The notes beneath the pieces were generated by a model that saw only the letters and a program-made list of their open reading frames with translations, was not told where the DNA came from and made no database searches. Source: Acidobacteriota bacterium (GTDB lineage Bacteria; Acidobacteriota; Vicinamibacteria; Marinacidobacterales; SMYC01). Taken from it: 64,000 nucleotides of DNA. The DNA is taken from the NCBI GenBank assembly GCA_004356105.1, contig SMYC01000152.1, forward strand, positions 40,214 through 104,213, written 5' to 3'. Below, one piece after another: positions 1 to 64,000 of the stretch; position 1 is the stretch's first letter, and each line of letters opens with the position of its first letter. The translations under genes were made by a program, and so were the position numbers.

Positions 1-64
1 CCTCGAAGGAAAAGAATATCCCATCGCCGAAGCGGATGTGGTGTACTTTCGCTTCAACGTTTGA
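1..64 (+). CDS. C-terminal end of an unknown protein (partial)
   Basis: Frame 2 is open from the window edge to a TGA at 62-64 and reads ...GKEYPIAEADVVYFRFNV. Only about 20 residues are visible, too few to assign a family. It lies on the same strand as the two glycosyltransferases that follow, so it may belong to the same envelope gene group, but that is only positional inference. Confidence 0.45.
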   Translation, partial: LEGKEYPIAEADVVYFRFNV

Positions 65-78
65 AGGCTGTTAAAAGC

Positions 79-216
79 GATCAATATTAAGAAAGCGTAA
101 CGCAAAGGCGCAAAGTCGCAAAGGCGCAAAGAAGAAAAAGAAGCTGAGAAGCAGAGAGAGTATCTTACGGTTTTTTTTCTTTGCTACTTTGCGTTACGCT
201 TTTCTTATTATTGATC
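79..216. repeat. 38-nt inverted repeat with stutter core
   Basis: The left arm (79-116) and right arm (179-216) are near-perfect reverse complements, both built on gatcaat(a)ttaagaaagcgtaacgc-like sequence. The left arm and the loop repeat the unit gcgcaaag several times. A run of eight T residues precedes the right arm. It fills the gap between the upstream gene end and the glycosyltransferase gene. It could act as a transcription terminator or be a miniature repeat element; neither can be decided from one copy. Confidence 0.6.
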
Positions 217-254
217 CTTGCGCCTTTTTCTTGTTTTGAGAGCGGACCTAGAGC

Positions 255-1244
255 ATGAAGCTGGTTGTTCAGATTCCTTGTTTGAATGAGGCGGGGACGC
301 TTCCGGAGACGCTTGCGGAGATTCCGCGGCATATCGACGGTATCGACGAGATTGAGATTCTGCTGCTCGATGATGGGTCGACGGACGGGTCGGCAGAGGT
401 TGCGCGCCAGCACGGCGTGGATCATGTGGTGCGATCGACTCGGAGCCGGGGTCTTGCGGCGACGTTCAAGGCCGGGATCGATGCGGCGCTCGAGCTTGGG
501 GCGGACATCGTCGTCAATACCGACGGGGACAACCAATATCCTGGTTCGGCCATCACGGCGCTGGTCGGGCCGATATTGCGCGGCGAGGCCGACATGGTGG
601 TCGGCGACCGCCAAGTGGCGAGCGTCGAACATTTTTCCTTCACCAAGAAGAAGCTTCAGGCGCTCGGAAGCTGGGTCGTGCGGCAAGTCTCGGGGACCGA
701 CGTGCCCGACACGACGAGCGGCTTTCGCGCTTTTACACGCCAGACGGCGCAGCGTTTGAACCTCGTTTCCGACTACACCTATACGCTCGAGACGATCATC
801 CAGGCGGGTAAAAAAAAGCTCGCTATCGCTTACGTTCCTATCGAAGCGCGCCAAACCCGGCCGAGCCGCCTCATTCGCTCGAACTGGGACTACGTGAAGC
901 GATCGGCTTCGACCATTATCCGCATCTACGCGATGTTCGAGCCGCTCAAATTCTTCAGCTATGTCAGCGCGGCCTTCATCGTGCCCGGCATCGCTCTCGG
1001 GCTACGATATCTTTATTTTCGAGAAGTCCTCGGTGAGGGACAAGGCCACGTCCAGTCCGTAGTGCTCGCCGGCGTTCTCCTGATCCTCGGTTTCATGATC
1101 TTCCTCATCGGTCTCGTAGCGGATATCAACGCGTCGTCGAGACGGCTCCTCGAAGAAGTGCTCTATCGTCAGCGCGTGCTCGACGACCGGCTAATTGCGG
1201 AGGCCAAGAACCGGGAACGAGAGCATCAGGAAACCCATCTATGA
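255..1244 (+). CDS. family 2 glycosyltransferase, membrane-anchored
   Basis: This 329-residue protein has a GT-A glycosyltransferase-2 domain over roughly residues 1-220. It opens with VVQIPCLNEAGTLPETL, has the nucleotide-sugar motif LLLDDGSTDGS near residue 40, and a DxD-type metal site in NTDGDNQYPG near residue 97. Two predicted transmembrane segments follow (about 235-255 and 270-292). This layout is that of polyprenyl-phosphate sugar transferases of the DPM/ArnC type, which load a sugar on a lipid carrier at the inner membrane. The sugar cannot be told. Its stop overlaps the start of the next glycosyltransferase (ATGA), so the two are probably translated together. Confidence 0.85.
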   Translation: MKLVVQIPCLNEAGTLPETLAEIPRHIDGIDEIEILLLDDGSTDGSAEVARQHGVDHVVRSTRSRGLAATFKAGIDAALELGADIVVNTDGDNQYPGSAITALVGPILRGEADMVVGDRQVASVEHFSFTKKKLQALGSWVVRQVSGTDVPDTTSGFRAFTRQTAQRLNLVSDYTYTLETIIQAGKKKLAIAYVPIEARQTRPSRLIRSNWDYVKRSASTIIRIYAMFEPLKFFSYVSAAFIVPGIALGLRYLYFREVLGEGQGHVQSVVLAGVLLILGFMIFLIGLVADINASSRRLLEEVLYRQRVLDDRLIAEAKNREREHQETHL

Positions 1245-2113
1245 CGATCGTCGAGCGGACGAGTGTTCTCATCCCCGCCTTCGAAGAAGAAAGCGTCATC
1301 GCTAACGTCATCGCCGAGATCCAGAGCCTCGGCAACTGGAAAGAGATCGTCGTCGTCGATGACGGCTCCTCCGACCAGACCGCGGTGCGAGCCGAAAAGG
1401 CAGGTGCCAAAGTCGTACGCCACCCCTATAACAAAGGCAACGGCGCCGCGGTCAAGAGTGCTCTGCGCGCCGCCTGCGGGGAGTTCGTCCTGCTGATGGA
1501 CGCGGACGGACAGCACCCGCCGAAAGAGATCGAAAAACTGATGGCGAAGCTTCCCGAATATGACCTCGCTGTCGGAGCGCGATCTTTCGGCGACCGGGCG
1601 ACGCTTTCGAGAGGCCTCGGAAACGCCGCGCTCAACCGCTTCGCCACGATGCTCTCGGGCTTCAAGATTCAGGATCTGACTTCCGGTTTTCGCGCGGCGC
1701 GGCGCGATCGAATCCGCGAGTTCATCCACTTGTTCCCAAACGGCTTCAGCTATCCGGCTACGAGCACGCTCGCTTTCATCAAAGCCGGCTACAGCGTGTG
1801 CTTCGTCCCCATCGAAGGCAAGAAACGCGAGGGCAAGGAAAAGAGCAAGATGCGTCCCTCCCGTGAAGGCTGGCGTTTCGTCATGCTCATCCTGCGAATG
1901 ATCACGCTCTTCAGCCCTCTCAGGATCTTTTTTCCCATAGCGCTCACGTTCTTCATCGTCGGCGCGGGCTACATGGTCTACACCATCATCGACGAGATGC
2001 ACGTCACCAATTCGTCGGTGCTTCTATTGACGGGCTCGGCGGTGCTGTTTCTGTTCGGCCTTCTCTCGGAGCAGATCGCGGCGCTTCGCTTCGAGAAGAC
2101 CCATCGGGACTGA
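1241..2113 (+). CDS. family 2 glycosyltransferase, membrane-anchored
   Basis: This 290-residue paralogue of the preceding gene has the same order of parts: TSVLIPAFEEESVI at the N-terminus, VVVDDGSSDQTA near residue 35, and LMDADGQHPP as the DxD metal site near residue 85. Two C-terminal hydrophobic segments lie at about 222-245 and 253-275. The start ATG lies in the ATGA overlap with the upstream gene. The pair probably acts on one glycan or lipid-linked sugar pathway. The gene is convergent with parE and is separated from it by about 120 bases with no clear terminator. Confidence 0.85.
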   Translation: MTIVERTSVLIPAFEEESVIANVIAEIQSLGNWKEIVVVDDGSSDQTAVRAEKAGAKVVRHPYNKGNGAAVKSALRAACGEFVLLMDADGQHPPKEIEKLMAKLPEYDLAVGARSFGDRATLSRGLGNAALNRFATMLSGFKIQDLTSGFRAARRDRIREFIHLFPNGFSYPATSTLAFIKAGYSVCFVPIEGKKREGKEKSKMRPSREGWRFVMLILRMITLFSPLRIFFPIALTFFIVGAGYMVYTIIDEMHVTNSSVLLLTGSAVLFLFGLLSEQIAALRFEKTHRD

Positions 2114-2236
2114 GATGGCCCACCGGCTTCTCCCACGTTCCTGAGACGGACTGTCCTCGCACTTGAAGCTCGAGCGCGCTAGAAGCCGAGCACCAGAAAG
2201 AGAAAGAACGGGGCTGACAGGTGCCACAGGCCGATT

Positions 2237-6693
<4,457 letters not shown>

Positions 6694-6827
6694 CGGGCCC
6701 GTTGCCTCCTATTTCCAACACTAAGGTAGAGAAAAGAACCCAAAGACGCAAGTAGAGAATGCTTACACCGACAAAATCACCGTTAAAAGAAGAGCAAGAG
6801 ATCAATGTTGATCTCTTCGAAACGTTG

Positions 6828-7391
6828 CTAGGAGAAGAGAGCACGGAAGAGCATGAGCGAGCCTATCATCGCGAAGAACACGAGAAAGAGAAACAAGCTG
6901 ATGCCGGCAAGGAGTGCTATGACGGCTGCGGCTCGTGGACGTGAGAGGGCGCCTACGCATTCGAGCGTGAGGCCGGCAATGACCGCGAGGTAGACGAGCG
7001 CAAAGAAACCTAGAAAAGGTCCGATGATCGGAACGGCTTGCACCCACTGGACCGGTGCGGCCAGCCCGAGCGGACGATAGAGAGCGAGAAAGCTCGCCGA
7101 GCCTCCGAAGAGTCGCGAGAGGATACTGAGAAGACCGACGAACACGAAAGACAACAACGTCACGAGGATCGGTCCGAAGATGAGCGTTTCGAAACTATAG
7201 CGGCCGGCACCGATCGCGAGCCCCGAAACGGCAAAGAAAATCAGTGCAGGGAGGAGCGCGTCTTCATCTTTGGAGACGACGCGAATGGCGTCGGTATCGA
7301 GCTGCAAGATTTGGATACTTTGCTGAAGATAGTTACCGAAATCCATGCGCTCGCCTTGCTCCGATTCGGACCGCGTCTGTTCAGCGATCAT
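6828..7391 (-). CDS. Yip1-like integral membrane protein
   Basis: The 187-residue protein has a short hydrophilic N-terminus and about five hydrophobic segments from residue 50 to the end, the layout of bacterial Yip1-domain proteins. The function of the family in bacteria is unknown. Its ATG overlaps the stop of the upstream SDR remnant (ATGA), so it was once translated by coupling to that gene. A second possible start is Met16. The gap downstream to parC holds about 130 bases without a gene. Confidence 0.6.
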
Positions 7392-7782
7392 GAGCCTATT
7401 TCTTTCAAGACCGTCACCAGGTTCAGGAGGCCTACACTTACGCCGCCATCGACGAACAGTACTTGCCCCGTAATATAGCTCGCTTCGTCGCTGGCCAGGA
7501 AGAGCATCGCTTTTGCGATCTCATCGGGCTCGGCAATCCTGCCGAGCGGAATGCGCTGGAGGAGCTTGGACCGTACGTTGTCAGGGATTCTAGCCACCAT
7601 CCTTGTATTGGTGAACCCAGGCGCGACCGCGTTGACGCGAACACGTCTCGAGCGTAAGCCGAGAGGCTGCGAATGTCATTCAAGGCAACTTTCGCGCCCT
7701 CTTCCGCAAATAACAGCGCGGCGGCGCGCCCGATGCCGGAAGCCGCACCCGTATTAAGGGCCGTTTTGCCCGCAAGACGCAT
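7388..7782 (-). pseudogene. short-chain dehydrogenase with large internal deletion and frame change
   Basis: The first part reads MRLAGKTALNTGAASGIGRAA, the cofactor-binding start of an FabG-like SDR. After about 40 codons the frame continues as unrelated sequence, while another frame resumes with [16 protein letters not shown] and ends with the family C-terminus ([30 protein letters not shown]). About 100-130 codons of a roughly 245-residue SDR are missing, including the NNAG motif and the catalytic Ser-Tyr-Lys. The product cannot be an active dehydrogenase. A simple sequencing slip cannot explain the loss of several hundred bases. Confidence 0.85.
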
Positions 7783-7861
7783 GTCCGAAATCGGCCTCCA
7801 AATTTTGGGAAGCCCTATCCTATCAGAAACGTAGGACTCGGCGGCTATGAAAGGTGCGTAA

Positions 7862-7905
7862 AAGATACACCAGACGCCGATTAGGTGTCTCTTATGCGAT
7901 ACACC
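7862..7905. promoter_or_regulatory. three half-sites upstream of lpxC (candidate activator site)
   Basis: The octamer GATACACC occurs at 7864-7871 and 7898-7905. An inverted copy (GGTGTCTC) lies between them at 7884-7891. The first two form a 10-nt-armed inverted repeat. They lie about 80-130 bases upstream of the sigma54-type promoter of lpxC, the distance at which enhancer sites for sigma54 activators normally sit. The binding role is inference. Confidence 0.4.
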
Positions 7906-7982
7906 TCCTGACCGCGAAGATGCGATAAGCTATTAAACCTTGTCGTAGCTACTATTTGCACGTGCACGGCAAGCTCGCCGCC

Positions 7983-7998
7983 TGGCATGATAGTTGCT
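7983..7998 (+). promoter_or_regulatory. sigma54-type promoter of lpxC
   Basis: TGGCAT-N5-TTGCT places GG and GC exactly ten bases apart, the defining spacing of the -24/-12 promoter, with one mismatch to TGGCAC. Transcription would start near 8010, about 17 bases before the lpxC ATG at 8027. This also argues against the TTG at 7994 as the lpxC start, because it lies inside the promoter. Confidence 0.55.
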
Positions 7999-8026
7999 TA
8001 TAGGGACCCCGGAACGTCAGATACGA

Positions 8027-8980
8027 ATGCAAAAGCAAACAACCCTCAAAGAAATCACCAGCTGCGTCGGGATCGGCCTTCATTCTGGCCGAAGAGTCGA
8101 GCTCACGCTCAAGCCAGCACCCGCCGATAGCGGCATCGTCTTTCGACGCGTGGATTTGCCTGACATGCCTGACATGCCTGACATGGATGACATGGCTGAC
8201 ATGCCCGATAGGGACATCCCTGCCACGATGGAGCATCTTTCCCATATCAATCATGCCACGTGCCTCGCGCGGGATAACGTGCGGATCGAGACCGTCGAGC
8301 ACCTGCTAGCCGCGTTTCGCGCGCTTGGCGTCGACAACGTGATCGTAGAGCTCGACGGCGCCGAAGTACCCATCATGGACGGAAGCGCGGCGGCGTTCAT
8401 TTATCTCATTCATGAGGCGGGCATTCGAAAACTCACGATGCCTCGTTCCGTCATCAAGCTCAAGAGTCCGATCTCCGTGACGGATGGAGGACGTTTTGTC
8501 GCAGCCTATCCTTCGGATAAGTTCAAGGTCAGCTACACGATCAACTTCGCGCACCCTCTTCTCCGGCACCAGGAATATTCGACGGAGATCAACGAAACCA
8601 GCTTCATCGAAGAAATCGCTCCCGCACGGACTTTTGGATTTCTGAAGGACGTCGAGCTCATGCGGCAACGGGGCCTCGCCCTGGGTGGCTCGCTCGATAA
8701 CGCCGTGGTTCTCGGTGAGACCGGTGTTCTGAACAATCCCTTGCGTTTCCCTGACGAGTTCGTACGTCACAAGATTCTCGATTTGCTCGGCGACCTCGTA
8801 TTGCTCGGCAAACCGCTCCAGGCCCATGTCGTCGCGATGCGCGCCGGCCACGAGCTTCACACGAGACTCGTCAAGGCCATCCTAGAGACACCGGATAGCT
8901 GGGAGCTCGTCACGGAGCCCACGCTAGCGCCGTTTGCCCCCAAAGTCGCCCAGCCGCTACTCGCCCGCACGTCCCGCTAA
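8027..8980 (+). CDS. lpxC: UDP-3-O-acyl-N-acetylglucosamine deacetylase
   Basis: LpxC catalyses the first committed, zinc-dependent step of lipid A synthesis in the cytosol. The protein of about 317 residues has the zinc ligands His92 (VEHLLA), His248 and Asp252 (RHKILDLLGD), and the catalytic-region motif AGHELHTRL. The ATG at 8027 is chosen over the TTG at 7994 because homologues begin with a sequence like QTTLKEITSCVGIGLHSG. An in-frame run of PDM-like triplets interrupts the N-terminal domain between FRRVDL and DIPA. The gene stands alone behind a sigma54-type promoter. A LapB-like protein, a regulator of LpxC stability in E. coli, is encoded 4 kb away. Confidence 0.93.
   Translation: MQKQTTLKEITSCVGIGLHSGRRVELTLKPAPADSGIVFRRVDLPDMPDMPDMDDMADMPDRDIPATMEHLSHINHATCLARDNVRIETVEHLLAAFRALGVDNVIVELDGAEVPIMDGSAAAFIYLIHEAGIRKLTMPRSVIKLKSPISVTDGGRFVAAYPSDKFKVSYTINFAHPLLRHQEYSTEINETSFIEEIAPARTFGFLKDVELMRQRGLALGGSLDNAVVLGETGVLNNPLRFPDEFVRHKILDLLGDLVLLGKPLQAHVVAMRAGHELHTRLVKAILETPDSWELVTEPTLAPFAPKVAQPLLARTSR
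8159..8203 (+). repeat. five tandem 9-bp units inside lpxC
   Basis: The unit CCTGACATG occurs three times in a row, followed by GATGACATG and GCTGACATG. It encodes PDM-PDM-PDM-DDM-ADM. Being a multiple of three, unit gain or loss keeps the frame. It sits in a surface-loop position between FRRVDL and DIPATM. Confidence 0.85.
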
Positions 8981-9103
8981 CCCCGCCCTTGGTTCCGAAA
9001 TTCCGGATTTTCCTCTGCGTCCTCTGGTCTCTGCGGTTCAAAACGCTTTCAGGTTTACCTGGCGAGATCTAGATCTAGAAAATAGCCCCCCTAGTCAGGC
9101 AAT

Positions 9104-9307
9104 GGAGCCGTAGCGCTCGCTGCCCGAAATGCAAAAAGCAAGGAGAGGTGGGGATAGGAGGAGAGGTGGGGATAAAAGACAGAACAGATCTTTGCTTTAT
9201 CCCCATATCCCCGTTTTTATCCCCACCTCCCCTTGCTTTTTGCGGCCTCGAAGTCAAAGAGTGGATCTCGAGGCCGCTCCGGTCTCTACCAGTGAAGCCG
9301 TAGCGCT
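9104..9307. repeat. GGGGATA hairpin repeat flanked by dprA 3'-end copies
   Basis: A hairpin with about 45-nt arms (about 9131-9177 and 9193-9243), rich in gaggtggggata, separates two pieces of sequence related to the dprA 3' end. The left piece (GAGCCGTAGCGCTCGCTGCC...) matches the dprA stop region. The right piece begins with 19 bases identical to dprA (TGCGGCCTCGAAGTCAAAG) and runs to gccgtagcgct. The same hairpin follows dprA at 23.2 kb. Outside the repeat, this 338-base gap also holds AGATCTAGATCT (near 9065) and a degenerate ctctgcg stutter near 9020, but no gene. Confidence 0.8.
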
Positions 9308-9318
9308 GAGCTGGCAGA

Positions 9319-9744
9319 CTAGTGCCGCTCGGGCACTTCCACGAATGCTTTCACGCGTATCGTGTGCACGCGCGCCGGGTCGTTCGACGCCACGGAAACG
9401 CTCTTTTCGATGACGCCCTTGTACTTCCGCGTCTCTAGCGTCACTTCGAGCGTCGTGGATTGGCCGGGGTTTAAAACACGTGTCTTCGCGATCGCGGCGG
9501 TGCAACCGCAGGAGGTGGAGATGCGACGAATCTCGAGAGGCTCGGTACCGACATTCGACACCGTGAATACGTGCAGCAATTCTTGATTGGGTTTGACACC
9601 GCCAAAGTCGTGATCGCTCGGCTCGATCTCCATACGCGGGCCGCTCTTGTCGTTGTTACGTTGCGCCGCAGAAGTTATGGCCGTCGCTGTGGCCGCGACG
9701 AGTATCAGAATCCCGACGAGGTGCGGAGCTCGGTCGTGTTTCAT
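9319..9744 (-). CDS. DUF1573 (HYDIN/ASH-like) exported protein
   Basis: The 141-residue protein has an N-terminal hydrophobic signal or anchor (about residues 8-28). One immunoglobulin-like DUF1573 domain follows, with DFGGVKPNQELLHVFTVSN and the typical RRISTSCGCTAA motif. The family role is unknown; it is common in secreted proteins of Bacteroidota, Planctomycetota and Acidobacteriota. Its ATG overlaps the stop of the upstream gene (ATGA). It is the last gene of the sigma factor-STAS cassette, so it may be a target or periplasmic sensor of that cassette, which is inference. Confidence 0.8.
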   Translation of the reverse strand: MKHDRAPHLVGILILVAATATAITSAAQRNNDKSGPRMEIEPSDHDFGGVKPNQELLHVFTVSNVGTEPLEIRRISTSCGCTAAIAKTRVLNPGQSTTLEVTLETRKYKGVIEKSVSVASNDPARVHTIRVKAFVEVPERH

Positions 9745-10034
9745 AGCTTCGATTCGTTGTCCTCGCCCGCCTGACCACTCAGCTTTTTCATGTAAGCGCT
9801 CAGACGTTCATTCTCGTAAGTCACCGTATTCAAAAAGAGGCTTTCGATGAGGTACTGCTTGCGCGTATCTTCGTCCATGCCTTCCACGATGTTCACGATC
9901 TCGCTCATCATGTCGTCGAACGTCGCTCTGAGCTCTCGTTTGAGCGTTACTTCGCGATAGAGCGACTCCAGTACAAAAAGAAGATCCCCGTCGAGAGGAA
10001 TCTCCTGCCCCGTCAACATTTTGACTTTCTTCAT
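9741..10034 (-). CDS. small helical protein of unknown function
   Basis: This protein of about 97 residues is not recognised. It starts MKKVKMLTGQEIPLDGD and is mostly charged helix with several Met/Glu-rich stretches, and no signal peptide. An upstream TTG at 10067 overlaps the STAS gene stop and would add 11 residues; the ATG at 10034 is preferred because GCGGAAG lies before it. It is tightly packed between the STAS gene and the DUF1573 gene. It is too small for a GHKL anti-sigma kinase, but its place between an anti-anti-sigma-type protein and an exported protein makes a partner-binding role plausible. Confidence 0.65.
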   Translation of the reverse strand: MKKVKMLTGQEIPLDGDLLFVLESLYREVTLKRELRATFDDMMSEIVNIVEGMDEDTRKQYLIESLFLNTVTYENERLSAYMKKLSGQAGEDNESKL

Positions 10035-10063
10035 CGCTTCCGCCCCGTGCCCGCTACCACGCT

Positions 10064-10399
10064 TCAAAAACTCTCGAGGGCAGTTTTTTCGTCCCGGAAG
10101 ATTTCTATGAAATTGTGAAGACCCGTCATGCTCACCATGGTCTCGACGCGCTCTTGAAGCCCCACGAGCTTGATCGTGCCGGAGCCCTCGGCGACGGAAC
10201 GATAGATGTCCATCAGGCAGCCCACGGATGCGCTGTCAATATAGTTGACTTCGCTCAAGTCGATCACGATCTTCTTGGCTCCCGATTCGACGACCGCCGA
10301 GACCTCCGAGAAGAATGAGCTCAGCATGGCGTAGACGAGCCTCTCCTCTTTGACACGAACGATTTTGATGTCATCTTGAGTGTCGATTCGAAGATTCAT
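10064..10399 (-). CDS. STAS-domain anti-sigma-factor antagonist
   Basis: The 111-residue protein is a single STAS domain of the SpoIIAA/RsbV type. The motif VNYIDSASVGCLMDIY contains the serine that is normally phosphorylated by an anti-sigma kinase, after a strand IVIDLSEV. Such proteins release a sigma factor by binding its anti-sigma factor. No GHKL kinase lies nearby, so its partner must be elsewhere or must be the unknown small protein downstream. It is six bases downstream of the sigma factor gene. Confidence 0.88.
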   Translation of the reverse strand: MNLRIDTQDDIKIVRVKEERLVYAMLSSFFSEVSAVVESGAKKIVIDLSEVNYIDSASVGCLMDIYRSVAEGSGTIKLVGLQERVETMVSMTGLHNFIEIFRDEKTALESF

Positions 10400-10405
10400 A
10401 ATAAG

Positions 10406-11029
10406 TTACCCGTTGATTCCGTTCGCCCTTTTCGAACGGTTTCTCATCGCGACCAGAGCCCGGCCGAGCTCGAGTCGTCCACGATTGATCCGGCTCTTCA
10501 CTGTACCTTCCGGAAGCTCCAATTGTTCCACAATCTCTTGATAAGTCAGTTCTTTGATATCCCTCAGCATGACCGCCTCTCGCAGCTTGTCAGGCAGACC
10601 GGAAAGGGCCTTTAGGAGCATTTCTCGTTTGTCGCGGACCTCGACGGCGCGATAAGGGTCGAAACGCCCGGATGCCATCTCCTCGAGATGAACCTCGTGC
10701 TGGACGAGGGACTCTCTTTCGCGGCGACCGCTGCGATAGTGGTCGATGCAGTGGTTGCGGCTGACGGAATAGAGCCACGTTCCGAAATCGGCATTGGCAT
10801 CGAACTTGTCCAGCGAGCGGAAGACCCGCAAGAATATTTCCTGGGTCAGATCCTGAGACTCCTCGTAGCGTCCCGTGAATTTATACGCAATTCCGAAGAC
10901 GCGGCGGCGGAAACGCCGGACGACTTCCTCCCAGGCCTGCTCTTTGACACTTCCATTGCCGCGGCAGAGCTTTATGAGCTCCCGATCCTCGAGCTCGCTG
11001 ACAGAAACAGACTCGCCGGTATCTGGCAA
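10406..11029 (-). CDS. ECF-type RNA polymerase sigma factor
   Basis: The 207-residue sigma70-family protein has region 2 (ESQDLTQEIFLRVFRSLDKF, then FGTWLYSVSRNHCIDHYR) and region 4 (LREAVMLRDIKELTYQEI, LPEGTVKSRINRGR), with no region 1 or 3. The start is TTG with AGGA eight bases before it; no better start is available in frame. It leads a four-gene cassette (STAS protein, unknown protein, DUF1573 protein) and probably controls its own operon. Regulation by an STAS protein is unusual for ECF factors, most of which have a membrane anti-sigma factor beside them. Confidence 0.9.
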   Translation of the reverse strand: MPDTGESVSVSELEDRELIKLCRGNGSVKEQAWEEVVRRFRRRVFGIAYKFTGRYEESQDLTQEIFLRVFRSLDKFDANADFGTWLYSVSRNHCIDHYRSGRRERESLVQHEVHLEEMASGRFDPYRAVEVRDKREMLLKALSGLPDKLREAVMLRDIKELTYQEIVEQLELPEGTVKSRINRGRLELGRALVAMRNRSKRANGING

Positions 11030-11081
11030 TGCGATATCCTTTTGGTGCGTACTATCTCTCTTCGTTTGGCCGAGCGTCCGA

Positions 11082-11897
11082 CTATTTCTTTGGGAGCTCA
11101 GGCCGCCGCGCAGCGACCCATGCGGTGTACCAGAAACATCCCGTATCGAGCGCGGCGCCCTCGAGAAGCTCCTCCAACAAAGGCTCGGCCCGAAGAAACA
11201 TTCCCTCGTAATAGAAACGGTCGTAGCTCTTTACGCCTAATCGTGACAAATAATCGAAATAGAGTAGGTTGTCGACCCAGATATAGCTCTTGCGAGGTAT
11301 CGAGATCGCATATTCCTCCGGATAGTCGAGATAAAGAGCGGACGGCGTGTGCACGTCGATCTTCCTCGCATAGACCTCGATCAGTCGTGAATCGAACCGC
11401 TCGCGCAATCCGTGCTGCCCTGTCGGCTCGCCATCGCCGTCTTTCGAGACATTGACCGGGACATACATGGCCCCGACATAGCGAGCGATCTCGGCGGAAT
11501 GTAGGACGGCGGCGTCATAATCCGAGCTCTTGAACGCCTCCGTGAGCGCGTGGTAGCTTTCGATCAAACGCCACGGCAAATCCCCGGATTCCTCGAGCGC
11601 TTCCTCGCCGTATTTGCGAACCGCGAGCTTGCGGTCGACGGGGAGATCTGCAAACGGAAAAGGCTCCAGACGGTCCACTTCGAAGAGCAGCCGTGGAGGG
11701 AATATCGTCGGATCGGTCGCGGTCTCCAGGATAGAGTGTTCTCGATCCTTATAGAACTTCTTGAGGGGCTTGCCGAGGCTGTCAATGGCCTTCTCCAAAA
11801 AGAGCTTGACCCCCTCCTCGCTCCAAGGAAGCCCGATGTCAACACTACCGAGAACGAGCCAAACCGTCACCGTCAGCGCGAGTACACGTGTTGTCAT
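11082..11897 (-). CDS. exported S1/P1 nuclease / zinc phospholipase C-like protein, degenerate metal site
   Basis: The protein has a signal peptide (MTTRVLALTVTVWLVLGS) and a helical body of about 250 residues resembling bacterial S1/P1 nuclease / phospholipase C-like proteins: DREHSILETATDP, FPFADLP, and GEPTGQHGLRERFDSRLIE. In active members the stretch before this contains paired His and Asp zinc ligands, of the form HY(V/I)xDxHxPxH. Here it reads ARYVGAMYVPVN, so they are missing, and the N-terminal Trp-His ligands are also absent. It is probably not a hydrolase. The start at 11897 is chosen for the GAGGAG site just upstream. It precedes comF with a structured gap between them. Confidence 0.6.
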   Translation of the reverse strand: MTTRVLALTVTVWLVLGSVDIGLPWSEEGVKLFLEKAIDSLGKPLKKFYKDREHSILETATDPTIFPPRLLFEVDRLEPFPFADLPVDRKLAVRKYGEEALEESGDLPWRLIESYHALTEAFKSSDYDAAVLHSAEIARYVGAMYVPVNVSKDGDGEPTGQHGLRERFDSRLIEVYARKIDVHTPSALYLDYPEEYAISIPRKSYIWVDNLLYFDYLSRLGVKSYDRFYYEGMFLRAEPLLEELLEGAALDTGCFWYTAWVAARRPELPKK

Positions 11898-11978
11898 TAC
11901 CACTCCTCGGTCCAAAATCCGCTGCCAAGAGACCGCAGCAGCCCCTCCATTCTACCAGCTACCGTACCAGTACAAAAC

Positions 11979-12058
11979 GCCCCCCTAACAGGGGACTTGC
12001 CTCGCCCAAGCCCGAAGGGCGAAGTTAGGGGGCCTGCCCCGCCGAAGCCCGAACGGCG
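11979..12058. repeat. two hairpins with identical loop and compensatory stem change
   Basis: CGCCC-aagcccgaa-GGGCG (12003-12021) and CGCCG-aagcccgaa-CGGCG (12040-12058) share the same nine-base loop, but their fifth stem pair is swapped from C-G to G-C. The first is enclosed by a second stem, GCCCCCCTAAC (11979) with GTTAGGGGGC (12024). The second hairpin encodes the last residues of ComF on the minus strand. Confidence 0.6.
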
Positions 12059-12813
12059 AAGGCGGGAACCCGCGCGATCGTAAGAACATCCACGGCACCG
12101 GCACCGGCTCGAAGGAGCGCTCGAGCAGCACTGTTGGCCGTAGCGCCCGTGGTCAGAACATCATCGACCAATAGAAGTTTGCAACCGGCCATCTTTCGAG
12201 GAACGCGGCCGCGGTAAGCGCCTGACACATTGGACTTTCGCGCGGATGCGGAAAGCCCCGCCTGAGGTCGGTTGTCTTTCGTTTTCACGAGCAGACGCGG
12301 GCGCATCGGAGCCCCGGCGATGGCCGCCACCGCGCGGGCCGCGATCGCCGCTTGATTGAATCCGCGCGCACGCCGCCGCCTCGAAGAAAGCGGCAGGGGG
12401 ATGACGGCCGCGTAGTCCTCGAGCTCTCCCGCCCGACACCAACGCTCGGCGGCCAGTCTGCCGAAAAGCGTCCCGAGGCGCGCGCGCCCGCCGAATTTCA
12501 ACGCAAGCAGAAGGCGCCGCACACGCTCATCGTAGAGGAGTCCGGCACGCGCCTTGCGGAAGACCCGCTCGCCTCCGCGACACGGCCCACATAGGCCGGG
12601 GGCTACGCTCGCCGCGTAGGGAAGACCACAGGATTCGCAAAACGGTGGCTCGATACGAGGCAGCCCCTCAGTGCAACGCTCGCAGAGCGGGCTCAAAAGC
12701 GGCCGCTGCAAAAGCTCGTGGCACAAGAGACACTGGGCTGGGAACGCGAAAGCGCCGAGCCCGTGAATACCGGCACACACGAGCCGCTCCAGCCGATCGT
12801 ATGTAGCGGTCAT
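12025..12813 (-). CDS. comF: ComF-family phosphoribosyltransferase-like protein
   Basis: The protein of about 262 residues has an N-terminal zinc-binding region with paired cysteines (CLLCHELL, CERC, CESCGLPY, CGPC). A PRTase fold follows, with ALKFGGRARLG, RRRRARGFNQA and the PRPP-binding loop LLLVDDVLTTGATAN. ComF proteins help import single-stranded DNA during natural transformation. DprA, another transformation protein, is also in the window. The ATG giving MTATYDRL is preferred over a start four codons upstream. The C-terminal tail is encoded by one of the paired hairpins. Confidence 0.88.
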   Translation of the reverse strand: MTATYDRLERLVCAGIHGLGAFAFPAQCLLCHELLQRPLLSPLCERCTEGLPRIEPPFCESCGLPYAASVAPGLCGPCRGGERVFRKARAGLLYDERVRRLLLALKFGGRARLGTLFGRLAAERWCRAGELEDYAAVIPLPLSSRRRRARGFNQAAIAARAVAAIAGAPMRPRLLVKTKDNRPQAGLSASARKSNVSGAYRGRVPRKMAGCKLLLVDDVLTTGATANSAARALLRAGAGAVDVLTIARVPAFAVRASAGQAP

Positions 12814-12865
12814 TGTAGACACCACGACAACTAACGCTCGCGCTCTTTCAACAACGTCGGTGGCC

Positions 12866-14227
12866 CTATGGAGTCGACCAGGTCGGTGAGGGTGCTATCA
12901 CGGGCTCGGGCGTATCGACAGTTGGAAGATGCAGGCTCACCGTGCCCCAGCGCCCACAACGCGCGCAGCGCTCCGTCCATTCCGACGTGCGCCACGCGCA
13001 GCTTTCGCAGGCATAGTCCATCATCAGCCCTTCGACCTCGGCGACGAGCAACTTGGTCTTTTTGAGCGCGGCGGAGAGCTCGTTCTTGCTCTCCAGGATT
13101 CGAGCCATATAGAGATGGAACGTAGGCAGACCGCTCACGCGATCCTCGATCATCTGGAACTCCCGGAGCGCCTCGTCGAGCATGAATAGCCGATAGTGAA
13201 GCTTTCCCAAACAGTAGCGGAGCGGCACCTCATTCTCGCTGAGAACGAGGGCCTGCTTCCACACACCTATCGCTTCTTCCGGCTCCTCGGCGCGCAAATA
13301 GAAATTTTGGAGCGAAGAGAGGAGCTCCGTCGAGCCCGTGAGCTCGTAGCCGCGCTGCCACGTGCCTATCGCTTCTTCCGTCTCGTCGTTCGCGGCGAGT
13401 GCCTCTCCCAAACGGATATAGGCGGGGACAAAGCTCTCATCCTCGGCCAGTATCAAACGAAAGCCGGCGATCGCCTCCTGAGATCGTCCGGCCGAAAGCT
13501 GCGCCACGCCAAGGCCGAGGCGAAGGCCTTTCGCCATGTCCCGCTCGAGCGCACGCTCTTCGTCCGAGACCATGTCCACGAGACGGCTCTGCAGCGCACT
13601 CGCCTCTTCCCACTTCTGATGTCCGACCAGGAGATCCCGGAGTTGTCGGTGCGCCGAGACCGTCGGCAACGGCCAGCCTTCGATAATCTGCTCCAGGACG
13701 ATCTTGGCACGCTCCTCGGCACCGGCGGCGAGATAGACATCCACGAGCGAGTAGAGCGCCACGAGATTATTCGGCGCCACGCGCGTAGAGCGCTCGAGCG
13801 TATCGGCAGCCTCCCGATAGCGCTTGAGCGCTCGAAGACTATCGCCTTTCTTGACAAGCGCGTGCTCGTGCTCGGGTTCGCGCTCGAGCACGGAATCGAA
13901 GCGCTGGAGCGCTTTTTCATGATGACCGTTGACCAAGGCGTCGAGCCCAGCCATGTAGAGCTCCTCGACGGCTTGATGGGCCTCGTCCACGCGACGCCGG
14001 CGGCGATCGCGAGCAAGACGCCGCACCCCTCCCGCGAGGTCGAAAAACAAAATGACCCCGGCACCGATCCCGAAAGCCGCGAGCATGACCATCCAAAGCT
14101 CGAGCACGACCGGCCGGAAGAACGCGAACTGAACCGTCACATACGCCTCATTCAGGCGAATCGTCGAAACCGCGAACCAGACGAACGCAAAAACAACGAG
14201 CATCGTGAGAAGAGTCCGAGCCCGCAT
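12866..14227 (-). CDS. LapA-LapB-like fusion: membrane anchor, TPR array and zinc ribbon
   Basis: The 453-residue protein starts with two transmembrane segments (about 5-22 and 40-63) like the small protein LapA. A TPR array follows (about 85-390, for example GHHEKALQRFDSVLEREPEHEHAL). A rubredoxin-type zinc ribbon ends it, CESCAWRTSEWTERCARCG. In E. coli LapB (YciM) has one N-terminal helix, TPRs and this ribbon, and is encoded next to lapA; it controls FtsH degradation of LpxC. A two-helix anchor joined to the TPRs suggests a single-chain version. LpxC is encoded in the same window. The regulatory role here is inferred. Confidence 0.75.
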   Translation of the reverse strand: MRARTLLTMLVVFAFVWFAVSTIRLNEAYVTVQFAFFRPVVLELWMVMLAAFGIGAGVILFFDLAGGVRRLARDRRRRRVDEAHQAVEELYMAGLDALVNGHHEKALQRFDSVLEREPEHEHALVKKGDSLRALKRYREAADTLERSTRVAPNNLVALYSLVDVYLAAGAEERAKIVLEQIIEGWPLPTVSAHRQLRDLLVGHQKWEEASALQSRLVDMVSDEERALERDMAKGLRLGLGVAQLSAGRSQEAIAGFRLILAEDESFVPAYIRLGEALAANDETEEAIGTWQRGYELTGSTELLSSLQNFYLRAEEPEEAIGVWKQALVLSENEVPLRYCLGKLHYRLFMLDEALREFQMIEDRVSGLPTFHLYMARILESKNELSAALKKTKLLVAEVEGLMMDYACESCAWRTSEWTERCARCGRWGTVSLHLPTVDTPEPVIAPSPTWSTP

Positions 14228-14305
14228 AACAAATGCTAGTCTACCTCCTGAAGCAGAAACCCGAAAGCCAAGGACAGAGCCCTGACTGCCGACTGCTGAA
14301 TGATT

Positions 14306-15280
14306 TCAGTCGACCTCATACCTCTTGCGACGCTGCCAAAGCGACTTGCGACTGATCCCAAGAATCTCCGCGGCACGGGTCGTATTCCCGCCCACATCCC
14401 GCAGAACCCGCTCGATATAGCTCTTCTCGACCGCGGCAAGGGTAGGTCGCTTGTGAAGCGTGACACCCCACGTGACGGACGGGCTCTCGAGAACGTAGGC
14501 AGGGATATCGGCTCTCTCGAAAGTCTCACTTTTCGACAATATCGCGCCGTGCTCGACGACGCCCTTGAGCTCCCGTACGTTTCCGGGCCAAGCGTAAGTC
14601 GCGAATAGCTCGAGCGCATCTGGCGAAAATCGTCGCGGCGCGCGGCCTCGGCGCTCGACCTCTTTTTCGAGGAAGTGCTCCGCGAGAGGAACGATGTCGG
14701 CAGGTCGCTCCCGAAGAGGTGGAAGCCGAATCCAGAAAACACCGAGACGATGGAACAGGTCGCGGCGAAAAAGCTCGCGCGTAACAGCCTCCTCGAGATC
14801 GGCGCTCGCGGAAGCGATGAGGCGAGCCTCGAGCTCGACGGGCTCTGTCCCTCCGAGCCGTTCGAATCGACGCTCCTCGACCGCCCGCAAGAGCTTGGCC
14901 TGGTGGAGCGGAGAAAGCTCGCCAATCTGGTCCAGAAACAACGTGCCCTTGCCGGCAAGCTCGAACTTTCCGGCTTTTCGCTGAGCCGCGCCGGTGAACG
15001 CGCCACGCTCATAGCCAAAGAGCTCGCTCTCGAGCAAGCTCCCGGGAATGCTCGGAAGATCGACCGTGACCATGGGAAGCGCGGACCGCTCTCCCCACAA
15101 GTGCAGCGCATGCGCTGCGAGGTCTTTTCCGGTACCGCTCTCCCCGCTCAGAACCACATTGCTTGACGCTGTCGCGAGACGCTCGAGAAGCCGCACGATT
15201 TCCACCATCTGCGGATCGTGGGCGATAATCGTGGCCTCGAGACCAGCCTTAACAGGCTTCGCCCTCGGCGCCTTGGGCAT
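14306..15280 (-). CDS. sigma54-dependent activator without receiver domain, Walker B Gln
   Basis: The 324-residue protein consists of an AAA+ activator domain (Walker A GESGTGKD, the sigma54-contact loop ERGAFTGA, arginine-finger region FRRDLFHRLGVF) and a Fis-type helix-turn-helix (NTTRAAEILGISRKSLWQRR). It has no sensory domain, like PspF. The Walker B motif reads LFLDQIGEL: the usual catalytic Glu after Asp is Gln118 (codon CAG). In PspF, changing this Glu blocks ATP hydrolysis. The gene follows rsfS by four bases, so it is transcribed with obgE and rsfS. Confidence 0.85.
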   Translation of the reverse strand: MPKAPRAKPVKAGLEATIIAHDPQMVEIVRLLERLATASSNVVLSGESGTGKDLAAHALHLWGERSALPMVTVDLPSIPGSLLESELFGYERGAFTGAAQRKAGKFELAGKGTLFLDQIGELSPLHQAKLLRAVEERRFERLGGTEPVELEARLIASASADLEEAVTRELFRRDLFHRLGVFWIRLPPLRERPADIVPLAEHFLEKEVERRGRAPRRFSPDALELFATYAWPGNVRELKGVVEHGAILSKSETFERADIPAYVLESPSVTWGVTLHKRPTLAAVEKSYIERVLRDVGGNTTRAAEILGISRKSLWQRRKRYEVD

Positions 15281-15284
15281 GAGG

Positions 15285-15653
15285 TCAGCTGGCGACAGCG
15301 ATCTTTTGCGCGTCGCCCCAGAGGCGTTCGAGGTCGTAATATTCGCGGCTCATCGGCGTGAAAACGTGCACGACGAAATCCATATAGTCCATCAAGATCC
15401 ATTCTCCACGCGGAAAGGACTCGACATGCGAGGGCCGCCGCTTCATCGATCGGAGCGACCTCTCCACCTCGTCAGCGATGGACTTGATTTGGCGGTGGCT
15501 CGTGCCAGTGGCGATCAGAAAGAAATCGGTAAAGCTCGCCAACCCACGTAGATCGAGAACCAGTATATCGGCAGCTTTTTTCTCCTGCGCCGCGGAAACC
15601 GCGGCCTTTAGCTCAGGGTCCAGCGCATTCAAGGTCAACTTAGTCTCGGTCAA
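15285..15653 (-). CDS. rsfS: ribosome silencing factor RsfS (Iojap family)
   Basis: The 122-residue protein matches RsfS along its whole length: KKAADILVLDLRGLASFTDFF, ATGTSHRQIKSIADEV, and the end EYYDLERLWGDAQ. It binds ribosomal protein L14 (uL14) and blocks joining of the 50S and 30S subunits during starvation. The start is TTG. Its position after obgE is common in bacteria, often with nadD between; nadD is absent here. Confidence 0.93.
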   Translation of the reverse strand: MTETKLTLNALDPELKAAVSAAQEKKAADILVLDLRGLASFTDFFLIATGTSHRQIKSIADEVERSLRSMKRRPSHVESFPRGEWILMDYMDFVVHVFTPMSREYYDLERLWGDAQKIAVAS

Positions 15654-15684
15654 ATTTGTCGAGCCTCTTTGAATTTAGACAATT

Positions 15685-17078
<1,394 letters not shown>

Positions 17079-17094
17079 TTCTTTTGCTACCCGA

Positions 17095-17406
17095 CTATCC
17101 TTCGATCGCCTCGACCTTCACCGCGGTAAACGACTGCCGGTGGCCGCGCATGCGCTGATACTGCTTACGGCGCTTTTTCTTGAAAACGAGAATCTTCTTA
17201 CCGCGCCCCTGCTCCATGACTTTGGCCGTCACTGAGGCGCCATCGACATAAGGCTTGCCGAGCGCAACCACGCCGTCGCGATTCACGAGCATGACTTTGT
17301 CGAAGCGAACGGTATCGCCAACTTTAGCTTCGAGCTTCTCGATTCTGAGCTGCTCACCGGGAATCACCTTTTGCTGCTTCCCGCCCGTCTCGATGATTGC
17401 GTACAC
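17095..17406 (-). CDS. rplU: 50S ribosomal protein L21
   Basis: The 103-residue protein has the full L21 pattern, [20 protein letters not shown] through the signature [15 protein letters not shown]. The start is GTG with GGGAGGA upstream. It heads the rplU-rpmA-obgE-rsfS operon. The 145-base gap before it holds a hairpin and no other gene. Confidence 0.97.
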
Positions 17407-17505
17407 TTTTTAAGATCCTCCCAACCGCTTGCGCAGATCTAACCATTCTAGTGACGGACGAGCCTAATGTCAACGCACGTGGCTATCAGCTACCCGCTAC
17501 CCGGC

Positions 17506-17528
17506 CGCCCACACAGCATGCGTGGGCG
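17506..17528. other. hairpin upstream of rplU
   Basis: CGCCCAC and GTGGGCG form a seven-base stem around a nine-base loop containing GCATGC. It lies between the end of the 1004-residue fusion gene and rplU, both on the minus strand. It may be part of the rplU leader; no T-run follows. Confidence 0.35.
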
Positions 17529-17551
17529 CTACGTACTACTAATGCTGCGCC

Positions 17552-20500
17552 TCAGAAGTTAAATCCTATCCAGAAATCCGTTTTCCAGCCCTCTACGGTG
17601 GTCGCGAAGTCCGTGAGCTTTGACCAGTTGATGTTCATGGGCATCCCGAAAAAATTGAATGAGAGGCCGATTCCGTAAGAGGCCACAGCATCGCCGAGCC
17701 CAAATCCCTCGGAGATACAGGGAGCATTGCCGCCCGGGCCGCAACGGGCTCCGAGTGAGGAAAACCGACGCTCGCTCGAGAAGAGGTTGAATGTCTGGTC
17801 GATGAAGTGGGCGCCACCCATATCTACGAAGAAGATCCCGCGTAGCGGACCGAAAAAGCCTATCGGCGTAATCGCGGCGTCGATGATTGGGAAGCGAAGC
17901 TCCGCATTGGCGAAAAAGCCCTTATTGCCGACAAAGGACTGGTAATTGTAGCCGCGCATATCACCGTTGCCGCCGAACCAGAACAAGTCCGGATTCTCGC
18001 CGTCACTCCAAAGACCCCGCATCCTGACGGCGAGCAAGCTTCCGCCGCCGATTTGAAAATATTTTCGCGCGTCGATGTCGATCGTCTGCCGCGAGAGAAA
18101 CGGGCCGGACGGCGAAATGGACACACCCGCCGATATTGTGCTACCCGCGATGGGGCCAAAATTTCGAAACCGCGTCGTTTCTTGAACGAAAGTCGCCGAT
18201 ACGGGTAAAGCCGTGCCGTTGGGGTAGCGTTGAGCGATTGCGTTCTGGAACTGAGCGAAGTCGCCGCCGCCGAAGCCGGTGCCGGACGGATTGAGGAGCG
18301 GGTTCAGAACCGGGTCTTCGAACCGCGTGCGCTGGCGGATGATACCGGTGGATGCCTCCAAACGCCGGAAACGGCTCAGAGGATAGACGGCCGAGATCGT
18401 AGCGCCGTATTGCCGGATGGTGGAAATAGAATCCTGCCGTGTAAAGACGTTGCTCCCAGCGAAACCGAAAGGATTCGCAAAGAAGAAGCTCGTTGTGTCG
18501 AAACCTCTGAACGAGTATTGAAGCCTTCCGGCCCGGTTGGTATAACTCCCGAGATAGCTCCGGAACTCGCGCACGGATAACGCGAAGAACGTGAAGTTTT
18601 GATCGCCGAGCACATCGGAGAAACTGATCCCCGTGCCGCCGAAAAAATCGCCACCGGATGTGACACCGACGTTAATCGGCGGCGCACCATCGATGTAGAA
18701 TTTCTCGAACGTTCCTTTCCGGCGCTTGTTCTCGGAAATGATCTGGTGGTTCACCGGCGGCACGAAATCGATCACGGGTCCTTCGGTGCGCACGATGAGG
18801 TCCGAGGAAATCTCTTTGACGGGCTCGTCCATCGGCAGCCTGTACAGGCCGTAATTCCCTTTGTAATAGCTCGTGAACAAGAGGACGTCTTCGTCCGAAC
18901 GTGAATCGCCTTTGATGATAGCCGGTGAGAAATTGCCGCCCAGTACGTCGGTATATTGGATGATGTCGCCCGTTTCGACATCCATCGAACGGATGTTATA
19001 TATGTCGTCGTCCTCGTTCGATGTGTAGAACATGACACGACCGTCGTCCGAGAAAACCGGCGAGGCGTCGTCATGGGTTCCAAATGTAATTTGCTCTTTC
19101 TTCGACGTATCGTTGAGATTGACACGGTAGATTTTGTCGTAGCCGCTGATGCGCCGGCTGTAATAGAGCCATTCGCCATCCGGCGTGACCGTCGGAAATT
19201 TGTCGAAGAACTTGTCGTCGGTGACGTTATAGAACTCCTCCGTCTCCATGTCGACACGCCACACATCGCTAATGCCGTCTCGAAGCGCCGTGAAGTAGGT
19301 ATATTTTCCTTTTGGCCCGACATGTGGGAAATAGGCTCTGTCGACCGGGACTCGAATGCGCTTCACAACTTTCTCTGTGAGCACGTCGACGACAATGAGC
19401 GCGCGCCGTTTCCCAAAGCGGCCGAAGAACACGATGTGATCTCCGTCCGGGGTCCAGGCGAGGTTGCGTCCGATGAGCGAGTCTTCGCCGATGAGGCCGA
19501 CGATGTTCTCGAAAGCACCGGTATATCCCGGCGTCAAATTCTTGATGATTGAGCCATCCGCGGCCGAAAGAAGAATAATGTCGAACTCGCCCTCTTTGCG
19601 GTTGACGCTCATGACCGCGATGATCTCTTTCGAAGGAGACGGCGCAGCCGATAGCGCGGCGACGAAGTTCCCCTTGCGCGGGTCGGGCGACATGTCCAAG
19701 CTGTAATCGTCCGGGATTTCTTTGTCGCGGTAGGGCTTGTATTTGTCGACGAGCCAGCGCTTCCATTCGCGATAGAACTCTTCCGGCGTCAAGCGAAAGG
19801 CTTGCTGATAGACTTCCTCCCCGACGCCGCCGACGACGGCCCGACGCAAAGCAAAGATGAACTGTCGGACGCCCTCTTTGCCGAAGCGTTCTTCCATAAA
19901 CGTGAAAACCGACGCTCCGAAACTATAGGCGGCGCGGGCAAATCCGACGTTCAGCGCCTCGAAGCTCGGGATTTGGTCCGTTACGGCCGCGTCGCGAATG
20001 ACCATGAGGTCGAGCGGGTCCCACTCGCCCTCCATGTAGGTCGCCATCCCCTCGTCGATCCATACAGGAACAGAACGGCGGAGGAGCGAACGCGGGATGA
20101 TGTCGAATTGGAAGATATGGGTCAGCTCGTGGATGAACAGTTCCTGGAGCTCGTCCGGAGGGTTGTCGATGGGGATCACCATCCGGTCGCGCGACGGCTC
20201 GGCGAAGGCACCTACACCCTCGGGGATTTCTATGGGGTACAAGTTCGTCTGAGCGAACTCGGAGAACGTCTTGTAGAGGATGAGCGGAATGGCGAATGAG
20301 ATTTCGTGCTTGAGGTCATTCGAGACTTTCTCATAGGCGCTCTCGGCATAGCTGACGAGACGGCCGAGCTCCTGCTCGAACTCGGGATAGTAATAGACCT
20401 CGAAATGGGGAGACCGATAGACTTCCCACCGATGCTTGTCGTACTTGACCTTGTTCTTGCCGTAAAACTGCGTAAAAGATTGGCCGAAGGCCACGACCGT

Positions 20501-20566
20501 GGACAAAAAAAGCGCAATGATAACGAGCGCCGCTCTTCCCATGATTCCGTTATAGCTTTTCCTCAT
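17552..20566 (-). CDS. gluzincin peptidase / beta-propeller / outer-membrane beta-barrel fusion
   Basis: The protein of about 1004 residues has a signal peptide (ending about AFGQS). A peptidase-MA-type zinc metalloprotease domain follows, with HELTH near residue 146 and the third ligand in WIDEGMATYMEG. The middle (about 300-600) contains TolB/PD40-like propeller repeats (PDGDHIVFFGRFG, TPDGEWLYYSRR, SDDGRVMFYTSN). The last 350 residues look like a BamA/Omp85-type barrel, with FGGNGDMRGYNY and PLRGIFFVDMGGAHF. It is probably an outer-membrane protein with a periplasmic protease. The start 20566 is chosen for the GAGGG site before it. A TPR protein and a lipoprotein gene lie upstream on the same strand. 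Confidence 0.8.
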   Translation of the reverse strand: MRKSYNGIMGRAALVIIALFLSTVVAFGQSFTQFYGKNKVKYDKHRWEVYRSPHFEVYYYPEFEQELGRLVSYAESAYEKVSNDLKHEISFAIPLILYKTFSEFAQTNLYPIEIPEGVGAFAEPSRDRMVIPIDNPPDELQELFIHELTHIFQFDIIPRSLLRRSVPVWIDEGMATYMEGEWDPLDLMVIRDAAVTDQIPSFEALNVGFARAAYSFGASVFTFMEERFGKEGVRQFIFALRRAVVGGVGEEVYQQAFRLTPEEFYREWKRWLVDKYKPYRDKEIPDDYSLDMSPDPRKGNFVAALSAAPSPSKEIIAVMSVNRKEGEFDIILLSAADGSIIKNLTPGYTGAFENIVGLIGEDSLIGRNLAWTPDGDHIVFFGRFGKRRALIVVDVLTEKVVKRIRVPVDRAYFPHVGPKGKYTYFTALRDGISDVWRVDMETEEFYNVTDDKFFDKFPTVTPDGEWLYYSRRISGYDKIYRVNLNDTSKKEQITFGTHDDASPVFSDDGRVMFYTSNEDDDIYNIRSMDVETGDIIQYTDVLGGNFSPAIIKGDSRSDEDVLLFTSYYKGNYGLYRLPMDEPVKEISSDLIVRTEGPVIDFVPPVNHQIISENKRRKGTFEKFYIDGAPPINVGVTSGGDFFGGTGISFSDVLGDQNFTFFALSVREFRSYLGSYTNRAGRLQYSFRGFDTTSFFFANPFGFAGSNVFTRQDSISTIRQYGATISAVYPLSRFRRLEASTGIIRQRTRFEDPVLNPLLNPSGTGFGGGDFAQFQNAIAQRYPNGTALPVSATFVQETTRFRNFGPIAGSTISAGVSISPSGPFLSRQTIDIDARKYFQIGGGSLLAVRMRGLWSDGENPDLFWFGGNGDMRGYNYQSFVGNKGFFANAELRFPIIDAAITPIGFFGPLRGIFFVDMGGAHFIDQTFNLFSSERRFSSLGARCGPGGNAPCISEGFGLGDAVASYGIGLSFNFFGMPMNINWSKLTDFATTVEGWKTDFWIGFNF

Positions 20567-20687
20567 CGGTTTCCCTCGTGTCATTCGATGATGCGATCAT
20601 TCCCGAAGCTATCGCTTCGTGTTGCCCGACGACGCAAAGCTCAGCGGCGAAAAAAGCCCGGCGCTCGTGAGGCGCGGTGTTCTTCCG

Positions 20688-20699
20688 TTGTGATCACAA
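20688..20699. promoter_or_regulatory. 12-bp perfect palindrome TTGTGATCACAA
   Basis: A perfect palindrome lies about 120 bases upstream of the peptidase-barrel gene start, in a 179-base gap behind the lipoprotein gene. It could be an operator. The half-sites TGTGA/TCACA touch, without the six-base spacer of a CRP site. Confidence 0.25.
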
Positions 20700-20745
20700 A
20701 TGTTTCGACCACCACGTCTTTTTATTATTCACGTTCAGGCAGCAT

Positions 20746-21576
20746 TCATTTCAAGAGAATCCTCGTGCCCCGAAACGTCTGAGGCGAAAGAATGCTCAAG
20801 AAATTTGGTAGAAGCCGATCCATCAGCTCGAAATAGGACGAGAGCGCCGAGGTCTGCTCGTCACGGCCGTAGATAACTTCTTCGGAGAAGCGCTCACGGT
20901 GAATGGTCCGTCCCGTCTCGCCATCGATAAAGTAGAACTCGGCGCTCAAAGTAAAGCCCGTCCGCTCCTGGAACTGCTGACTGCGCTGCAGCTGGGGCCG
21001 GTTGAACGCGTCACGCGTATAGCGATCGCGCCGGGTGAAGCCCGATCGAGACTCGGAGCCGAAACTCAGCTTTCCCGTTACGATGAGAGGGTTTTGATAT
21101 TCCTCACCGAGCTGCATCCAATAATCCTCATCTTCGAGAAGCTTGTCCTGCTCGAGATCGATCCACTCTTGCTGAGAAATCTCCTCTTCACCATCCGCGC
21201 GTGCCTTCTCCTCGATCTCTGCGAACTCGATGAGAAGGCCGGCATCCTCGAGCGCCTCTTGCGAGAAGTCGCCGAGAGGCTCGACTTCCGCGTCGAGCAC
21301 TTGGAGGTTGGAACGCATACGGAGCTGGTTCCGGAGCAGGCGCACCGTCTCGGAGTCGAGGTCGAGACGCTCGTTCGTCTGCGTCGTGAAGCTCGCGACG
21401 AGAATGCGGTTGAACCGCGAGATGTCGAGCTTGGCGTCGATGGGAACCTCGATGGGCACTTCGTAATACGAAGTGCAGGAAGCCACAAAAACACCCAGCA
21501 ATAGGCTAAAGAAGAGCGGGGACCGACGCCGATCAGTTCCGGCGCGCCCGCCTGTCGGATCGCTTTTTTCTCTCAT
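20746..21576 (-). CDS. predicted lipoprotein of unknown function
   Basis: The protein of about 276 residues carries a lipoprotein signal, with a basic start, LFFSLLLGVFVASC and the lipobox cysteine. The rest is mixed alpha/beta, with an acidic middle part (DLEQDKLLEDEDYW) and YFIDGETGRTIHRERF near the end. I do not recognise the family; the start resembles proteins that collect stress signals in CsgG-like folds (ISRFNRILVASF). The start at 21576 is preferred to one 33 codons upstream because AGAGAAG precedes it. Even so it overlaps the TPR gene by about 44 bases. Confidence 0.65.
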   Translation of the reverse strand: MREKSDPTGGRAGTDRRRSPLFFSLLLGVFVASCTSYYEVPIEVPIDAKLDISRFNRILVASFTTQTNERLDLDSETVRLLRNQLRMRSNLQVLDAEVEPLGDFSQEALEDAGLLIEFAEIEEKARADGEEEISQQEWIDLEQDKLLEDEDYWMQLGEEYQNPLIVTGKLSFGSESRSGFTRRDRYTRDAFNRPQLQRSQQFQERTGFTLSAEFYFIDGETGRTIHRERFSEEVIYGRDEQTSALSSYFELMDRLLPNFLSILSPQTFRGTRILLK

Positions 21577-21916
21577 ACGCTTCTCTGAAGAGCTCATAGT
21601 TCTGGCGGATATATAAGTTAGCGGAATCGAGCTCGAGCGCCCTTTCGTATTCCTCGTTCGCTTCGTCGAACTCACCCGACTGCTCGAAAGCCACCGCTAA
21701 ATTGTTCCGGGCGCTGGCGTTATCGGGGTTGAGCTCGATGGCCTTCTCCCAACGATAAGTCGCCTCCCGCCAAAGACCCCGTTGGGCGACGTCGATACCG
21801 AAAGCGACCTGGGCGCGGGATTGATCCTCGCGATCGTCCGCGAGAAGCGGGCAGGTAGCAAGCGCAAGGAGAATTAGGGTTGTGATGACAGGCCAAACAC
21901 GTAAGGACAAATCCAC
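21533..21916 (-). CDS. exported TPR protein
   Basis: The 127-residue protein has a signal peptide (VWPVITTLILLALATCPLLA). Two to three tetratricopeptide repeats follow (WREATYRWEKAIELNPDNAS, FDEANEEYERALELD), then a basic tail. It likely binds a partner in the periplasm. It is the first gene of a minus-strand group with the lipoprotein and the peptidase-barrel protein. Start is GTG. The 204-base gap before it, shared with dprA, contains the perfect hairpin CCATCACC-CCGGTGATGG near 21945 but no gene. Confidence 0.75.
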   Translation of the reverse strand: MDLSLRVWPVITTLILLALATCPLLADDREDQSRAQVAFGIDVAQRGLWREATYRWEKAIELNPDNASARNNLAVAFEQSGEFDEANEEYERALELDSANLYIRQNYELFREAYERKKRSDRRARRN

Positions 21917-22120
21917 CTCTAACTTGCAGAGAATCGCGAGGTTCCATCACCCCGGTGATGGCGGCGGCTAGGCTTATGGTAGCCCACCCCCAAACGCTTC
22001 GCAAGCAACTTTAGAAGTCGAGGGAGGGCCAGGAGCTCGTTTCTCGTCATTCTATTCAAGTGTCGGATCCGCATTCCCAAATCGCCAGACGGGTCCGATT
22101 GTCCGCCGGAGACACTATAA

Positions 22121-23206
22121 ATGTCTGTGAAACGCTCCACAACCGAACAAAACGAGCTCATTGCCGCGCTCGCGCTCGCGCGTATCGAGAGGACGCCCTG
22201 CCGGCATCGCGTGGAGCTCGTCCGCCGCGTCGGCTCATGCAAAAAAGCGCTCCACGAGCTCACTTCGCGCCCGGATTCGTTGCTCGATCGCGCGCGGCGC
22301 GAGCTCGACGCGTTGCACGCCCAGGGTTTCGATGCGCTGGCGCTCACCGATGCGAGCTACCCGCGCCTGCTGAAGATGGCGCTGGACCCTCCATTGGCTC
22401 TGACCGTCTGGGGTCAGCTCGAGCCGAGCGACGGGCTTTCGCTCTCAATCGTGGGCTCGCGCCGCGCGACCCGCTACGGGCTAGAGATGGCAGGACGCCT
22501 CGCGGGCGAGCTCGCCTGGGCAGGTCTCACGATCGTGAGCGGGCTCGCACGCGGGATCGACGGCGCGGCACACCGAGGAGCTCTAGAGCAGCAAGGGAGG
22601 ACCATCGCGATCCTCGGCTCCGGCTTGAAAAACATCTACCCGAGCGAGCACCGCCGCCTCGCCGAGCAAATCGCTGACAACGGTGCCGTCCTTTCTGAGT
22701 TCGCGACGGCCGAGCCCCCGCGCGCTCGAAACTTTCCGCGGCGCAATCGCATTCTTACAGGGATGACTCTGGGCACAATCGTCGTCGAAGCCGCGCTCAA
22801 GAGTGGGTCGCTCGTTTCCGCGCGACACGCTCTCGAACAAAATCGCGAAGTCTTCGCCGTGCCCGGCCCGGCCCGAGCCGAGAACAGCGCAGGCGTGCAC
22901 GCCTTGATCCGCGACGGCGCGACGCTGGTGACGGAAGCTCGAGACGTCGTCGAAGAGCTGCGGCCGGAGATACGCGCGCTGCTTCGCGAAAGACGCCCCG
23001 GCGCCGCTTCAGCGCGGCCCGAGCTCGACGAGCACGAGCGCATGGTTTACACCGAGCTCAGCCGAGCGCAGAGCGCGGTGGATGTCGACGCGCTGCTCGA
23101 GCGTGTCGACATGCCTACCGAGCGCGCTTTGTCCGTCTTGTGCGGCCTCGAAGTCAAAGGATGGATCTGGAGGCTCGGATCCGGCCTCTACCAGGTAAAG
23201 CCGTAG
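22121..23206 (+). CDS. dprA: DNA processing protein DprA (Smf)
   Basis: The 361-residue protein protects incoming single strands and loads RecA in natural transformation. It shows an N-terminal helical SAM-like part, then the Rossmann DprA core with GSRRATRYG, IVSGLARGIDGAAHRGAL, FPRRNRILTG and VVEAALKSGSL. A short winged-helix end finishes in LYQVKP. Start is the ATG after CCGGAGA. The last 65 bases of the gene are partly duplicated in the lpxC-DUF1573 gap, together with the hairpin that follows the stop codon. Confidence 0.95.
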   Translation: MSVKRSTTEQNELIAALALARIERTPCRHRVELVRRVGSCKKALHELTSRPDSLLDRARRELDALHAQGFDALALTDASYPRLLKMALDPPLALTVWGQLEPSDGLSLSIVGSRRATRYGLEMAGRLAGELAWAGLTIVSGLARGIDGAAHRGALEQQGRTIAILGSGLKNIYPSEHRRLAEQIADNGAVLSEFATAEPPRARNFPRRNRILTGMTLGTIVVEAALKSGSLVSARHALEQNREVFAVPGPARAENSAGVHALIRDGATLVTEARDVVEELRPEIRALLRERRPGAASARPELDEHERMVYTELSRAQSAVDVDALLERVDMPTERALSVLCGLEVKGWIWRLGSGLYQVKP

Positions 23207-23345
23207 CGCTCGCTGCCCGAAAACCCAAAAGAAAGGAGAGGTGGGGATAGGAGGGGAGGTGGGGATAAAAAAGACAGAACAGATCTTTGCCTTTATCCCC
23301 ATATCCCCGTTCTTATCCCCACATCCCCTTGCTCTTTTTGTGCGG
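23199..23345. repeat. GGGGATA hairpin repeat after dprA
   Basis: Arms at about 23224-23272 and 23291-23340 are reverse complements built from gaggtggggata units, around the loop agacagaacagatctttgc. It is the second copy of the element at 9.1 kb, including the flanking GCCGTAGCGCTCGCTGCCCGAAA, which here is the natural dprA stop region. It could also end dprA transcription, as it lies between the dprA stop and the topA promoter region. Confidence 0.8.
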
Positions 23346-23406
23346 CCCCGCGGGGCCGAAACTGGCACGAGTTTGCGGATCTCAATTCTTTAGCTACACT
23401 ATTCCC

Positions 23407-25863
23407 ATGGCGAAGTCACTCGTGATCGTGGAATCGCCCGCCAAGGCGAAGACCATCAACAAGTTTCTCGGACGCAATTACATCGTCCGAGCCTCCATGG
23501 GACATGTGCGCGACTTGCCGAAGAGCAAGCTCGGTGTGGATGTCGAGCACGGCTTCGTACCGGACTACGTCGTCATTCCCAAGAAGAAGAAGATCCTCTC
23601 GGAGCTCAAGATCGAGGCGCAGAAGGCCGACGCGATCTACCTCGCTCCAGATCCCGACCGCGAAGGCGAAGCGATCAGCTTCCACCTGGCCGAAGAGCTC
23701 AAAAGCAAGGACAGCAAGATTTACCGTATCCTCTTTAACGAGATCACGAAGAAAGCGATCCAAGAAGCCATCAAGAATCCGCGCCAGATCGACCAGGACA
23801 AAGTCGACGCGCAGCAAGCCCGGCGGGTTCTCGACCGCCTCGTGGGCTATCAGATCTCCCCTCTCTTGTGGGAGAAAGTCCGGCGCGGTCTCTCCGCGGG
23901 ACGCGTGCAATCCGTCGCGCTTCGCATCGTGTGCGAGCGCGAGCGCGAGTTTCAAGCCTTCGACTCCGAAGAATATTGGTCGATCCACACCGATCTCGAA
24001 GGCGGGAGCCCGCCTCCGTTCGTCGCCAAGCTCAGCAAGATAGACGGGAAGACCATCGAGCTCAAAGACGAGAGCTCGACCCAAGCCGTCGTCGACGAGC
24101 TCTCGAAAAACGATTTCGCCGTGAAGAAGGTCACCGCGAAAGAGAGGCGGCGCAATCCTGTCCCCCCTTTCATCACGAGCAAGTTGCAGCAGGAAGGGGC
24201 CCGCAAGCTCGGCTTTACCGCGAAGCGTACGATGATGGTCGCTCAAAAACTCTACGAGGGCATCGAGCTCGGCAAAGAGACCGTCGGCCTCATCACTTAT
24301 ATGAGAACCGATTCGACACGGATTGCCGACGAAGCCATCGCGGAAGTTCGCGAATTTGTCGGCGAGCGCTATGGCGCGGAAATGCTCCCCGAAAAGCCAA
24401 ACGTGTACAAGAGCAAGAAGGGCGCCCAGGACGCGCACGAAGCCACCCGTCCCACCTCCGTGATGCGGGACCCGGAATCCATCGCCGCTTATCTAGGTCG
24501 CGACGAGCTCAAGCTCTATCGGCTCATCTGGAACCGATTCGTTGCCTCGCAAATGCGTCCCGCCGTGTTCGACGAAACGATCGTGGAGATCGAGGCTGGC
24601 CGCCACAACCTCCGTGCACGCGGCTCCGTTCTCAAGTTCAGGGGCTTCCTGACGATCTACGAGGAAGGCAAGGACGAGGACCAGTCTCAGAAAGAGGCCG
24701 AAGGAACCGCCAAAGCGGATGGGGCCGGGCAGCTTCCGGCACTCACGGAAGGTGAGGTGCTCAAACTAGTCGTGGTCAAGCCCGAGCAGCATTTCACTCA
24801 GCCGCCGCCGCGCTTCACCGAGGCATCGCTCGTCAAAGAGCTCGAGGAGAAAGGCATCGGACGTCCGAGCACCTATGCGAGCATCCTCTCCGTTCTGATC
24901 GATCGCGAATATGTCAACAAAGTCGAGAAGAAGTTCTTGCCGACCGAGCTCGGCTTTCTCGTCACCGACCTTCTGATGGAAAGCTTCGCCGATATCATGG
25001 CGATCGAGTACACAGCACAAATGGAGGAGCTCCTCGACAAGATCGAGGAAGGGAGCGCCAACTACCTCACGACGATTGACGGCTTCTACCAGAAATTCAA
25101 AAAGGATCTCGAAGACGCCAAAGAGAACATGACCAACGTCAAGGCCATGGAGCTCGAGACGGAGGAAGTCTGCGACAAATGCGGGAAGAAGATGGTGATC
25201 AAGTGGGGAAGATTCGGCCACTTTCTCGCCTGCTCTGGTTATCCCGACTGCCGCAACACGCGTGAGATCCAGAACTATCAGGACAAAGGCTCCGCCGATC
25301 CGGACGCCTTCCAAGACGAAGAGTGCGAGAAATGCGGACGCGCTATGGTGCTGAAGAAAGGCCGCTACGGTCAGTTTCTCGCCTGCTCGGGATATCCCGA
25401 CTGCAAGAATACGCGGCGCATCCTGAGAGGCGCCGATGGATCGCTCGAGACGAAGAAAGATCAGCTTCTCGACGATAAGTGCCCGAAGTGCGAAAATCAG
25501 CTCGTCATCAAACACGGACGCTATGGCGAGTTCACCGCGTGTAGCGCCTATCCCGACTGCAAGTTCATCAAGCAGAAGGAGGTTGGCGTCTCCTGCCCAA
25601 AAGAGAACTGCCCAGGACAAGTCGTCGAGCGCCGCTCGCGCCGCGGGAAGCTCTTCTACGGTTGCAGCGAGTACCCGAATTGCGAGTTTACGAGCTGGTA
25701 CATGCCGGTCAAGGAGCCTTGCCCCGAATGCGGCTTTCCCGTCATCTTCGAGAAGAAAACCAAGCGCGACGGTCCCCATCTCGCGTGCACGCAGGATGGC
25801 TGCAAGTACAAGAAGATTATGGAGCCCGAGCCCGAGCCCGAGCCCGAGCCAGCTAGGGCTTGA
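23407..25863 (+). CDS. topA: DNA topoisomerase I
   Basis: The protein of about 818 residues relaxes negative supercoils. It has the Toprim motifs VIVESPAKAKTI and PDPDREGEAISFHL, the catalytic Tyr298 in LITYMRTDSTR, and the family core GIGRPSTYASIL. The C-terminus carries five C4 zinc modules (CDKCGKKM, CEKCGRAM, CPKCENQL, CPKENCPGQ, CPECGFP), more than the three of E. coli. It ends in a repeated Glu-Pro tail from tandem GAGCCC units. The ATG at 23407 is chosen because the 40 upstream codons of the open frame are translated hairpin repeat. Confidence 0.96.
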   Translation: MAKSLVIVESPAKAKTINKFLGRNYIVRASMGHVRDLPKSKLGVDVEHGFVPDYVVIPKKKKILSELKIEAQKADAIYLAPDPDREGEAISFHLAEELKSKDSKIYRILFNEITKKAIQEAIKNPRQIDQDKVDAQQARRVLDRLVGYQISPLLWEKVRRGLSAGRVQSVALRIVCEREREFQAFDSEEYWSIHTDLEGGSPPPFVAKLSKIDGKTIELKDESSTQAVVDELSKNDFAVKKVTAKERRRNPVPPFITSKLQQEGARKLGFTAKRTMMVAQKLYEGIELGKETVGLITYMRTDSTRIADEAIAEVREFVGERYGAEMLPEKPNVYKSKKGAQDAHEATRPTSVMRDPESIAAYLGRDELKLYRLIWNRFVASQMRPAVFDETIVEIEAGRHNLRARGSVLKFRGFLTIYEEGKDEDQSQKEAEGTAKADGAGQLPALTEGEVLKLVVVKPEQHFTQPPPRFTEASLVKELEEKGIGRPSTYASILSVLIDREYVNKVEKKFLPTELGFLVTDLLMESFADIMAIEYTAQMEELLDKIEEGSANYLTTIDGFYQKFKKDLEDAKENMTNVKAMELETEEVCDKCGKKMVIKWGRFGHFLACSGYPDCRNTREIQNYQDKGSADPDAFQDEECEKCGRAMVLKKGRYGQFLACSGYPDCKNTRRILRGADGSLETKKDQLLDDKCPKCENQLVIKHGRYGEFTACSAYPDCKFIKQKEVGVSCPKENCPGQVVERRSRRGKLFYGCSEYPNCEFTSWYMPVKEPCPECGFPVIFEKKTKRDGPHLACTQDGCKYKKIMEPEPEPEPEPARA

Positions 25864-25963
25864 TCAGGAAAGCTACCCGCTTCCTGGCCCGCCAGCCCAG
25901 CAGGTAGCCGGTAGCCAGCCAAAGAACGTGCGTTCTTGGCCGGTTTGCGGTTAAATAGGCGAC

Positions 25964-27289
25964 GTGGAGATTCCCGAAGTCACGGTTATTGGGGCGGGGC
26001 TTGCGGGGACGGAAGCGGCTTGGCAAGTAGCAATTCGCGGCGTTTCGGTGCGTCTGTTCGAGATGCGGCCTCACAAGCCGACGCCGGTCCATCGCACCGA
26101 TGGATTTGCCGAGCTCGTTTGCAGCAACTCGCTGCGCTCCAATGACTTGACGAACGCGCACGGTCTTCTCAAAGAGGAGATGCGGCGGCTCGGATCGTTA
26201 GTGATCGAGGCGGCCGAAGCGAGTCGTGTTCCGGCAGGACAGGCCCTCGCCGTCGATCGCGACGTTTTCTCGCGCACCATCACCGAGCGGCTCGAAGCTT
26301 CACCGGCAATCGAGATCCTACGTGAGGAGATCCCGGCGATCCCCGAGCACGGGACCGTCATCGTAGCGACCGGGCCGCTCACTTCCGACGCGCTCGCGGC
26401 ATCGATCCATGCCTTCACGGGTAGTGACTACCTGTATTTCTACGACGCGGTGAGCCCCGTCATCGAAGTCGAGACGATCGACTTCAAAAAGGCGTTCCGG
26501 GCGTCGCGCTACGGGAAAGGCGGAGATGACTACATCAACTGTCCGATGAACCGGAAGGAGTACGGTGTCTTTTACGAAGCCCTGATCGCGGCTTCTACCA
26601 TCGACCTGCACGAGATCGACAAGGGCCTATATTTCGAGGGCTGCCTTCCCGTCGAGGTGATGGCGGCGCGCGGTGTCGACACGCTCCGGTTCGGACCCAT
26701 GAAACCGGTCGGCCTCGTCGATCCGAGGACGCAAAAAGAGCCCTATGCCGTGGTGCAGCTGCGGCAGGACAATCTCGCCGCGACGCTCTACAACATCGTC
26801 GGCTTTCAGAACCAGCTCAAATGGGGCGAGCAAAAACGCGTGCTCCGCCTCATCCCCGGTCTCGAGCAAGCCGACTTCGCCCGCTACGGCATGATCCATC
26901 GCAACACCTATATCAACGCGCCGTCGATTCTGAAGCCGAGCTTTCAGACCAAACGGCGCGACAATCTGTTCTTCGCCGGACAGATTTCGGGCGTCGAGGG
27001 CTATACCGAATCCGCCGCGTCAGGCCTCATGGCGGGTCGCAACGCCGCGGCGCTTGCTCTCGGAGAGCCTATCGAGGTCCCGCCACCAGAAACGGCTCTC
27101 GGCGCACTTTCCCACTACATCGCCCACGCGGACGCCAAGAGCTACCAGCCGACGAACATCGCTTTCGGGCTCCTGCCGCCCATGAACCCCCCGGTCAAAA
27201 ACCGCCGCGCCCGCAGGCAAGCGATGGTGGAGCGGGCGCTTTCGGAGATCGACGCGTTCATCTCCCGCCGTGATGTGGTAACCTCTTAG
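25964..27289 (+). CDS. trmFO: methylenetetrahydrofolate-tRNA-(uracil-5-)-methyltransferase TrmFO
   Basis: The 441-residue flavoprotein makes ribothymidine at tRNA position 54 using methylene-THF. It has the FAD motif VIGAGLAGTEAAWQVA, the conserved cysteines at about 53 (ELVCSNSLRSNDL) and 193 (INCPMNRKEY), and the second signature GVEGYTESAASGL. Start is GTG. The gap from topA contains a short repetitive tract (aggtagccggtagccagcc) and a GCCAAAGAACG/CGTTCTTGGC stem. In many genomes trmFO lies after topA, as here. Confidence 0.95.
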   Translation: MEIPEVTVIGAGLAGTEAAWQVAIRGVSVRLFEMRPHKPTPVHRTDGFAELVCSNSLRSNDLTNAHGLLKEEMRRLGSLVIEAAEASRVPAGQALAVDRDVFSRTITERLEASPAIEILREEIPAIPEHGTVIVATGPLTSDALAASIHAFTGSDYLYFYDAVSPVIEVETIDFKKAFRASRYGKGGDDYINCPMNRKEYGVFYEALIAASTIDLHEIDKGLYFEGCLPVEVMAARGVDTLRFGPMKPVGLVDPRTQKEPYAVVQLRQDNLAATLYNIVGFQNQLKWGEQKRVLRLIPGLEQADFARYGMIHRNTYINAPSILKPSFQTKRRDNLFFAGQISGVEGYTESAASGLMAGRNAAALALGEPIEVPPPETALGALSHYIAHADAKSYQPTNIAFGLLPPMNPPVKNRRARRQAMVERALSEIDAFISRRDVVTS

Positions 27290-27402
27290 CTACACGCTCA
27301 CACCACGAGATGGTCCCAACAAGAGCCGGCGTGTGCCGTTGCTCGTCGAAGCGCTCACGCTACCGCTTCCGTCCTAGGGACGAAGCGAAGGAGGATGAAT
27401 CT

Positions 27403-28308
27403 ATGAAGCCACTCTTCCGGCTCCTCGGAGCTTTTGCCATCCTGTCGTGCCTCGCTCCAACCAGCCTCGAAGCCCAAGCAAAAATCCGCATCGCCATCTG
27501 GGACTTCGAGAACCACTCTGAAAGAAGCTGGTGGTTCTATAACGACCTCGGCCCGGCCGCGCGGAACCACATCGATACGGCGTTTTCGGAAAATGAAGAG
27601 CTCTCGTCGCGCTTCAGCGTGATCGAGCGGGAGAAGCTCGACCTCGTGCTGAAAGAGCAAGGGCTCGCCACATCGGGCGCCCTCGATCAGCAAACAGCCG
27701 CCCAAGTCGGCCGCGTGCTCGGCATCAAATACATCATCACCGGCGCCATCGACAAATTCGCCATCAACACAACCAAAGGCGGGTTCGGCGGCTTCGGCGG
27801 AAGCTTCACCAAGGCGGAAGCCGTCATCAATTTGCGGCTCATCGACACGACGACCGCCGAGCGCGTGATCGCAGTCTCCGCTAACGGCGATGTCAAAAAA
27901 GGCGGCGGTTTCGCGAAAGGCGCCAGCCTCAGTCGAGAGAACGAGTGGGGTATCGCGAGCGAGGCCATCGAGAAGGCGTCCGCGAAAGTCGTCGAAGCGT
28001 TTGCCAAGCACAAGGGGTTGAAAAACCTCGCCGCGGGCGGCGCGATGGGCGGCACCGAAGGTAAGATCATCAAAGTAGAAGGCAACCGTGCCTGGATCAA
28101 CATGGGCTCCGCATCCGGCGTTCAGGTTGGCGATCGCTACGTCGTGCTCTCTGTCGGTGACGCCCTCATCGACCCCGACACCGGGCAAGTGCTGGGTGTA
28201 GACGAGAGCGAGACCGGTGAAGGCGAAGTCGTCGACGTGAAAGATCGATTCGCCATCATGACCTTCACCGGAGCCGCGATGGCCAAGGACGTCGTCCGGA
28301 AGAAGTAG
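27403..28308 (+). CDS. CsgG/HfaB-family exported protein
   Basis: The protein of about 301 residues has a signal peptide (LLGAFAILSCLAPTSLEA). The CsgG fold follows: IRIAIWDFEN, VIEREKLDLVLKEQGLATSGALDQQTAAQVGRVLG in sequence, and YIITGAIDKF. A C-terminal beta domain (about 215-290) has ASGVQVGDRYVVL. CsgG itself is an outer-membrane curli pore, but no lipobox cysteine at a mature +1 position is obvious and no other curli gene is near, so secretion is not implied. GAAGGAGG lies before the ATG. Confidence 0.8.
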   Translation: MKPLFRLLGAFAILSCLAPTSLEAQAKIRIAIWDFENHSERSWWFYNDLGPAARNHIDTAFSENEELSSRFSVIEREKLDLVLKEQGLATSGALDQQTAAQVGRVLGIKYIITGAIDKFAINTTKGGFGGFGGSFTKAEAVINLRLIDTTTAERVIAVSANGDVKKGGGFAKGASLSRENEWGIASEAIEKASAKVVEAFAKHKGLKNLAAGGAMGGTEGKIIKVEGNRAWINMGSASGVQVGDRYVVLSVGDALIDPDTGQVLGVDESETGEGEVVDVKDRFAIMTFTGAAMAKDVVRKK

Positions 28309-28311
28309 ATT

Positions 28312-28401
28312 TCAGCATTCAGGTCCGTATTGCGGTGATGGAGCTCTCTCATCCCAACGCTTGCGCCATCATTGCGTTCAGTCCTGACGACTGAATGCTG
28401 G
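28312..28401. repeat. tcagcattcag inverted repeat
   Basis: TCAGCATTCAG at 28312 is repeated in inverse form at 28391 (CTGAATGCTG), with internal cattgcg/gcgccat fragments. It fills the convergent gap between the CsgG-family gene and the kinase gene, so it may terminate transcription in both directions. The same heptamer family recurs at 32.76 kb. Confidence 0.5.
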
Positions 28402-30300
28402 TCACTGACTGCCGATCATTTCCTCCCAGTACGCCTGCAGCGCGTCGACGATGTCGGACCCGATGAGCCGGGACTGCTCTCGCATTTTTTCGCGCCCCAA
28501 GCGAGCGTCGAAAGTGAAGATGTGGGGCTCTAGCGTGAGCAGGTCGTCGAAGTGGCGCGATTCACCTTCGGCTTCGACGGCATAAGTACGCACGACGAAG
28601 GTCGTGCCAAACTGCTCTTCCTGCCGTGCTTCGATCTCTTGCACGTCGAGCCGCACGTGCACGTCGGAGCGCCCCGGACGCGCCATTCGGAGCCCGTTGC
28701 GCCGGCAAGACTCTATGATCGCGTTCCGGAACGCGGCGCATCCATCGCGAACGCCTTCACACGTCACGCTGACCAGCGGCTTGGCCGGTAGCGCCACGGG
28801 CTCAGGGGGTGGCGCGGCTTGCCCAACCGGTGGCGATACCGGCGGAGGAGCGATGATCGCACCTGTCGGCCCGGGCGTCGCCGGAGAAGGGGCGGGGGCG
28901 GGCGGCGCGGTTTCGTCAACCGGCGTTGGGGTCGGCGCGGTTTCGGCAACCGGCGTTGGGGTCGGCGCGGTTTCGTCAACCGGTGGTGCGGCGGGCGCGG
29001 CTTCGGCAACCGGCGGTGCGGGCGGCGCAGAGGTTTCACTCGCCTCCGGCGTCGCGCTCACGGCCACGGTCGCTTCGGCGATAACCTCCTCGCCGCTTCG
29101 TCCGCGCAGGAAGAACAGGGCGAGCGCTACCACGGCGCCGACAAAGATGACGAGCGCGAATACGAGTATCCCCCCTCGAGATTTCGGCTCTTCCGGGACT
29201 TGATGCGCGCGCAAGGTGCCTGTGGCCTCCGGCGGCAGCGCCGTGGCGGCACCAGCCATGGTAGCCTCCCCCGTCGCCCCCGGGACCGCAATGGTGGGCG
29301 CGGAGGCGGCAATGGTGGGCGCGGAGGCGGCAATTGCGGGCTCCGCCCTGATTTCCACGGCAGTGTCCTGCGCGCTGTCGAGCGCCCCGATGAGCTCCTC
29401 GGCGCTTTGATAGCGGTCGTCGGGATCTTTCTCGAGCAAGCGAAGCACGATCGCCTCGAGGGCCGACGGAACTCCCGGTTTGACCGAAGACGGTGGCACA
29501 GGCATCTCGGTCAGATGTTTGATCAGAATCTGCGGGATCGAGGTGTCGTCGAACGGGACGCGTCCTACGAGCATCTCGTACAGGATGACGCCTAGCGCGT
29601 ATAGATCGCTGCGGCGATCCACGGGTGCACCTTTCGCCTGCTCTGCCGACATGTAATGCGGGGTGCCGAGCACCATCCCGGTGGAGGTGAGCGCGGGGCT
29701 CGTCGGCTCGAGTGTTTTCGCGATACCGAAATCAAGAAGCTTCGGGATTTCGTTCCCGTCGCTGTCGCGCGTCACCATGATGTTCTGCGGCTTGAGATCG
29801 CGGTGTATGACATTGTTTCGATGCGCGACAGAAAGCGCGCTCGCGATGGCCTTTATGAGCCGCACGACGCGCTTCGGCTCCCATGCACCCTCGGTCTGGA
29901 TCGCTTCCTTCAAGCTGATTCCGGGCACGAGCTCCATCGCGATGTAGAGCATCCCGTCCGAGGTCTGGCCGAGATCGTAAACGGTGACGATATTGGGATG
30001 GCTCAAAAGGGCCGCCGCGCGGGCTTCGCGGAGAAATCTCTGCACCACCTCGCTCGACGAGACGAGCTCGGGCTTGATCAATTTGATCGCGACAGGCTTG
30101 TTCAGCATTAAGTGCGTGCCGCGATAGACAGCACCCATCCCGCCGCGCTTCAAGAAGCCATCGATCCGATACTTGCCGTCGAGCGTCTTCCCGACCGCCT
30201 GGTCCTCGAAGCTCACCGCACCTTCCAGAATCACGCCGTCATCGGGGCAAACGGTCTCGTTTCCCTCGAATTGGCGCCCACACTTCGTGCATTGACGCAT
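28402..30300 (-). CDS. membrane Ser/Thr protein kinase with zinc-ribbon N-terminus
   Basis: The 632-residue protein opens with a four-Cys ribbon (CTKCGRQFEGNETVCPDD). The kinase domain is at about 45-310: glycine loop LKRGGMGAVYRG, VAIKLIKPE, HRDLKPQNIM and DFGIAK, so it should be active. A low-complexity stretch (TIAASAPTIAASAP), one transmembrane helix near 375-397 (FALVIFVGAVVALALFF), a Pro/Ala-rich linker with repeated ETAPTPTPV units and a C-terminal domain of about 110 residues of unknown type follow. It is probably a signalling receptor with an external C-terminal part. Confidence 0.9.
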   Translation of the reverse strand: MRQCTKCGRQFEGNETVCPDDGVILEGAVSFEDQAVGKTLDGKYRIDGFLKRGGMGAVYRGTHLMLNKPVAIKLIKPELVSSSEVVQRFLREARAAALLSHPNIVTVYDLGQTSDGMLYIAMELVPGISLKEAIQTEGAWEPKRVVRLIKAIASALSVAHRNNVIHRDLKPQNIMVTRDSDGNEIPKLLDFGIAKTLEPTSPALTSTGMVLGTPHYMSAEQAKGAPVDRRSDLYALGVILYEMLVGRVPFDDTSIPQILIKHLTEMPVPPSSVKPGVPSALEAIVLRLLEKDPDDRYQSAEELIGALDSAQDTAVEIRAEPAIAASAPTIAASAPTIAVPGATGEATMAGAATALPPEATGTLRAHQVPEEPKSRGGILVFALVIFVGAVVALALFFLRGRSGEEVIAEATVAVSATPEASETSAPPAPPVAEAAPAAPPVDETAPTPTPVAETAPTPTPVDETAPPAPAPSPATPGPTGAIIAPPPVSPPVGQAAPPPEPVALPAKPLVSVTCEGVRDGCAAFRNAIIESCRRNGLRMARPGRSDVHVRLDVQEIEARQEEQFGTTFVVRTYAVEAEGESRHFDDLLTLEPHIFTFDARLGREKMREQSRLIGSDIVDALQAYWEEMIGSQ

Positions 30301-30398
30301 GATGTGATGTTAAGGGGCTCGAACGAGCGAATCAACCCCCGGCCGGTGGGAGCCTTGGCTTCGCCCGGACCCTGAGAGACAATGCAGGCAACGCTCCC

Positions 30399-31322
30399 AT
30401 GACCATAGTGACACCGTCTCGCGCTCAATCGTCATCGGGGGCAATTGACTCTTTCCTGGAAGACCTGACGCATCGCCGCGGGCTTTCCGCGCATACAGTC
30501 AAGAACTATCGTTCGGATCTTCGTCAGTTTCGCGCTTTCGCCGAAACATCTCTCGACATCAAAGCCTGGAGTGGCATCGACGTTCTGGCCATCCGGGCGT
30601 TTCTCGCCGAGCTTCACAATAACGGTATTGCCCGCGCCTCCATCGCACGCAAGCTCGCCTCGCTCCGGACCTTCTTCCGCTATCTGACGCGAGAAGGCAG
30701 AGTCGACAAGAACCCGGCCCGGCTCGTGGCCACGCCGCGGCTCGACAAGAAGGTCCCCGCGCGGCTCGAGCAAAGCGAAGTCGAGAGACTTCTAGACGCG
30801 CCCGATGCGGGCACCGCGCTCGGACGGCGTGATCGCGCCATGCTCGAGCTTCTTTACGCGACAGGCCTACGGGTGGGAGAGCTTGTCTCTCTCGACCTCG
30901 CAACGCTCGATCTCGACAATAGGCTCGTGCGCGTCCACGGCAAAGGCAACAAGGAGCGCATCGTACCCTTCGGCGAGCTCGCCGCCAAAGCACTCCGCCT
31001 CTACTTGCAGGATCGACGAGAGCTCGTGCGCGCGGGACGCGGCACGGACGCGCTGTTTCTGAACGCGCGTGGCGGCCGTCTCACGTCACGTTCGGTGCGA
31101 CGGCTCATGGATCGCTACCTCCAGCTAACGGCGCTTAGTGCGAGCTTGTCGCCGCACAGCCTGCGACACGCCTTCGCCACGCATCTGCTCGAGCGTGGCT
31201 GCGACTTACGCTCGATCCAGGAGCTCCTCGGCCATGAAAGCTTGTCAACGACGCAAAAATATACAACGCTGTCGACACAGAGGCTTTTGGACGTCTACGA
31301 AAAAACGCACCCAAAAGCATGA
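30399..31322 (+). CDS. xerC: tyrosine recombinase XerC/XerD type
   Basis: The 307-residue protein has the SAM-like N-terminal domain (SFLEDLTHRRGLSAHTVKNY). The catalytic domain has all active residues: Arg in ATGLRVGEL, Lys in GKGNKER, HSLRHAFATHLL, LGHESLSTTQKYT with the His and the nucleophilic Tyr. Length and sequence fit chromosome-dimer resolvases rather than phage integrases. It stands alone between two minus-strand genes; no mobile-element border was seen. XerC versus XerD cannot be decided. Confidence 0.85.
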   Translation: MTIVTPSRAQSSSGAIDSFLEDLTHRRGLSAHTVKNYRSDLRQFRAFAETSLDIKAWSGIDVLAIRAFLAELHNNGIARASIARKLASLRTFFRYLTREGRVDKNPARLVATPRLDKKVPARLEQSEVERLLDAPDAGTALGRRDRAMLELLYATGLRVGELVSLDLATLDLDNRLVRVHGKGNKERIVPFGELAAKALRLYLQDRRELVRAGRGTDALFLNARGGRLTSRSVRRLMDRYLQLTALSASLSPHSLRHAFATHLLERGCDLRSIQELLGHESLSTTQKYTTLSTQRLLDVYEKTHPKA

Positions 31323-31336
31323 GCGGCAGGGTCGGG

Positions 31337-32704
31337 CTAGTTGTCCGATTCGAGGCCGGTATCCGCGCCCACGATGATGAGGCACGGTATCTTGACGCCG
31401 TTTAGGCGTGCGGGGTGGAACTGCGCTCGTATGATGGTCATCACCATCGTCGGAGCCCATTCGCTAGCGTCCGGCGTCACGTGCACGGCGACGATGCGGC
31501 CCCGGTGATCGATCAGCACGCCGAAGCCGCCGCGGCTCCGGCGCGAGCGTATCGTGCTCGGCATCTTGACCGCGCCGTCGATGATTTTTGGAGGCACATA
31601 GTCGATGCCCTCTTCCTTGAGCGCCATTGCGTAAGGCGTCAAGTCATGCAACAGATAGTCGAAGTTCTCGCTGAACGCGGATGTAAAAGCCGCCTCCGCA
31701 AGCTTTTCTTCGGAGGCGAGCGCATATTCAAAACCAATATGAAGGCTCGCTTCGGCATCGCGAGGAACCGCCTCGGCGAGCGCGCGAAAGAGACTCATAG
31801 CATCTTCGCGGTGGCCTTCATACGCGTGGGCGCGCGCTAACAGACGCAGGGCCCGCTCTCTTCCGGGCTCGACGAGAAGCACTTCGCCGAGCTCCTCGAT
31901 GGCCTCTATGTACTTCTTGTCCGCGAGAAGGGCTTCACCGACGAGAAGCCGCACTTCGATACGCTCGTCATCGGTCGTTGGCAAGAAGGTCGCAAGCCAG
32001 CTCAATGCCTGGTCGAACTTGCGATCCGAGATGTAATCGCGCGCTTGGTTCAAAGGAGAATGAAGCGCGGCGATCTCGAGCGGCGATTCTTCTACCTTGG
32101 GCTCGAGAAAGAAATAACGCGTCGGCTCGGCGCCACTCTTTTGCAGGCTTTCCATGAGCCTGGGGTGTCGGTTCGCGAACCGCTCGAGCGCATCCGGAAA
32201 CTCATCGATGATCTCGAGCACGTGGCCTTTGTAGACGAGGCCTTCGCTTCTGACGCCGGAGCGAATCGTGCCCAGGTAGATCGGCGCCTCGGGCCGGACC
32301 AGAAATGTCGGTATCCCGGCATTCGGCAGGGCCTTCACGCGATAACGCTGCTTCACGGGCGGGAAGCGCCGCGGGTTCATAGGTCGAATGGTCGGGAAGT
32401 AGACGGCTTCAATGGCCACGACCTCATAGCGGCCGACGGGAAGCGTTGCTTCGAAAAAGCCGAGTGCTCCGTCGACGCGGATCAGATGCTCGTCACCAGT
32501 CTCCGTATGGCGTACGCGTATCTTGCGCCCGCGATAGTCGGTTCCGTCGAACCGGCCTTGAATGCGGCCAAACACGATGGAGAGGCCCTCTTGGCGCAGC
32601 TCACTCCACGTCTCGTTCCCATCGAGGTCATCGGCCCAACTTGGAGCAGCCAGCGCCAACCAGAGCGCAGTCATCGCTGCCACCGTCCATCGAGCGCCGG
32701 TCAT
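31337..32704 (-). CDS. exported TPR protein with TonB-like C-terminal domain
   Basis: The protein of about 455 residues has a signal peptide (ending PSWADD). A beta-rich carboxypeptidase-regulatory-like part follows (about 30-120, GFFEATLPVGRYEVVAIEAV), then TPR-like helices (about 190-340, YIEAIEELGEVLLVEPGRERAL). The C-terminal segment resembles TonB (GGFGVLIDHRGRIVAVHVT, IIRAQFHPARLNG). The start 32704 follows a strong GGAGGT site. A role in an envelope complex is likely; no partner lies adjacent. Confidence 0.7.
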   Translation of the reverse strand: MTGARWTVAAMTALWLALAAPSWADDLDGNETWSELRQEGLSIVFGRIQGRFDGTDYRGRKIRVRHTETGDEHLIRVDGALGFFEATLPVGRYEVVAIEAVYFPTIRPMNPRRFPPVKQRYRVKALPNAGIPTFLVRPEAPIYLGTIRSGVRSEGLVYKGHVLEIIDEFPDALERFANRHPRLMESLQKSGAEPTRYFFLEPKVEESPLEIAALHSPLNQARDYISDRKFDQALSWLATFLPTTDDERIEVRLLVGEALLADKKYIEAIEELGEVLLVEPGRERALRLLARAHAYEGHREDAMSLFRALAEAVPRDAEASLHIGFEYALASEEKLAEAAFTSAFSENFDYLLHDLTPYAMALKEEGIDYVPPKIIDGAVKMPSTIRSRRSRGGFGVLIDHRGRIVAVHVTPDASEWAPTMVMTIIRAQFHPARLNGVKIPCLIIVGADTGLESDN

Positions 32705-32755
32705 CTTACCTCCGTCGGATTCAGGCGAGGACCATATCACACCCAGGATTCAGCA

Positions 32756-32840
32756 TTCAGCATTCAGCATTCAGGAAACTCTCAGGAATAGAGGCCAAAC
32801 CCGGTTGCCACGGTCCTGAGAGAATGCTGAATGCTGAAAT
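32756..32840. repeat. long hairpin of cagcatt stutters
   Basis: The left arm has four tandem copies of the heptamer cattcag followed by ctctcagga. The right arm (32814-32840) is the inverse, tcctgagagaatgctgaatgctgaaat. The arms pair over about 26 bases. It abuts the pncB stop codon, so it may act as its 3' terminator structure even without a T-run. Confidence 0.6.
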
Positions 32841-34069
32841 CAATATCGGACCGCTTCAACGTGTTCGTGGTTGTGGCCAAAAATACGCTTGAAGCGCTCG
32901 ATGTCTTCCGGCGTGCCGGTGGCTTTGGCCATGTTGTCGCTGAGCTTCACCGTGCGAAGGCCGTCGGCTTCCACGGCTTTGACTACGATCGAGACCGGAT
33001 CAAAACCTAGATCGTTGGTCAGGTTCGTGCCCCATCCGAAGCTCAGCTTGACCCGTCCGTGAAAACGCTCCGACAATTGGAGGATCGTTTCGAGCTCGAG
33101 GCCGTCGCTGAAAATCAGAAGCTTCTCCTTCGGATCCACGCCGTGCGACTCGTAGAAGCTCAATGCGCGCTCGCCGAACTCGAAAGGATCCCCGGAGTCG
33201 TGCCGGAGCCCCTTCCATGCACGAGCTTGATCTTTCGTCATGTCGTGAAAGAAAAACTCCGAGCCGTAGGTATCCGTCAACGCAATGGAGAGCCCCCAGC
33301 CATAGAGCTCCCACCAATCCTTCAACACCCGATTATGCGAAGCGCGGATGCGATCGTCCGATTCGTGCATGATGCTCGACATCACCATGTAGAGCTCGTG
33401 CGCGGAGGTTCCCATGGGGACGAGCCCGTGCAGCATCGCCGACTCGGTGGCCGACGTGCCCGCGAACTGACCAGGGAGCTCCGCGGCAAGCACGCGGTCG
33501 ACATAGTGCTGCCACTCTCGACTGAAGCGACGCCTCGTACCGAAATCGACAAACTCGATCTCGGGATGCTCGCGCAGAGTTCGAATCTTCTCTGCGAGCC
33601 GGACCTTGCCTCGGGCATAGACGAGGTCCTGCTCGAAAGGCGAGAGCTTGCGCAAGAGGCTTCGGTTATAGAGCTCGTTCAAAAGAGCGAGCGCTATAGT
33701 CTCCCAGTAGATAGCTTCGGACCACAAGCCGTGAAATCGCATCTGAAAGCTGCCTTCCTCTTCTTCGAGCTCGTAGTCGGGAAGCCGCAGCTGGCGCAAA
33801 AACTCGAGGTAGTCCTCGGTGAACATCCGATCCCCGTATTCGTTCGTCCCACGGAGATAATGGAGCTCGCTATTGTTGAACCGCAAGCTCCGCGCGTGGT
33901 CGAGCTCGGCGCGGAGCTCGTCCCGATCGACGATGTCCGCGAGCCGCACGTGCCGCGTCCGGTTGGTCAAAGCATAGGTGACGGTAACGTCGGGGTAGCG
34001 CAGAAACACCATCTGCCCCATGGTGAACTTGTAGAAATCGACATCGAGCAAAGATTGGATGATAGGCAT
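32840..34069 (-). CDS. pncB: nicotinate phosphoribosyltransferase
   Basis: The 409-residue enzyme converts nicotinate and PRPP to nicotinate mononucleotide for NAD salvage. It begins SLLDVDFYKFTMGQM, the family N-terminus. It contains the signatures FGTRRRFSREWQ and HDSGDPFEFGERAL, and the phosphate-binding end FGWGTNLTNDLG. It follows the nicotinamidase gene by two bases, in an operon led by nrtR. Its stop codon touches a long hairpin. Confidence 0.96.
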   Translation of the reverse strand: MPIIQSLLDVDFYKFTMGQMVFLRYPDVTVTYALTNRTRHVRLADIVDRDELRAELDHARSLRFNNSELHYLRGTNEYGDRMFTEDYLEFLRQLRLPDYELEEEEGSFQMRFHGLWSEAIYWETIALALLNELYNRSLLRKLSPFEQDLVYARGKVRLAEKIRTLREHPEIEFVDFGTRRRFSREWQHYVDRVLAAELPGQFAGTSATESAMLHGLVPMGTSAHELYMVMSSIMHESDDRIRASHNRVLKDWWELYGWGLSIALTDTYGSEFFFHDMTKDQARAWKGLRHDSGDPFEFGERALSFYESHGVDPKEKLLIFSDGLELETILQLSERFHGRVKLSFGWGTNLTNDLGFDPVSIVVKAVEADGLRTVKLSDNMAKATGTPEDIERFKRIFGHNHEHVEAVRY

Positions 34070-34071
34070 CG

Positions 34072-35100
34072 CTACCGCCTTTCCTTTGCGAGCGTCGCGG
34101 AGAGCTCGGGCCAGGTGTCGATAGGCTCGGTGCAGAGGACTCGATGCATCCCGGCCTGTTCAAATTCTCGAAAGACAGCGTCCGCCTCGTCGGTAAAATC
34201 GGCGACGCCTGGGACGACGACCGGTGACGTCGCGTCCTCGAGCAGATAGATTTTCCGCGCGAGCGCGGGGTCGCGCTTTTTGATCTCGGCGAGCAGATCG
34301 GCAACCGTCCACGCGACGCAGTGACTCTTCGCTTGGCCGGCCACGATGAGCGCGTCGTAGGCGAGAAGCTCTTCGACGAAGGCCTCGTCTTTGGGCGGTG
34401 CTAGCCCACCGGATTCGGTCGACAGCTCGGGCCGAAGCACCGAGTAGTTCTCGCTCAACGGATGATCGCCTTTGACCTCGAACGCCGTCTGAGCGCCGCG
34501 CAGGATGTTGTGAAAAAAAACGGCCTCCTCGACGGTGGAGACGAGCGCGTGGCCGATGCCTCCGAGCATCGCGTGGTAAGGCCATACCATGAGGGAGTAC
34601 TTACCGTCCTGGCTGAGGGTCCGGCAATATTGCTCCAGATATTCTTGGTCGCAGCCGGGAATCGATTCCAGCGCGCGCGGACTCACCTTCCACCGGCCGG
34701 AGGTGACGTCTTCGAGTGTGACCACCGTCATAGGCTCGGGGTGCTCCCCCGCCATGTCGACGAGAAAGGCGCTGTGGAAGATCTGCATAGCTTTGTGGGT
34801 GTCGAGTGTGGCATGGATGCGCGTGATGCGATCGAGATTCTCGTAGATGAACCGACAAAGCCGCTTGTTGTCCTCGACAGCGGCCATCCCCGATCGCCCC
34901 GCAACAAAGAGCTCGAATTCCGGAATGCAGAATGTGTTCTGGACATCCACGAGCAAAAGCCCAATACGATAGGCGTCACTCGAGGACGGCGCCACGGCGT
35001 GCTGCTCGCGCCACCTCTGAGCCTCGCGGGCCAGCTTTTCGTAAGGGACGCGAAAGACCTCACCCACTTTTTCGGGATCGAAATGTTCCGGTATTATCAA
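34072..35100 (-). CDS. nicotinamidase-like cysteine hydrolase
   Basis: The 342-residue protein is longer than classic PncA (about 210) but has the isochorismatase-fold triad: Asp in LLVDVQNTF near residue 51, the conserved YSLMVWPYHAMLGG segment, and the nucleophilic Cys in AGQAKSHCVAWT near 265. The N-terminal 40 residues and a mid insertion are extra. Its place between nrtR and pncB strongly suggests deamidation of nicotinamide to nicotinate. The start is TTG, overlapping the nrtR stop (TTGA). Confidence 0.85.
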   Translation of the reverse strand: MIIPEHFDPEKVGEVFRVPYEKLAREAQRWREQHAVAPSSSDAYRIGLLLVDVQNTFCIPEFELFVAGRSGMAAVEDNKRLCRFIYENLDRITRIHATLDTHKAMQIFHSAFLVDMAGEHPEPMTVVTLEDVTSGRWKVSPRALESIPGCDQEYLEQYCRTLSQDGKYSLMVWPYHAMLGGIGHALVSTVEEAVFFHNILRGAQTAFEVKGDHPLSENYSVLRPELSTESGGLAPPKDEAFVEELLAYDALIVAGQAKSHCVAWTVADLLAEIKKRDPALARKIYLLEDATSPVVVPGVADFTDEADAVFREFEQAGMHRVLCTEPIDTWPELSATLAKERR

Positions 35101-35771
35101 AATATCTCGACAATCTGGGCCTCGGGCTCGCGGCTCGTAAAGCTATAGAGCATCGCTGGCCGGTGACGCCCCCCCGTCGATCTCTCTCCGGATGCCTGAA
35201 CGATACCGAGCGACGAGACTTTCTTGCGGAAGTTCCGTTTGTCGAGCCTTCGGCTCAGCACCGTTTCATAGGCCGCCTGGAGCTCGCTGAGTGTGAACTT
35301 CTCCGGGAGCAGCGACCACATCACGTTCGTGTATTGAATCTTCGCGGTCAGTCGCGCCCGGGCGTAGTCGAGAATGGTCTCGTGGTCGTAGGCAAGTTTC
35401 CCCGGAAGCCCTTCGACGCCCCAAAATCGTACTTGTTTATACTTGTCGGTCGTCTTCAATTCGAGACGGTCGCGTTGGACGAGTGAGAAATAGGCAATCG
35501 AGACGACCCGGCCGCTCGGGTCCCGCGACTCGTCGTCGAAGCTATAGAGCTGCTCGAGATAGACGTCGCGGAGGCCCGTCTGCTCCTCGAGAACCCGCGA
35601 CGCCGCACCATCGAGCCTTTCGCCGTCGTCAATGAGCCCTCCTGGCAACGCCCACACACCGTGGAAGGGGTCCTGTTTCATCTGGATGAGCAGCACGTCG
35701 AGCCTTCCCTGGGCGACCGTGAAAATGCAGTTATCCACGGCGACTAGAACTTGCTGCGTTTTATTGGCCAT
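35097..35771 (-). CDS. nrtR: NrtR-type NAD-metabolism repressor
   Basis: The 224-residue protein joins a Nudix domain (about 1-145) with a C-terminal winged helix (FTLSELQAAYETVL, KRNFRKKVSSLGIV). The Nudix box reads GGLIDDGERLDGAASRVLEEQTGL: key catalytic glutamates are replaced (R-V rather than R-E; E-Q rather than E-E). This matches NrtR, which senses ADP-ribose without hydrolysing it. NrtR proteins repress NAD synthesis and salvage genes. Here the two next genes are a nicotinamidase and pncB. A palindrome stands 25 bases before its start. Confidence 0.9.
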   Translation of the reverse strand: MANKTQQVLVAVDNCIFTVAQGRLDVLLIQMKQDPFHGVWALPGGLIDDGERLDGAASRVLEEQTGLRDVYLEQLYSFDDESRDPSGRVVSIAYFSLVQRDRLELKTTDKYKQVRFWGVEGLPGKLAYDHETILDYARARLTAKIQYTNVMWSLLPEKFTLSELQAAYETVLSRRLDKRNFRKKVSSLGIVQASGERSTGGRHRPAMLYSFTSREPEAQIVEIF

Positions 35772-35795
35772 CCCGTGCCATCCGCCCTCGTGTTA

Positions 35796-35810
35796 GTGTA
35801 CATATTACAC
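35796..35810. promoter_or_regulatory. candidate NrtR operator
   Basis: GTGTA-catat-TACAC is a perfect 5+5 inverted repeat in an AT-rich patch, 25 bases upstream of the nrtR start. NrtR proteins bind AT-rich palindromes in front of their own operons. I did not match it to a published consensus, so the assignment rests on position and symmetry. Confidence 0.5.
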
Positions 35811-35855
35811 CATCAATATACGCGAAAGGGAATCGCGCGTCAAACGGGGAAGTCA

Positions 35856-37514
35856 CTAAAGAAGCTGGGCGGCACCGGCGAAAGAGAGAACCTCACCGGC
35901 GGTCTGAAAGCGCTCTTCCGGTCTCTTCGCGAGGCACAGAAGAACGAGCTCTTCGAGCTTCTCGTTGATCTCGGTGCGTTTTGGCCGCAGCGGCGGGGCC
36001 GGCGTGTGCAGGTGGTGCATCAAGAGGTTGCCCTCGGTGAACGGGGCGCGGCCGACGAGAAGCTCATAGAGCGTCGCGCCGAGCGAGTACACATCGGTGC
36101 GCGGGTCCGTCAGCTTTCCCTGAATCGCCTCCGGGGAAATGTATTTCGGCGTCCCCGACATCGAGTAGGCCCAACTCTCCCCGCTCTTTTCATCCTCAGG
36201 GGGCTCGGCGGGGCGGGCGAGCCCGAAGTCCAAGAGCTTCACACGGTCATCGGCGGTGAGTATAACGTTCGACGGCTTCAAGTCGCGATGGATGATCCCG
36301 CGACTATGCGCGTGGTCGAGGCCCTGACAGACCGAGACCAGCCAGTGAAGCGCTTCGGGAATGTCGAGCCAGGTTTTTTTCCGAAGGATGCCTTGATAGG
36401 TCTCCCCTTCTATGAGCTCCATGCAAATGAACGCCTTGTCCCCGTCATAGCCCAGGTCGTAAACGGTGACGATATTGGGATGGTTGAGCGCCGCGGCGGC
36501 GCGCGCTTCTGCCAATAGCTGTTCGCGCGCCGCCGGATCTTTGGCGAGTGACTCTGCGAGCACTTTGTAAGCGACAGGTCGTTTGAGCAACCGGTCGAAT
36601 GCTTTGTATACAGACCCCATGCCGCCTTTACCGAGCATGCCGGTGATCTCGTAGCGCGCCTTGTCCTGATGCGTCACGATCGGCTTCGCGCTCTTGATCG
36701 TCTCGGAACGTGTTTGCTCGTCTTCGATCTGCTGCTGAAGCTTTTTATAGCGCTCGTTGGCGCCGCGATAGTCGTAGCGCACGACGATCACGCGGCGCAA
36801 AATGTCGGCAGCCTCGTCGAGGTTCCCTTCCGATTCTTCGGCGCGCGCGAGCTCGTCCCAAAGCTCGAGATTGTCCCCGGTCACCTCCTGTCCCGCGAGC
36901 ACGGTGCGAAGCTTGTCGCCAGCGAGCGACGCCCAGCCCCGTCGCACGAAAGCTCGGGCGAGCTGCACCACGGCGACAGTAAAATTCGGGTCCGACGCCG
37001 GGACTTGCTGAAGGAACTCCACCATCTTGGTCTCGGAGTTCGCTTCCGCGGCGGATTTGGCGGCGTCGAAAAATCGGTTGGACTTGGCGAAAAGAAGGCT
37101 AGCTAGATCGAAATCGCCGAGCTCGAAATAAAGCTCGGCGGATTTTTCTTTATTGCCCGCCTTGAGGAACAGATCCGCGGCCCGTCCCTTCTCTTCCGCC
37201 TGGAGCGCTGCGCCCGCGGCCTCATTGTAAGCGCCGGCTTGCTCGTAACATTCCGAGGCGCGCTCGAATCGTCCTTCTGTTTCGAAGATTTCAGCGGCGC
37301 GGATGGGGTCGCCACCTTTCAGAAAGGATTCCGCTGCCGCCACGGCATCACCGCCCGAGAGCTTTTCGTCGCCGAGAAGATTCGCCGCCTCGCGTATGTC
37401 GCCCGCTTTTTCGTAAAGCTCGGCGGCTTTGCGCGTCGAGCCGGCCTTTTTCCAGAGCTCCGCGGCACGCCGGATCTCGCCATTTTCTTCCGCGAGCCCC
37501 GCAGCGAGACGCAA
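35856..37514 (-). CDS. Ser/Thr kinase, C-terminal part of a frameshifted gene
   Basis: The 552-residue open frame holds helical repeats of the form RAAELWKKAGSTRKAAELYEKAGD over about 250 residues. A kinase domain follows, with MLGKGGMGSVYKAFD, HRDLKPSNVIL, LLDFGLARP and PEAIQGKLTDPRTDVYSLG. It should be catalytically competent. The frame stays open upstream of the listed TTG start, reading HRAGRCFEKAGETARAIEIY, and continues the repeats of the upstream open frame. So this is the 3' part of one gene of about 780 codons split by a one-base shift. Confidence 0.85.
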   Translation of the reverse strand: MRLAAGLAEENGEIRRAAELWKKAGSTRKAAELYEKAGDIREAANLLGDEKLSGGDAVAAAESFLKGGDPIRAAEIFETEGRFERASECYEQAGAYNEAAGAALQAEEKGRAADLFLKAGNKEKSAELYFELGDFDLASLLFAKSNRFFDAAKSAAEANSETKMVEFLQQVPASDPNFTVAVVQLARAFVRRGWASLAGDKLRTVLAGQEVTGDNLELWDELARAEESEGNLDEAADILRRVIVVRYDYRGANERYKKLQQQIEDEQTRSETIKSAKPIVTHQDKARYEITGMLGKGGMGSVYKAFDRLLKRPVAYKVLAESLAKDPAAREQLLAEARAAAALNHPNIVTVYDLGYDGDKAFICMELIEGETYQGILRKKTWLDIPEALHWLVSVCQGLDHAHSRGIIHRDLKPSNVILTADDRVKLLDFGLARPAEPPEDEKSGESWAYSMSGTPKYISPEAIQGKLTDPRTDVYSLGATLYELLVGRAPFTEGNLLMHHLHTPAPPLRPKRTEINEKLEELVLLCLAKRPEERFQTAGEVLSFAGAAQLL

Positions 37515-37591
37515 TTGACCGCCGCGCTCGTAGATCTCGATCGCGCGCGCGGTCTCGCCCGCTTTTTCGAAACACCGGCCCGCGCGATGGC

Positions 37592-38281
37592 TCAGCCGGG
37601 CGAGCTCGGCAACGTGGCTCGCCGCACCGTAGTGGCTGCTGCGCCATCGATCTCCTGGGCTTGACGGGCGAAGCTCTCGCCGGCTTTCGCGAGCTCGCCA
37701 CCTCGTTCATAGGCTTCGGCGGCACGCACATGGTTGTCTGCGCGCGCGTAGATTTTCGCCGCTTTCTCGAAATCTCCCGATTCGAGGAACTCCGCCGCGG
37801 CTTCGAGAGACGAGCCTGCTTTCACATAAGCATCCGCGGCATTCTCGTGCTGTCCGAGCTCTTTGTAGAGTTGGGCGGCGCGAAGCTTCTCGTCCGAGAG
37901 CAGAAACCAATCCGCGGCAACTTCTTTGTGTCCGAGACGAAGGCACATCTCGCCGGCGAGGTGGTACTCCCCGGCCTTTTCATAACAATCGAGCGCCTTG
38001 TCGAGATCGCCGAGCTGGTCGTAGTGAAGCCCAGCCGTGAGCCAGTCGCCGGACTTCTCCGCCGCCATCGCCCCGCCCTTCGCCTTGAGCCCCTCGACGC
38101 GAGCGCCGAACAAACGCTCACCAACGCCGCCAACGAGCGCGAGCACGCCTGTTTTTTGATTGACGATGTGGATCGCCCACACGACGCCGAGCGTAAGGGC
38201 AAACATTCTGACGTTGCCCCATGAGAGATAGCTCGTGAGCCCGCCGATATGTCCCCAAACAACTTCCACGAATTCTGCCAC
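37592..38281 (-). CDS. membrane anchor and helical repeats, N-terminal part of the frameshifted kinase gene
   Basis: The 229-residue open frame starts at a GTG, has a transmembrane helix (about 27-40, FALTLGVVWAIHIVN), and then TPR/SNAP-like helical repeats (LDKALDCYEKAGEYHLAGEM, LYKELGQHENAADAYVKAGS). It ends in an out-of-frame tail TVRRATLPSSPG. The neighbouring frame continues the repeats as HYGAASHVAELARLSHRAG without interruption. One missing base near 37625-37660 explains the break. There is no slippery heptamer at the site, so programmed shifting is unlikely. Confidence 0.8.
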   Translation of the reverse strand: MAEFVEVVWGHIGGLTSYLSWGNVRMFALTLGVVWAIHIVNQKTGVLALVGGVGERLFGARVEGLKAKGGAMAAEKSGDWLTAGLHYDQLGDLDKALDCYEKAGEYHLAGEMCLRLGHKEVAADWFLLSDEKLRAAQLYKELGQHENAADAYVKAGSSLEAAAEFLESGDFEKAAKIYARADNHVRAAEAYERGGELAKAGESFARQAQEIDGAAATTVRRATLPSSPG

Positions 38282-38293
38282 GCGCTCTTGTCC

Positions 38294-39157
38294 CTAGAGG
38301 TCCAGCTCTTTGAGAAAGTCACGGAAACGCGCGCCGAGATCGGGGCGTTTCAGCGCATAATCGACGGTGGCCTTGAGAAAGCCCAGCTTGTTGCCGCAAT
38401 CGTGGCGAACGCCCTCGAACTCGAAGCCATAAATGTCGGTCTCTCCGAGCAAAGACGCGAGCCCGTTGGTCAGCTGGATCTCACCGCGCTGGTCTTTCGC
38501 CGTTGACTTCAAATGGTCGAAGATCGCGGGCGTCAGGATGTAGCGGCCGATGATGGCGAGATCGGAGGGCGCGTCCTCGACCGCCGGTTTCTCCACGAGC
38601 TTCTTGACTTTGTGCAGCCCATCGCCGACCGACTCCGCGGCAATGACGCCGTAGCTCGAAATGTCTTCTTTCGGGACGCGCATCACCGCGAGCACCGGAG
38701 CCTGGACTTTTTCATAAACCTCGACCATCTGCCGGATACAGGGGACGTCGCTCGCGACGAGGTCGTCGCCGAGAAGCACCGCAAAGGGCTCGTTTCCCAC
38801 GAGAGGCTCCGCGACCGAGACCGCGTGGCCGAGCCCAAGCGCTTCTTTCTGTCGGACATAGCACACGTTGACGAGATCCGAAATCGCCTTCACGATCTCG
38901 AGCTCCTCGCTCTTTCCCTTCTCCTCGAGAAAGCGCTCGAGCTCGAACGACACGTCGAAATGATCTTCGATGGCCGTCTTCCCCCGCCCGGTCACGATGA
39001 TGACGTCGGTGATGCCGGATGCGACGGATTCTTCAATCGCGTATTGGATCAGCGGCTTGTCGACGAGAGGCAGCATCTCTTTCGGCTGCGCTTTGGTCGC
39101 CGGGAGAAATCGCGTCCCCAGCCCGGCGGCAGGTAAAACGGCTTTACGGATACTCAT
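38294..39157 (-). CDS. galU: UTP-glucose-1-phosphate uridylyltransferase
   Basis: The protein of about 287 residues makes UDP-glucose. It has the nucleotidyltransferase signature AVLPAAGLGTRFLPATKAQPKEM in sequence, the ALGLGHAV motif, and VLLGDDLV as the metal site. The start at 39157 (MSIRKAVLPAAG) is conserved; the open frame extends 31 codons further upstream into the gap. It lies 12 bases before the kinase gene. UDP-glucose may feed the glycosyltransferases and glycogen genes of the window. Confidence 0.95.
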   Translation of the reverse strand: MSIRKAVLPAAGLGTRFLPATKAQPKEMLPLVDKPLIQYAIEESVASGITDVIIVTGRGKTAIEDHFDVSFELERFLEEKGKSEELEIVKAISDLVNVCYVRQKEALGLGHAVSVAEPLVGNEPFAVLLGDDLVASDVPCIRQMVEVYEKVQAPVLAVMRVPKEDISSYGVIAAESVGDGLHKVKKLVEKPAVEDAPSDLAIIGRYILTPAIFDHLKSTAKDQRGEIQLTNGLASLLGETDIYGFEFEGVRHDCGNKLGFLKATVDYALKRPDLGARFRDFLKELDL

Positions 39158-39281
39158 GAGGCCGATCGAGTCCTTTTCCGAAATGAGTCCAGGGGTGGTT
39201 TGACGGAAAGCTAGATAAGATAGGCTCGCATGCATCACGCCGGCGCGCAAGCAGGAATTGCGGCAATGCTACAATGCGCCC

Positions 39282-40577
39282 GTGCTCGACGTTAAATTCG
39301 TTGCCGAAAATCTCGACTTCGTAACCCGTAAGCTCCGCGAGCGTGGGGCCGAGGTCTACCTCGAGAGCTTCGAGAAGCTGACCGGCCTGAACACCGAGCG
39401 GAAAAGCCTCCAGACCGACGTCAGCACGATGCGTCACGAGCACCAGACAGCATCGAAGAAGATTGGGGCGCTGTTCAAGGAAGGCAAGAAAGACGAAGCA
39501 GAAGCGCTGAGGGGACATCTTCGCCTGGACTCCGACGCGATCAAAGCCAAAGAAAACCGGCAGCGCGAGGTCGGCGAGGCGCTCGACAAGCTTCTGGCCA
39601 CGGTCCCAAACCTCGCCCATGAGAGCGTCCCTGTCGGTCCCGACGAGTCCGCCAACGAAGAAACCCGGCGATGGGGCGAGCTTCCCCAGATGGACTTCAC
39701 GCCAAAGCCTCACTGGGAGCTCGGCGAAGCGCTCGGCATCTTGAATTTCGAGCGCGCGGCAAAGATGTCGGGCGCGCGCTTTGCGGTGCTCGACGGCCTC
39801 GGTGCGCGGCTCGAGCGAGCCCTCATCAACTTCATGCTCGACATCCACACGAAGGAGCACGGCTATCGCGAAATGGTCCCGCCTTTTCTCGTCGGCTCGG
39901 ACGCACTCTTCGGCGCGGGCCAGCTTCCGAAGTTCGAGGAAGATCTGTTCAAGGTCCGGGAGCACGACCTTTATCTCATCCCGACGGCGGAAGTGCCGCT
40001 CACTAACTTGCATCGGGACGAGATTCTCGAAGCGTCCGAGCTACCCCGCCGCTATACGGCTGTAACACCTTGTTTTCGAAGCGAAGCGGGATCCCATGGA
40101 AGAGACGTGCGAGGGCTCATACGCCAGCATCAGTTCAACAAAGTCGAGCTCGTGAAGATCACCGACGCGGAAAGCTCTTTTGACGAGCTGGAGACGTTGA
40201 CCGCGGATGCCGAGTCCATTTTGAGAAGGCTCGAGCTCCCCTATCGCGTCATGACCCTCTCGACGGGCGACATGGGGTTCTCGGCCGCGAAAACATATGA
40301 CCTCGAAGTGTGGCTGCCGTCTCAAGACACCTATCGCGAGATCAGCTCGTGCAGCAACTGCACCGATTTTCAAGCGCGGCGCGCCAAGATCCGGTACCGC
40401 CCCGAGCCGAAAGCGAAGACGCGCTTCTGTCATACATTGAACGGATCGGCCCTCGCGATCGGCCGCACTTGGCTCGCGATTCTCGAGAACCACCAGAACG
40501 AGGACGGCTCGATCACGATCCCCGAAGCGCTCTGTCCCTATCTAGACGGACTCGAGGTGATTACGAAGAACGGGTGA
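39282..40577 (+). CDS. serS: serine-tRNA ligase
   Basis: The protein of about 431 residues has the N-terminal coiled-coil arm (about 30-100) and the class II core: motif 2 [21 protein letters not shown] and motif 3 with [16 protein letters not shown]. The GTG at 39282 gives [14 protein letters not shown], matching the family start better than the TTG eight codons upstream. tRNA-Ser(UGA), one of its substrates, is encoded 1.6 kb downstream. Confidence 0.96.
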
Positions 40578-40613
40578 GCGCCGAGACTCCGGGCACTAGG
40601 CCCTAATCTAGCT

Positions 40614-41918
40614 CTAGCACGCCTCGACGGCCTCGACAGCCTCGACAGTTTGTCCCTCGGCTTCGAGTGCGACCTGCGTGCTCGCGTCTCGCCACGCAGG
40701 TGGCGCGGGTCGGCCGAGAAGGAATCCCTGGCCGTAAGTGATGCCGATCTCGAGAAGCGTCTCGAGCTCCTCCGGACGCTCGATCCCTTCGGCGATGATC
40801 GTCGAGCCCATCTTGTCGGCGAGCACTTTGAGCGCGCGAACCATTTCCCGGCGCACGAAGCTCGTGTCGAGATGGCGGATGAGACCGATGTCGAACTTCA
40901 AGTATTGTGGGTGCAGCCACGCGATCCGCTCGAGCCCCGAATAGCCGGCGCCGATATCATCGATCCCGATACTGATGCCGAGGTCGGTGAGCTGTTTGAC
41001 GGCTTCGCCGAACAACGTAAAGTTCTCGATGATCGTGTTCTCGGTCAGCTCGAAGATCAATTGCTGCGGCTCGAGCCCAGCTTCGTCGAGCAGACGCAAG
41101 AGGCTGTCCCCTTGAAGCGCTGGGTCGTAGATGGACGTCGGCAGCACGTTGACGAAGAGCTTGGTGTCGCGCGGGAATCCTTTGGCATTTTTGAGCGCCT
41201 TGTGCCGGCAGAGTCGATCCAGCTCGAAGGAAAGGTTCCCTTCCTCGGCCGTCGAGAAGAGGTCGAGCGGGCTGGCAAAAGGCGAATCCGCCGGTCCGCG
41301 GCTCAGAGCTTCGAAGCCCATGGTCCTGCGATCGCCCATGTCGACGATCGGTTGGAACACGGTACCGAGCTCCTCGTGCATGAGAATCTCTTGTAGAAGA
41401 CCGCGGGAACGAAACTGCCGATCGGCCTGAACGAGGCGCGCGCATTGCCACGCGTCCTGGACGAGACGGGCGATGAGCCGCTCAGGCGAGATGAGCGGGT
41501 TGTCAAGAACGAGACTGAAGCCCACCGTGATGCGGGTTCGACCGCTCAGATAAGGCGAGAGGAGCCGACCGAGGCTGTCATTGAGGGAGTTCTCGACCCG
41601 CTTCGCGACCGCCTCGAGCTCGGCCATGCGCGGAGCGCAGCCGCGCTCCGGCGGACTGAGGAAAACGAGAAAGCCGTCACCGCTGCGATCGTTCGAAGCA
41701 AAGACATCGCTCGCGCGAACTTCCGTGCCAGAGAGCTCGAGAATCAGGTCGGTGGCGCTTTCGAGGACCTCGCTGTAAGTCTTGGAGCCATAGTTCATCT
41801 CGACTTGGTTGAGCGGCGTGAGGTCAACGAGGATGGCACCGAGACCACCCTGCTTTTTCAGAAACGGCAGGATTAGTTCAACGCAATCGAGATAAGGCGC
41901 AGGCTTGAATGGTTCCAT
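40614..41918 (-). CDS. degenerate GGDEF plus EAL domain protein
   Basis: The protein of about 434 residues has an N-terminal GGDEF-like region in which the signature is SGDGF, so it should not make c-di-GMP. The EAL domain (about 190-425) has EALSRG, LFVNVLPTSI, FELTEN, DDIGAGYSGLERI, KFDIGL, AEGIE and QGFLLGRP, all the residues of an active phosphodiesterase. No membrane or sensor domain is present. The ATG at 41918 is preferred; the open frame runs 56 codons further. The 245-base gap before it shows no gene. Confidence 0.88.
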   Translation of the reverse strand: MEPFKPAPYLDCVELILPFLKKQGGLGAILVDLTPLNQVEMNYGSKTYSEVLESATDLILELSGTEVRASDVFASNDRSGDGFLVFLSPPERGCAPRMAELEAVAKRVENSLNDSLGRLLSPYLSGRTRITVGFSLVLDNPLISPERLIARLVQDAWQCARLVQADRQFRSRGLLQEILMHEELGTVFQPIVDMGDRRTMGFEALSRGPADSPFASPLDLFSTAEEGNLSFELDRLCRHKALKNAKGFPRDTKLFVNVLPTSIYDPALQGDSLLRLLDEAGLEPQQLIFELTENTIIENFTLFGEAVKQLTDLGISIGIDDIGAGYSGLERIAWLHPQYLKFDIGLIRHLDTSFVRREMVRALKVLADKMGSTIIAEGIERPEELETLLEIGITYGQGFLLGRPAPPAWRDASTQVALEAEGQTVEAVEAVEAC

Positions 41919-42164
41919 GTGCAGTCTTCTCTGGTCGGGAGGAGCCGGTGATCGTGTAGCAATTTGCAAGAAACATGCTGGTTTTTTCCATAGGGTCATC
42001 AAATTCGGCTGCCGGCTAGAAGTGGCTGATAGAGAAGAGGTTCTACGGAACAATCTCCGTGATGCCGCTTTTGCAGGCGTTGGCAAAGACCCACAAGGAC
42101 GGTGGGAATACCCAATGGTTCGATCTCTCTTCCAGGAATCGGCGCTACAATGATTCCCCTGGCC

Positions 42165-42250
42165 GGAGGGATGGCCGAGTGGCTTAAGGCGGCGGTCTTG
42201 AAAACCGTTGATCGAAAGGTCCGGGGGTTCGAATCCCTCTCCCTCCGCCA
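42165..42250 (+). tRNA. tRNA-Ser (anticodon UGA)
   Basis: The cloverleaf is complete: acceptor GGAGGGA with TCCCTCC, anticodon stem GGCGGT/ACCGTT region with loop CTTGAAA (anticodon TGA), a long variable arm typical of serine tRNA, the T loop GGTTCGAATCC, discriminator G and encoded CCA. The length is 86 bases. A decayed gene fragment begins about 60 bases downstream. Confidence 0.97.
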
Positions 42251-42308
42251 GCCTATTTCTGGCTCGGACCTAGCGCTTGGTTTTGTCGCTCGCTCCAGGA
42301 GGGGAGAC

Positions 42309-42779
42309 AAGCAGAACACCGAACCAACGATGTTGTTGGAAGAACCTTTCAACGAGCTGCAAGCAACGTTCTCGCCGGACGGTCGATGGATCGCCTACAC
42401 GTCCGACGAGTCGGGCCGCTTCGAGGTCTACGTTCGATCCTTCCCCGAGCTTCGCGATAGAAACCAGATTTCCACGGATGGCGGGATGGAACCGCTGTGG
42501 AACCGGGACGGGACAGAGCTCTTCTACCGCAATGGCGACAAGATGATGTCTGTGACCACGGCTTTGGCTCCGGAGCTCGTTCTCGGCCGACCGGAGCTAT
42601 TATTCGAGGCTCCCTACGAGGGCCTTCGCCGCCTCACAGCAACAAATTACGATGTCGCCGAGGATGGGCGTTTCTTGATGCTGCAGAGCGAAGAAGATCG
42701 GGCCAACAGCACCTTGCGCATCAACGTCGTTCTGAACTGGTTCGAAGAACTGAAGGCGCACGTTCCAACCGAAAAGTAA
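42309..42779 (+). pseudogene. 3' fragment of a kinase/WD40-like gene
   Basis: From about 42309 the frame reads NTEPTMLLEEPFNELQATFS and ends LNWFEELKAHVPTEK. It is a close relative of the last 155 codons of the gene remnant ending at 45818. It holds the final PD40/TolB-like propeller repeats (SPDGRWIAYTSDESG). The open frame runs back through tRNA-Ser, but that part is not coding. No start or kinase part is present. This clade normally ends a long Ser/Thr kinase with a WD40-like propeller. Confidence 0.8.
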
Positions 42780-42781
42780 CG

Positions 42782-42800
42782 ATCTCGTTCAGAACGAGAT
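42782..42800. terminator. 19-bp palindrome after the first gene fragment
   Basis: ATCTCGTTCAGAACGAGAT has nine-base arms and lies two bases after the stop codon. The identical sequence follows the second fragment. It probably was the transcription end of the parent gene, although no T-run follows. Confidence 0.55.
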
Positions 42801-42823
42801 GCCCTAGCCGTCCGACGATCTCG

Positions 42824-43711
42824 TCAGCGCGTCAAGCTGTAGTAGACCGCGCGCACCAAGCGCTCGCTGTTACCGGTCCAATTGGCATCGAAGCTCGCAT
42901 GCGGTTTGGCGGCGACGATCTCATCCATACTCTTTCCCTCGTCCACCATGGTTTGCACGCGATCCCGAATCGTAGCGAGCATGTTCCGGTACGCCAGCAA
43001 GTCACTAGGGCCGCCGACCTCGCCGTGTCCAGGGATGATCATCGTTGTATCTTTCGTCATCTTGAGCACTCGATCCGCCGCGGCAATGACGCCTTTGACG
43101 TTGCCCCCGGCGTCAATGTCGATGAACGGATACATGCCGTTGAAGAAGACGTCACCCATGTGGAAGACGTCGGCTTTCGCGAAATGGATGATGGAGTCTC
43201 CATCCGTGTGGGCGTGCGCGACGTGAAAAACGCGGATCTCCTCGCCGTTCCAGTAAAACGTGACTTCGTCGGTGAACGTGATCTTGGGCCAGGCACCCGG
43301 TGGCGAGGCCTCGGTGCGATCTTGTCGTAAGATCGTCCTCACCTGCTCCGTGCTCAACCGTCGACGCACATTCTGGTGCGCAACGATAATGCTTCCCCGC
43401 TTCCCAAAGTTCTCGTTGCCGCCGGTGTGGTCTCCGTGCCAGTGGGTGTTCACGAGAAATCGGACGGGGTCATCGGTGACCGTTTCTACGGCAGCGATAA
43501 TACTATCGGTGAGCGGAGCGTACTGATCGTCCACGAGGAACGTACCATCCTCGCCCACGCACAAACCGATATTGCCACCGCGGCCGAAGATCACATGCAC
43601 CGCACCGCGGACGGGTTGGGCGCGTACCTCGACGGCGTCCCAGTCGACCTGCGCTTGGGCGAAGCCGACGCTCAACACGCTCGAAACAAAAAACGGAATC
43701 ATGAGACGCAT
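42824..43711 (-). CDS. exported MBL-fold metallo-hydrolase
   Basis: The 295-residue protein has a signal peptide (ending AQAQ). The metallo-beta-lactamase fold follows, with the zinc motif THWHGDHTGG near residue 90, HAHTDGDSII near 168, and IIPGHGEVG. This form is common in periplasmic hydrolases of unknown substrate; a subset act on beta-lactams or lactones, but nothing here proves that. GAGGTG precedes the ATG. It lies between the two kinase/WD40 gene fragments. Confidence 0.85.
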   Translation of the reverse strand: MRLMIPFFVSSVLSVGFAQAQVDWDAVEVRAQPVRGAVHVIFGRGGNIGLCVGEDGTFLVDDQYAPLTDSIIAAVETVTDDPVRFLVNTHWHGDHTGGNENFGKRGSIIVAHQNVRRRLSTEQVRTILRQDRTEASPPGAWPKITFTDEVTFYWNGEEIRVFHVAHAHTDGDSIIHFAKADVFHMGDVFFNGMYPFIDIDAGGNVKGVIAAADRVLKMTKDTTMIIPGHGEVGGPSDLLAYRNMLATIRDRVQTMVDEGKSMDEIVAAKPHASFDANWTGNSERLVRAVYYSLTR

Positions 43712-43796
43712 AAGACACCTCTCCTCTCCTCCAGGGCCGGAACCATATCATCGACCGGCTCACGTTGCGTGTTAACGAGTGTGGATGTGGGCCCGC

Positions 43797-44219
43797 TCAA
43801 TCCTTGTACGTCCTAATCCGCTCCGGGCGAAGCTCGAGCACACGAAGCGCATCCGCGGCCTTGCGCCAGGCCGCGAGCGTTTCCTTCTTTGACGGGTCGC
43901 GCAAATCCCAGTAGCGGCCCGCGAGCTTCTCCGCTAGCTCGATCCCGCCCTGTTCCACCACCGTGACATTGCCGTCGAAGGACACCCAACGCTCGAGCTC
44001 GGAAAGATCGTTCACCACCAGAAGCGACGCCCTGCTATCCGCTTCGATGCGCTTGACCTTCTGCGACGTAGCGACCGTGAAGATCCGCACGACCTCACCG
44101 TCCCAGTCAAACCAAACGGGAACGCCGATGGGAAAGCCGTCCGCGTTGACGGTGTTGAGGATTCCGAGCCGTGTCTTGGACAGAAATGCGTCGCGCTCAG
44201 CTTCCGCCAGTTTCGTCAT
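43797..44219 (-). CDS. pyridoxamine 5'-phosphate oxidase-family (FMN/F420-binding) protein
   Basis: The protein of about 140 residues has the split-barrel PPOX fold: FLSKTRLGILNTVNADGFP, GVPVWFDWDGEVVRIFT, and KVKRIEADSRASLLVVND. Such small members bind FMN, F420 or haem and act as reductases of unknown substrate. The start 44219 (MTKLAEAERDAF) fits the family; the open frame extends 43 codons into the gap shared with the divergent kinase remnant. Confidence 0.8.
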   Translation of the reverse strand: MTKLAEAERDAFLSKTRLGILNTVNADGFPIGVPVWFDWDGEVVRIFTVATSQKVKRIEADSRASLLVVNDLSELERWVSFDGNVTVVEQGGIELAEKLAGRYWDLRDPSKKETLAAWRKAADALRVLELRPERIRTYKD

Positions 44220-44315
44220 GCTTGCCACCCTTCGGCGCGATTCTATCTCGGACACTTCATTTGAGACCGATCCCGTTTGCTCTCGATCCGCCGCCGTCTT
44301 AATATCGTCTCGCTT

Positions 44316-45818
44316 ATGTCCCTCGAACCCGGCACACGCTTGGCGCATTACGAAATCCTCGAGCCCATTGGGCCAAAGCCGAAGGTAAGATCAAGAAAGT
44401 CTCGTTCGACGGTGCCGCTCCCGTAACCCTCGTGAGCTCACGCTGGCCGTGGGGTGCCAGCTGGGCCACGGACGACGTCATTGTTTTCGGGCAGGGGGAG
44501 AGAGGCGGCGGCGTGCTCCGCTTGCCGGCCAGCGGGGGAGAGCCCGAGGTCTTGTTCGCGCCATCGTCCGAGAAAAGTATCTTTGGCCCCCAGATACTGC
44601 CGGGCGGTAACTACCTGCTATTTACGGCCCGCTCGGACGGTCCGTGGGCAGACCGCCCAAATGGTGGTTCGACATCTGAAGACGGGAGAGCAGCGCGTCT
44701 TGCTGGAAGGCGGTACGGACGCTCGATATGTACCCACGGGGCATTTGGTCTACGCGGTGACGGGAGCTCTTTTCGCGGTGCCTTTCGATGTCGAGCGAGT
44801 CGAGGTCACCGGCAGCGCGGTCCCCGTCTTCGAGGACCTCATGACCGCATTCGCCTACACGGGTGCAGCCCCCTTCGCGTTTTCGGATAACGGAAACTTG
44901 GTTTACGTTTCGGGCTCCGTTCGAGGCCAAAAAATCCCTGGTGTGGTCGATCGCGGTGGGGCCGCCACGCCCTTCGGGGAGCCGGGCCGAGGCTACTCCC
45001 GGCCGCGTCTGTCCCCAGATGGCCAACAATTAGCGGTCGCGGTCGGCAGCGCCGAAGCGCCCGACATATGGACGTTCGACCTCGAGCGAGACGTCATGAC
45101 GAGATTGACCTTCGAGGGAGGTTCTCGACCGCTGTGGATGCCGGATGGATCCCGAATCATTTACGCTTCGAATCAGCGAGGTGACTACGATATTTTCCAG
45201 ACTTCGGTGGATGGATCCGGAGAGGTGGTACAGCTAACAGCCGGGGGTTATCGGATCCCAGCCTCCATTTCACCTGACGGAAACGTGCTCCTCTTCCGAC
45301 AAGACCGAACGAATGGCATGGATATCGGCATGCTTCGTCTCGACCAGGAGCAGAACACCGAACCAACGATGTTGTTGGATGAATCGTTCGACGAACGATC
45401 CGCCGTTTTCTCGCCCAACGGAAAGTGGATCGCCTACACGTCGGACGAGTCGGGCCAAGCCGAGGTATACGTGCGGTCCTTCCCCGGGCTTCGCGGAAGA
45501 GAACAGGTGTCCAGAAACGGCGGAACCGAGCCGCTATGGAAGCGAGACGGAACAGAGCTTTTTTTCCGCGCGGACGCCAAAATGATGGCGGTCCCCACAA
45601 CATTTGAACCGGAGCTCAGCCTCGGCCAGCCCGAATTATTGTTCGAGGGCCCATTCGAGCGCTCCTCTCGCGACGTCGAAGCGCAGTACGATGTAGCCAC
45701 AGATGGACGTTTTCTGATGCTCTTGCGGGAAGAAGGTCAGGCGGAGGAGACCATGCGCATCAACGTCGTCCTGAACTGGTTCGAGGAGCTGAAAGCCCGC
45801 GTCCCCACCGAAAAGTAA
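44316..45818 (+). pseudogene. Ser/Thr kinase-WD40 gene remnant with internal deletion and frameshift
   Basis: The first codons read MSLEPGTRLAHYEILEPIG, the exact start of the Ser/Thr kinase domain of this family, and then break off. The sequence next reads KAEGKIKKVSFDGAAPVTLV in one frame and, after another shift near 44660, AQMVVRHLKTGEQRVLLEGG in the second. From there the PD40/TolB-like propeller is intact to NWFEELKARVPTEK. Nearly the whole kinase domain and any transmembrane helix are missing. The gene cannot make a kinase; the 3' frame could at most make a cytosolic propeller fragment. Confidence 0.85.
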
Positions 45819-45820
45819 CC

Positions 45821-45839
45821 ATCTCGTTCAGAACGAGAT
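45821..45839. terminator. 19-bp palindrome after the second gene fragment
   Basis: ATCTCGTTCAGAACGAGAT is identical to the copy at 42782-42800. It lies two bases past the stop codon, and just beyond the 3' end of the convergent sigma54 regulator gene, so it could serve both genes. Confidence 0.55.
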
Positions 45840-45841
45840 CT

Positions 45842-47212
45842 CTACCCGTCCGACTCCTGCGCGATCTGGTACTGCTCGAGCTTCTTATAGAGATTACTCC
45901 GCGGCGTCCCAATCACTTGCGCCGTCTGAGAGATATTCCAGCCATTCTCTCGAAGCTTCTGCACCAGAAACGCCCGCTCGCTCGTCTCCTTGAACTCCTT
46001 CAACGTATTCGCAGTCGCCGCCTGAGACGACGGCGTGTCTTCCTGAGGAACACGAATATGCTCCGGCAGATCGACAACATCGATCGTGTCCGAGGGCGCC
46101 ATGATCAAGACGCGCTCGATCGTGTTCCGGAGCTCGCGGATGTTCCCTTCCCATTTGTGATGGACGAGGCGCTGCATCGCCTGCGGAGAGAAATGCTTTC
46201 GCCGCAAATTGTCCTCGGCGGCGAAGCTCGAGACGAAGTGCTCGATGAGAGACTCGATATCGTCCCGACGCTCGCGCAAAGGCGGTGTCGGGATGGGGAT
46301 GACGGATAGTCGAAAATAAAGGTCTTCGCGGAAGTTTCCCTCTGCGATTTCCTTCTTGAGATCTTTATTCGTCGCCGCAATGACCCGCACATCGACCTTG
46401 AGCGTGTTCTGCGAGCCGACGCGCTCGACTTCACCTTCTTGAAGAACGCGCAGCACTTTGGCCTGGGTGCGAGCGCTCATGTCGCCGATCTCGTCGAGAA
46501 AAATCGTCCCGCGATCGGCTTGCTCGAACTTTCCGATCTGTTTGTTCGTCGCCCCCGTGAACGATCCTTTCTCGTGCCCGAAGAGCTCGCTCTCGATGAG
46601 GTCTTCGGGGATGGCGGCGCAGTTGACTTGAATCCAGGGGGCGCGGTTACGGTTGCTGTTGGTGTGGATGGCGCGGGCGACGAGCTCTTTGCCCGTTCCC
46701 GACTCGCCCGTGATGAGCACGGTGGCGTTCGTGGGCGCGGAGCGGGCGATAGCTTCACGCACTTTGTCCATCGCCGCCGAAGTCCCGATCATCTGGTAGC
46801 GGCGCTCGAAACGGGGCCGGAGCCTAGAGACCTCCTCCGTGAGCTGTTTGCGCTCGAGCGCATTGCGGACGGCGAGCAAGATCCTTTCGGTCTCGAGCGG
46901 CTTTTCGATGAAATCGAAGGCGCCGAGCTTCGTGGCTTGGACGGCCGTTTGCACGTTACCGTGGCCGCTCACCACGACGACTTGAGGCGCGGTGGTGCGC
47001 TCGCGAAGCTCTCCAAGAACTTCGAAGCCGTCCATCCCCGGCATCTTGATATCGAGAAAAACCAGGTCGTAGGGCTCGTTCTCGATCTTGTCGAGCGCCT
47101 CCGCCCCAGACGATCCTTCGGAGACGTCATAACCCTCGTATTCGAGCGTCATGCGCAGCATCTTGCGGATGGGCTCTTCGTCGTCCACAACAAGTATGCG
47201 GGGCTTGACCAT
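45842..47212 (-). CDS. NtrC/NtrX-type sigma54 response regulator
   Basis: The 456-residue protein has a receiver domain (ILVVDDEEPIRKML, phospho-acceptor Asp in LVFLDIKMPGMDG near residue 53, Lys in FDFIEKPLE). The AAA+ domain has GESGTGKE, the sigma54 loop KGSFTGAT (Gly-Ser in place of Gly-Ala) and Walker B FLDEIGD. A Fis-type helix-turn-helix ends it (NISQTAQVIGTPRSNLYKKL). No sensor kinase lies next to it. It is most like NtrX. It is the second sigma54 activator of the window and has the normal catalytic Glu. Confidence 0.93.
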   Translation of the reverse strand: MVKPRILVVDDEEPIRKMLRMTLEYEGYDVSEGSSGAEALDKIENEPYDLVFLDIKMPGMDGFEVLGELRERTTAPQVVVVSGHGNVQTAVQATKLGAFDFIEKPLETERILLAVRNALERKQLTEEVSRLRPRFERRYQMIGTSAAMDKVREAIARSAPTNATVLITGESGTGKELVARAIHTNSNRNRAPWIQVNCAAIPEDLIESELFGHEKGSFTGATNKQIGKFEQADRGTIFLDEIGDMSARTQAKVLRVLQEGEVERVGSQNTLKVDVRVIAATNKDLKKEIAEGNFREDLYFRLSVIPIPTPPLRERRDDIESLIEHFVSSFAAEDNLRRKHFSPQAMQRLVHHKWEGNIRELRNTIERVLIMAPSDTIDVVDLPEHIRVPQEDTPSSQAATANTLKEFKETSERAFLVQKLRENGWNISQTAQVIGTPRSNLYKKLEQYQIAQESDG

Positions 47213-47269
47213 GTTTCCTTTACTCGGTCGAGTATAGCACGCAGCCTTAAACCTTTTGTTTTGAATAGA

Positions 47270-47641
47270 TTATGGCCGGTTCTCCATCTCGATCAGGATC
47301 GACTCTCTCTCGTCGACCGCGCCGTCATCCTCAATGCTCGCGATCAGAAGATCGAGACGCACGCCCATGTGTACCGCCCCCGAGCGCTCTCGCGTATGCC
47401 GGAGCTTTTCGAGCGCTTTCTCGGTGAGTTTCGCCTCCCCGGCGGCGCTCCCTGCGCGACGCTTCACGAGAGCCGCAGCTAGCTGGATGAGCCCCTGCAA
47501 AAACTCGCGTTCGTCCGCAGACGGCGTCTCCGCCCACAGGCGCTCGAAATAGACATGCGCCTCCCACCAATAGGCAGCATTGAACAGATCGATCCCGTAC
47601 AAGAAATCGTCGTCGAAGGATGCGGGCTCGCGCCCGTACAT
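47270..47641 (-). CDS. DUF309 domain protein
   Basis: The 123-residue protein has the DUF309 pattern, FNAAYWWEAHVYFERLW followed by REFLQGLIQLAAALVKR, an all-helical fold with a conserved EAH of possible hydrolase character. Function is unknown. The 113-base gap to the prenyl synthase gene holds a cctaccg stutter and no gene. Confidence 0.85.
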   Translation of the reverse strand: MYGREPASFDDDFLYGIDLFNAAYWWEAHVYFERLWAETPSADEREFLQGLIQLAAALVKRRAGSAAGEAKLTEKALEKLRHTRERSGAVHMGVRLDLLIASIEDDGAVDERESILIEMENRP

Positions 47642-47687
47642 GTGGCCCTCCGGGTGACGTTCCGGGTGCGGCGTCTTGCCGGGCTCG

Positions 47688-47760
47688 TGGCGGTAGGGAG
47701 GGAATGCGCGTTGAGTGTAGCGTGTGCGGTTCAGCGTATCCTACCGCCTACCGCCTACCG
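47688..47760. repeat. ccgccta stutter inverted repeat
   Basis: TGGCGGTAGGGA at 47688 faces three tandem copies of cctaccg (47739-47760) in inverse orientation. The last copy overlaps the stop region of the prenyl synthase gene. It is one of several intergenic stutters of this layout in the window. Confidence 0.5.
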
Positions 47761-48768
47761 ATTGCGCTCGATGACGTAGTACGCGAGTGCCATCAACGCA
47801 TCCTTATTGATCGACTCCGGCAGGAACGCGAGACATTCCTTGGCTCTGACCGCGTAGTCCTCGGCAAGGTCCCGAGCTTTGTCGAGACATCCGTCGCGAC
47901 GCACCAGGTCCAGGATCTCTTTACGGCTCACCTCGTCGATGCTGCCGCGCTCGATGACCGCTTGGACCATCGGGAGCGCGCGGGGCTCGTTTTGAAGCGC
48001 GTAGATGATCGGCAACGTGACGTGGCCTTCTTTCAAATCCGAGAGCACGGGCTTGCCGAGCGTCTCTTCGTCGGACGTGAAGTCGAGCAGATCGTCCGCG
48101 ACTTGAAAGGCCATGCCGATATTCATGCCGTACTCGCTGAGCGCCGTCTCGACTTCCGGCGTCGCGCCGCCTAGCTTCGCGCCCATTTGCGCGCAGCCAT
48201 AAAACAAATAAGCCGTTTTGTGCTTCAAGATGTTGAGGTGCTCGTCCACCGTCAAGTCGACCGCGCCTCCACGGGTCAGCTCCAGAATCATGCCCTCGAT
48301 CATGCGCAGCGTGATCTCGGTAATGATTTGCAGAATCTCGAGGCTACCCATCTCGATGGCGAGCCCAATCGAGCGGATGTATAGAAAATCACCGAGGAGG
48401 ACGGTGAAATCGTTTCCGAGCAGAGCGTTGACGGATGGCCGCCCGCGACGCATGACCGCTTCATCGACGATGTCGTCATGGACGAGCGTCGCGGTATGGA
48501 TGAACTCGGTGACGGCGCCATATTGCGGCCCCTTGTCACCCGTATAGCCGCAGGCGCGAGCGGCGATGAGAAGAAGCGCCGGCCGGACGCGCTTGCCACC
48601 GCTGCGGTAGATATAGCGACTGCTGGACTCGACGAGCTGGAGCTTGCTCTCCACTTTATCGCGGATGATCTGCTCGACGGTATCGAGATCGTCTTGGATC
48701 TCGCCGAAAATATCTTCGAGGGTCAGAGAGGGCTCTGGGAGCTGGGATCGTGTTTCGGAGGACGCCAT
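47755..48768 (-). CDS. polyprenyl diphosphate synthase
   Basis: The 337-residue trans-prenyltransferase has the two Asp-rich motifs, DDIVDEAVMRRG (first) and FQVADDLLDFTSD (second), and the KTAYLFYGCAQMGA region. It extends isoprenoid chains for quinones, probably hepta- or octaprenyl length; the size determinant cannot be read with certainty. It is followed upstream by yajQ and tatD on the same strand. Confidence 0.92.
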   Translation of the reverse strand: MASSETRSQLPEPSLTLEDIFGEIQDDLDTVEQIIRDKVESKLQLVESSSRYIYRSGGKRVRPALLLIAARACGYTGDKGPQYGAVTEFIHTATLVHDDIVDEAVMRRGRPSVNALLGNDFTVLLGDFLYIRSIGLAIEMGSLEILQIITEITLRMIEGMILELTRGGAVDLTVDEHLNILKHKTAYLFYGCAQMGAKLGGATPEVETALSEYGMNIGMAFQVADDLLDFTSDEETLGKPVLSDLKEGHVTLPIIYALQNEPRALPMVQAVIERGSIDEVSRKEILDLVRRDGCLDKARDLAEDYAVRAKECLAFLPESINKDALMALAYYVIERNR

Positions 48769-48792
48769 CGTTGTTCTTCCTGCCCTGGGCTC

Positions 48793-49290
48793 TTAGCGAT
48801 AATTCTTGAACTGCATCGCGATGCCGAGATCCGCCTCTTTCAGCAGAGCCATGATGGACTGTAGCTCGTCTTTCTTTTTGCCGCTAACGCGAACTTGGTC
48901 GCCCTGAATCGCGACTTGGACCTTACGCTTCGTGGATTTCACGATTTTTACGATCTCGCGCGCCTTGTCCATGGGGATGCCGTTCTGGAGCTCGATTCTC
49001 TGCCGAACGGTGCCTCCGAGCGCGGACTCGATCTCGCCCGGATTCAACGCCTTCAGCTCGATACCCCGCTTCACGAGCTTCGATTCCAGGACGTCGCGCG
49101 CGCCTTCGAGCTTGAACTTTTCCGAGGACTTGAGCTCGATCGCGGCCCCATCATCCACGACCTGGATTTGTGTACCCGAGCCTTTGAAATCGAACCGGTT
49201 CACGATTTCCTTCATCGCGTGCTGCACGGCATTCTTCACTTCCTGCCCGTCCAGCTTGCACACGATATCGAAACTGCTTTCTGCCGCCAT
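48793..49290 (-). CDS. yajQ: YajQ family nucleotide-binding protein
   Basis: The 165-residue protein is a typical UPF0234/YajQ: ESSFDIVCKLDGQEVKNAV, IVNRFDFKGSG, and the end VRVSGKKKDELQSIMALLKE. YajQ proteins bind nucleotides, and in Xanthomonas one binds c-di-GMP. The gene lies 24 bases upstream of the prenyl synthase gene. Confidence 0.95.
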   Translation of the reverse strand: MAAESSFDIVCKLDGQEVKNAVQHAMKEIVNRFDFKGSGTQIQVVDDGAAIELKSSEKFKLEGARDVLESKLVKRGIELKALNPGEIESALGGTVRQRIELQNGIPMDKAREIVKIVKSTKRKVQVAIQGDQVRVSGKKKDELQSIMALLKEADLGIAMQFKNYR

Positions 49291-49356
49291 TCGACCCCCA
49301 TTATTACGAAATTCACCTTTCTCGGCAACGCAAGCCGAGATCCTCTTTGAAGTCAG

Positions 49357-50121
49357 CTAGATGGAAAAAAATCGATAAAAATTCTCGTCCGTGGCTGCCT
49401 CGACCTCCCGCTCGGAGATCCCCTTGGTCTTGGCCAGGCAGTCGGCGGTCTCGCGCACGAAGGCGGGCTCGTTGCGTTTGCCGCGATAGGGCACGGGAGC
49501 GAGGTACGGACAGTCCGTTTCCACGAGGAGCTTATCGAGCGGAAGCGCGCGGGCGGCTTCACGCAGCGGCTCGGCGTTCTTGAACGTCAAGATTCCCGAA
49601 AAAGAGATCAAGAACCCGTGCGCAATGGCCATCTCGGCGGTGGCGAGGCTCGCCGTGAACGAATGCAGGATCCCACGCACATCCGCCGTTTCGTCCTCCA
49701 GAATAGCGGCCAGATCTTCTTCGGCCTCGCGGTGGTGCACGACGATAGGAAGCTCGAGCTCGCGCGCCAGACGAATTTGGCGGCGGAACACCTCCCGCTG
49801 CTCTTCCCTCGGCGACGAGTCGTAGTGGTAGTCGAGCCCTATCTCACCTATCGCCACGACACGCGGCCCACTCGCGAGCTTACGCAGGAGGGCTTCGCCA
49901 CCCTTCTCATCGAAGATCTTCGCGTCATGCGGATGGCAGCCGACAGCCGTATAGAAATCGTGCGTTGCGACGAGCGCCAGGGCGTTCTTGTAGCTGTCTT
50001 CTTCGTCGACCATCGCGAGCGAGAGAATGGCTTCGACGCCCGCGCTCTTGGCTCGGGCGATGACAGCCTCGCGATCCTCGTCGAAACGGTCCATGTCTAG
50101 GTGGGCATGGCTGTCTATCAT
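49357..50121 (-). CDS. tatD: TatD family metal-dependent DNase
   Basis: The 254-residue TIM-barrel hydrolase has the metal ligands in DSHAHLDMDRFDED, AIGEIGLDYHYDSSPRE, VVHHREA and the TDCPYLAPVPYRGKRNEP signature near residue 205. TatD proteins are 3'-5' DNases in DNA repair or damage response. The short spacer to the sulfatase-like gene contains the stutter caggattcaggatt. Confidence 0.93.
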   Translation of the reverse strand: MIDSHAHLDMDRFDEDREAVIARAKSAGVEAILSLAMVDEEDSYKNALALVATHDFYTAVGCHPHDAKIFDEKGGEALLRKLASGPRVVAIGEIGLDYHYDSSPREEQREVFRRQIRLARELELPIVVHHREAEEDLAAILEDETADVRGILHSFTASLATAEMAIAHGFLISFSGILTFKNAEPLREAARALPLDKLLVETDCPYLAPVPYRGKRNEPAFVRETADCLAKTKGISEREVEAATDENFYRFFSI

Positions 50122-50151
50122 TTTCAGGATTCAGGATTCATTGTTCGTGGT

Positions 50152-52290
50152 TCACTTTTCTTGTATCGCTTGGGTGTAGCCTAGGCTTTCCAGGCGGCGG
50201 CGCTCCTCTTCGGTCATTTCTACACCTTCGGGAGCGGGGGCGTTGCCTCTTAGGTGTTCTTGGGCTCTTAGCCAGGTGAACAATTTTTGTTCTAGGTAGC
50301 CTCTTGCGAAGTTGTCTTCTTCGGACAGGTCAGCGGTTTCTTTTGGGTCGGCGATTAGGTCGTAGAGCTCTTTTTTGTCGGTGCGGCTGTCCCAGATGAG
50401 CTTGTGATTCTTGTTGCGGGCGCTGTAGCGGGGGCGTTTCCACACCGTGCGCGAGTAAGCAATGCGGTCGGCGGCGGCGGGTCCTAGCAAGCTCTTTCCT
50501 TGCATGTCGGTCGCTTGGATGCCGGCGAGCTCCAGGATGGTCGGGGCCAGGTCGACGAGCTCCACGACGTTCTCGACGCGGCGCGGCACGGCGCTGGGAA
50601 TCTTCATGATCAACGGAACGCGGATGCTTTCTTCATAGAGCTGGGTGTTGTGGCCTAGGAAACCGTGCTCGAAGAGAGCTTCTCCGTGGTCCGCGGTGAG
50701 GATGAGGACGGTGTTGTCTCCGAGGCCGCGGTCGTCGAGTTGCCGAAGGAGCTTTCCGACGAGATCGTCGACATAGGCTAGGTTGCCATCATAGAGCCCG
50801 CGCACTCGGGCGAGCGTCGCGGTGTCGAGAGGCTCTCCTGCGGCGACGCGGTCGTTCAGCGCTTCGACGACCTTGGCGTCGGCCATACCTTCCGGAAACG
50901 GTTCTGCCGGGGCGAAGCGGGTATCGAAAGGCGCTTTCGGGTTGTACGGGAAATGCGGCTCGCGAAAGTGGACGTAGGCGAAAAAACGCTCGTCGCCGAC
51001 GTCGTCTAGCCAATCGCGGAAGGTTGCGAGGACGGAGTCACCGCGACCCGTGTAGTCCTCTTGCTCCCAGATCTGGAAATACTCTTGGTAGCCCTGATCG
51101 AGTCCGAACATTTTAGAGGCGACGGCGTTTCCTGAAAACCCGGCGGTGCGATAGCCGTGCTCGGCGAGGAGTCCGGGAAAGGTGATGACGTCGTCCCGGA
51201 GCCGGTCGGCAAAAGAGACGCTCTGGTGGCGCTCGGGGTATTGGCCGGTGAGAACGGAGCCTATGGAAGCGATCGTGTAGACGGCTTGGCTCACGGCATT
51301 GTCGAAAACGACGCTGGTCTCTCCCAAGGCGTCGATGGCGGGTGTCGTGTTCTTGTCGTGTCCATAGAGTCCTGTGCGGAGCGCGTTCGCGCCGTCGAGA
51401 ACGATCAGCACGATGTTGGCGTCGATCGCTTGAAGCTCGCGTCGCGGCGGCGTGAAAGCCGGGACGGTCAGCTCGGGCCATATGACGGTGCCGCTCACCG
51501 AGCGCAGAACGATCTCGACGGGGCCGTTCGCACGCAGGGTCTGCTCCCAGACCTCTTCGCCCGCGAGCGTCTCTTCGACAAGCGTGGACCGTTCGGTGCG
51601 CACCACGATGTCGACCCCGTCGCCAGGCGTCAGCCGGAGCTGCGCCTCGCCGGGAACGTCCGCGTAAAACGTCACGGAGCCGCCCGCGGGCAGATGGAGC
51701 CCTTCGTTCACCCAAGCGAACGGGCCCGGGCGCCTTGCGACCGGCGCTTCGCCTTCGGGCGGAATGTCGAAGCGATAGAACGCGACCGCGAGCCGCCGTC
51801 GGTCGGCGGAGCTTCGGTTGGGATCGCCCGCGTAGCGGAAACGCATTCTGATCTCGTTCCGGCCTTCTCGAAGCGGCAGCTCGAACGGATAGCGCTCGCG
51901 CGTGGGACGCAGCTCGATCTCGGTCAGCTCCTCGCCGTTGACGCTCAGGCGAATCCATTGGGAAGGACTGCCTTCGAAACGGAACGGCTCGCATTCGATC
52001 CAGGCCATGTGGCGGCCAGCGCGATCGCTCGTGAAGGTGAAGACCGCCGCTTCTTCGGAGGCCCAGCGAAAGGTATTGCCATCTCTGGCCGTCTCTCCAT
52101 GCGACCAGCCTTCCTCGCTCAAGTGAGGCAGCGCGCGCGGCGAGCCGAATTCGATCAGGATACCGTTCCAGCTCTTGCGCGCGACCGCGACGGCATCAAT
52201 AAGTGACCGCGCGTCGGCCGTAGGTGGCTCGGCCGGCCCGGGACCACAGGCGACGCCTAGCGCCGCGAGCACCAAGAAAAATTGTTTCAC
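50152..52290 (-). CDS. sulfatase/alkaline phosphatase-superfamily lipoprotein
   Basis: The 712-residue protein has a lipobox (LAALGVAC). A beta-rich N-terminal part of about 270 residues is followed by the alkaline-phosphatase-fold domain: IVLIVLDGANALRTGLYGHDK, VYTIASIGSVLTGQYP, and ILTADHGEALFEHGFLGH. The position of the sulfatase formylglycine Cys is Thr here, as in phospho-group transferases of the superfamily. It is therefore not a classical sulfatase. The start GTG overlaps the stop of the upstream CsaA-like gene (GTGA). Confidence 0.8.
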   Translation of the reverse strand: MKQFFLVLAALGVACGPGPAEPPTADARSLIDAVAVARKSWNGILIEFGSPRALPHLSEEGWSHGETARDGNTFRWASEEAAVFTFTSDRAGRHMAWIECEPFRFEGSPSQWIRLSVNGEELTEIELRPTRERYPFELPLREGRNEIRMRFRYAGDPNRSSADRRRLAVAFYRFDIPPEGEAPVARRPGPFAWVNEGLHLPAGGSVTFYADVPGEAQLRLTPGDGVDIVVRTERSTLVEETLAGEEVWEQTLRANGPVEIVLRSVSGTVIWPELTVPAFTPPRRELQAIDANIVLIVLDGANALRTGLYGHDKNTTPAIDALGETSVVFDNAVSQAVYTIASIGSVLTGQYPERHQSVSFADRLRDDVITFPGLLAEHGYRTAGFSGNAVASKMFGLDQGYQEYFQIWEQEDYTGRGDSVLATFRDWLDDVGDERFFAYVHFREPHFPYNPKAPFDTRFAPAEPFPEGMADAKVVEALNDRVAAGEPLDTATLARVRGLYDGNLAYVDDLVGKLLRQLDDRGLGDNTVLILTADHGEALFEHGFLGHNTQLYEESIRVPLIMKIPSAVPRRVENVVELVDLAPTILELAGIQATDMQGKSLLGPAAADRIAYSRTVWKRPRYSARNKNHKLIWDSRTDKKELYDLIADPKETADLSEEDNFARGYLEQKLFTWLRAQEHLRGNAPAPEGVEMTEEERRRLESLGYTQAIQEK

Positions 52291-52622
52291 TTGACCTTGG
52301 TACCGGGCGCGACGTCTTTGTCGAACGTCGCGAGCACAGGTCCATCCTCGGTGCTTGCCGCGAGAAGCATCCCTTGAGATTCAACCCCTCTCACCGTGGC
52401 GGGCTTCAAATTGGCGACAACGATGATGTGCTTGCCGACGAGCTCTTGGGGCGTGTAGGATTTCTTGATCCCCGCGACGAGCTGCCGAGTCTCCGAGCCC
52501 AGATCCACTCGAAGTCGAAGAAGCCGGTCGGCGCCTTCGATCTCGGACGCTTCGAGCACCTTGGCCACTTTCAACTCGACTTTGAAGAAGTCGTCGATGT
52601 TGATTTTTTCGTCTTCGCTCAT
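52287..52622 (-). CDS. tRNA-binding OB-fold protein (CsaA / MetRS C-terminal type)
   Basis: The protein of about 111 residues is a free-standing tRNA-binding domain: FFKVELKVAKVLEASEIEGAD, LRVDLGSETRQLVAGI, and VVVANLKPATVRGVESQGM. It matches the C-terminal dimer domain of methionyl-tRNA synthetase and CsaA chaperone-like proteins. The ATG at 52622 overlaps the larC stop (ATGA); the longer open frame is antisense to larC-type reading and is not used. Confidence 0.85.
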   Translation of the reverse strand: MSEDEKINIDDFFKVELKVAKVLEASEIEGADRLLRLRVDLGSETRQLVAGIKKSYTPQELVGKHIIVVANLKPATVRGVESQGMLLAASTEDGPVLATFDKDVAPGTKVK

Positions 52623-53809
52623 CGCTTTCCTTTTGTTTGGCCTTTCGTTTGGTAGCTCACGATCGCAGCTTGCTGTACCTGTTTCAAAGAGACTTTTTTC
52701 GCGCGCGCGATCCGCCGGCAATCATCGAACTCAGGCGCGACGTTCACGACTTTGCCTCCGAAGAGCCCTTCTTTGACGCGGACTTTGCCGAAGCGCGTCC
52801 GCACCGCGATGATGCGGCGCTCGAGCACTTCACGCTCGATAGCGTGGGTGCGCACGCCGAGCGTCGTGCTCTCCCGAAAGAGGATCGCCGTCGCTTGATC
52901 GCGGCCACGCGGGTGTACGAGGACGGTCACGTTCGTGCCGGGCCGGTTCTTTTTCATCATCACCGGCGTCAGAAAGACATCCAGAACGTCCGCCTCGAGC
53001 AACTGCTCCTGGACAAAGCCCAATTGCTCCGGCGTTTGGTCGTCGATGGTCGTCTCGAGGACGAGAACCGTTTCCGAGCGACGGCTCTCCGTCTCGCCCA
53101 GAACGAGCCGAAGCGCGTTCGGCCTTCCCGAAGGCGGATCCTTCGTACCGAGTCCATAGCCTAGACGCGTGATCGTCATCGCAGGCATGGGGCCGAATCG
53201 CTCGGCGAAGGCGCTCACAAGTAGTGCCCCGGTCGGCGTCGTTCGCTCGAAATCGCCGTCCGCGAATACCGGTACGCCCTTTAATAGTAGTGCAGTGGCC
53301 GGCGCCGGCACGGACAGCCGGCCGTGCTCGGTATCCACCCAGCCGGAGCCCACGTTGAGCGGTGAGGCTTCGACGCGGTCGACACCGAGAAGCTCGAGGC
53401 CCGAAACGGCGCCCACGACGTCTACGAGCGTGTCGAGCGCGCCCAGCTCGTGAAGATGGATCTTCTCGACGCTCTTGCCGTGCACGGTGGCTTCCGCCTC
53501 GAAGACTCGGTAGATGAGACAAAGCGAACGCGCCTTGATATCTTTCGAGAGACGGCTTTTTTTTAGAATCCGTTCGAAATCGGCCCAGTGGCGGTGGCCT
53601 CGATCGTCGGGCGCGTCCACGCGGATGCGCGTGCCGTGGATGCCGCCACGAACCGCCTTGGACCGGATCAGCCGGAAACCGGTCACCGAGAGCTTGTCGA
53701 GCTCGGCCACGAGCTCTTTCAAGGGCACGCCGAGGTCGACGAGCGCCGCCAGGATCATATCTCCGCTCGCGCCCGCGGAGCCATCCAGATAGAGAACCCG
53801 CTCGCCCAT
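52619..53809 (-). CDS. larC: nickel-pincer cofactor biosynthesis protein LarC
   Basis: The 396-residue protein starts LYLDGSAGASGDMILAALVD and contains KIHLHELGALDTLVDVVGA and RTTPTGALLVSAFAERFG, the LarC (DUF111) signatures. LarC inserts nickel into the pyridinium dithiocarboxylate cofactor of lactate racemase-type enzymes, using CTP. LarC is here one uninterrupted frame, unlike the split lactobacillar gene. No larB, larE or larA is in the window. Confidence 0.9.
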   Translation of the reverse strand: MGERVLYLDGSAGASGDMILAALVDLGVPLKELVAELDKLSVTGFRLIRSKAVRGGIHGTRIRVDAPDDRGHRHWADFERILKKSRLSKDIKARSLCLIYRVFEAEATVHGKSVEKIHLHELGALDTLVDVVGAVSGLELLGVDRVEASPLNVGSGWVDTEHGRLSVPAPATALLLKGVPVFADGDFERTTPTGALLVSAFAERFGPMPAMTITRLGYGLGTKDPPSGRPNALRLVLGETESRRSETVLVLETTIDDQTPEQLGFVQEQLLEADVLDVFLTPVMMKKNRPGTNVTVLVHPRGRDQATAILFRESTTLGVRTHAIEREVLERRIIAVRTRFGKVRVKEGLFGGKVVNVAPEFDDCRRIARAKKVSLKQVQQAAIVSYQTKGQTKGKR

Positions 53810-53826
53810 TGAAGCCGTGCAGTGTA

Positions 53827-54501
53827 CTAGAGTTCGCCGTGCTCTTTGAAACTCCAGTAGCGGCCGGCGCTGACGATGACGTGGTCCAAAAGGCCGATGC
53901 CCAGGATCTCCCCCGCCCGGTGCAGCCTCTTGGTCAGCTGCCGGTCCTCGAGCGACGGTGTCGGATCGCCGGATGGGTGATTGTGAAAGACGACGATCGC
54001 CGCCGCCCGAAGAATGGCGGCTTCACGGTAGACCTCGCGGGGGTGGGCGAGCGAGCCGTTCAGGCTGCCGTTGGAGATTATTTCGAGGCGCATCAGCCCA
54101 TTGCGGCTATCGAGCGCGAGCATGCCGAATTCCTCTAGAGGCTTCGTCCCGAAACGCGGCATCAAGTAGCGGCCGGCATCCTCCGGCACGCGGAACCGCG
54201 GCCGCGCGAGCTCCGGCGCCGAGGCCGCGCGCCTTCCGAGCTCGAGAGCTGCGAGAATCCGCGCCACGCGCGCGTCCTTCAACCCGGGCACGCGCGCAAG
54301 CCCCGCGGCGCTTTGGCGATTCAGGCCCTCGAGATCTCCCGCTTCCCGCAAGAGCTGATTGGCCAGCTCCAGCGCGGAGGCGTTTTTGGTGCCCGAGCCC
54401 AGGAGCACGGCGAGGAGCTCGTTGACACCGAGCGTTTCGGCGCCACGCTCGAGGAGCTTCTGGCGAGGTCGGTCTTCAGGCCACAGAGCTTCGAGTTTCA
54501 T
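53827..54501 (-). CDS. radC: RadC/JAB-domain protein
   Basis: The 224-residue protein has the helix-hairpin-helix-like start (RQKLLERGAETLGVNELLAVLLGSG in sequence) and the JAMM metal motif VVFHNHPSGDPTPS with EFGMLALDSRNGL. RadC-type proteins are widespread; the DNA repair role is doubtful. It is 17 bases downstream of larC in reading order and unrelated to it in function. Confidence 0.93.
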   Translation of the reverse strand: MKLEALWPEDRPRQKLLERGAETLGVNELLAVLLGSGTKNASALELANQLLREAGDLEGLNRQSAAGLARVPGLKDARVARILAALELGRRAASAPELARPRFRVPEDAGRYLMPRFGTKPLEEFGMLALDSRNGLMRLEIISNGSLNGSLAHPREVYREAAILRAAAIVVFHNHPSGDPTPSLEDRQLTKRLHRAGEILGIGLLDHVIVSAGRYWSFKEHGEL

Positions 54502-54520
54502 CTAATCTCCTTTCGAAGAT

Positions 54521-55321
54521 CTAGACGAGAACGGGCTCTTGTAACCTCCGTTCCAAGCTGCGATTCGAGTGGCTCACGTAGACGAGACGGCCGTCGCGCC
54601 AGGCGCGGCGGAGCTCGTCTTCCACCACGGTCTCGGTCTCCACGGCGGTGAGGGCTTTGCGAGCCCAGCGCCCGAGCTCCACGAGTGCTGCGCACTCCCA
54701 CCCATCGACAGCAATTTGTGCTACGGGGAGCTCATGCCCTTTTTCGAGATAGGCGACGCCGACGGAGGCCCTGGGTGTGACCTGCTGCAGCCTTTGCGCG
54801 GCCTGTTTGGCTTCTTTGTCGAAGCCAAAAGACCCTACGCAACTCATGAGCTCCCCTGTCGAGAACGTGTGCTGCGCGTCGTAAGGCCGCTGCCGGTTGG
54901 AGACCCAGACCGGAGACAAAGCTTTCGAGGAGGCCAGAACGCAGATTGCCTCCGCCGTGTGCCGACGGAGCGCGTGCGAAAGCCCTTCCGGCGTCACGAT
55001 CCCTCGCTCGACCAGGGTTTCGCCTAGAGGGATCCGATCGCGATGACACTCTTCGTAGACCGTTTCGAATACCGCTTTCGGAAGGGGCGGATCGGTTTCG
55101 TGGCGTAAGATATCGGTGAGACGATGCTCCATGTTCGAGGCCGCGGCCCAGCAGACACGGTTATCCTCGACGAGGACGGTTCCCTGTGGGGCGTCTTTCG
55201 ACGCGAAGACCAAGGCCCCAGTGGCGCCTCGCGGGAGTCGATCGATACCCTTGAGCAGACGCAAGAGCGTGGGCACTTCGAAGTTTTGGTAGTCCGGCAT
55301 GTCAGTTTTCAGATCGTTCAA
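54521..55321 (-). CDS. DUF4388-like protein of unknown function
   Basis: The 266-residue protein has an N-terminal stretch (TLLRLLKGIDRLPRGATGALVFAS, VLVEDNRVCWAAAS) that resembles the DUF4388/PATAN fold found in response regulators and gliding-motility proteins of Deltaproteobacteria and Acidobacteriota. The rest is helical, with TLVERGIVTPEGLSHALRRH and a C-terminal mixed part. No DNA-binding or catalytic motif is obvious. The start may be the TTG at 55321 or the ATG at 55300. The 161-base gap before glgC holds no gene. Confidence 0.6.
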   Translation of the reverse strand: MNDLKTDMPDYQNFEVPTLLRLLKGIDRLPRGATGALVFASKDAPQGTVLVEDNRVCWAAASNMEHRLTDILRHETDPPLPKAVFETVYEECHRDRIPLGETLVERGIVTPEGLSHALRRHTAEAICVLASSKALSPVWVSNRQRPYDAQHTFSTGELMSCVGSFGFDKEAKQAAQRLQQVTPRASVGVAYLEKGHELPVAQIAVDGWECAALVELGRWARKALTAVETETVVEDELRRAWRDGRLVYVSHSNRSLERRLQEPVLV

Positions 55322-55482
55322 AAACGCTGAGCGCCTTACTGAAGGTGCAAAACGAATGCCGATCTCAAACAGCAGCGCAATGATTTAGAATCAACGACTT
55401 AGAGTGGACTAGACGCGTTTTTCGAGGGTTTTCTACCGGACCGCGTGGGACTTCCCCAACAGCGCTTGGCCGGTAGCCGAAA

Positions 55483-56730
55483 TCAGATCACGGTTCCGTC
55501 AGGCACCGTGACGTTCTTCGGAATAACGACAATCCCGTCGCGGATGAAGTAGCTCTCACCATCGGCCTCGGTGACACCTTTTTCGTTGACGATGCGCACG
55601 CCCCTGCCAATCCGCGCGTTCTTGTCGACGATGGCGCGTTGGATGACCGCGTCCTCGCCGATACCCATGGGCGGGCGTCTCGCTGCCAAATCGGCCTCCA
55701 CCTCATGCGGCAGCTGATAGAAGTCAGCCCCCATGATGACGGCCTCCTTGAGCACCGCGCCCTTGGCGACCCGCGCTCGCACGCCGATGACCGAGCGCTC
55801 CACGCGGCATTGATTCAAGATGACGCCTTCGGTGACGAGTGAGCGCACGATGGTGCAATCGTCGATCTTGCTCCCGGGCAAGAACCGAGGATGCGTATAG
55901 ATGGGCGCGAGCGGCTCGTAGAAGTTGAAGCGCGGCAGTGGATCCGTCAAATCCAAGTTAGCTTGATAGAAAGTGCCGATCGTCCCTACATCTTCGAAAT
56001 AGCCGTCGAACACATAGGCGAACAGACCCCGACGTCCGACGAGCCCCGGGAGGATCCCGTGGCCAAAATCATTCGCTTCGGACTGAAGAAGCTCTTCTTC
56101 GAGGACCGAACGATTGAACAAATAAATTCCCATCGAGCCGAGATACTTGCCGTCCTCTGTCTCGAACCCCTCGAGCGCGTCTACGGCGGGCTTTTCGACG
56201 AACCGTGTGACTTTTTTCGACGCATCGACTTTGAGAATGCCGAAGCGCGGAGCGTCTTCGCGCCGTATGGTCGTGACCGCGACCGTCACCTCCGCGCCGT
56301 TTGCCTCGTGTTGCGCGACGACCTCGCGAAAGTCCATCCGGTAGAGCTGATCCCCGCTCAGCACGAGCGCGCGCTCCACGCCGGGGCGGTTTATGATGTG
56401 GCGCAAGTTCTTACGCACCGCGTCGGCCGTGCCCTGATACCAATCCTTTGCCTCCGGTGTCTGCTGAGCAGCGAGGATGTCGACGAAGCCCCGCCCGAAA
56501 TTGTCGAAGCGATAGGTTCGCGTGACGTGATTGTTCAACGAAGCGGAGTTGAACTGGGTCAAAACGAACATCCGCCTAATACCGCTGTTCAGGCAGTTGC
56601 TGATGGGAACGTCGACGAGGCGGTACTTGCCGCCAAAGGGAACGGCGGGCTTGGAGCGCTCACGGGTCAAAGGGTGAAGACGCGCCCCAATGCCTCCGCC
56701 AAGGATCACCCCTATTGTTTTATCGGGCAC
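55483..56730 (-). CDS. glgC: glucose-1-phosphate adenylyltransferase
   Basis: The 415-residue protein makes ADP-glucose for glycogen. It has the pyrophosphorylase core (GVILGGGIGARLHPLTRERSKPAVP in sequence), NCLNSGIRRMFVLTQF, and the effector/substrate site WYQGTADAVRKN. The C-terminal half is a left-handed beta-helix (KIDDCTIVRSLVTEGVILNQC). The start is GTG, preceded by a hairpin that covers its ribosome binding site. No glgA or glgB lies nearby. Confidence 0.94.
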   Translation of the reverse strand: MPDKTIGVILGGGIGARLHPLTRERSKPAVPFGGKYRLVDVPISNCLNSGIRRMFVLTQFNSASLNNHVTRTYRFDNFGRGFVDILAAQQTPEAKDWYQGTADAVRKNLRHIINRPGVERALVLSGDQLYRMDFREVVAQHEANGAEVTVAVTTIRREDAPRFGILKVDASKKVTRFVEKPAVDALEGFETEDGKYLGSMGIYLFNRSVLEEELLQSEANDFGHGILPGLVGRRGLFAYVFDGYFEDVGTIGTFYQANLDLTDPLPRFNFYEPLAPIYTHPRFLPGSKIDDCTIVRSLVTEGVILNQCRVERSVIGVRARVAKGAVLKEAVIMGADFYQLPHEVEADLAARRPPMGIGEDAVIQRAIVDKNARIGRGVRIVNEKGVTEADGESYFIRDGIVVIPKNVTVPDGTVI

Positions 56731-56732
56731 GG

Positions 56733-56757
56733 TGGCGCCATCCTACCATGGCGCCCA
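56733..56757. promoter_or_regulatory. inverted repeat over the glgC ribosome binding site
   Basis: GTGGCGCCAT and ATGGCGCCcAC form a stem around the loop cctacc. On the minus strand the loop is GGTAGG, the only Shine-Dalgarno-like sequence before the glgC GTG. The stem could hold or display it, or be an operator in the divergent gap. Confidence 0.4.
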
Positions 56758-56803
56758 CGATACGCTTCTGGCCTCAACTATGGGAAAATAAAGTCTAGAC
56801 CGC

Positions 56804-57244
56804 ATGGATTCTCTCAAAGAGCTCCTCTCCAACCGTCCGAAAGTGATCGCCCGCACGAAGCAGGGACAACTCGTTCCCGGCTATCTCGACAAGGGACAGC
56901 TACTGCCGCGAGGCATTTTGAAGATGAGCGACGCGAACGGTGAGCCTCTGCCCGTCGACATCCACAGGCTCAAAGGTGTGTTCTTCGTACGCGACTTTAC
57001 GGGCGACGGGGACTATCTGGAAGAAAAATCTCTGCACGCCGATCCGAGTCGGCTCGGGATTCGGGTCCGCATACGCTTCGAAGATAACGAATCACTCGAG
57101 GGTGTGACCGAGAACACACTCGAGCTGCTCACGAGCCCCGGCTTTTTCTTCTGGCCCTGCGATTCGAAATCCAACAATCGGCTGATCTTCGTCATCAAAA
57201 CCGCTTTGCTCGGCTTCGCCGTTCTAGGCGTGCGCCATCGGTGA
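56804..57244 (+). CDS. conserved protein of unknown function
   Basis: The 146-residue protein starts MDSLKELLSNRPKVIARTKQ and has two beta-rich halves, the first with DIHRLKGVFFVRDFTGDGDY, the second with VRIRFEDNESLEGVTENTLE. It ends in NRLIFVIKTALLGFAVLG. It resembles small PilZ-like proteins in layout, but the RxxxR motif of PilZ is absent. It is divergent from glgC and shares its 73-base upstream gap. Confidence 0.65.
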   Translation: MDSLKELLSNRPKVIARTKQGQLVPGYLDKGQLLPRGILKMSDANGEPLPVDIHRLKGVFFVRDFTGDGDYLEEKSLHADPSRLGIRVRIRFEDNESLEGVTENTLELLTSPGFFFWPCDSKSNNRLIFVIKTALLGFAVLGVRHR

Positions 57245-57276
57245 GCGCCCAACCATCCACAACGCGCACGGCGCTC

Positions 57277-57828
57277 TCAGACGTAATCGATCGATAGGAT
57301 TTCGAGCTCGGTGGCACCGCTCGGTAGCTCGAGAGTCACGACATCCCCCTCGCGCGCGGAAATCAGAGCTCTCGCTATCGGAGAAATGAAGCTGACCTTG
57401 CCTTCAGCCGGCCGGCTCTCGTCGACCCCGACGATTTTGTACACCCTCTCGTTGCCTTCGGGATCCGCGATGGTGACCGTCGCCCCAAAATGCACGCTGT
57501 CCTGGTCTTGAGAGCTCAGGTCGACGACGTCCATACTGGCCAAACGTTCCTGGAGAAACCGGATGCGGCGGTCGATCACCGCAAGTCGTGCTTTCGGTGA
57601 CAGACTCTGGCCCTGCGCCTCCTTCTTTCTCTTCGCACCAGCAGAACCTTTTTTCGCAACAACTTGCGGCCGCAGCACGTCCTCGAGACGGGTGAGCTCG
57701 GTGCGCAAGAGTTCCGCACCTTCGGGCGTGACGTAGTTCTTGGTGCCAGGCGGAAGAAGGTCCTTGGGCTCGGGAATGACTTCCTCGAAGGCCCCTTCGT
57801 CGGATTCTTTGATAAATGCTTTGCTCAT
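57277..57828 (-). CDS. greB: GreA/GreB-type transcription elongation factor
   Basis: The protein of about 183 residues starts MSKAFIKESDEG, as GreB-like proteins do. It has an N-terminal coiled coil (about 38-105, YVTPEGAELLRTELTRLEDV, RLAVIDRRIRFLQERLASM) and a C-terminal FKBP-like part (GATVTIADPEGNERVYKIVG, SPIARALISAREGD). It releases backtracked RNA polymerase. The start 57828 is chosen because the upstream codons do not match the family. Confidence 0.88.
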   Translation of the reverse strand: MSKAFIKESDEGAFEEVIPEPKDLLPPGTKNYVTPEGAELLRTELTRLEDVLRPQVVAKKGSAGAKRKKEAQGQSLSPKARLAVIDRRIRFLQERLASMDVVDLSSQDQDSVHFGATVTIADPEGNERVYKIVGVDESRPAEGKVSFISPIARALISAREGDVVTLELPSGATELEILSIDYV

Positions 57829-57950
57829 GGGACTCCACTGCCTGCCAGCGGCCACGGGCCGGAGGGGCCCACCTCAACGCGCCGGATGCCCAAAAGTATT
57901 CTAGTTGGTGGGGAAAGGCAAATGCCGTCCTAGACGCTACAGCCTAGACG

Positions 57951-59858
57951 CTACAAGATGATGCGGTCGTTGCCGGCGCGGCGGGTGACGCGCTCGCGGT
58001 CGAGCCACTCGAGCAGAGGAATGGCGTGCTTGCGGGTGACACCCGCCATCTCTTTGAAGAAGCTCACATCGAGGCGGTCGCGTTCGGGCTTGAGGCCGCG
58101 GATGGATTCCTTGAGCTCGCGAAGGGCGTCGCGGTGGAAGACCATCCCGTCCCCGATCTGGACGAGCGTACCGTCCTTCAACAAGACTCGCTGCACGCGC
58201 TCTAGCAAGCGGGTGTCTTGCTTTCCCGCGGCCGCTGCTTCGCTGAGACTCTTTGGGCGATAGCCCCCGTCACGATATTGCTTCACGAGGAAGTCTCGGG
58301 CGGCGGTCTCCTCGGCGCTCAAGTGGATGCTGTGATCGGGAGTCGCGACGAGATCGCGCGCGCTCAAAAGACGCCCTTCGCCGACGCTCCGCGTCAAGAC
58401 CCACTCGAACACGGCGTGCGGCGTGCGCGCGGCAACCTTTTCCCTCAGCTCGCTTTTCGGCATACCCCCGAGCAGCGGGTTCTTGCTCTGAAAGCGTTTG
58501 AGCTCGTCGAGCATGCGGCTCGCGATCGTCTCGACGACGTCGGGAGCAATGAAGAGCCGCGGCGACTCGGAGACCACCACCGCTTTCTTTTGGCCGACGA
58601 GCGCCGCGACGATCGGCTTCATCGCTTCCCCGTCGGCCGATAGCCGCCGGGCCAAATCGGGCTCCGACATCCCCATAACGCCCGCGCCGGCAATAAAGAG
58701 TGCGGCCGCGGTGGATCGATCGCCACTCGCGAGCGTTTCGAGCGCGCCGAGGGGCGCTCGACTGCGGACGCCGTGTTTCTGGGGCTCGGCGTCGAGAACC
58801 TTCCCACCCGCGATCGTCTCGAGAGGCGAGTAGCGTCTCAAGATGAAGCGATCCCCACGCGCGGCAACCATCGGGCCTTCCAGGCGGAGCTGTACGAAAG
58901 CGCGTTCTCCCGGGGCGATAGCTTTCCTGTCGCCCAGCACCCGCACGCGCGCCAGGACTTGCGCCGTTCCCAGATGAAGATGTACGCGGGTGAGATCCTT
59001 GATGGGGATGGGCGACGAGGCGAGCACGTCGAGCTCGGCATCGATCATATGCGTCGGCGTGAACGAGCCGGGCTCGACGAGGGTGTCGCCACGCAAGATG
59101 TCGGCCACATCGACGCCTTGCAAATTCACCGCGGTTCTCTGGCCCGCGCTTGCGGTCTTCTTCTTCTCGCCGTGAACTTGGAGGCCGCGTATCCGCGCTT
59201 TCAACCCTCGCGGCACGATCTCGATCTCATCCTCTTGCGCTACCGAGCCGGTCATCAAAGTTCCCGTCACGACCGTGCCAAAGCCTTTCATGGTAAACAC
59301 GCGATCGACGGGAAGCCGGAAGAGTCCGCGCGTGGAGCGGCCCGGGACATCTTTAGCCTCCTCGAAGAGTTTTTGCTTGAGCGCTTCGATACCCTCTCCC
59401 GTTTTCGACGAGACTTCGAGGAGCGGTGCGTCTTCGAGAAAGCTCCCAGAAACCAGCTCCCGCGTCTCGAGAGACGCAAGCTCGATGAGCTCGGGGTCGG
59501 CGAGATCGCTCTTGGTGAGGACGATCACGCCGCGCGGAATCTCGAGCAAACGACAGATGTCGAAGTGCTCTCGCGTCTGCGGCATGACGGATTCGTCGGC
59601 GGCGACCACGAGCAAGACGAGATCGATGCCGCCGACGCCCGCGAGCATATTCTTGACGAACTTCTCGTGCCCCGGAACGTCCACAAAGGCGATGGATAAG
59701 TCGTCATCCTCGGCGAGAAAAGCGAAGCCGAGCTCGATGGTGATGCCCCGCTCCTTTTCTTCTTTCAGCCGATCGGGATCGGTCCCCGTCAGCGCTCGGA
59801 CGAGGGCACTCTTGCCGTGGTCGATGTGGCCGGCGGTTCCGATGACGACGTGCTTCAT
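57951..59858 (-). CDS. selB: selenocysteine-specific elongation factor
   Basis: The 635-residue GTPase starts [20 protein letters not shown] and has [20 protein letters not shown] and the EF-Tu-like domains 2-3. Four winged-helix repeats make up the C-terminal 250 residues ([40 protein letters not shown]), which bind the SECIS hairpin. The organism therefore probably decodes UGA as selenocysteine at some sites. The other sel genes are not in this window. Confidence 0.95.
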
Positions 59859-59959
59859 GGGGGGATGATAGCAATTAGCATCGGGCGCGCGCTTGTGATT
59901 AAATCAGGCTTCCCCGGCCTCTTCGATAGGCACTCATATCCATCGGAAGGACCGATATC

Positions 59960-60832
59960 ATGCGGAAGAACTTATTTCGGGCCCTTGGCCTACTTTTTGT
60001 CAGCACCGCCCTGGCCACCGCCCAGGACGTGGGCCCGCGCCGAGGGGCCCTCGTCATCGTGGGCGGCGCCATGAAAGATCCGGCAATCATGGAGCGATTC
60101 ATCGAGCTCGCCGGGGGCCCCGAAGCACCTATCGTCATCATCCCCACCGCGGGCGCCGGGGACCATTACGACCAATATTACCCGGGCGCGCGGCGCTGGC
60201 GGAAGCTCGGAGTGGAGCACATCACCGTAGTCCATACGCGGGACCGCAATGTCGCCAATAGCGACGCGTTCGTGGAGCCCATTACCAAAGCGCGCGGGGT
60301 ATGGTTTCCCGGTGGGCGGCAGTGGCGTCTAGCGGACGCCTATCTCGATACACGAACCGAGCTCGAGCTCCACAAAGTGCTCGACAGAGGCGGGGTTATC
60401 GGCGGCTCCTCCGCCGGCGCCACGATCCAAGGCTCCTATCTCGCCCGCGGGGACACGAAGAACAACACGATCATGATGGGCGACCACGAGGAAGGGTTCA
60501 GCTTCCTCAAGAACATCGCCATCGACCAGCATCTGCTCGCCCGCAACCGGCACTTCGACCTCATCCCTTTGATCGAGAAATATCCTCACTTGCTCGGTAT
60601 CGGCCTCGACGAGAACACGGCGATCGTCGTTCAAGGGGATCGCTTCGAAGTGCTCGGCCAAAGCGTTGTCGCCATTTACGACTATCAGCGGACGCTCGCT
60701 GGCGAGGGCCGTTTCTACTTCCTTCGCCCGGGAGACTCTTACGACATGGGCACGCGCGAAGCGATGCGGCGCGCGTTCTCGGCGGAGCCATTCGACGCGG
60801 TCAAAGAAGAGCCTTGGCCCGACCGGCAATAA
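59960..60832 (+). CDS. exported cyanophycinase-like S51 peptidase
   Basis: The 290-residue protein has a signal peptide (ending ATAQ). The S51 fold follows, with GALVIVGGAMKDPAIM, the PGGRQWRL motif, the nucleophile Ser in GVIGGSSAGATIQGS, and the GIGLDENTAIVV region. Cyanophycinases cut multi-L-arginyl-poly-Asp; exported forms use external polymer as food. No cyanophycin synthetase lies near, so extracellular use is favoured. GGAAGGA precedes the ATG. Confidence 0.88.
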   Translation: MRKNLFRALGLLFVSTALATAQDVGPRRGALVIVGGAMKDPAIMERFIELAGGPEAPIVIIPTAGAGDHYDQYYPGARRWRKLGVEHITVVHTRDRNVANSDAFVEPITKARGVWFPGGRQWRLADAYLDTRTELELHKVLDRGGVIGGSSAGATIQGSYLARGDTKNNTIMMGDHEEGFSFLKNIAIDQHLLARNRHFDLIPLIEKYPHLLGIGLDENTAIVVQGDRFEVLGQSVVAIYDYQRTLAGEGRFYFLRPGDSYDMGTREAMRRAFSAEPFDAVKEEPWPDRQ

Positions 60833-60844
60833 GGCCCCGAAGCG

Positions 60845-61399
60845 TCAAAGCCGCGAAGCGATCTTATCGACGATAGTCTTCAGCGTCTCGAAGGCGGGGG
60901 TTCCCTCGAGCACCCCGAGACCGATCGGGCTCACCGTGATCGTGTGTTCGCCGGCGGTCATGGCAATCACAGCGACCAACGGATCGCCATCAGCCTGCTC
61001 GAGCGCCGCGGCCGCGGGGCCGCTCATCCCAGCGACGTCCGCGACGCGAAACCCGTCCCCAAGATCGACCGCGTCGCGAATGTCATCGCTCGCAGGAGAA
61101 ATCTGCAACAGCAGAGCGGGGTCTTCGCCGGCAGGCCACATGCAAATTTCTATGTTCCCGCCGTCGAGCGACTCGGCCGTGCCCGCACCAACGGAGGTGC
61201 CAAAGAGCTCATCCACTTCGCCCTGCATCACGAGACCGCACGCGCCGTTTCCACTAGGGCGCGTGCTGCCCGCGACCCCTGTTCCGCGCGGCGTGTCAGG
61301 CTTCGAGTCACTGCCTCCACAAGCTACCATCGAGCCGACAAGAGCAAAAGTCAGGAGCCACTGAAAAGGATAACGATAGAGACAAAGGCGCACTACCAT
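60845..61399 (-). CDS. small lipoprotein of unknown function
   Basis: The protein of about 184 residues has a lipobox (LVGSMVACGG) followed by a Gly/Ser linker (PDTPRGTGVAGSTRPS). The domain of about 130 residues has two Cys (GACGLVM, IEICMWP) that probably pair, as in DUF3558-like lipoproteins. The start 61399 is chosen since AAGGAG lies ten bases upstream; the GTG at 61408 is too close to this site. It converges with the cyanophycinase gene. Confidence 0.7.
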   Translation of the reverse strand: MVVRLCLYRYPFQWLLTFALVGSMVACGGSDSKPDTPRGTGVAGSTRPSGNGACGLVMQGEVDELFGTSVGAGTAESLDGGNIEICMWPAGEDPALLLQISPASDDIRDAVDLGDGFRVADVAGMSGPAAAALEQADGDPLVAVIAMTAGEHTITVSPIGLGVLEGTPAFETLKTIVDKIASRL

Positions 61400-61484
61400 C
61401 AGGTGCACTCTCCTTTAGGTCGAGCGGGGACCCCGCGGCCAGGTTTCGCTAGGTTGTTGTTCGAATTACAATTACCGTAACACA

Positions 61485-62927
61485 ATGGCCAAACTTCCGC
61501 GACATCTGCTCGAGCGCGGGCCAGAAGAAACGGCGCGTCGCTTGTGCCTGAGCCTCCTCAGCGAAGCGGCGCGTGCGCTCGAGCGCATGGAGAACCCCGA
61601 GGACAAAGAAGGCTTGCACGATTTCCGCGTCTCGCTTCGCCGCCTGAGGAGCTTGATGCGGGCTTATCGCGTCCAGCTCAAAGGCTCCGGCGCAAAGCGG
61701 CTGCGGGCACGCGTGAAAACGCTGGCATCCTCCACGAACCTCGCCCGCGACGCCGAGGTCACGATCGAATGGCTCATGGGCGAGCGCGATCGCTTAGGAG
61801 AGGCCGAGCGCGCCGGAGCCAGCCACTTGTTGTCCCTACTCGAGGTCAAACAGCAAACAACACCCAGCGTCGCGGAGATTCGACGCGCGTTCCGTGCACT
61901 CGAAAAGAACTTGAAGAAAGCTCTCACGCGGATGCGGCTCCCCGCCGAAGAGACCAACAGCACGTTCGTGGCCGCCACCGCCGAGATCCTCGCGGAGCAC
62001 GCCGACATTCTCCAAAAGAGCGTCGTGGCCGCGCACTCCGCCGAAGATGCCGCGCTTCTTCATCGCGCCCGCATCGAAGCCAAGCGACTTCGCTACATCT
62101 TGGAGCCGCTGCAAAGCGAGCTTCTCGAGGCACGCCCGCTCATCAAGGGGATGAAATCACTCCAGGATTGCCTCGGCGACCTTCAAGACACGCGCGTCCT
62201 GACGACCGAGATCTCCGAAGCTCTCGAGAGCTCGGCGCTCGAAGAAGCTAGAAAGCTTCGGGACCTCGCGCTAAGAGCCGAAGAGCTTCCCGTGGCCTAC
62301 CCATCGCAAAATGCGGGCCTACTCGCTCTCTTGCGGCGACAGCGCGAGCGCCGGGATCGCTGTTTCGAAGATCTCGAGCGCAAGTGGATCGGGCCTCTCG
62401 GCGCCTCCTATTTCGAGCGCGTCTCTCGCTTCGTCGGACTTCTGAGGATATGGCCGGCGCGTGAGCTCACAAAGCGCCGCTTTCTGCTCGCCAACCTACC
62501 GGCGAGCTTGACCAAGAGAACAGGCGTTGGGATCCGAGAAGGATGGATCCCGGGTAACGCCATCCGCGAGCGCGTGCGCGCGGTGCGTATGGGCCGGCGG
62601 GTTCGCTATTCCCGCCACGTCGAATCGAACGGCGACCGGCCGATGGAAGAGAGACTGACACGCCCGGCTTTCGAGAAGCTTTGGGCTCTCACCGAAGGGC
62701 GGCAGCTCGAATGCCGCCGTCACGAGCTCGAGGACAACGGACGCGTTTGGACCATCGTCGCGATCCCGTTGCAGGATCTCGTGCTCGCGTCGGTCGAGGC
62801 GGGCGCCGAGCTCGTCCTCCCCGAGTGGATCCGCTCGGAGCTCTTGCGCGAAATCACCGGCGTCAAGAAATACGAGCCCGAAGCGCTCGCCCGGGCCGGC
62901 CCTAAGAGCGCGAACCTATCTCGCTAG
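61485..62927 (+). CDS. CHAD domain fused to a C-terminal CYTH-like domain
   Basis: The 480-residue protein has an N-terminal CHAD domain (about 15-300): repeated HDFRVSLRRLRSLMRAY, HRARIEAKRLRYILEPL and LQDCLGDLQDTRVL helices with conserved His/Arg, which bind polyphosphate. A CYTH-like domain follows (about 320-470): KRRFLLANLP, RERVRAVRMGRRVRYS, LPEWIRSELLREITG. In YgiF the order is CYTH then CHAD. The ExExK start of the CYTH part is weak. Polyphosphate links it to the Ppx gene downstream. Its 3' end overlaps convergent apaH by 26 bases. Confidence 0.85.
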   Translation: MAKLPRHLLERGPEETARRLCLSLLSEAARALERMENPEDKEGLHDFRVSLRRLRSLMRAYRVQLKGSGAKRLRARVKTLASSTNLARDAEVTIEWLMGERDRLGEAERAGASHLLSLLEVKQQTTPSVAEIRRAFRALEKNLKKALTRMRLPAEETNSTFVAATAEILAEHADILQKSVVAAHSAEDAALLHRARIEAKRLRYILEPLQSELLEARPLIKGMKSLQDCLGDLQDTRVLTTEISEALESSALEEARKLRDLALRAEELPVAYPSQNAGLLALLRRQRERRDRCFEDLERKWIGPLGASYFERVSRFVGLLRIWPARELTKRRFLLANLPASLTKRTGVGIREGWIPGNAIRERVRAVRMGRRVRYSRHVESNGDRPMEERLTRPAFEKLWALTEGRQLECRRHELEDNGRVWTIVAIPLQDLVLASVEAGAELVLPEWIRSELLREITGVKKYEPEALARAGPKSANLSR

Positions 62928-63669
62928 GCTCTTGAAAGATCTCGCGGTCCTCGAGGCGCATCGCGGTCAGCGCTCTTCCCCAAACACAGCCCGAATCAAG
63001 CCCAATGATGTTCGTTCCAAGATACAAACCGAGACTCGCCCAATGACCGAAATAAACGGTCACGCCGCTCGGGAGACTCGCCATCTCGAACCAGGGACGG
63101 CAGCCCTTGGGAGCGCCGCCTGGAGGACCGGCATAGTCGAGACACATCTCGCCGTCCTTCGAGCACGTGCGTAGCCGCGTCAGTCCATCGAGCGCCGTCT
63201 GAAGCTTGCTGTCGACGCCGCCGTACTGGAAAGCAACGCTCGCCTCTTTCGCAAGCTTCTCCGCCTGGGCCAAGCTCCACGTGGGCAAGATGCCCGCATG
63301 CACCATGACGGCGTCACCCTCGCGGTGGAGCAAGGGCCTCTCGACGAGCCAGTCAATGAGTACGTCGCCATCCGGCGCGTCGAGAACGTCGTCGAACGTA
63401 TCGCGTCGTCTCGGTTCACGTGTCCCTCGGCGGCGCTCGATGAGATGGAGGTCGTGATTACCGAGAACTGTGACCGCGCTCGTGCCGAGCCCTCGAACGA
63501 AGCGCAACACTTCGAGCGAGCTCGGCCCGCGATTCACGAGATCGCCGACAAACCACAAGCGATCCCGAGAGGCGTCGAACTCGATGCGCGCAAGAAGCCG
63601 TTCGAGCGTGATAAAACAACCTTGTACGTCGCCGACGACGTAAGTGGCCACAGGCGCATCATACGACAT
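62902..63669 (-). CDS. apaH: symmetrical bis(5'-nucleosyl)-tetraphosphatase
   Basis: The protein cleaves Ap4A to two ADP. It has the phosphoesterase motifs VVGDVQGCFITLERLL, FVGDLVNRGPSSLEVL, VTVLGNHDLHL and VMVHAGILPTW. The ATG at 63669 overlaps the ppx start codon on the other strand. The GTG at 63651 (giving MATYVVGDVQGC) matches the family N-terminus exactly and may be the true start. The 3' end overlaps the CHAD-CYTH gene. Confidence 0.93.
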   Translation of the reverse strand: MSYDAPVATYVVGDVQGCFITLERLLARIEFDASRDRLWFVGDLVNRGPSSLEVLRFVRGLGTSAVTVLGNHDLHLIERRRGTREPRRRDTFDDVLDAPDGDVLIDWLVERPLLHREGDAVMVHAGILPTWSLAQAEKLAKEASVAFQYGGVDSKLQTALDGLTRLRTCSKDGEMCLDYAGPPGGAPKGCRPWFEMASLPSGVTVYFGHWASLGLYLGTNIIGLDSGCVWGRALTAMRLEDREIFQEPSEIGSRS

Positions 63670-64000
63670 GACCGACAGCAACCTCGCCGACACCTTCGCG
63701 GCCGTAGACCTCGGCTCGAACAGCTTTCATCTTAAGATCGCTCGCGCTGTCCACGACGAGATCCACGAAGTCGATCGCCTGCGCGAGCGCGTACGCATCG
63801 CTGCCGGTCTGACCGAAGAGAAAACGCTGAGCGAGGAAGCACTCGAGCGGGCCTATACGGCCCTCGAGAAATTTGGCGAGCGGATTCGGGATATCCCAGC
63901 CAAACAAGTGCGCGCCGTGGGAACGAACACGCTCCGGCAAGTCAGCAACCCGCGAGCGGTGCTCAAGAAGGCTTCGAAGGCACTCGGACATCACATCGAG
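63668..64000 (+). CDS. ppx: exopolyphosphatase Ppx/GppA family (partial)
   Basis: The first 111 codons are visible before the window ends. FAAVDLGSNSFHLKIAR is the phosphate-1 motif of the sugar kinase/Hsp70-like fold, and VRAVGTNTLRQVSNPRAVLKKA is the Ppx/GppA signature. It degrades polyphosphate or ppGpp (the two cannot be told apart here). The start codon lies on the same bases as the ATG option of apaH. The gene is divergent with apaH and follows the CHAD-CYTH gene functionally. Confidence 0.85.
   Translation, partial: MTDSNLADTFAAVDLGSNSFHLKIARAVHDEIHEVDRLRERVRIAAGLTEEKTLSEEALERAYTALEKFGERIRDIPAKQVRAVGTNTLRQVSNPRAVLKKASKALGHHIE

Follow-up and report, generated by a model that had tools for sequence, protein, structure and literature searches.

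How is transcription of lpxC started in this acidobacterium, and which regulator acts on it? LpxC, a drug target, commits the cell to making lipid A, and its textbook control is the proteolysis established in E. coli. The window, that is the whole 64-kb stretch of DNA analysed here, belongs to a genome of 6.77 Mb in 335 contigs, and an initial annotation had proposed that its lpxC is driven by a sigma-54 promoter with activator sites upstream. Both parts of this proposal were upheld, as the GG and GC of the promoter are conserved, operators lie upstream at fixed spacing and rpoN is encoded in the genome (PF04552, E 9e-65, G000:C35).

A conserved sigma-54 promoter element precedes lpxC

The -24/-12 element TGGCATGATAGTTGCT (Table 1) carries its GG at 7984-7985 and its GC at 7996-7997 with exactly ten nucleotides in between, and thus has the GG-N10-GC spacing initially reported for it. 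Its position had been given as 17-30 bases before the lpxC start, but it actually starts 44 and ends 29 bases upstream of the ATG (8027-8029). When the window was searched for TGGCAYG-N4-TTGCW with up to one mismatch, TGGCATGATAGTTGCT was the sole match, with 0.68 expected by chance. As a single match in 64 kb is therefore unremarkable, conservation of the promoter was tested in 110 genomes of the class (Acidobacteriota, probably Vicinamibacteria) representing 19 families. A GG-N10-GC element scored at least 8/12 in 98 of the 110 lpxC upstream regions and at least 9/12 in 87, compared with 19, 9 and 5 scoring at least 8 in control segments of the same upstreams, 5 on the reverse strand and ∼9% of shuffled sequences. 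Enrichment was confined to N10, spacings of N6-N9 and N11-N14 giving 5-17 of 110, and the columns flanking the element held almost zero information. Alignment of relatives, which had been suggested as a check on the GG and GC dinucleotides, thus spoke for the promoter. In the other three genomes of the window's family, lpxC is preceded by TGGCACGATAGTTGCT (two genomes) or TGGCATACGATTTGCT (one genome). The sigma-54 motif before lpxC is real and conserved, a judgement based on class-wide conservation and not on the single-site match. It is very improbable that the motif arose by chance or is a conserved sequence of some other sort, with a sigma-70 promoter driving lpxC: one match is indeed expected in a window of such size, but this reading is opposed by the exact spacing throughout the class, by the paired operators at fixed distance described below and by the failure to find any sigma-70-like site upstream of lpxC on the plus strand.

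Upstream of the element, most of the 98 class promoters carry two 18-bp palindromes, TGTGGY-N6-RCCACA, situated 35 bp apart and typically beginning ∼148 and ∼113 bp ahead of the -24 element; paired palindromes at fixed spacing are thus found in the region, ∼80-150 bp upstream, where sites for an activator were sought. In the window's family the operators have diverged from this class consensus, the GATACACC half-sites being the diverged version. The 18-bp core of the proximal operator (7886-7903) has its start 97 bp upstream of the -24 element; its counterparts are TGTCTC-N6-GACACA and TGTGTC-N6-GACACA in the family members L032 and L033, and TGTGGY-N6-RCCACA class-wide. The distal operator, whose centre lies ∼32 bp from the proximal site as compared with 35 bp in the class-wide pairs, is recognizable by a similar GTGC..A-AAAGATACA block retained in the other three family genomes. 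Three half-sites had been described initially: two exact copies of GATACACC are indeed present, at 7864-7871 and 7898-7905 (0.5 expected in the window), whereas the third, GGTGTCTC at 7884-7891, is inverted and pairs with the second copy in a palindrome. In one promoter-less genome, G163, the distal operator is intact and the aligned -24 GG reads GA.

Table 1. Positions of lpxC, its putative control sites and the candidate activator genes (window coordinates unless a contig is named).
Feature	Position	Strand	Basis
Distal putative activator operator (diverged), GGTGCGTAAAAGATACACC	7853..7871		Similar block in family
Promoter-proximal putative activator operator, palindrome GGTGTCTC-TTATGC-GATACACC	7884..7905		Inverted repeat
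Sigma-54 -24/-12 promoter element, TGGCATGATAGTTGCT	7983..7998	+	11/12 consensus bases
lpxC, UDP-3-O-acyl-N-acetylglucosamine deacetylase, 317 aa	8027..8980	+	Pfam LpxC, E 1.8e-105; NCBIfam TIGR00325 over cut-off
PspF-like sigma-54 activator without sensor domain	14306..15280	-	Pfam Sigma54_activat, HTH_8
Sigma-54 response regulator OG-A	45842..47212	-	Pfam Response_reg, Sigma54_activat, HTH_8
NtrX-like response regulator (OG-C)	Contig C78:82852-84189, outside the window		Receiver, AAA+ with GAFTGA, Fis-type HTH

With regard to the gene and its surroundings, LpxC contains a short insert of repeated sequence, PDMPDMPDMDDMADMPD (8155-8210), whose coding DNA is made up of tandem units resembling GACATGCCT. 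Divergent from lpxC, the minus strand carries an apparently frameshifted short-chain dehydrogenase fragment of 114 aa (7438-7782), probably a pseudogene.

Candidate activators of the lpxC promoter

The genome encodes ∼26 sigma-54 activators, and the two that the initial annotation had counted in the window both exist (Table 1). The link from these two to the lpxC promoter, which had been offered as an inference, was not sustained. OG-A is kept in 8 of 15 promoter-less genomes, all in family f9 (G151, G156-158, G163, G049, G167 and G170). The PspF-like activator, which stands beside a LapB-like gene and was our first favourite, does not occur in the lpxC-obgE block of many genomes with the promoter, among them members of f4, f9, f11, f12, f15 and other families, so that most promoter-bearing families are without it there. 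Two further groups were rejected, OG-B being missing from all f9 genomes, promoter-bearing members included, and OG-D being universal and present even in a family without lpxC. The gene directly downstream of the PspF-like activator gene (12866-14227, minus strand) encodes a protein of 453 aa in which a LapA-like N-terminus and TPR repeats are combined with a LapB-type zinc ribbon, both end domains scoring below the Pfam cut-offs; it may represent a fusion of LapA with LapB, encoded next to a sigma-54 activator.

Among small genomes, the activator inventories of promoter-bearing ones were compared with those of genomes lacking the promoter or lpxC. Four activator groups were common to the promoter-bearing set, and OG-C was the only one of the four whose presence tracks the promoter: it was found in nearly all promoter-bearing genomes but in none of the 15 promoter-less ones sampled from families f9 and f6, a co-occurrence with a Fisher p of ∼6e-7 before any phylogenetic correction. 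On the LpxC tree, co-loss is represented by ∼5 independent pairs, of which 3.4 on average changed in the same direction and 0 in the opposite one (sign test p ∼0.25), so that the tree-corrected co-loss alone has too few pairs for significance. OG-C was kept without a detectable promoter in G025 and G099, and a promoter without OG-C was found in G024, G029, G062, G077, G091, G134, G166 and G172. The latter cases are perhaps due to assembly gaps, many of the genomes being fragmentary assemblies in which single absences are uncertain. Family f2, which belongs to the same order as the window and in which lpxC was not detectable in any of the ten sampled genomes (G004-G013), was also without OG-C in the nine genomes searched for it; lipid A may have been lost in this lineage.

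The domains of OG-C, a receiver, a sigma-54 AAA+ domain and a Fis HTH, fit the NtrX family. NtrX was also its best NCBIfam model, at 473-509 bits, and as this is under the cut-off of 600 bits for that model we call the regulator NtrX-like. GAFTGA or GSFTGA occurs in those OG-C regulators of the class that could be read through, and an NtrY-like kinase is encoded beside OG-C in 16 of 18 loci. No standout operator was found upstream of the OG-C gene in 30 loci, so that binding gains no support from autoregulation. A covariation between the HTH variants ERSN and ERSH and operator base 5 involved too few families and is only suggestive.

Other phyla link the same type of regulator to lpxC physically. 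The gene order is lpxC-ntrY-ntrX in Delta IMCC39146 and lpxC-DUF4390-ntrY-ntrX in a Rokubacterium, the linked regulator being closest to OG-C, and in eight more loci of Desulfobacterota ntrY is found close to lpxC. Several of the ntrY-linked lpxC loci have the same promoter together with a TGTG-N10-CACA operator. We therefore consider it unlikely that lpxC is controlled by sigma-54 through OG-A, the PspF-like activator or OG-B instead. The HTH of OG-A is highly conserved and the group nearly universal, and in the window's family the PspF-like gene lies within the lpxC-obgE block, next to the LapB-like gene; but the distributions of all three do not follow the promoter, and of the candidate activators only the NtrX-like group has lpxC as a neighbour in other phyla.

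A putative one-gene regulon and its proposed mechanism

A combined operator and promoter pattern was searched for in 170 whole genomes. It matched in 78 of them, almost always a single time, and just three of the places matched lay away from lpxC; 75 of the 78 genomes matched lpxC alone. A reversed-pattern control gave 2 matches, and these and the three non-lpxC places are at about chance level. The pattern is strict and misses even the diverged site of the window itself, for which reason the 78 genomes are a lower bound, and its reach does not extend to possible targets with weaker sites. With matches almost confined to lpxC, the system looks like a one-gene regulon in which lpxC is the near-sole target.

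Taken together, we propose, with a probability of roughly 0.78, that RNA polymerase with sigma-54 transcribes lpxC and that the NtrX-like regulator and its NtrY-like kinase activate this transcription through the two operators. The NtrY-like membrane kinase, encoded alongside, would phosphorylate the NtrX-like regulator, which is predicted to bind the two palindromes ∼80-130 bp upstream of the promoter; the bound regulator would then touch the polymerase and open the promoter, transcription starting from the element at 7983-7998. As lpxC is seemingly the sole target by its site pattern, the pair would govern how fast lipid A synthesis is entered upon an envelope signal presumably sensed by NtrY. 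This organization suggests that this acidobacterium and most of its class control outer-membrane lipid synthesis at transcription, probably by way of an NtrYX-like two-component system.

Relation to known lpxC control and occurrence in other phyla

The nearest known case is DVU2934 of Desulfovibrio vulgaris Hildenborough, a sigma-54 response regulator that has been mapped to one target only, lpxC (DVU2917) (PMC3333781, PMC4641369). Like the regulator proposed here, DVU2934 is a two-component response regulator with GAFTGA and has lpxC as sole target, in our case by pattern search. Unlike the NtrY-like kinase, its operon partners, the kinase DVU2931 and an HD-GYP regulator, are not described as NtrY. 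Its validated motif precedes lpxC in just two other Desulfovibrio genomes, and the likeness of DVU2934 to OG-C is one of description.

In two alphaproteobacteria, NtrYX and ChvGI are listed as transcriptional regulators of lpxC in a 2025 review (PMC12444477), and the pairing of an NtrY kinase with an NtrX tied to the envelope and to the lpxC transcript level, known from Rhodobacter sphaeroides and Caulobacter, is shared with the system described here (PMC7240162, PMC12444477). Alphaproteobacterial NtrYX lowers lpxC, has more targets and has a predicted site GCA-N9-TGC, whereas the operator described here immediately precedes lpxC, is situated at a sigma-54 promoter and is near-unique in the genome. 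In R. sphaeroides the lowering is indirect, with an 8.8-fold rise of the lpxC transcript in an ntrYX deletion (PMC7240162).

This rise could be taken to mean that the NtrX-like regulator mainly represses lpxC and that the sigma-54 site is a secondary promoter, and a repressor would also suit four Terriglobia-type 'gp1' loci (L100, L105, L110 and L121) in which TGTGGC-N6-GCCACA stands 60-78 bp before lpxC and the sigma-54 element was not found, hinting at a sigma-70 or repressor version of the system. For the class studied here we hold such repression to be quite improbable, given the GAFTGA or GSFTGA of its regulators, the enhancer-like distance between the operators and the conserved -24/-12 element and the indirect nature of the Rhodobacter effect. 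Activation by the NtrX-like regulator differs from LapB/FtsH of E. coli as well, which acts on the LpxC protein after translation while the control proposed here is transcriptional.

Francke et al. proposed in 2011 that sigma-54 is generally associated with genes for LPS and the envelope (PMC3162934); their main text is without lpx genes and Acidobacteria, and they gave no such promoter or regulator. A sigma-54-type promoter has been predicted upstream of lpxC in Leptospira (PMC12655853); this concerns another phylum and is a prediction only, and the passage concerned assigns no activator to lpxC. Our literature search found no report of such lpxC control for Acidobacteriota. Control of this kind is hence already known; what appears to be new is the conserved architecture shared across the class, its assignment to an NtrYX-type system and its breadth.

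Within 150 bp of lpxC, a sigma-54 element with a score of 9 or more was present in 35 of 49 loci from Acidobacteriota, Desulfobacterota/Delta, Nitrospirota, Myxococcota and Rokubacteria, in 4 of 140 control segments and in none of the 25 beta- and gammaproteobacteria sampled, the sample being the returns of one lpxC search and not balanced. The element is accompanied by a matching operator in L090, L116 and L126, and by a TGTGT-type palindrome in L072 and L092. Tentatively, and at slightly less than even odds, regulation of lpxC transcription through sigma-54 and an NtrYX-type system may be old and widespread in diderms outside the beta- and gammaproteobacteria, LapB/FtsH proteolysis being the better-studied exception. 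A dedicated, near-single-gene sigma-54 switch kept across a class, together with motifs of this kind ahead of lpxC in several phyla, would mean that lipid A output is set at transcription in much of diderm diversity. With a candidate sensor in the NtrY-like kinase and an exact operator, the signal for LPS synthesis outside the Proteobacteria becomes testable. Among other acidobacterial lpxC upstream regions, L070, L135 and L136 combine a sigma-54 element with TGTTGC/GCAACA palindromes, possibly a changed form of the operator.
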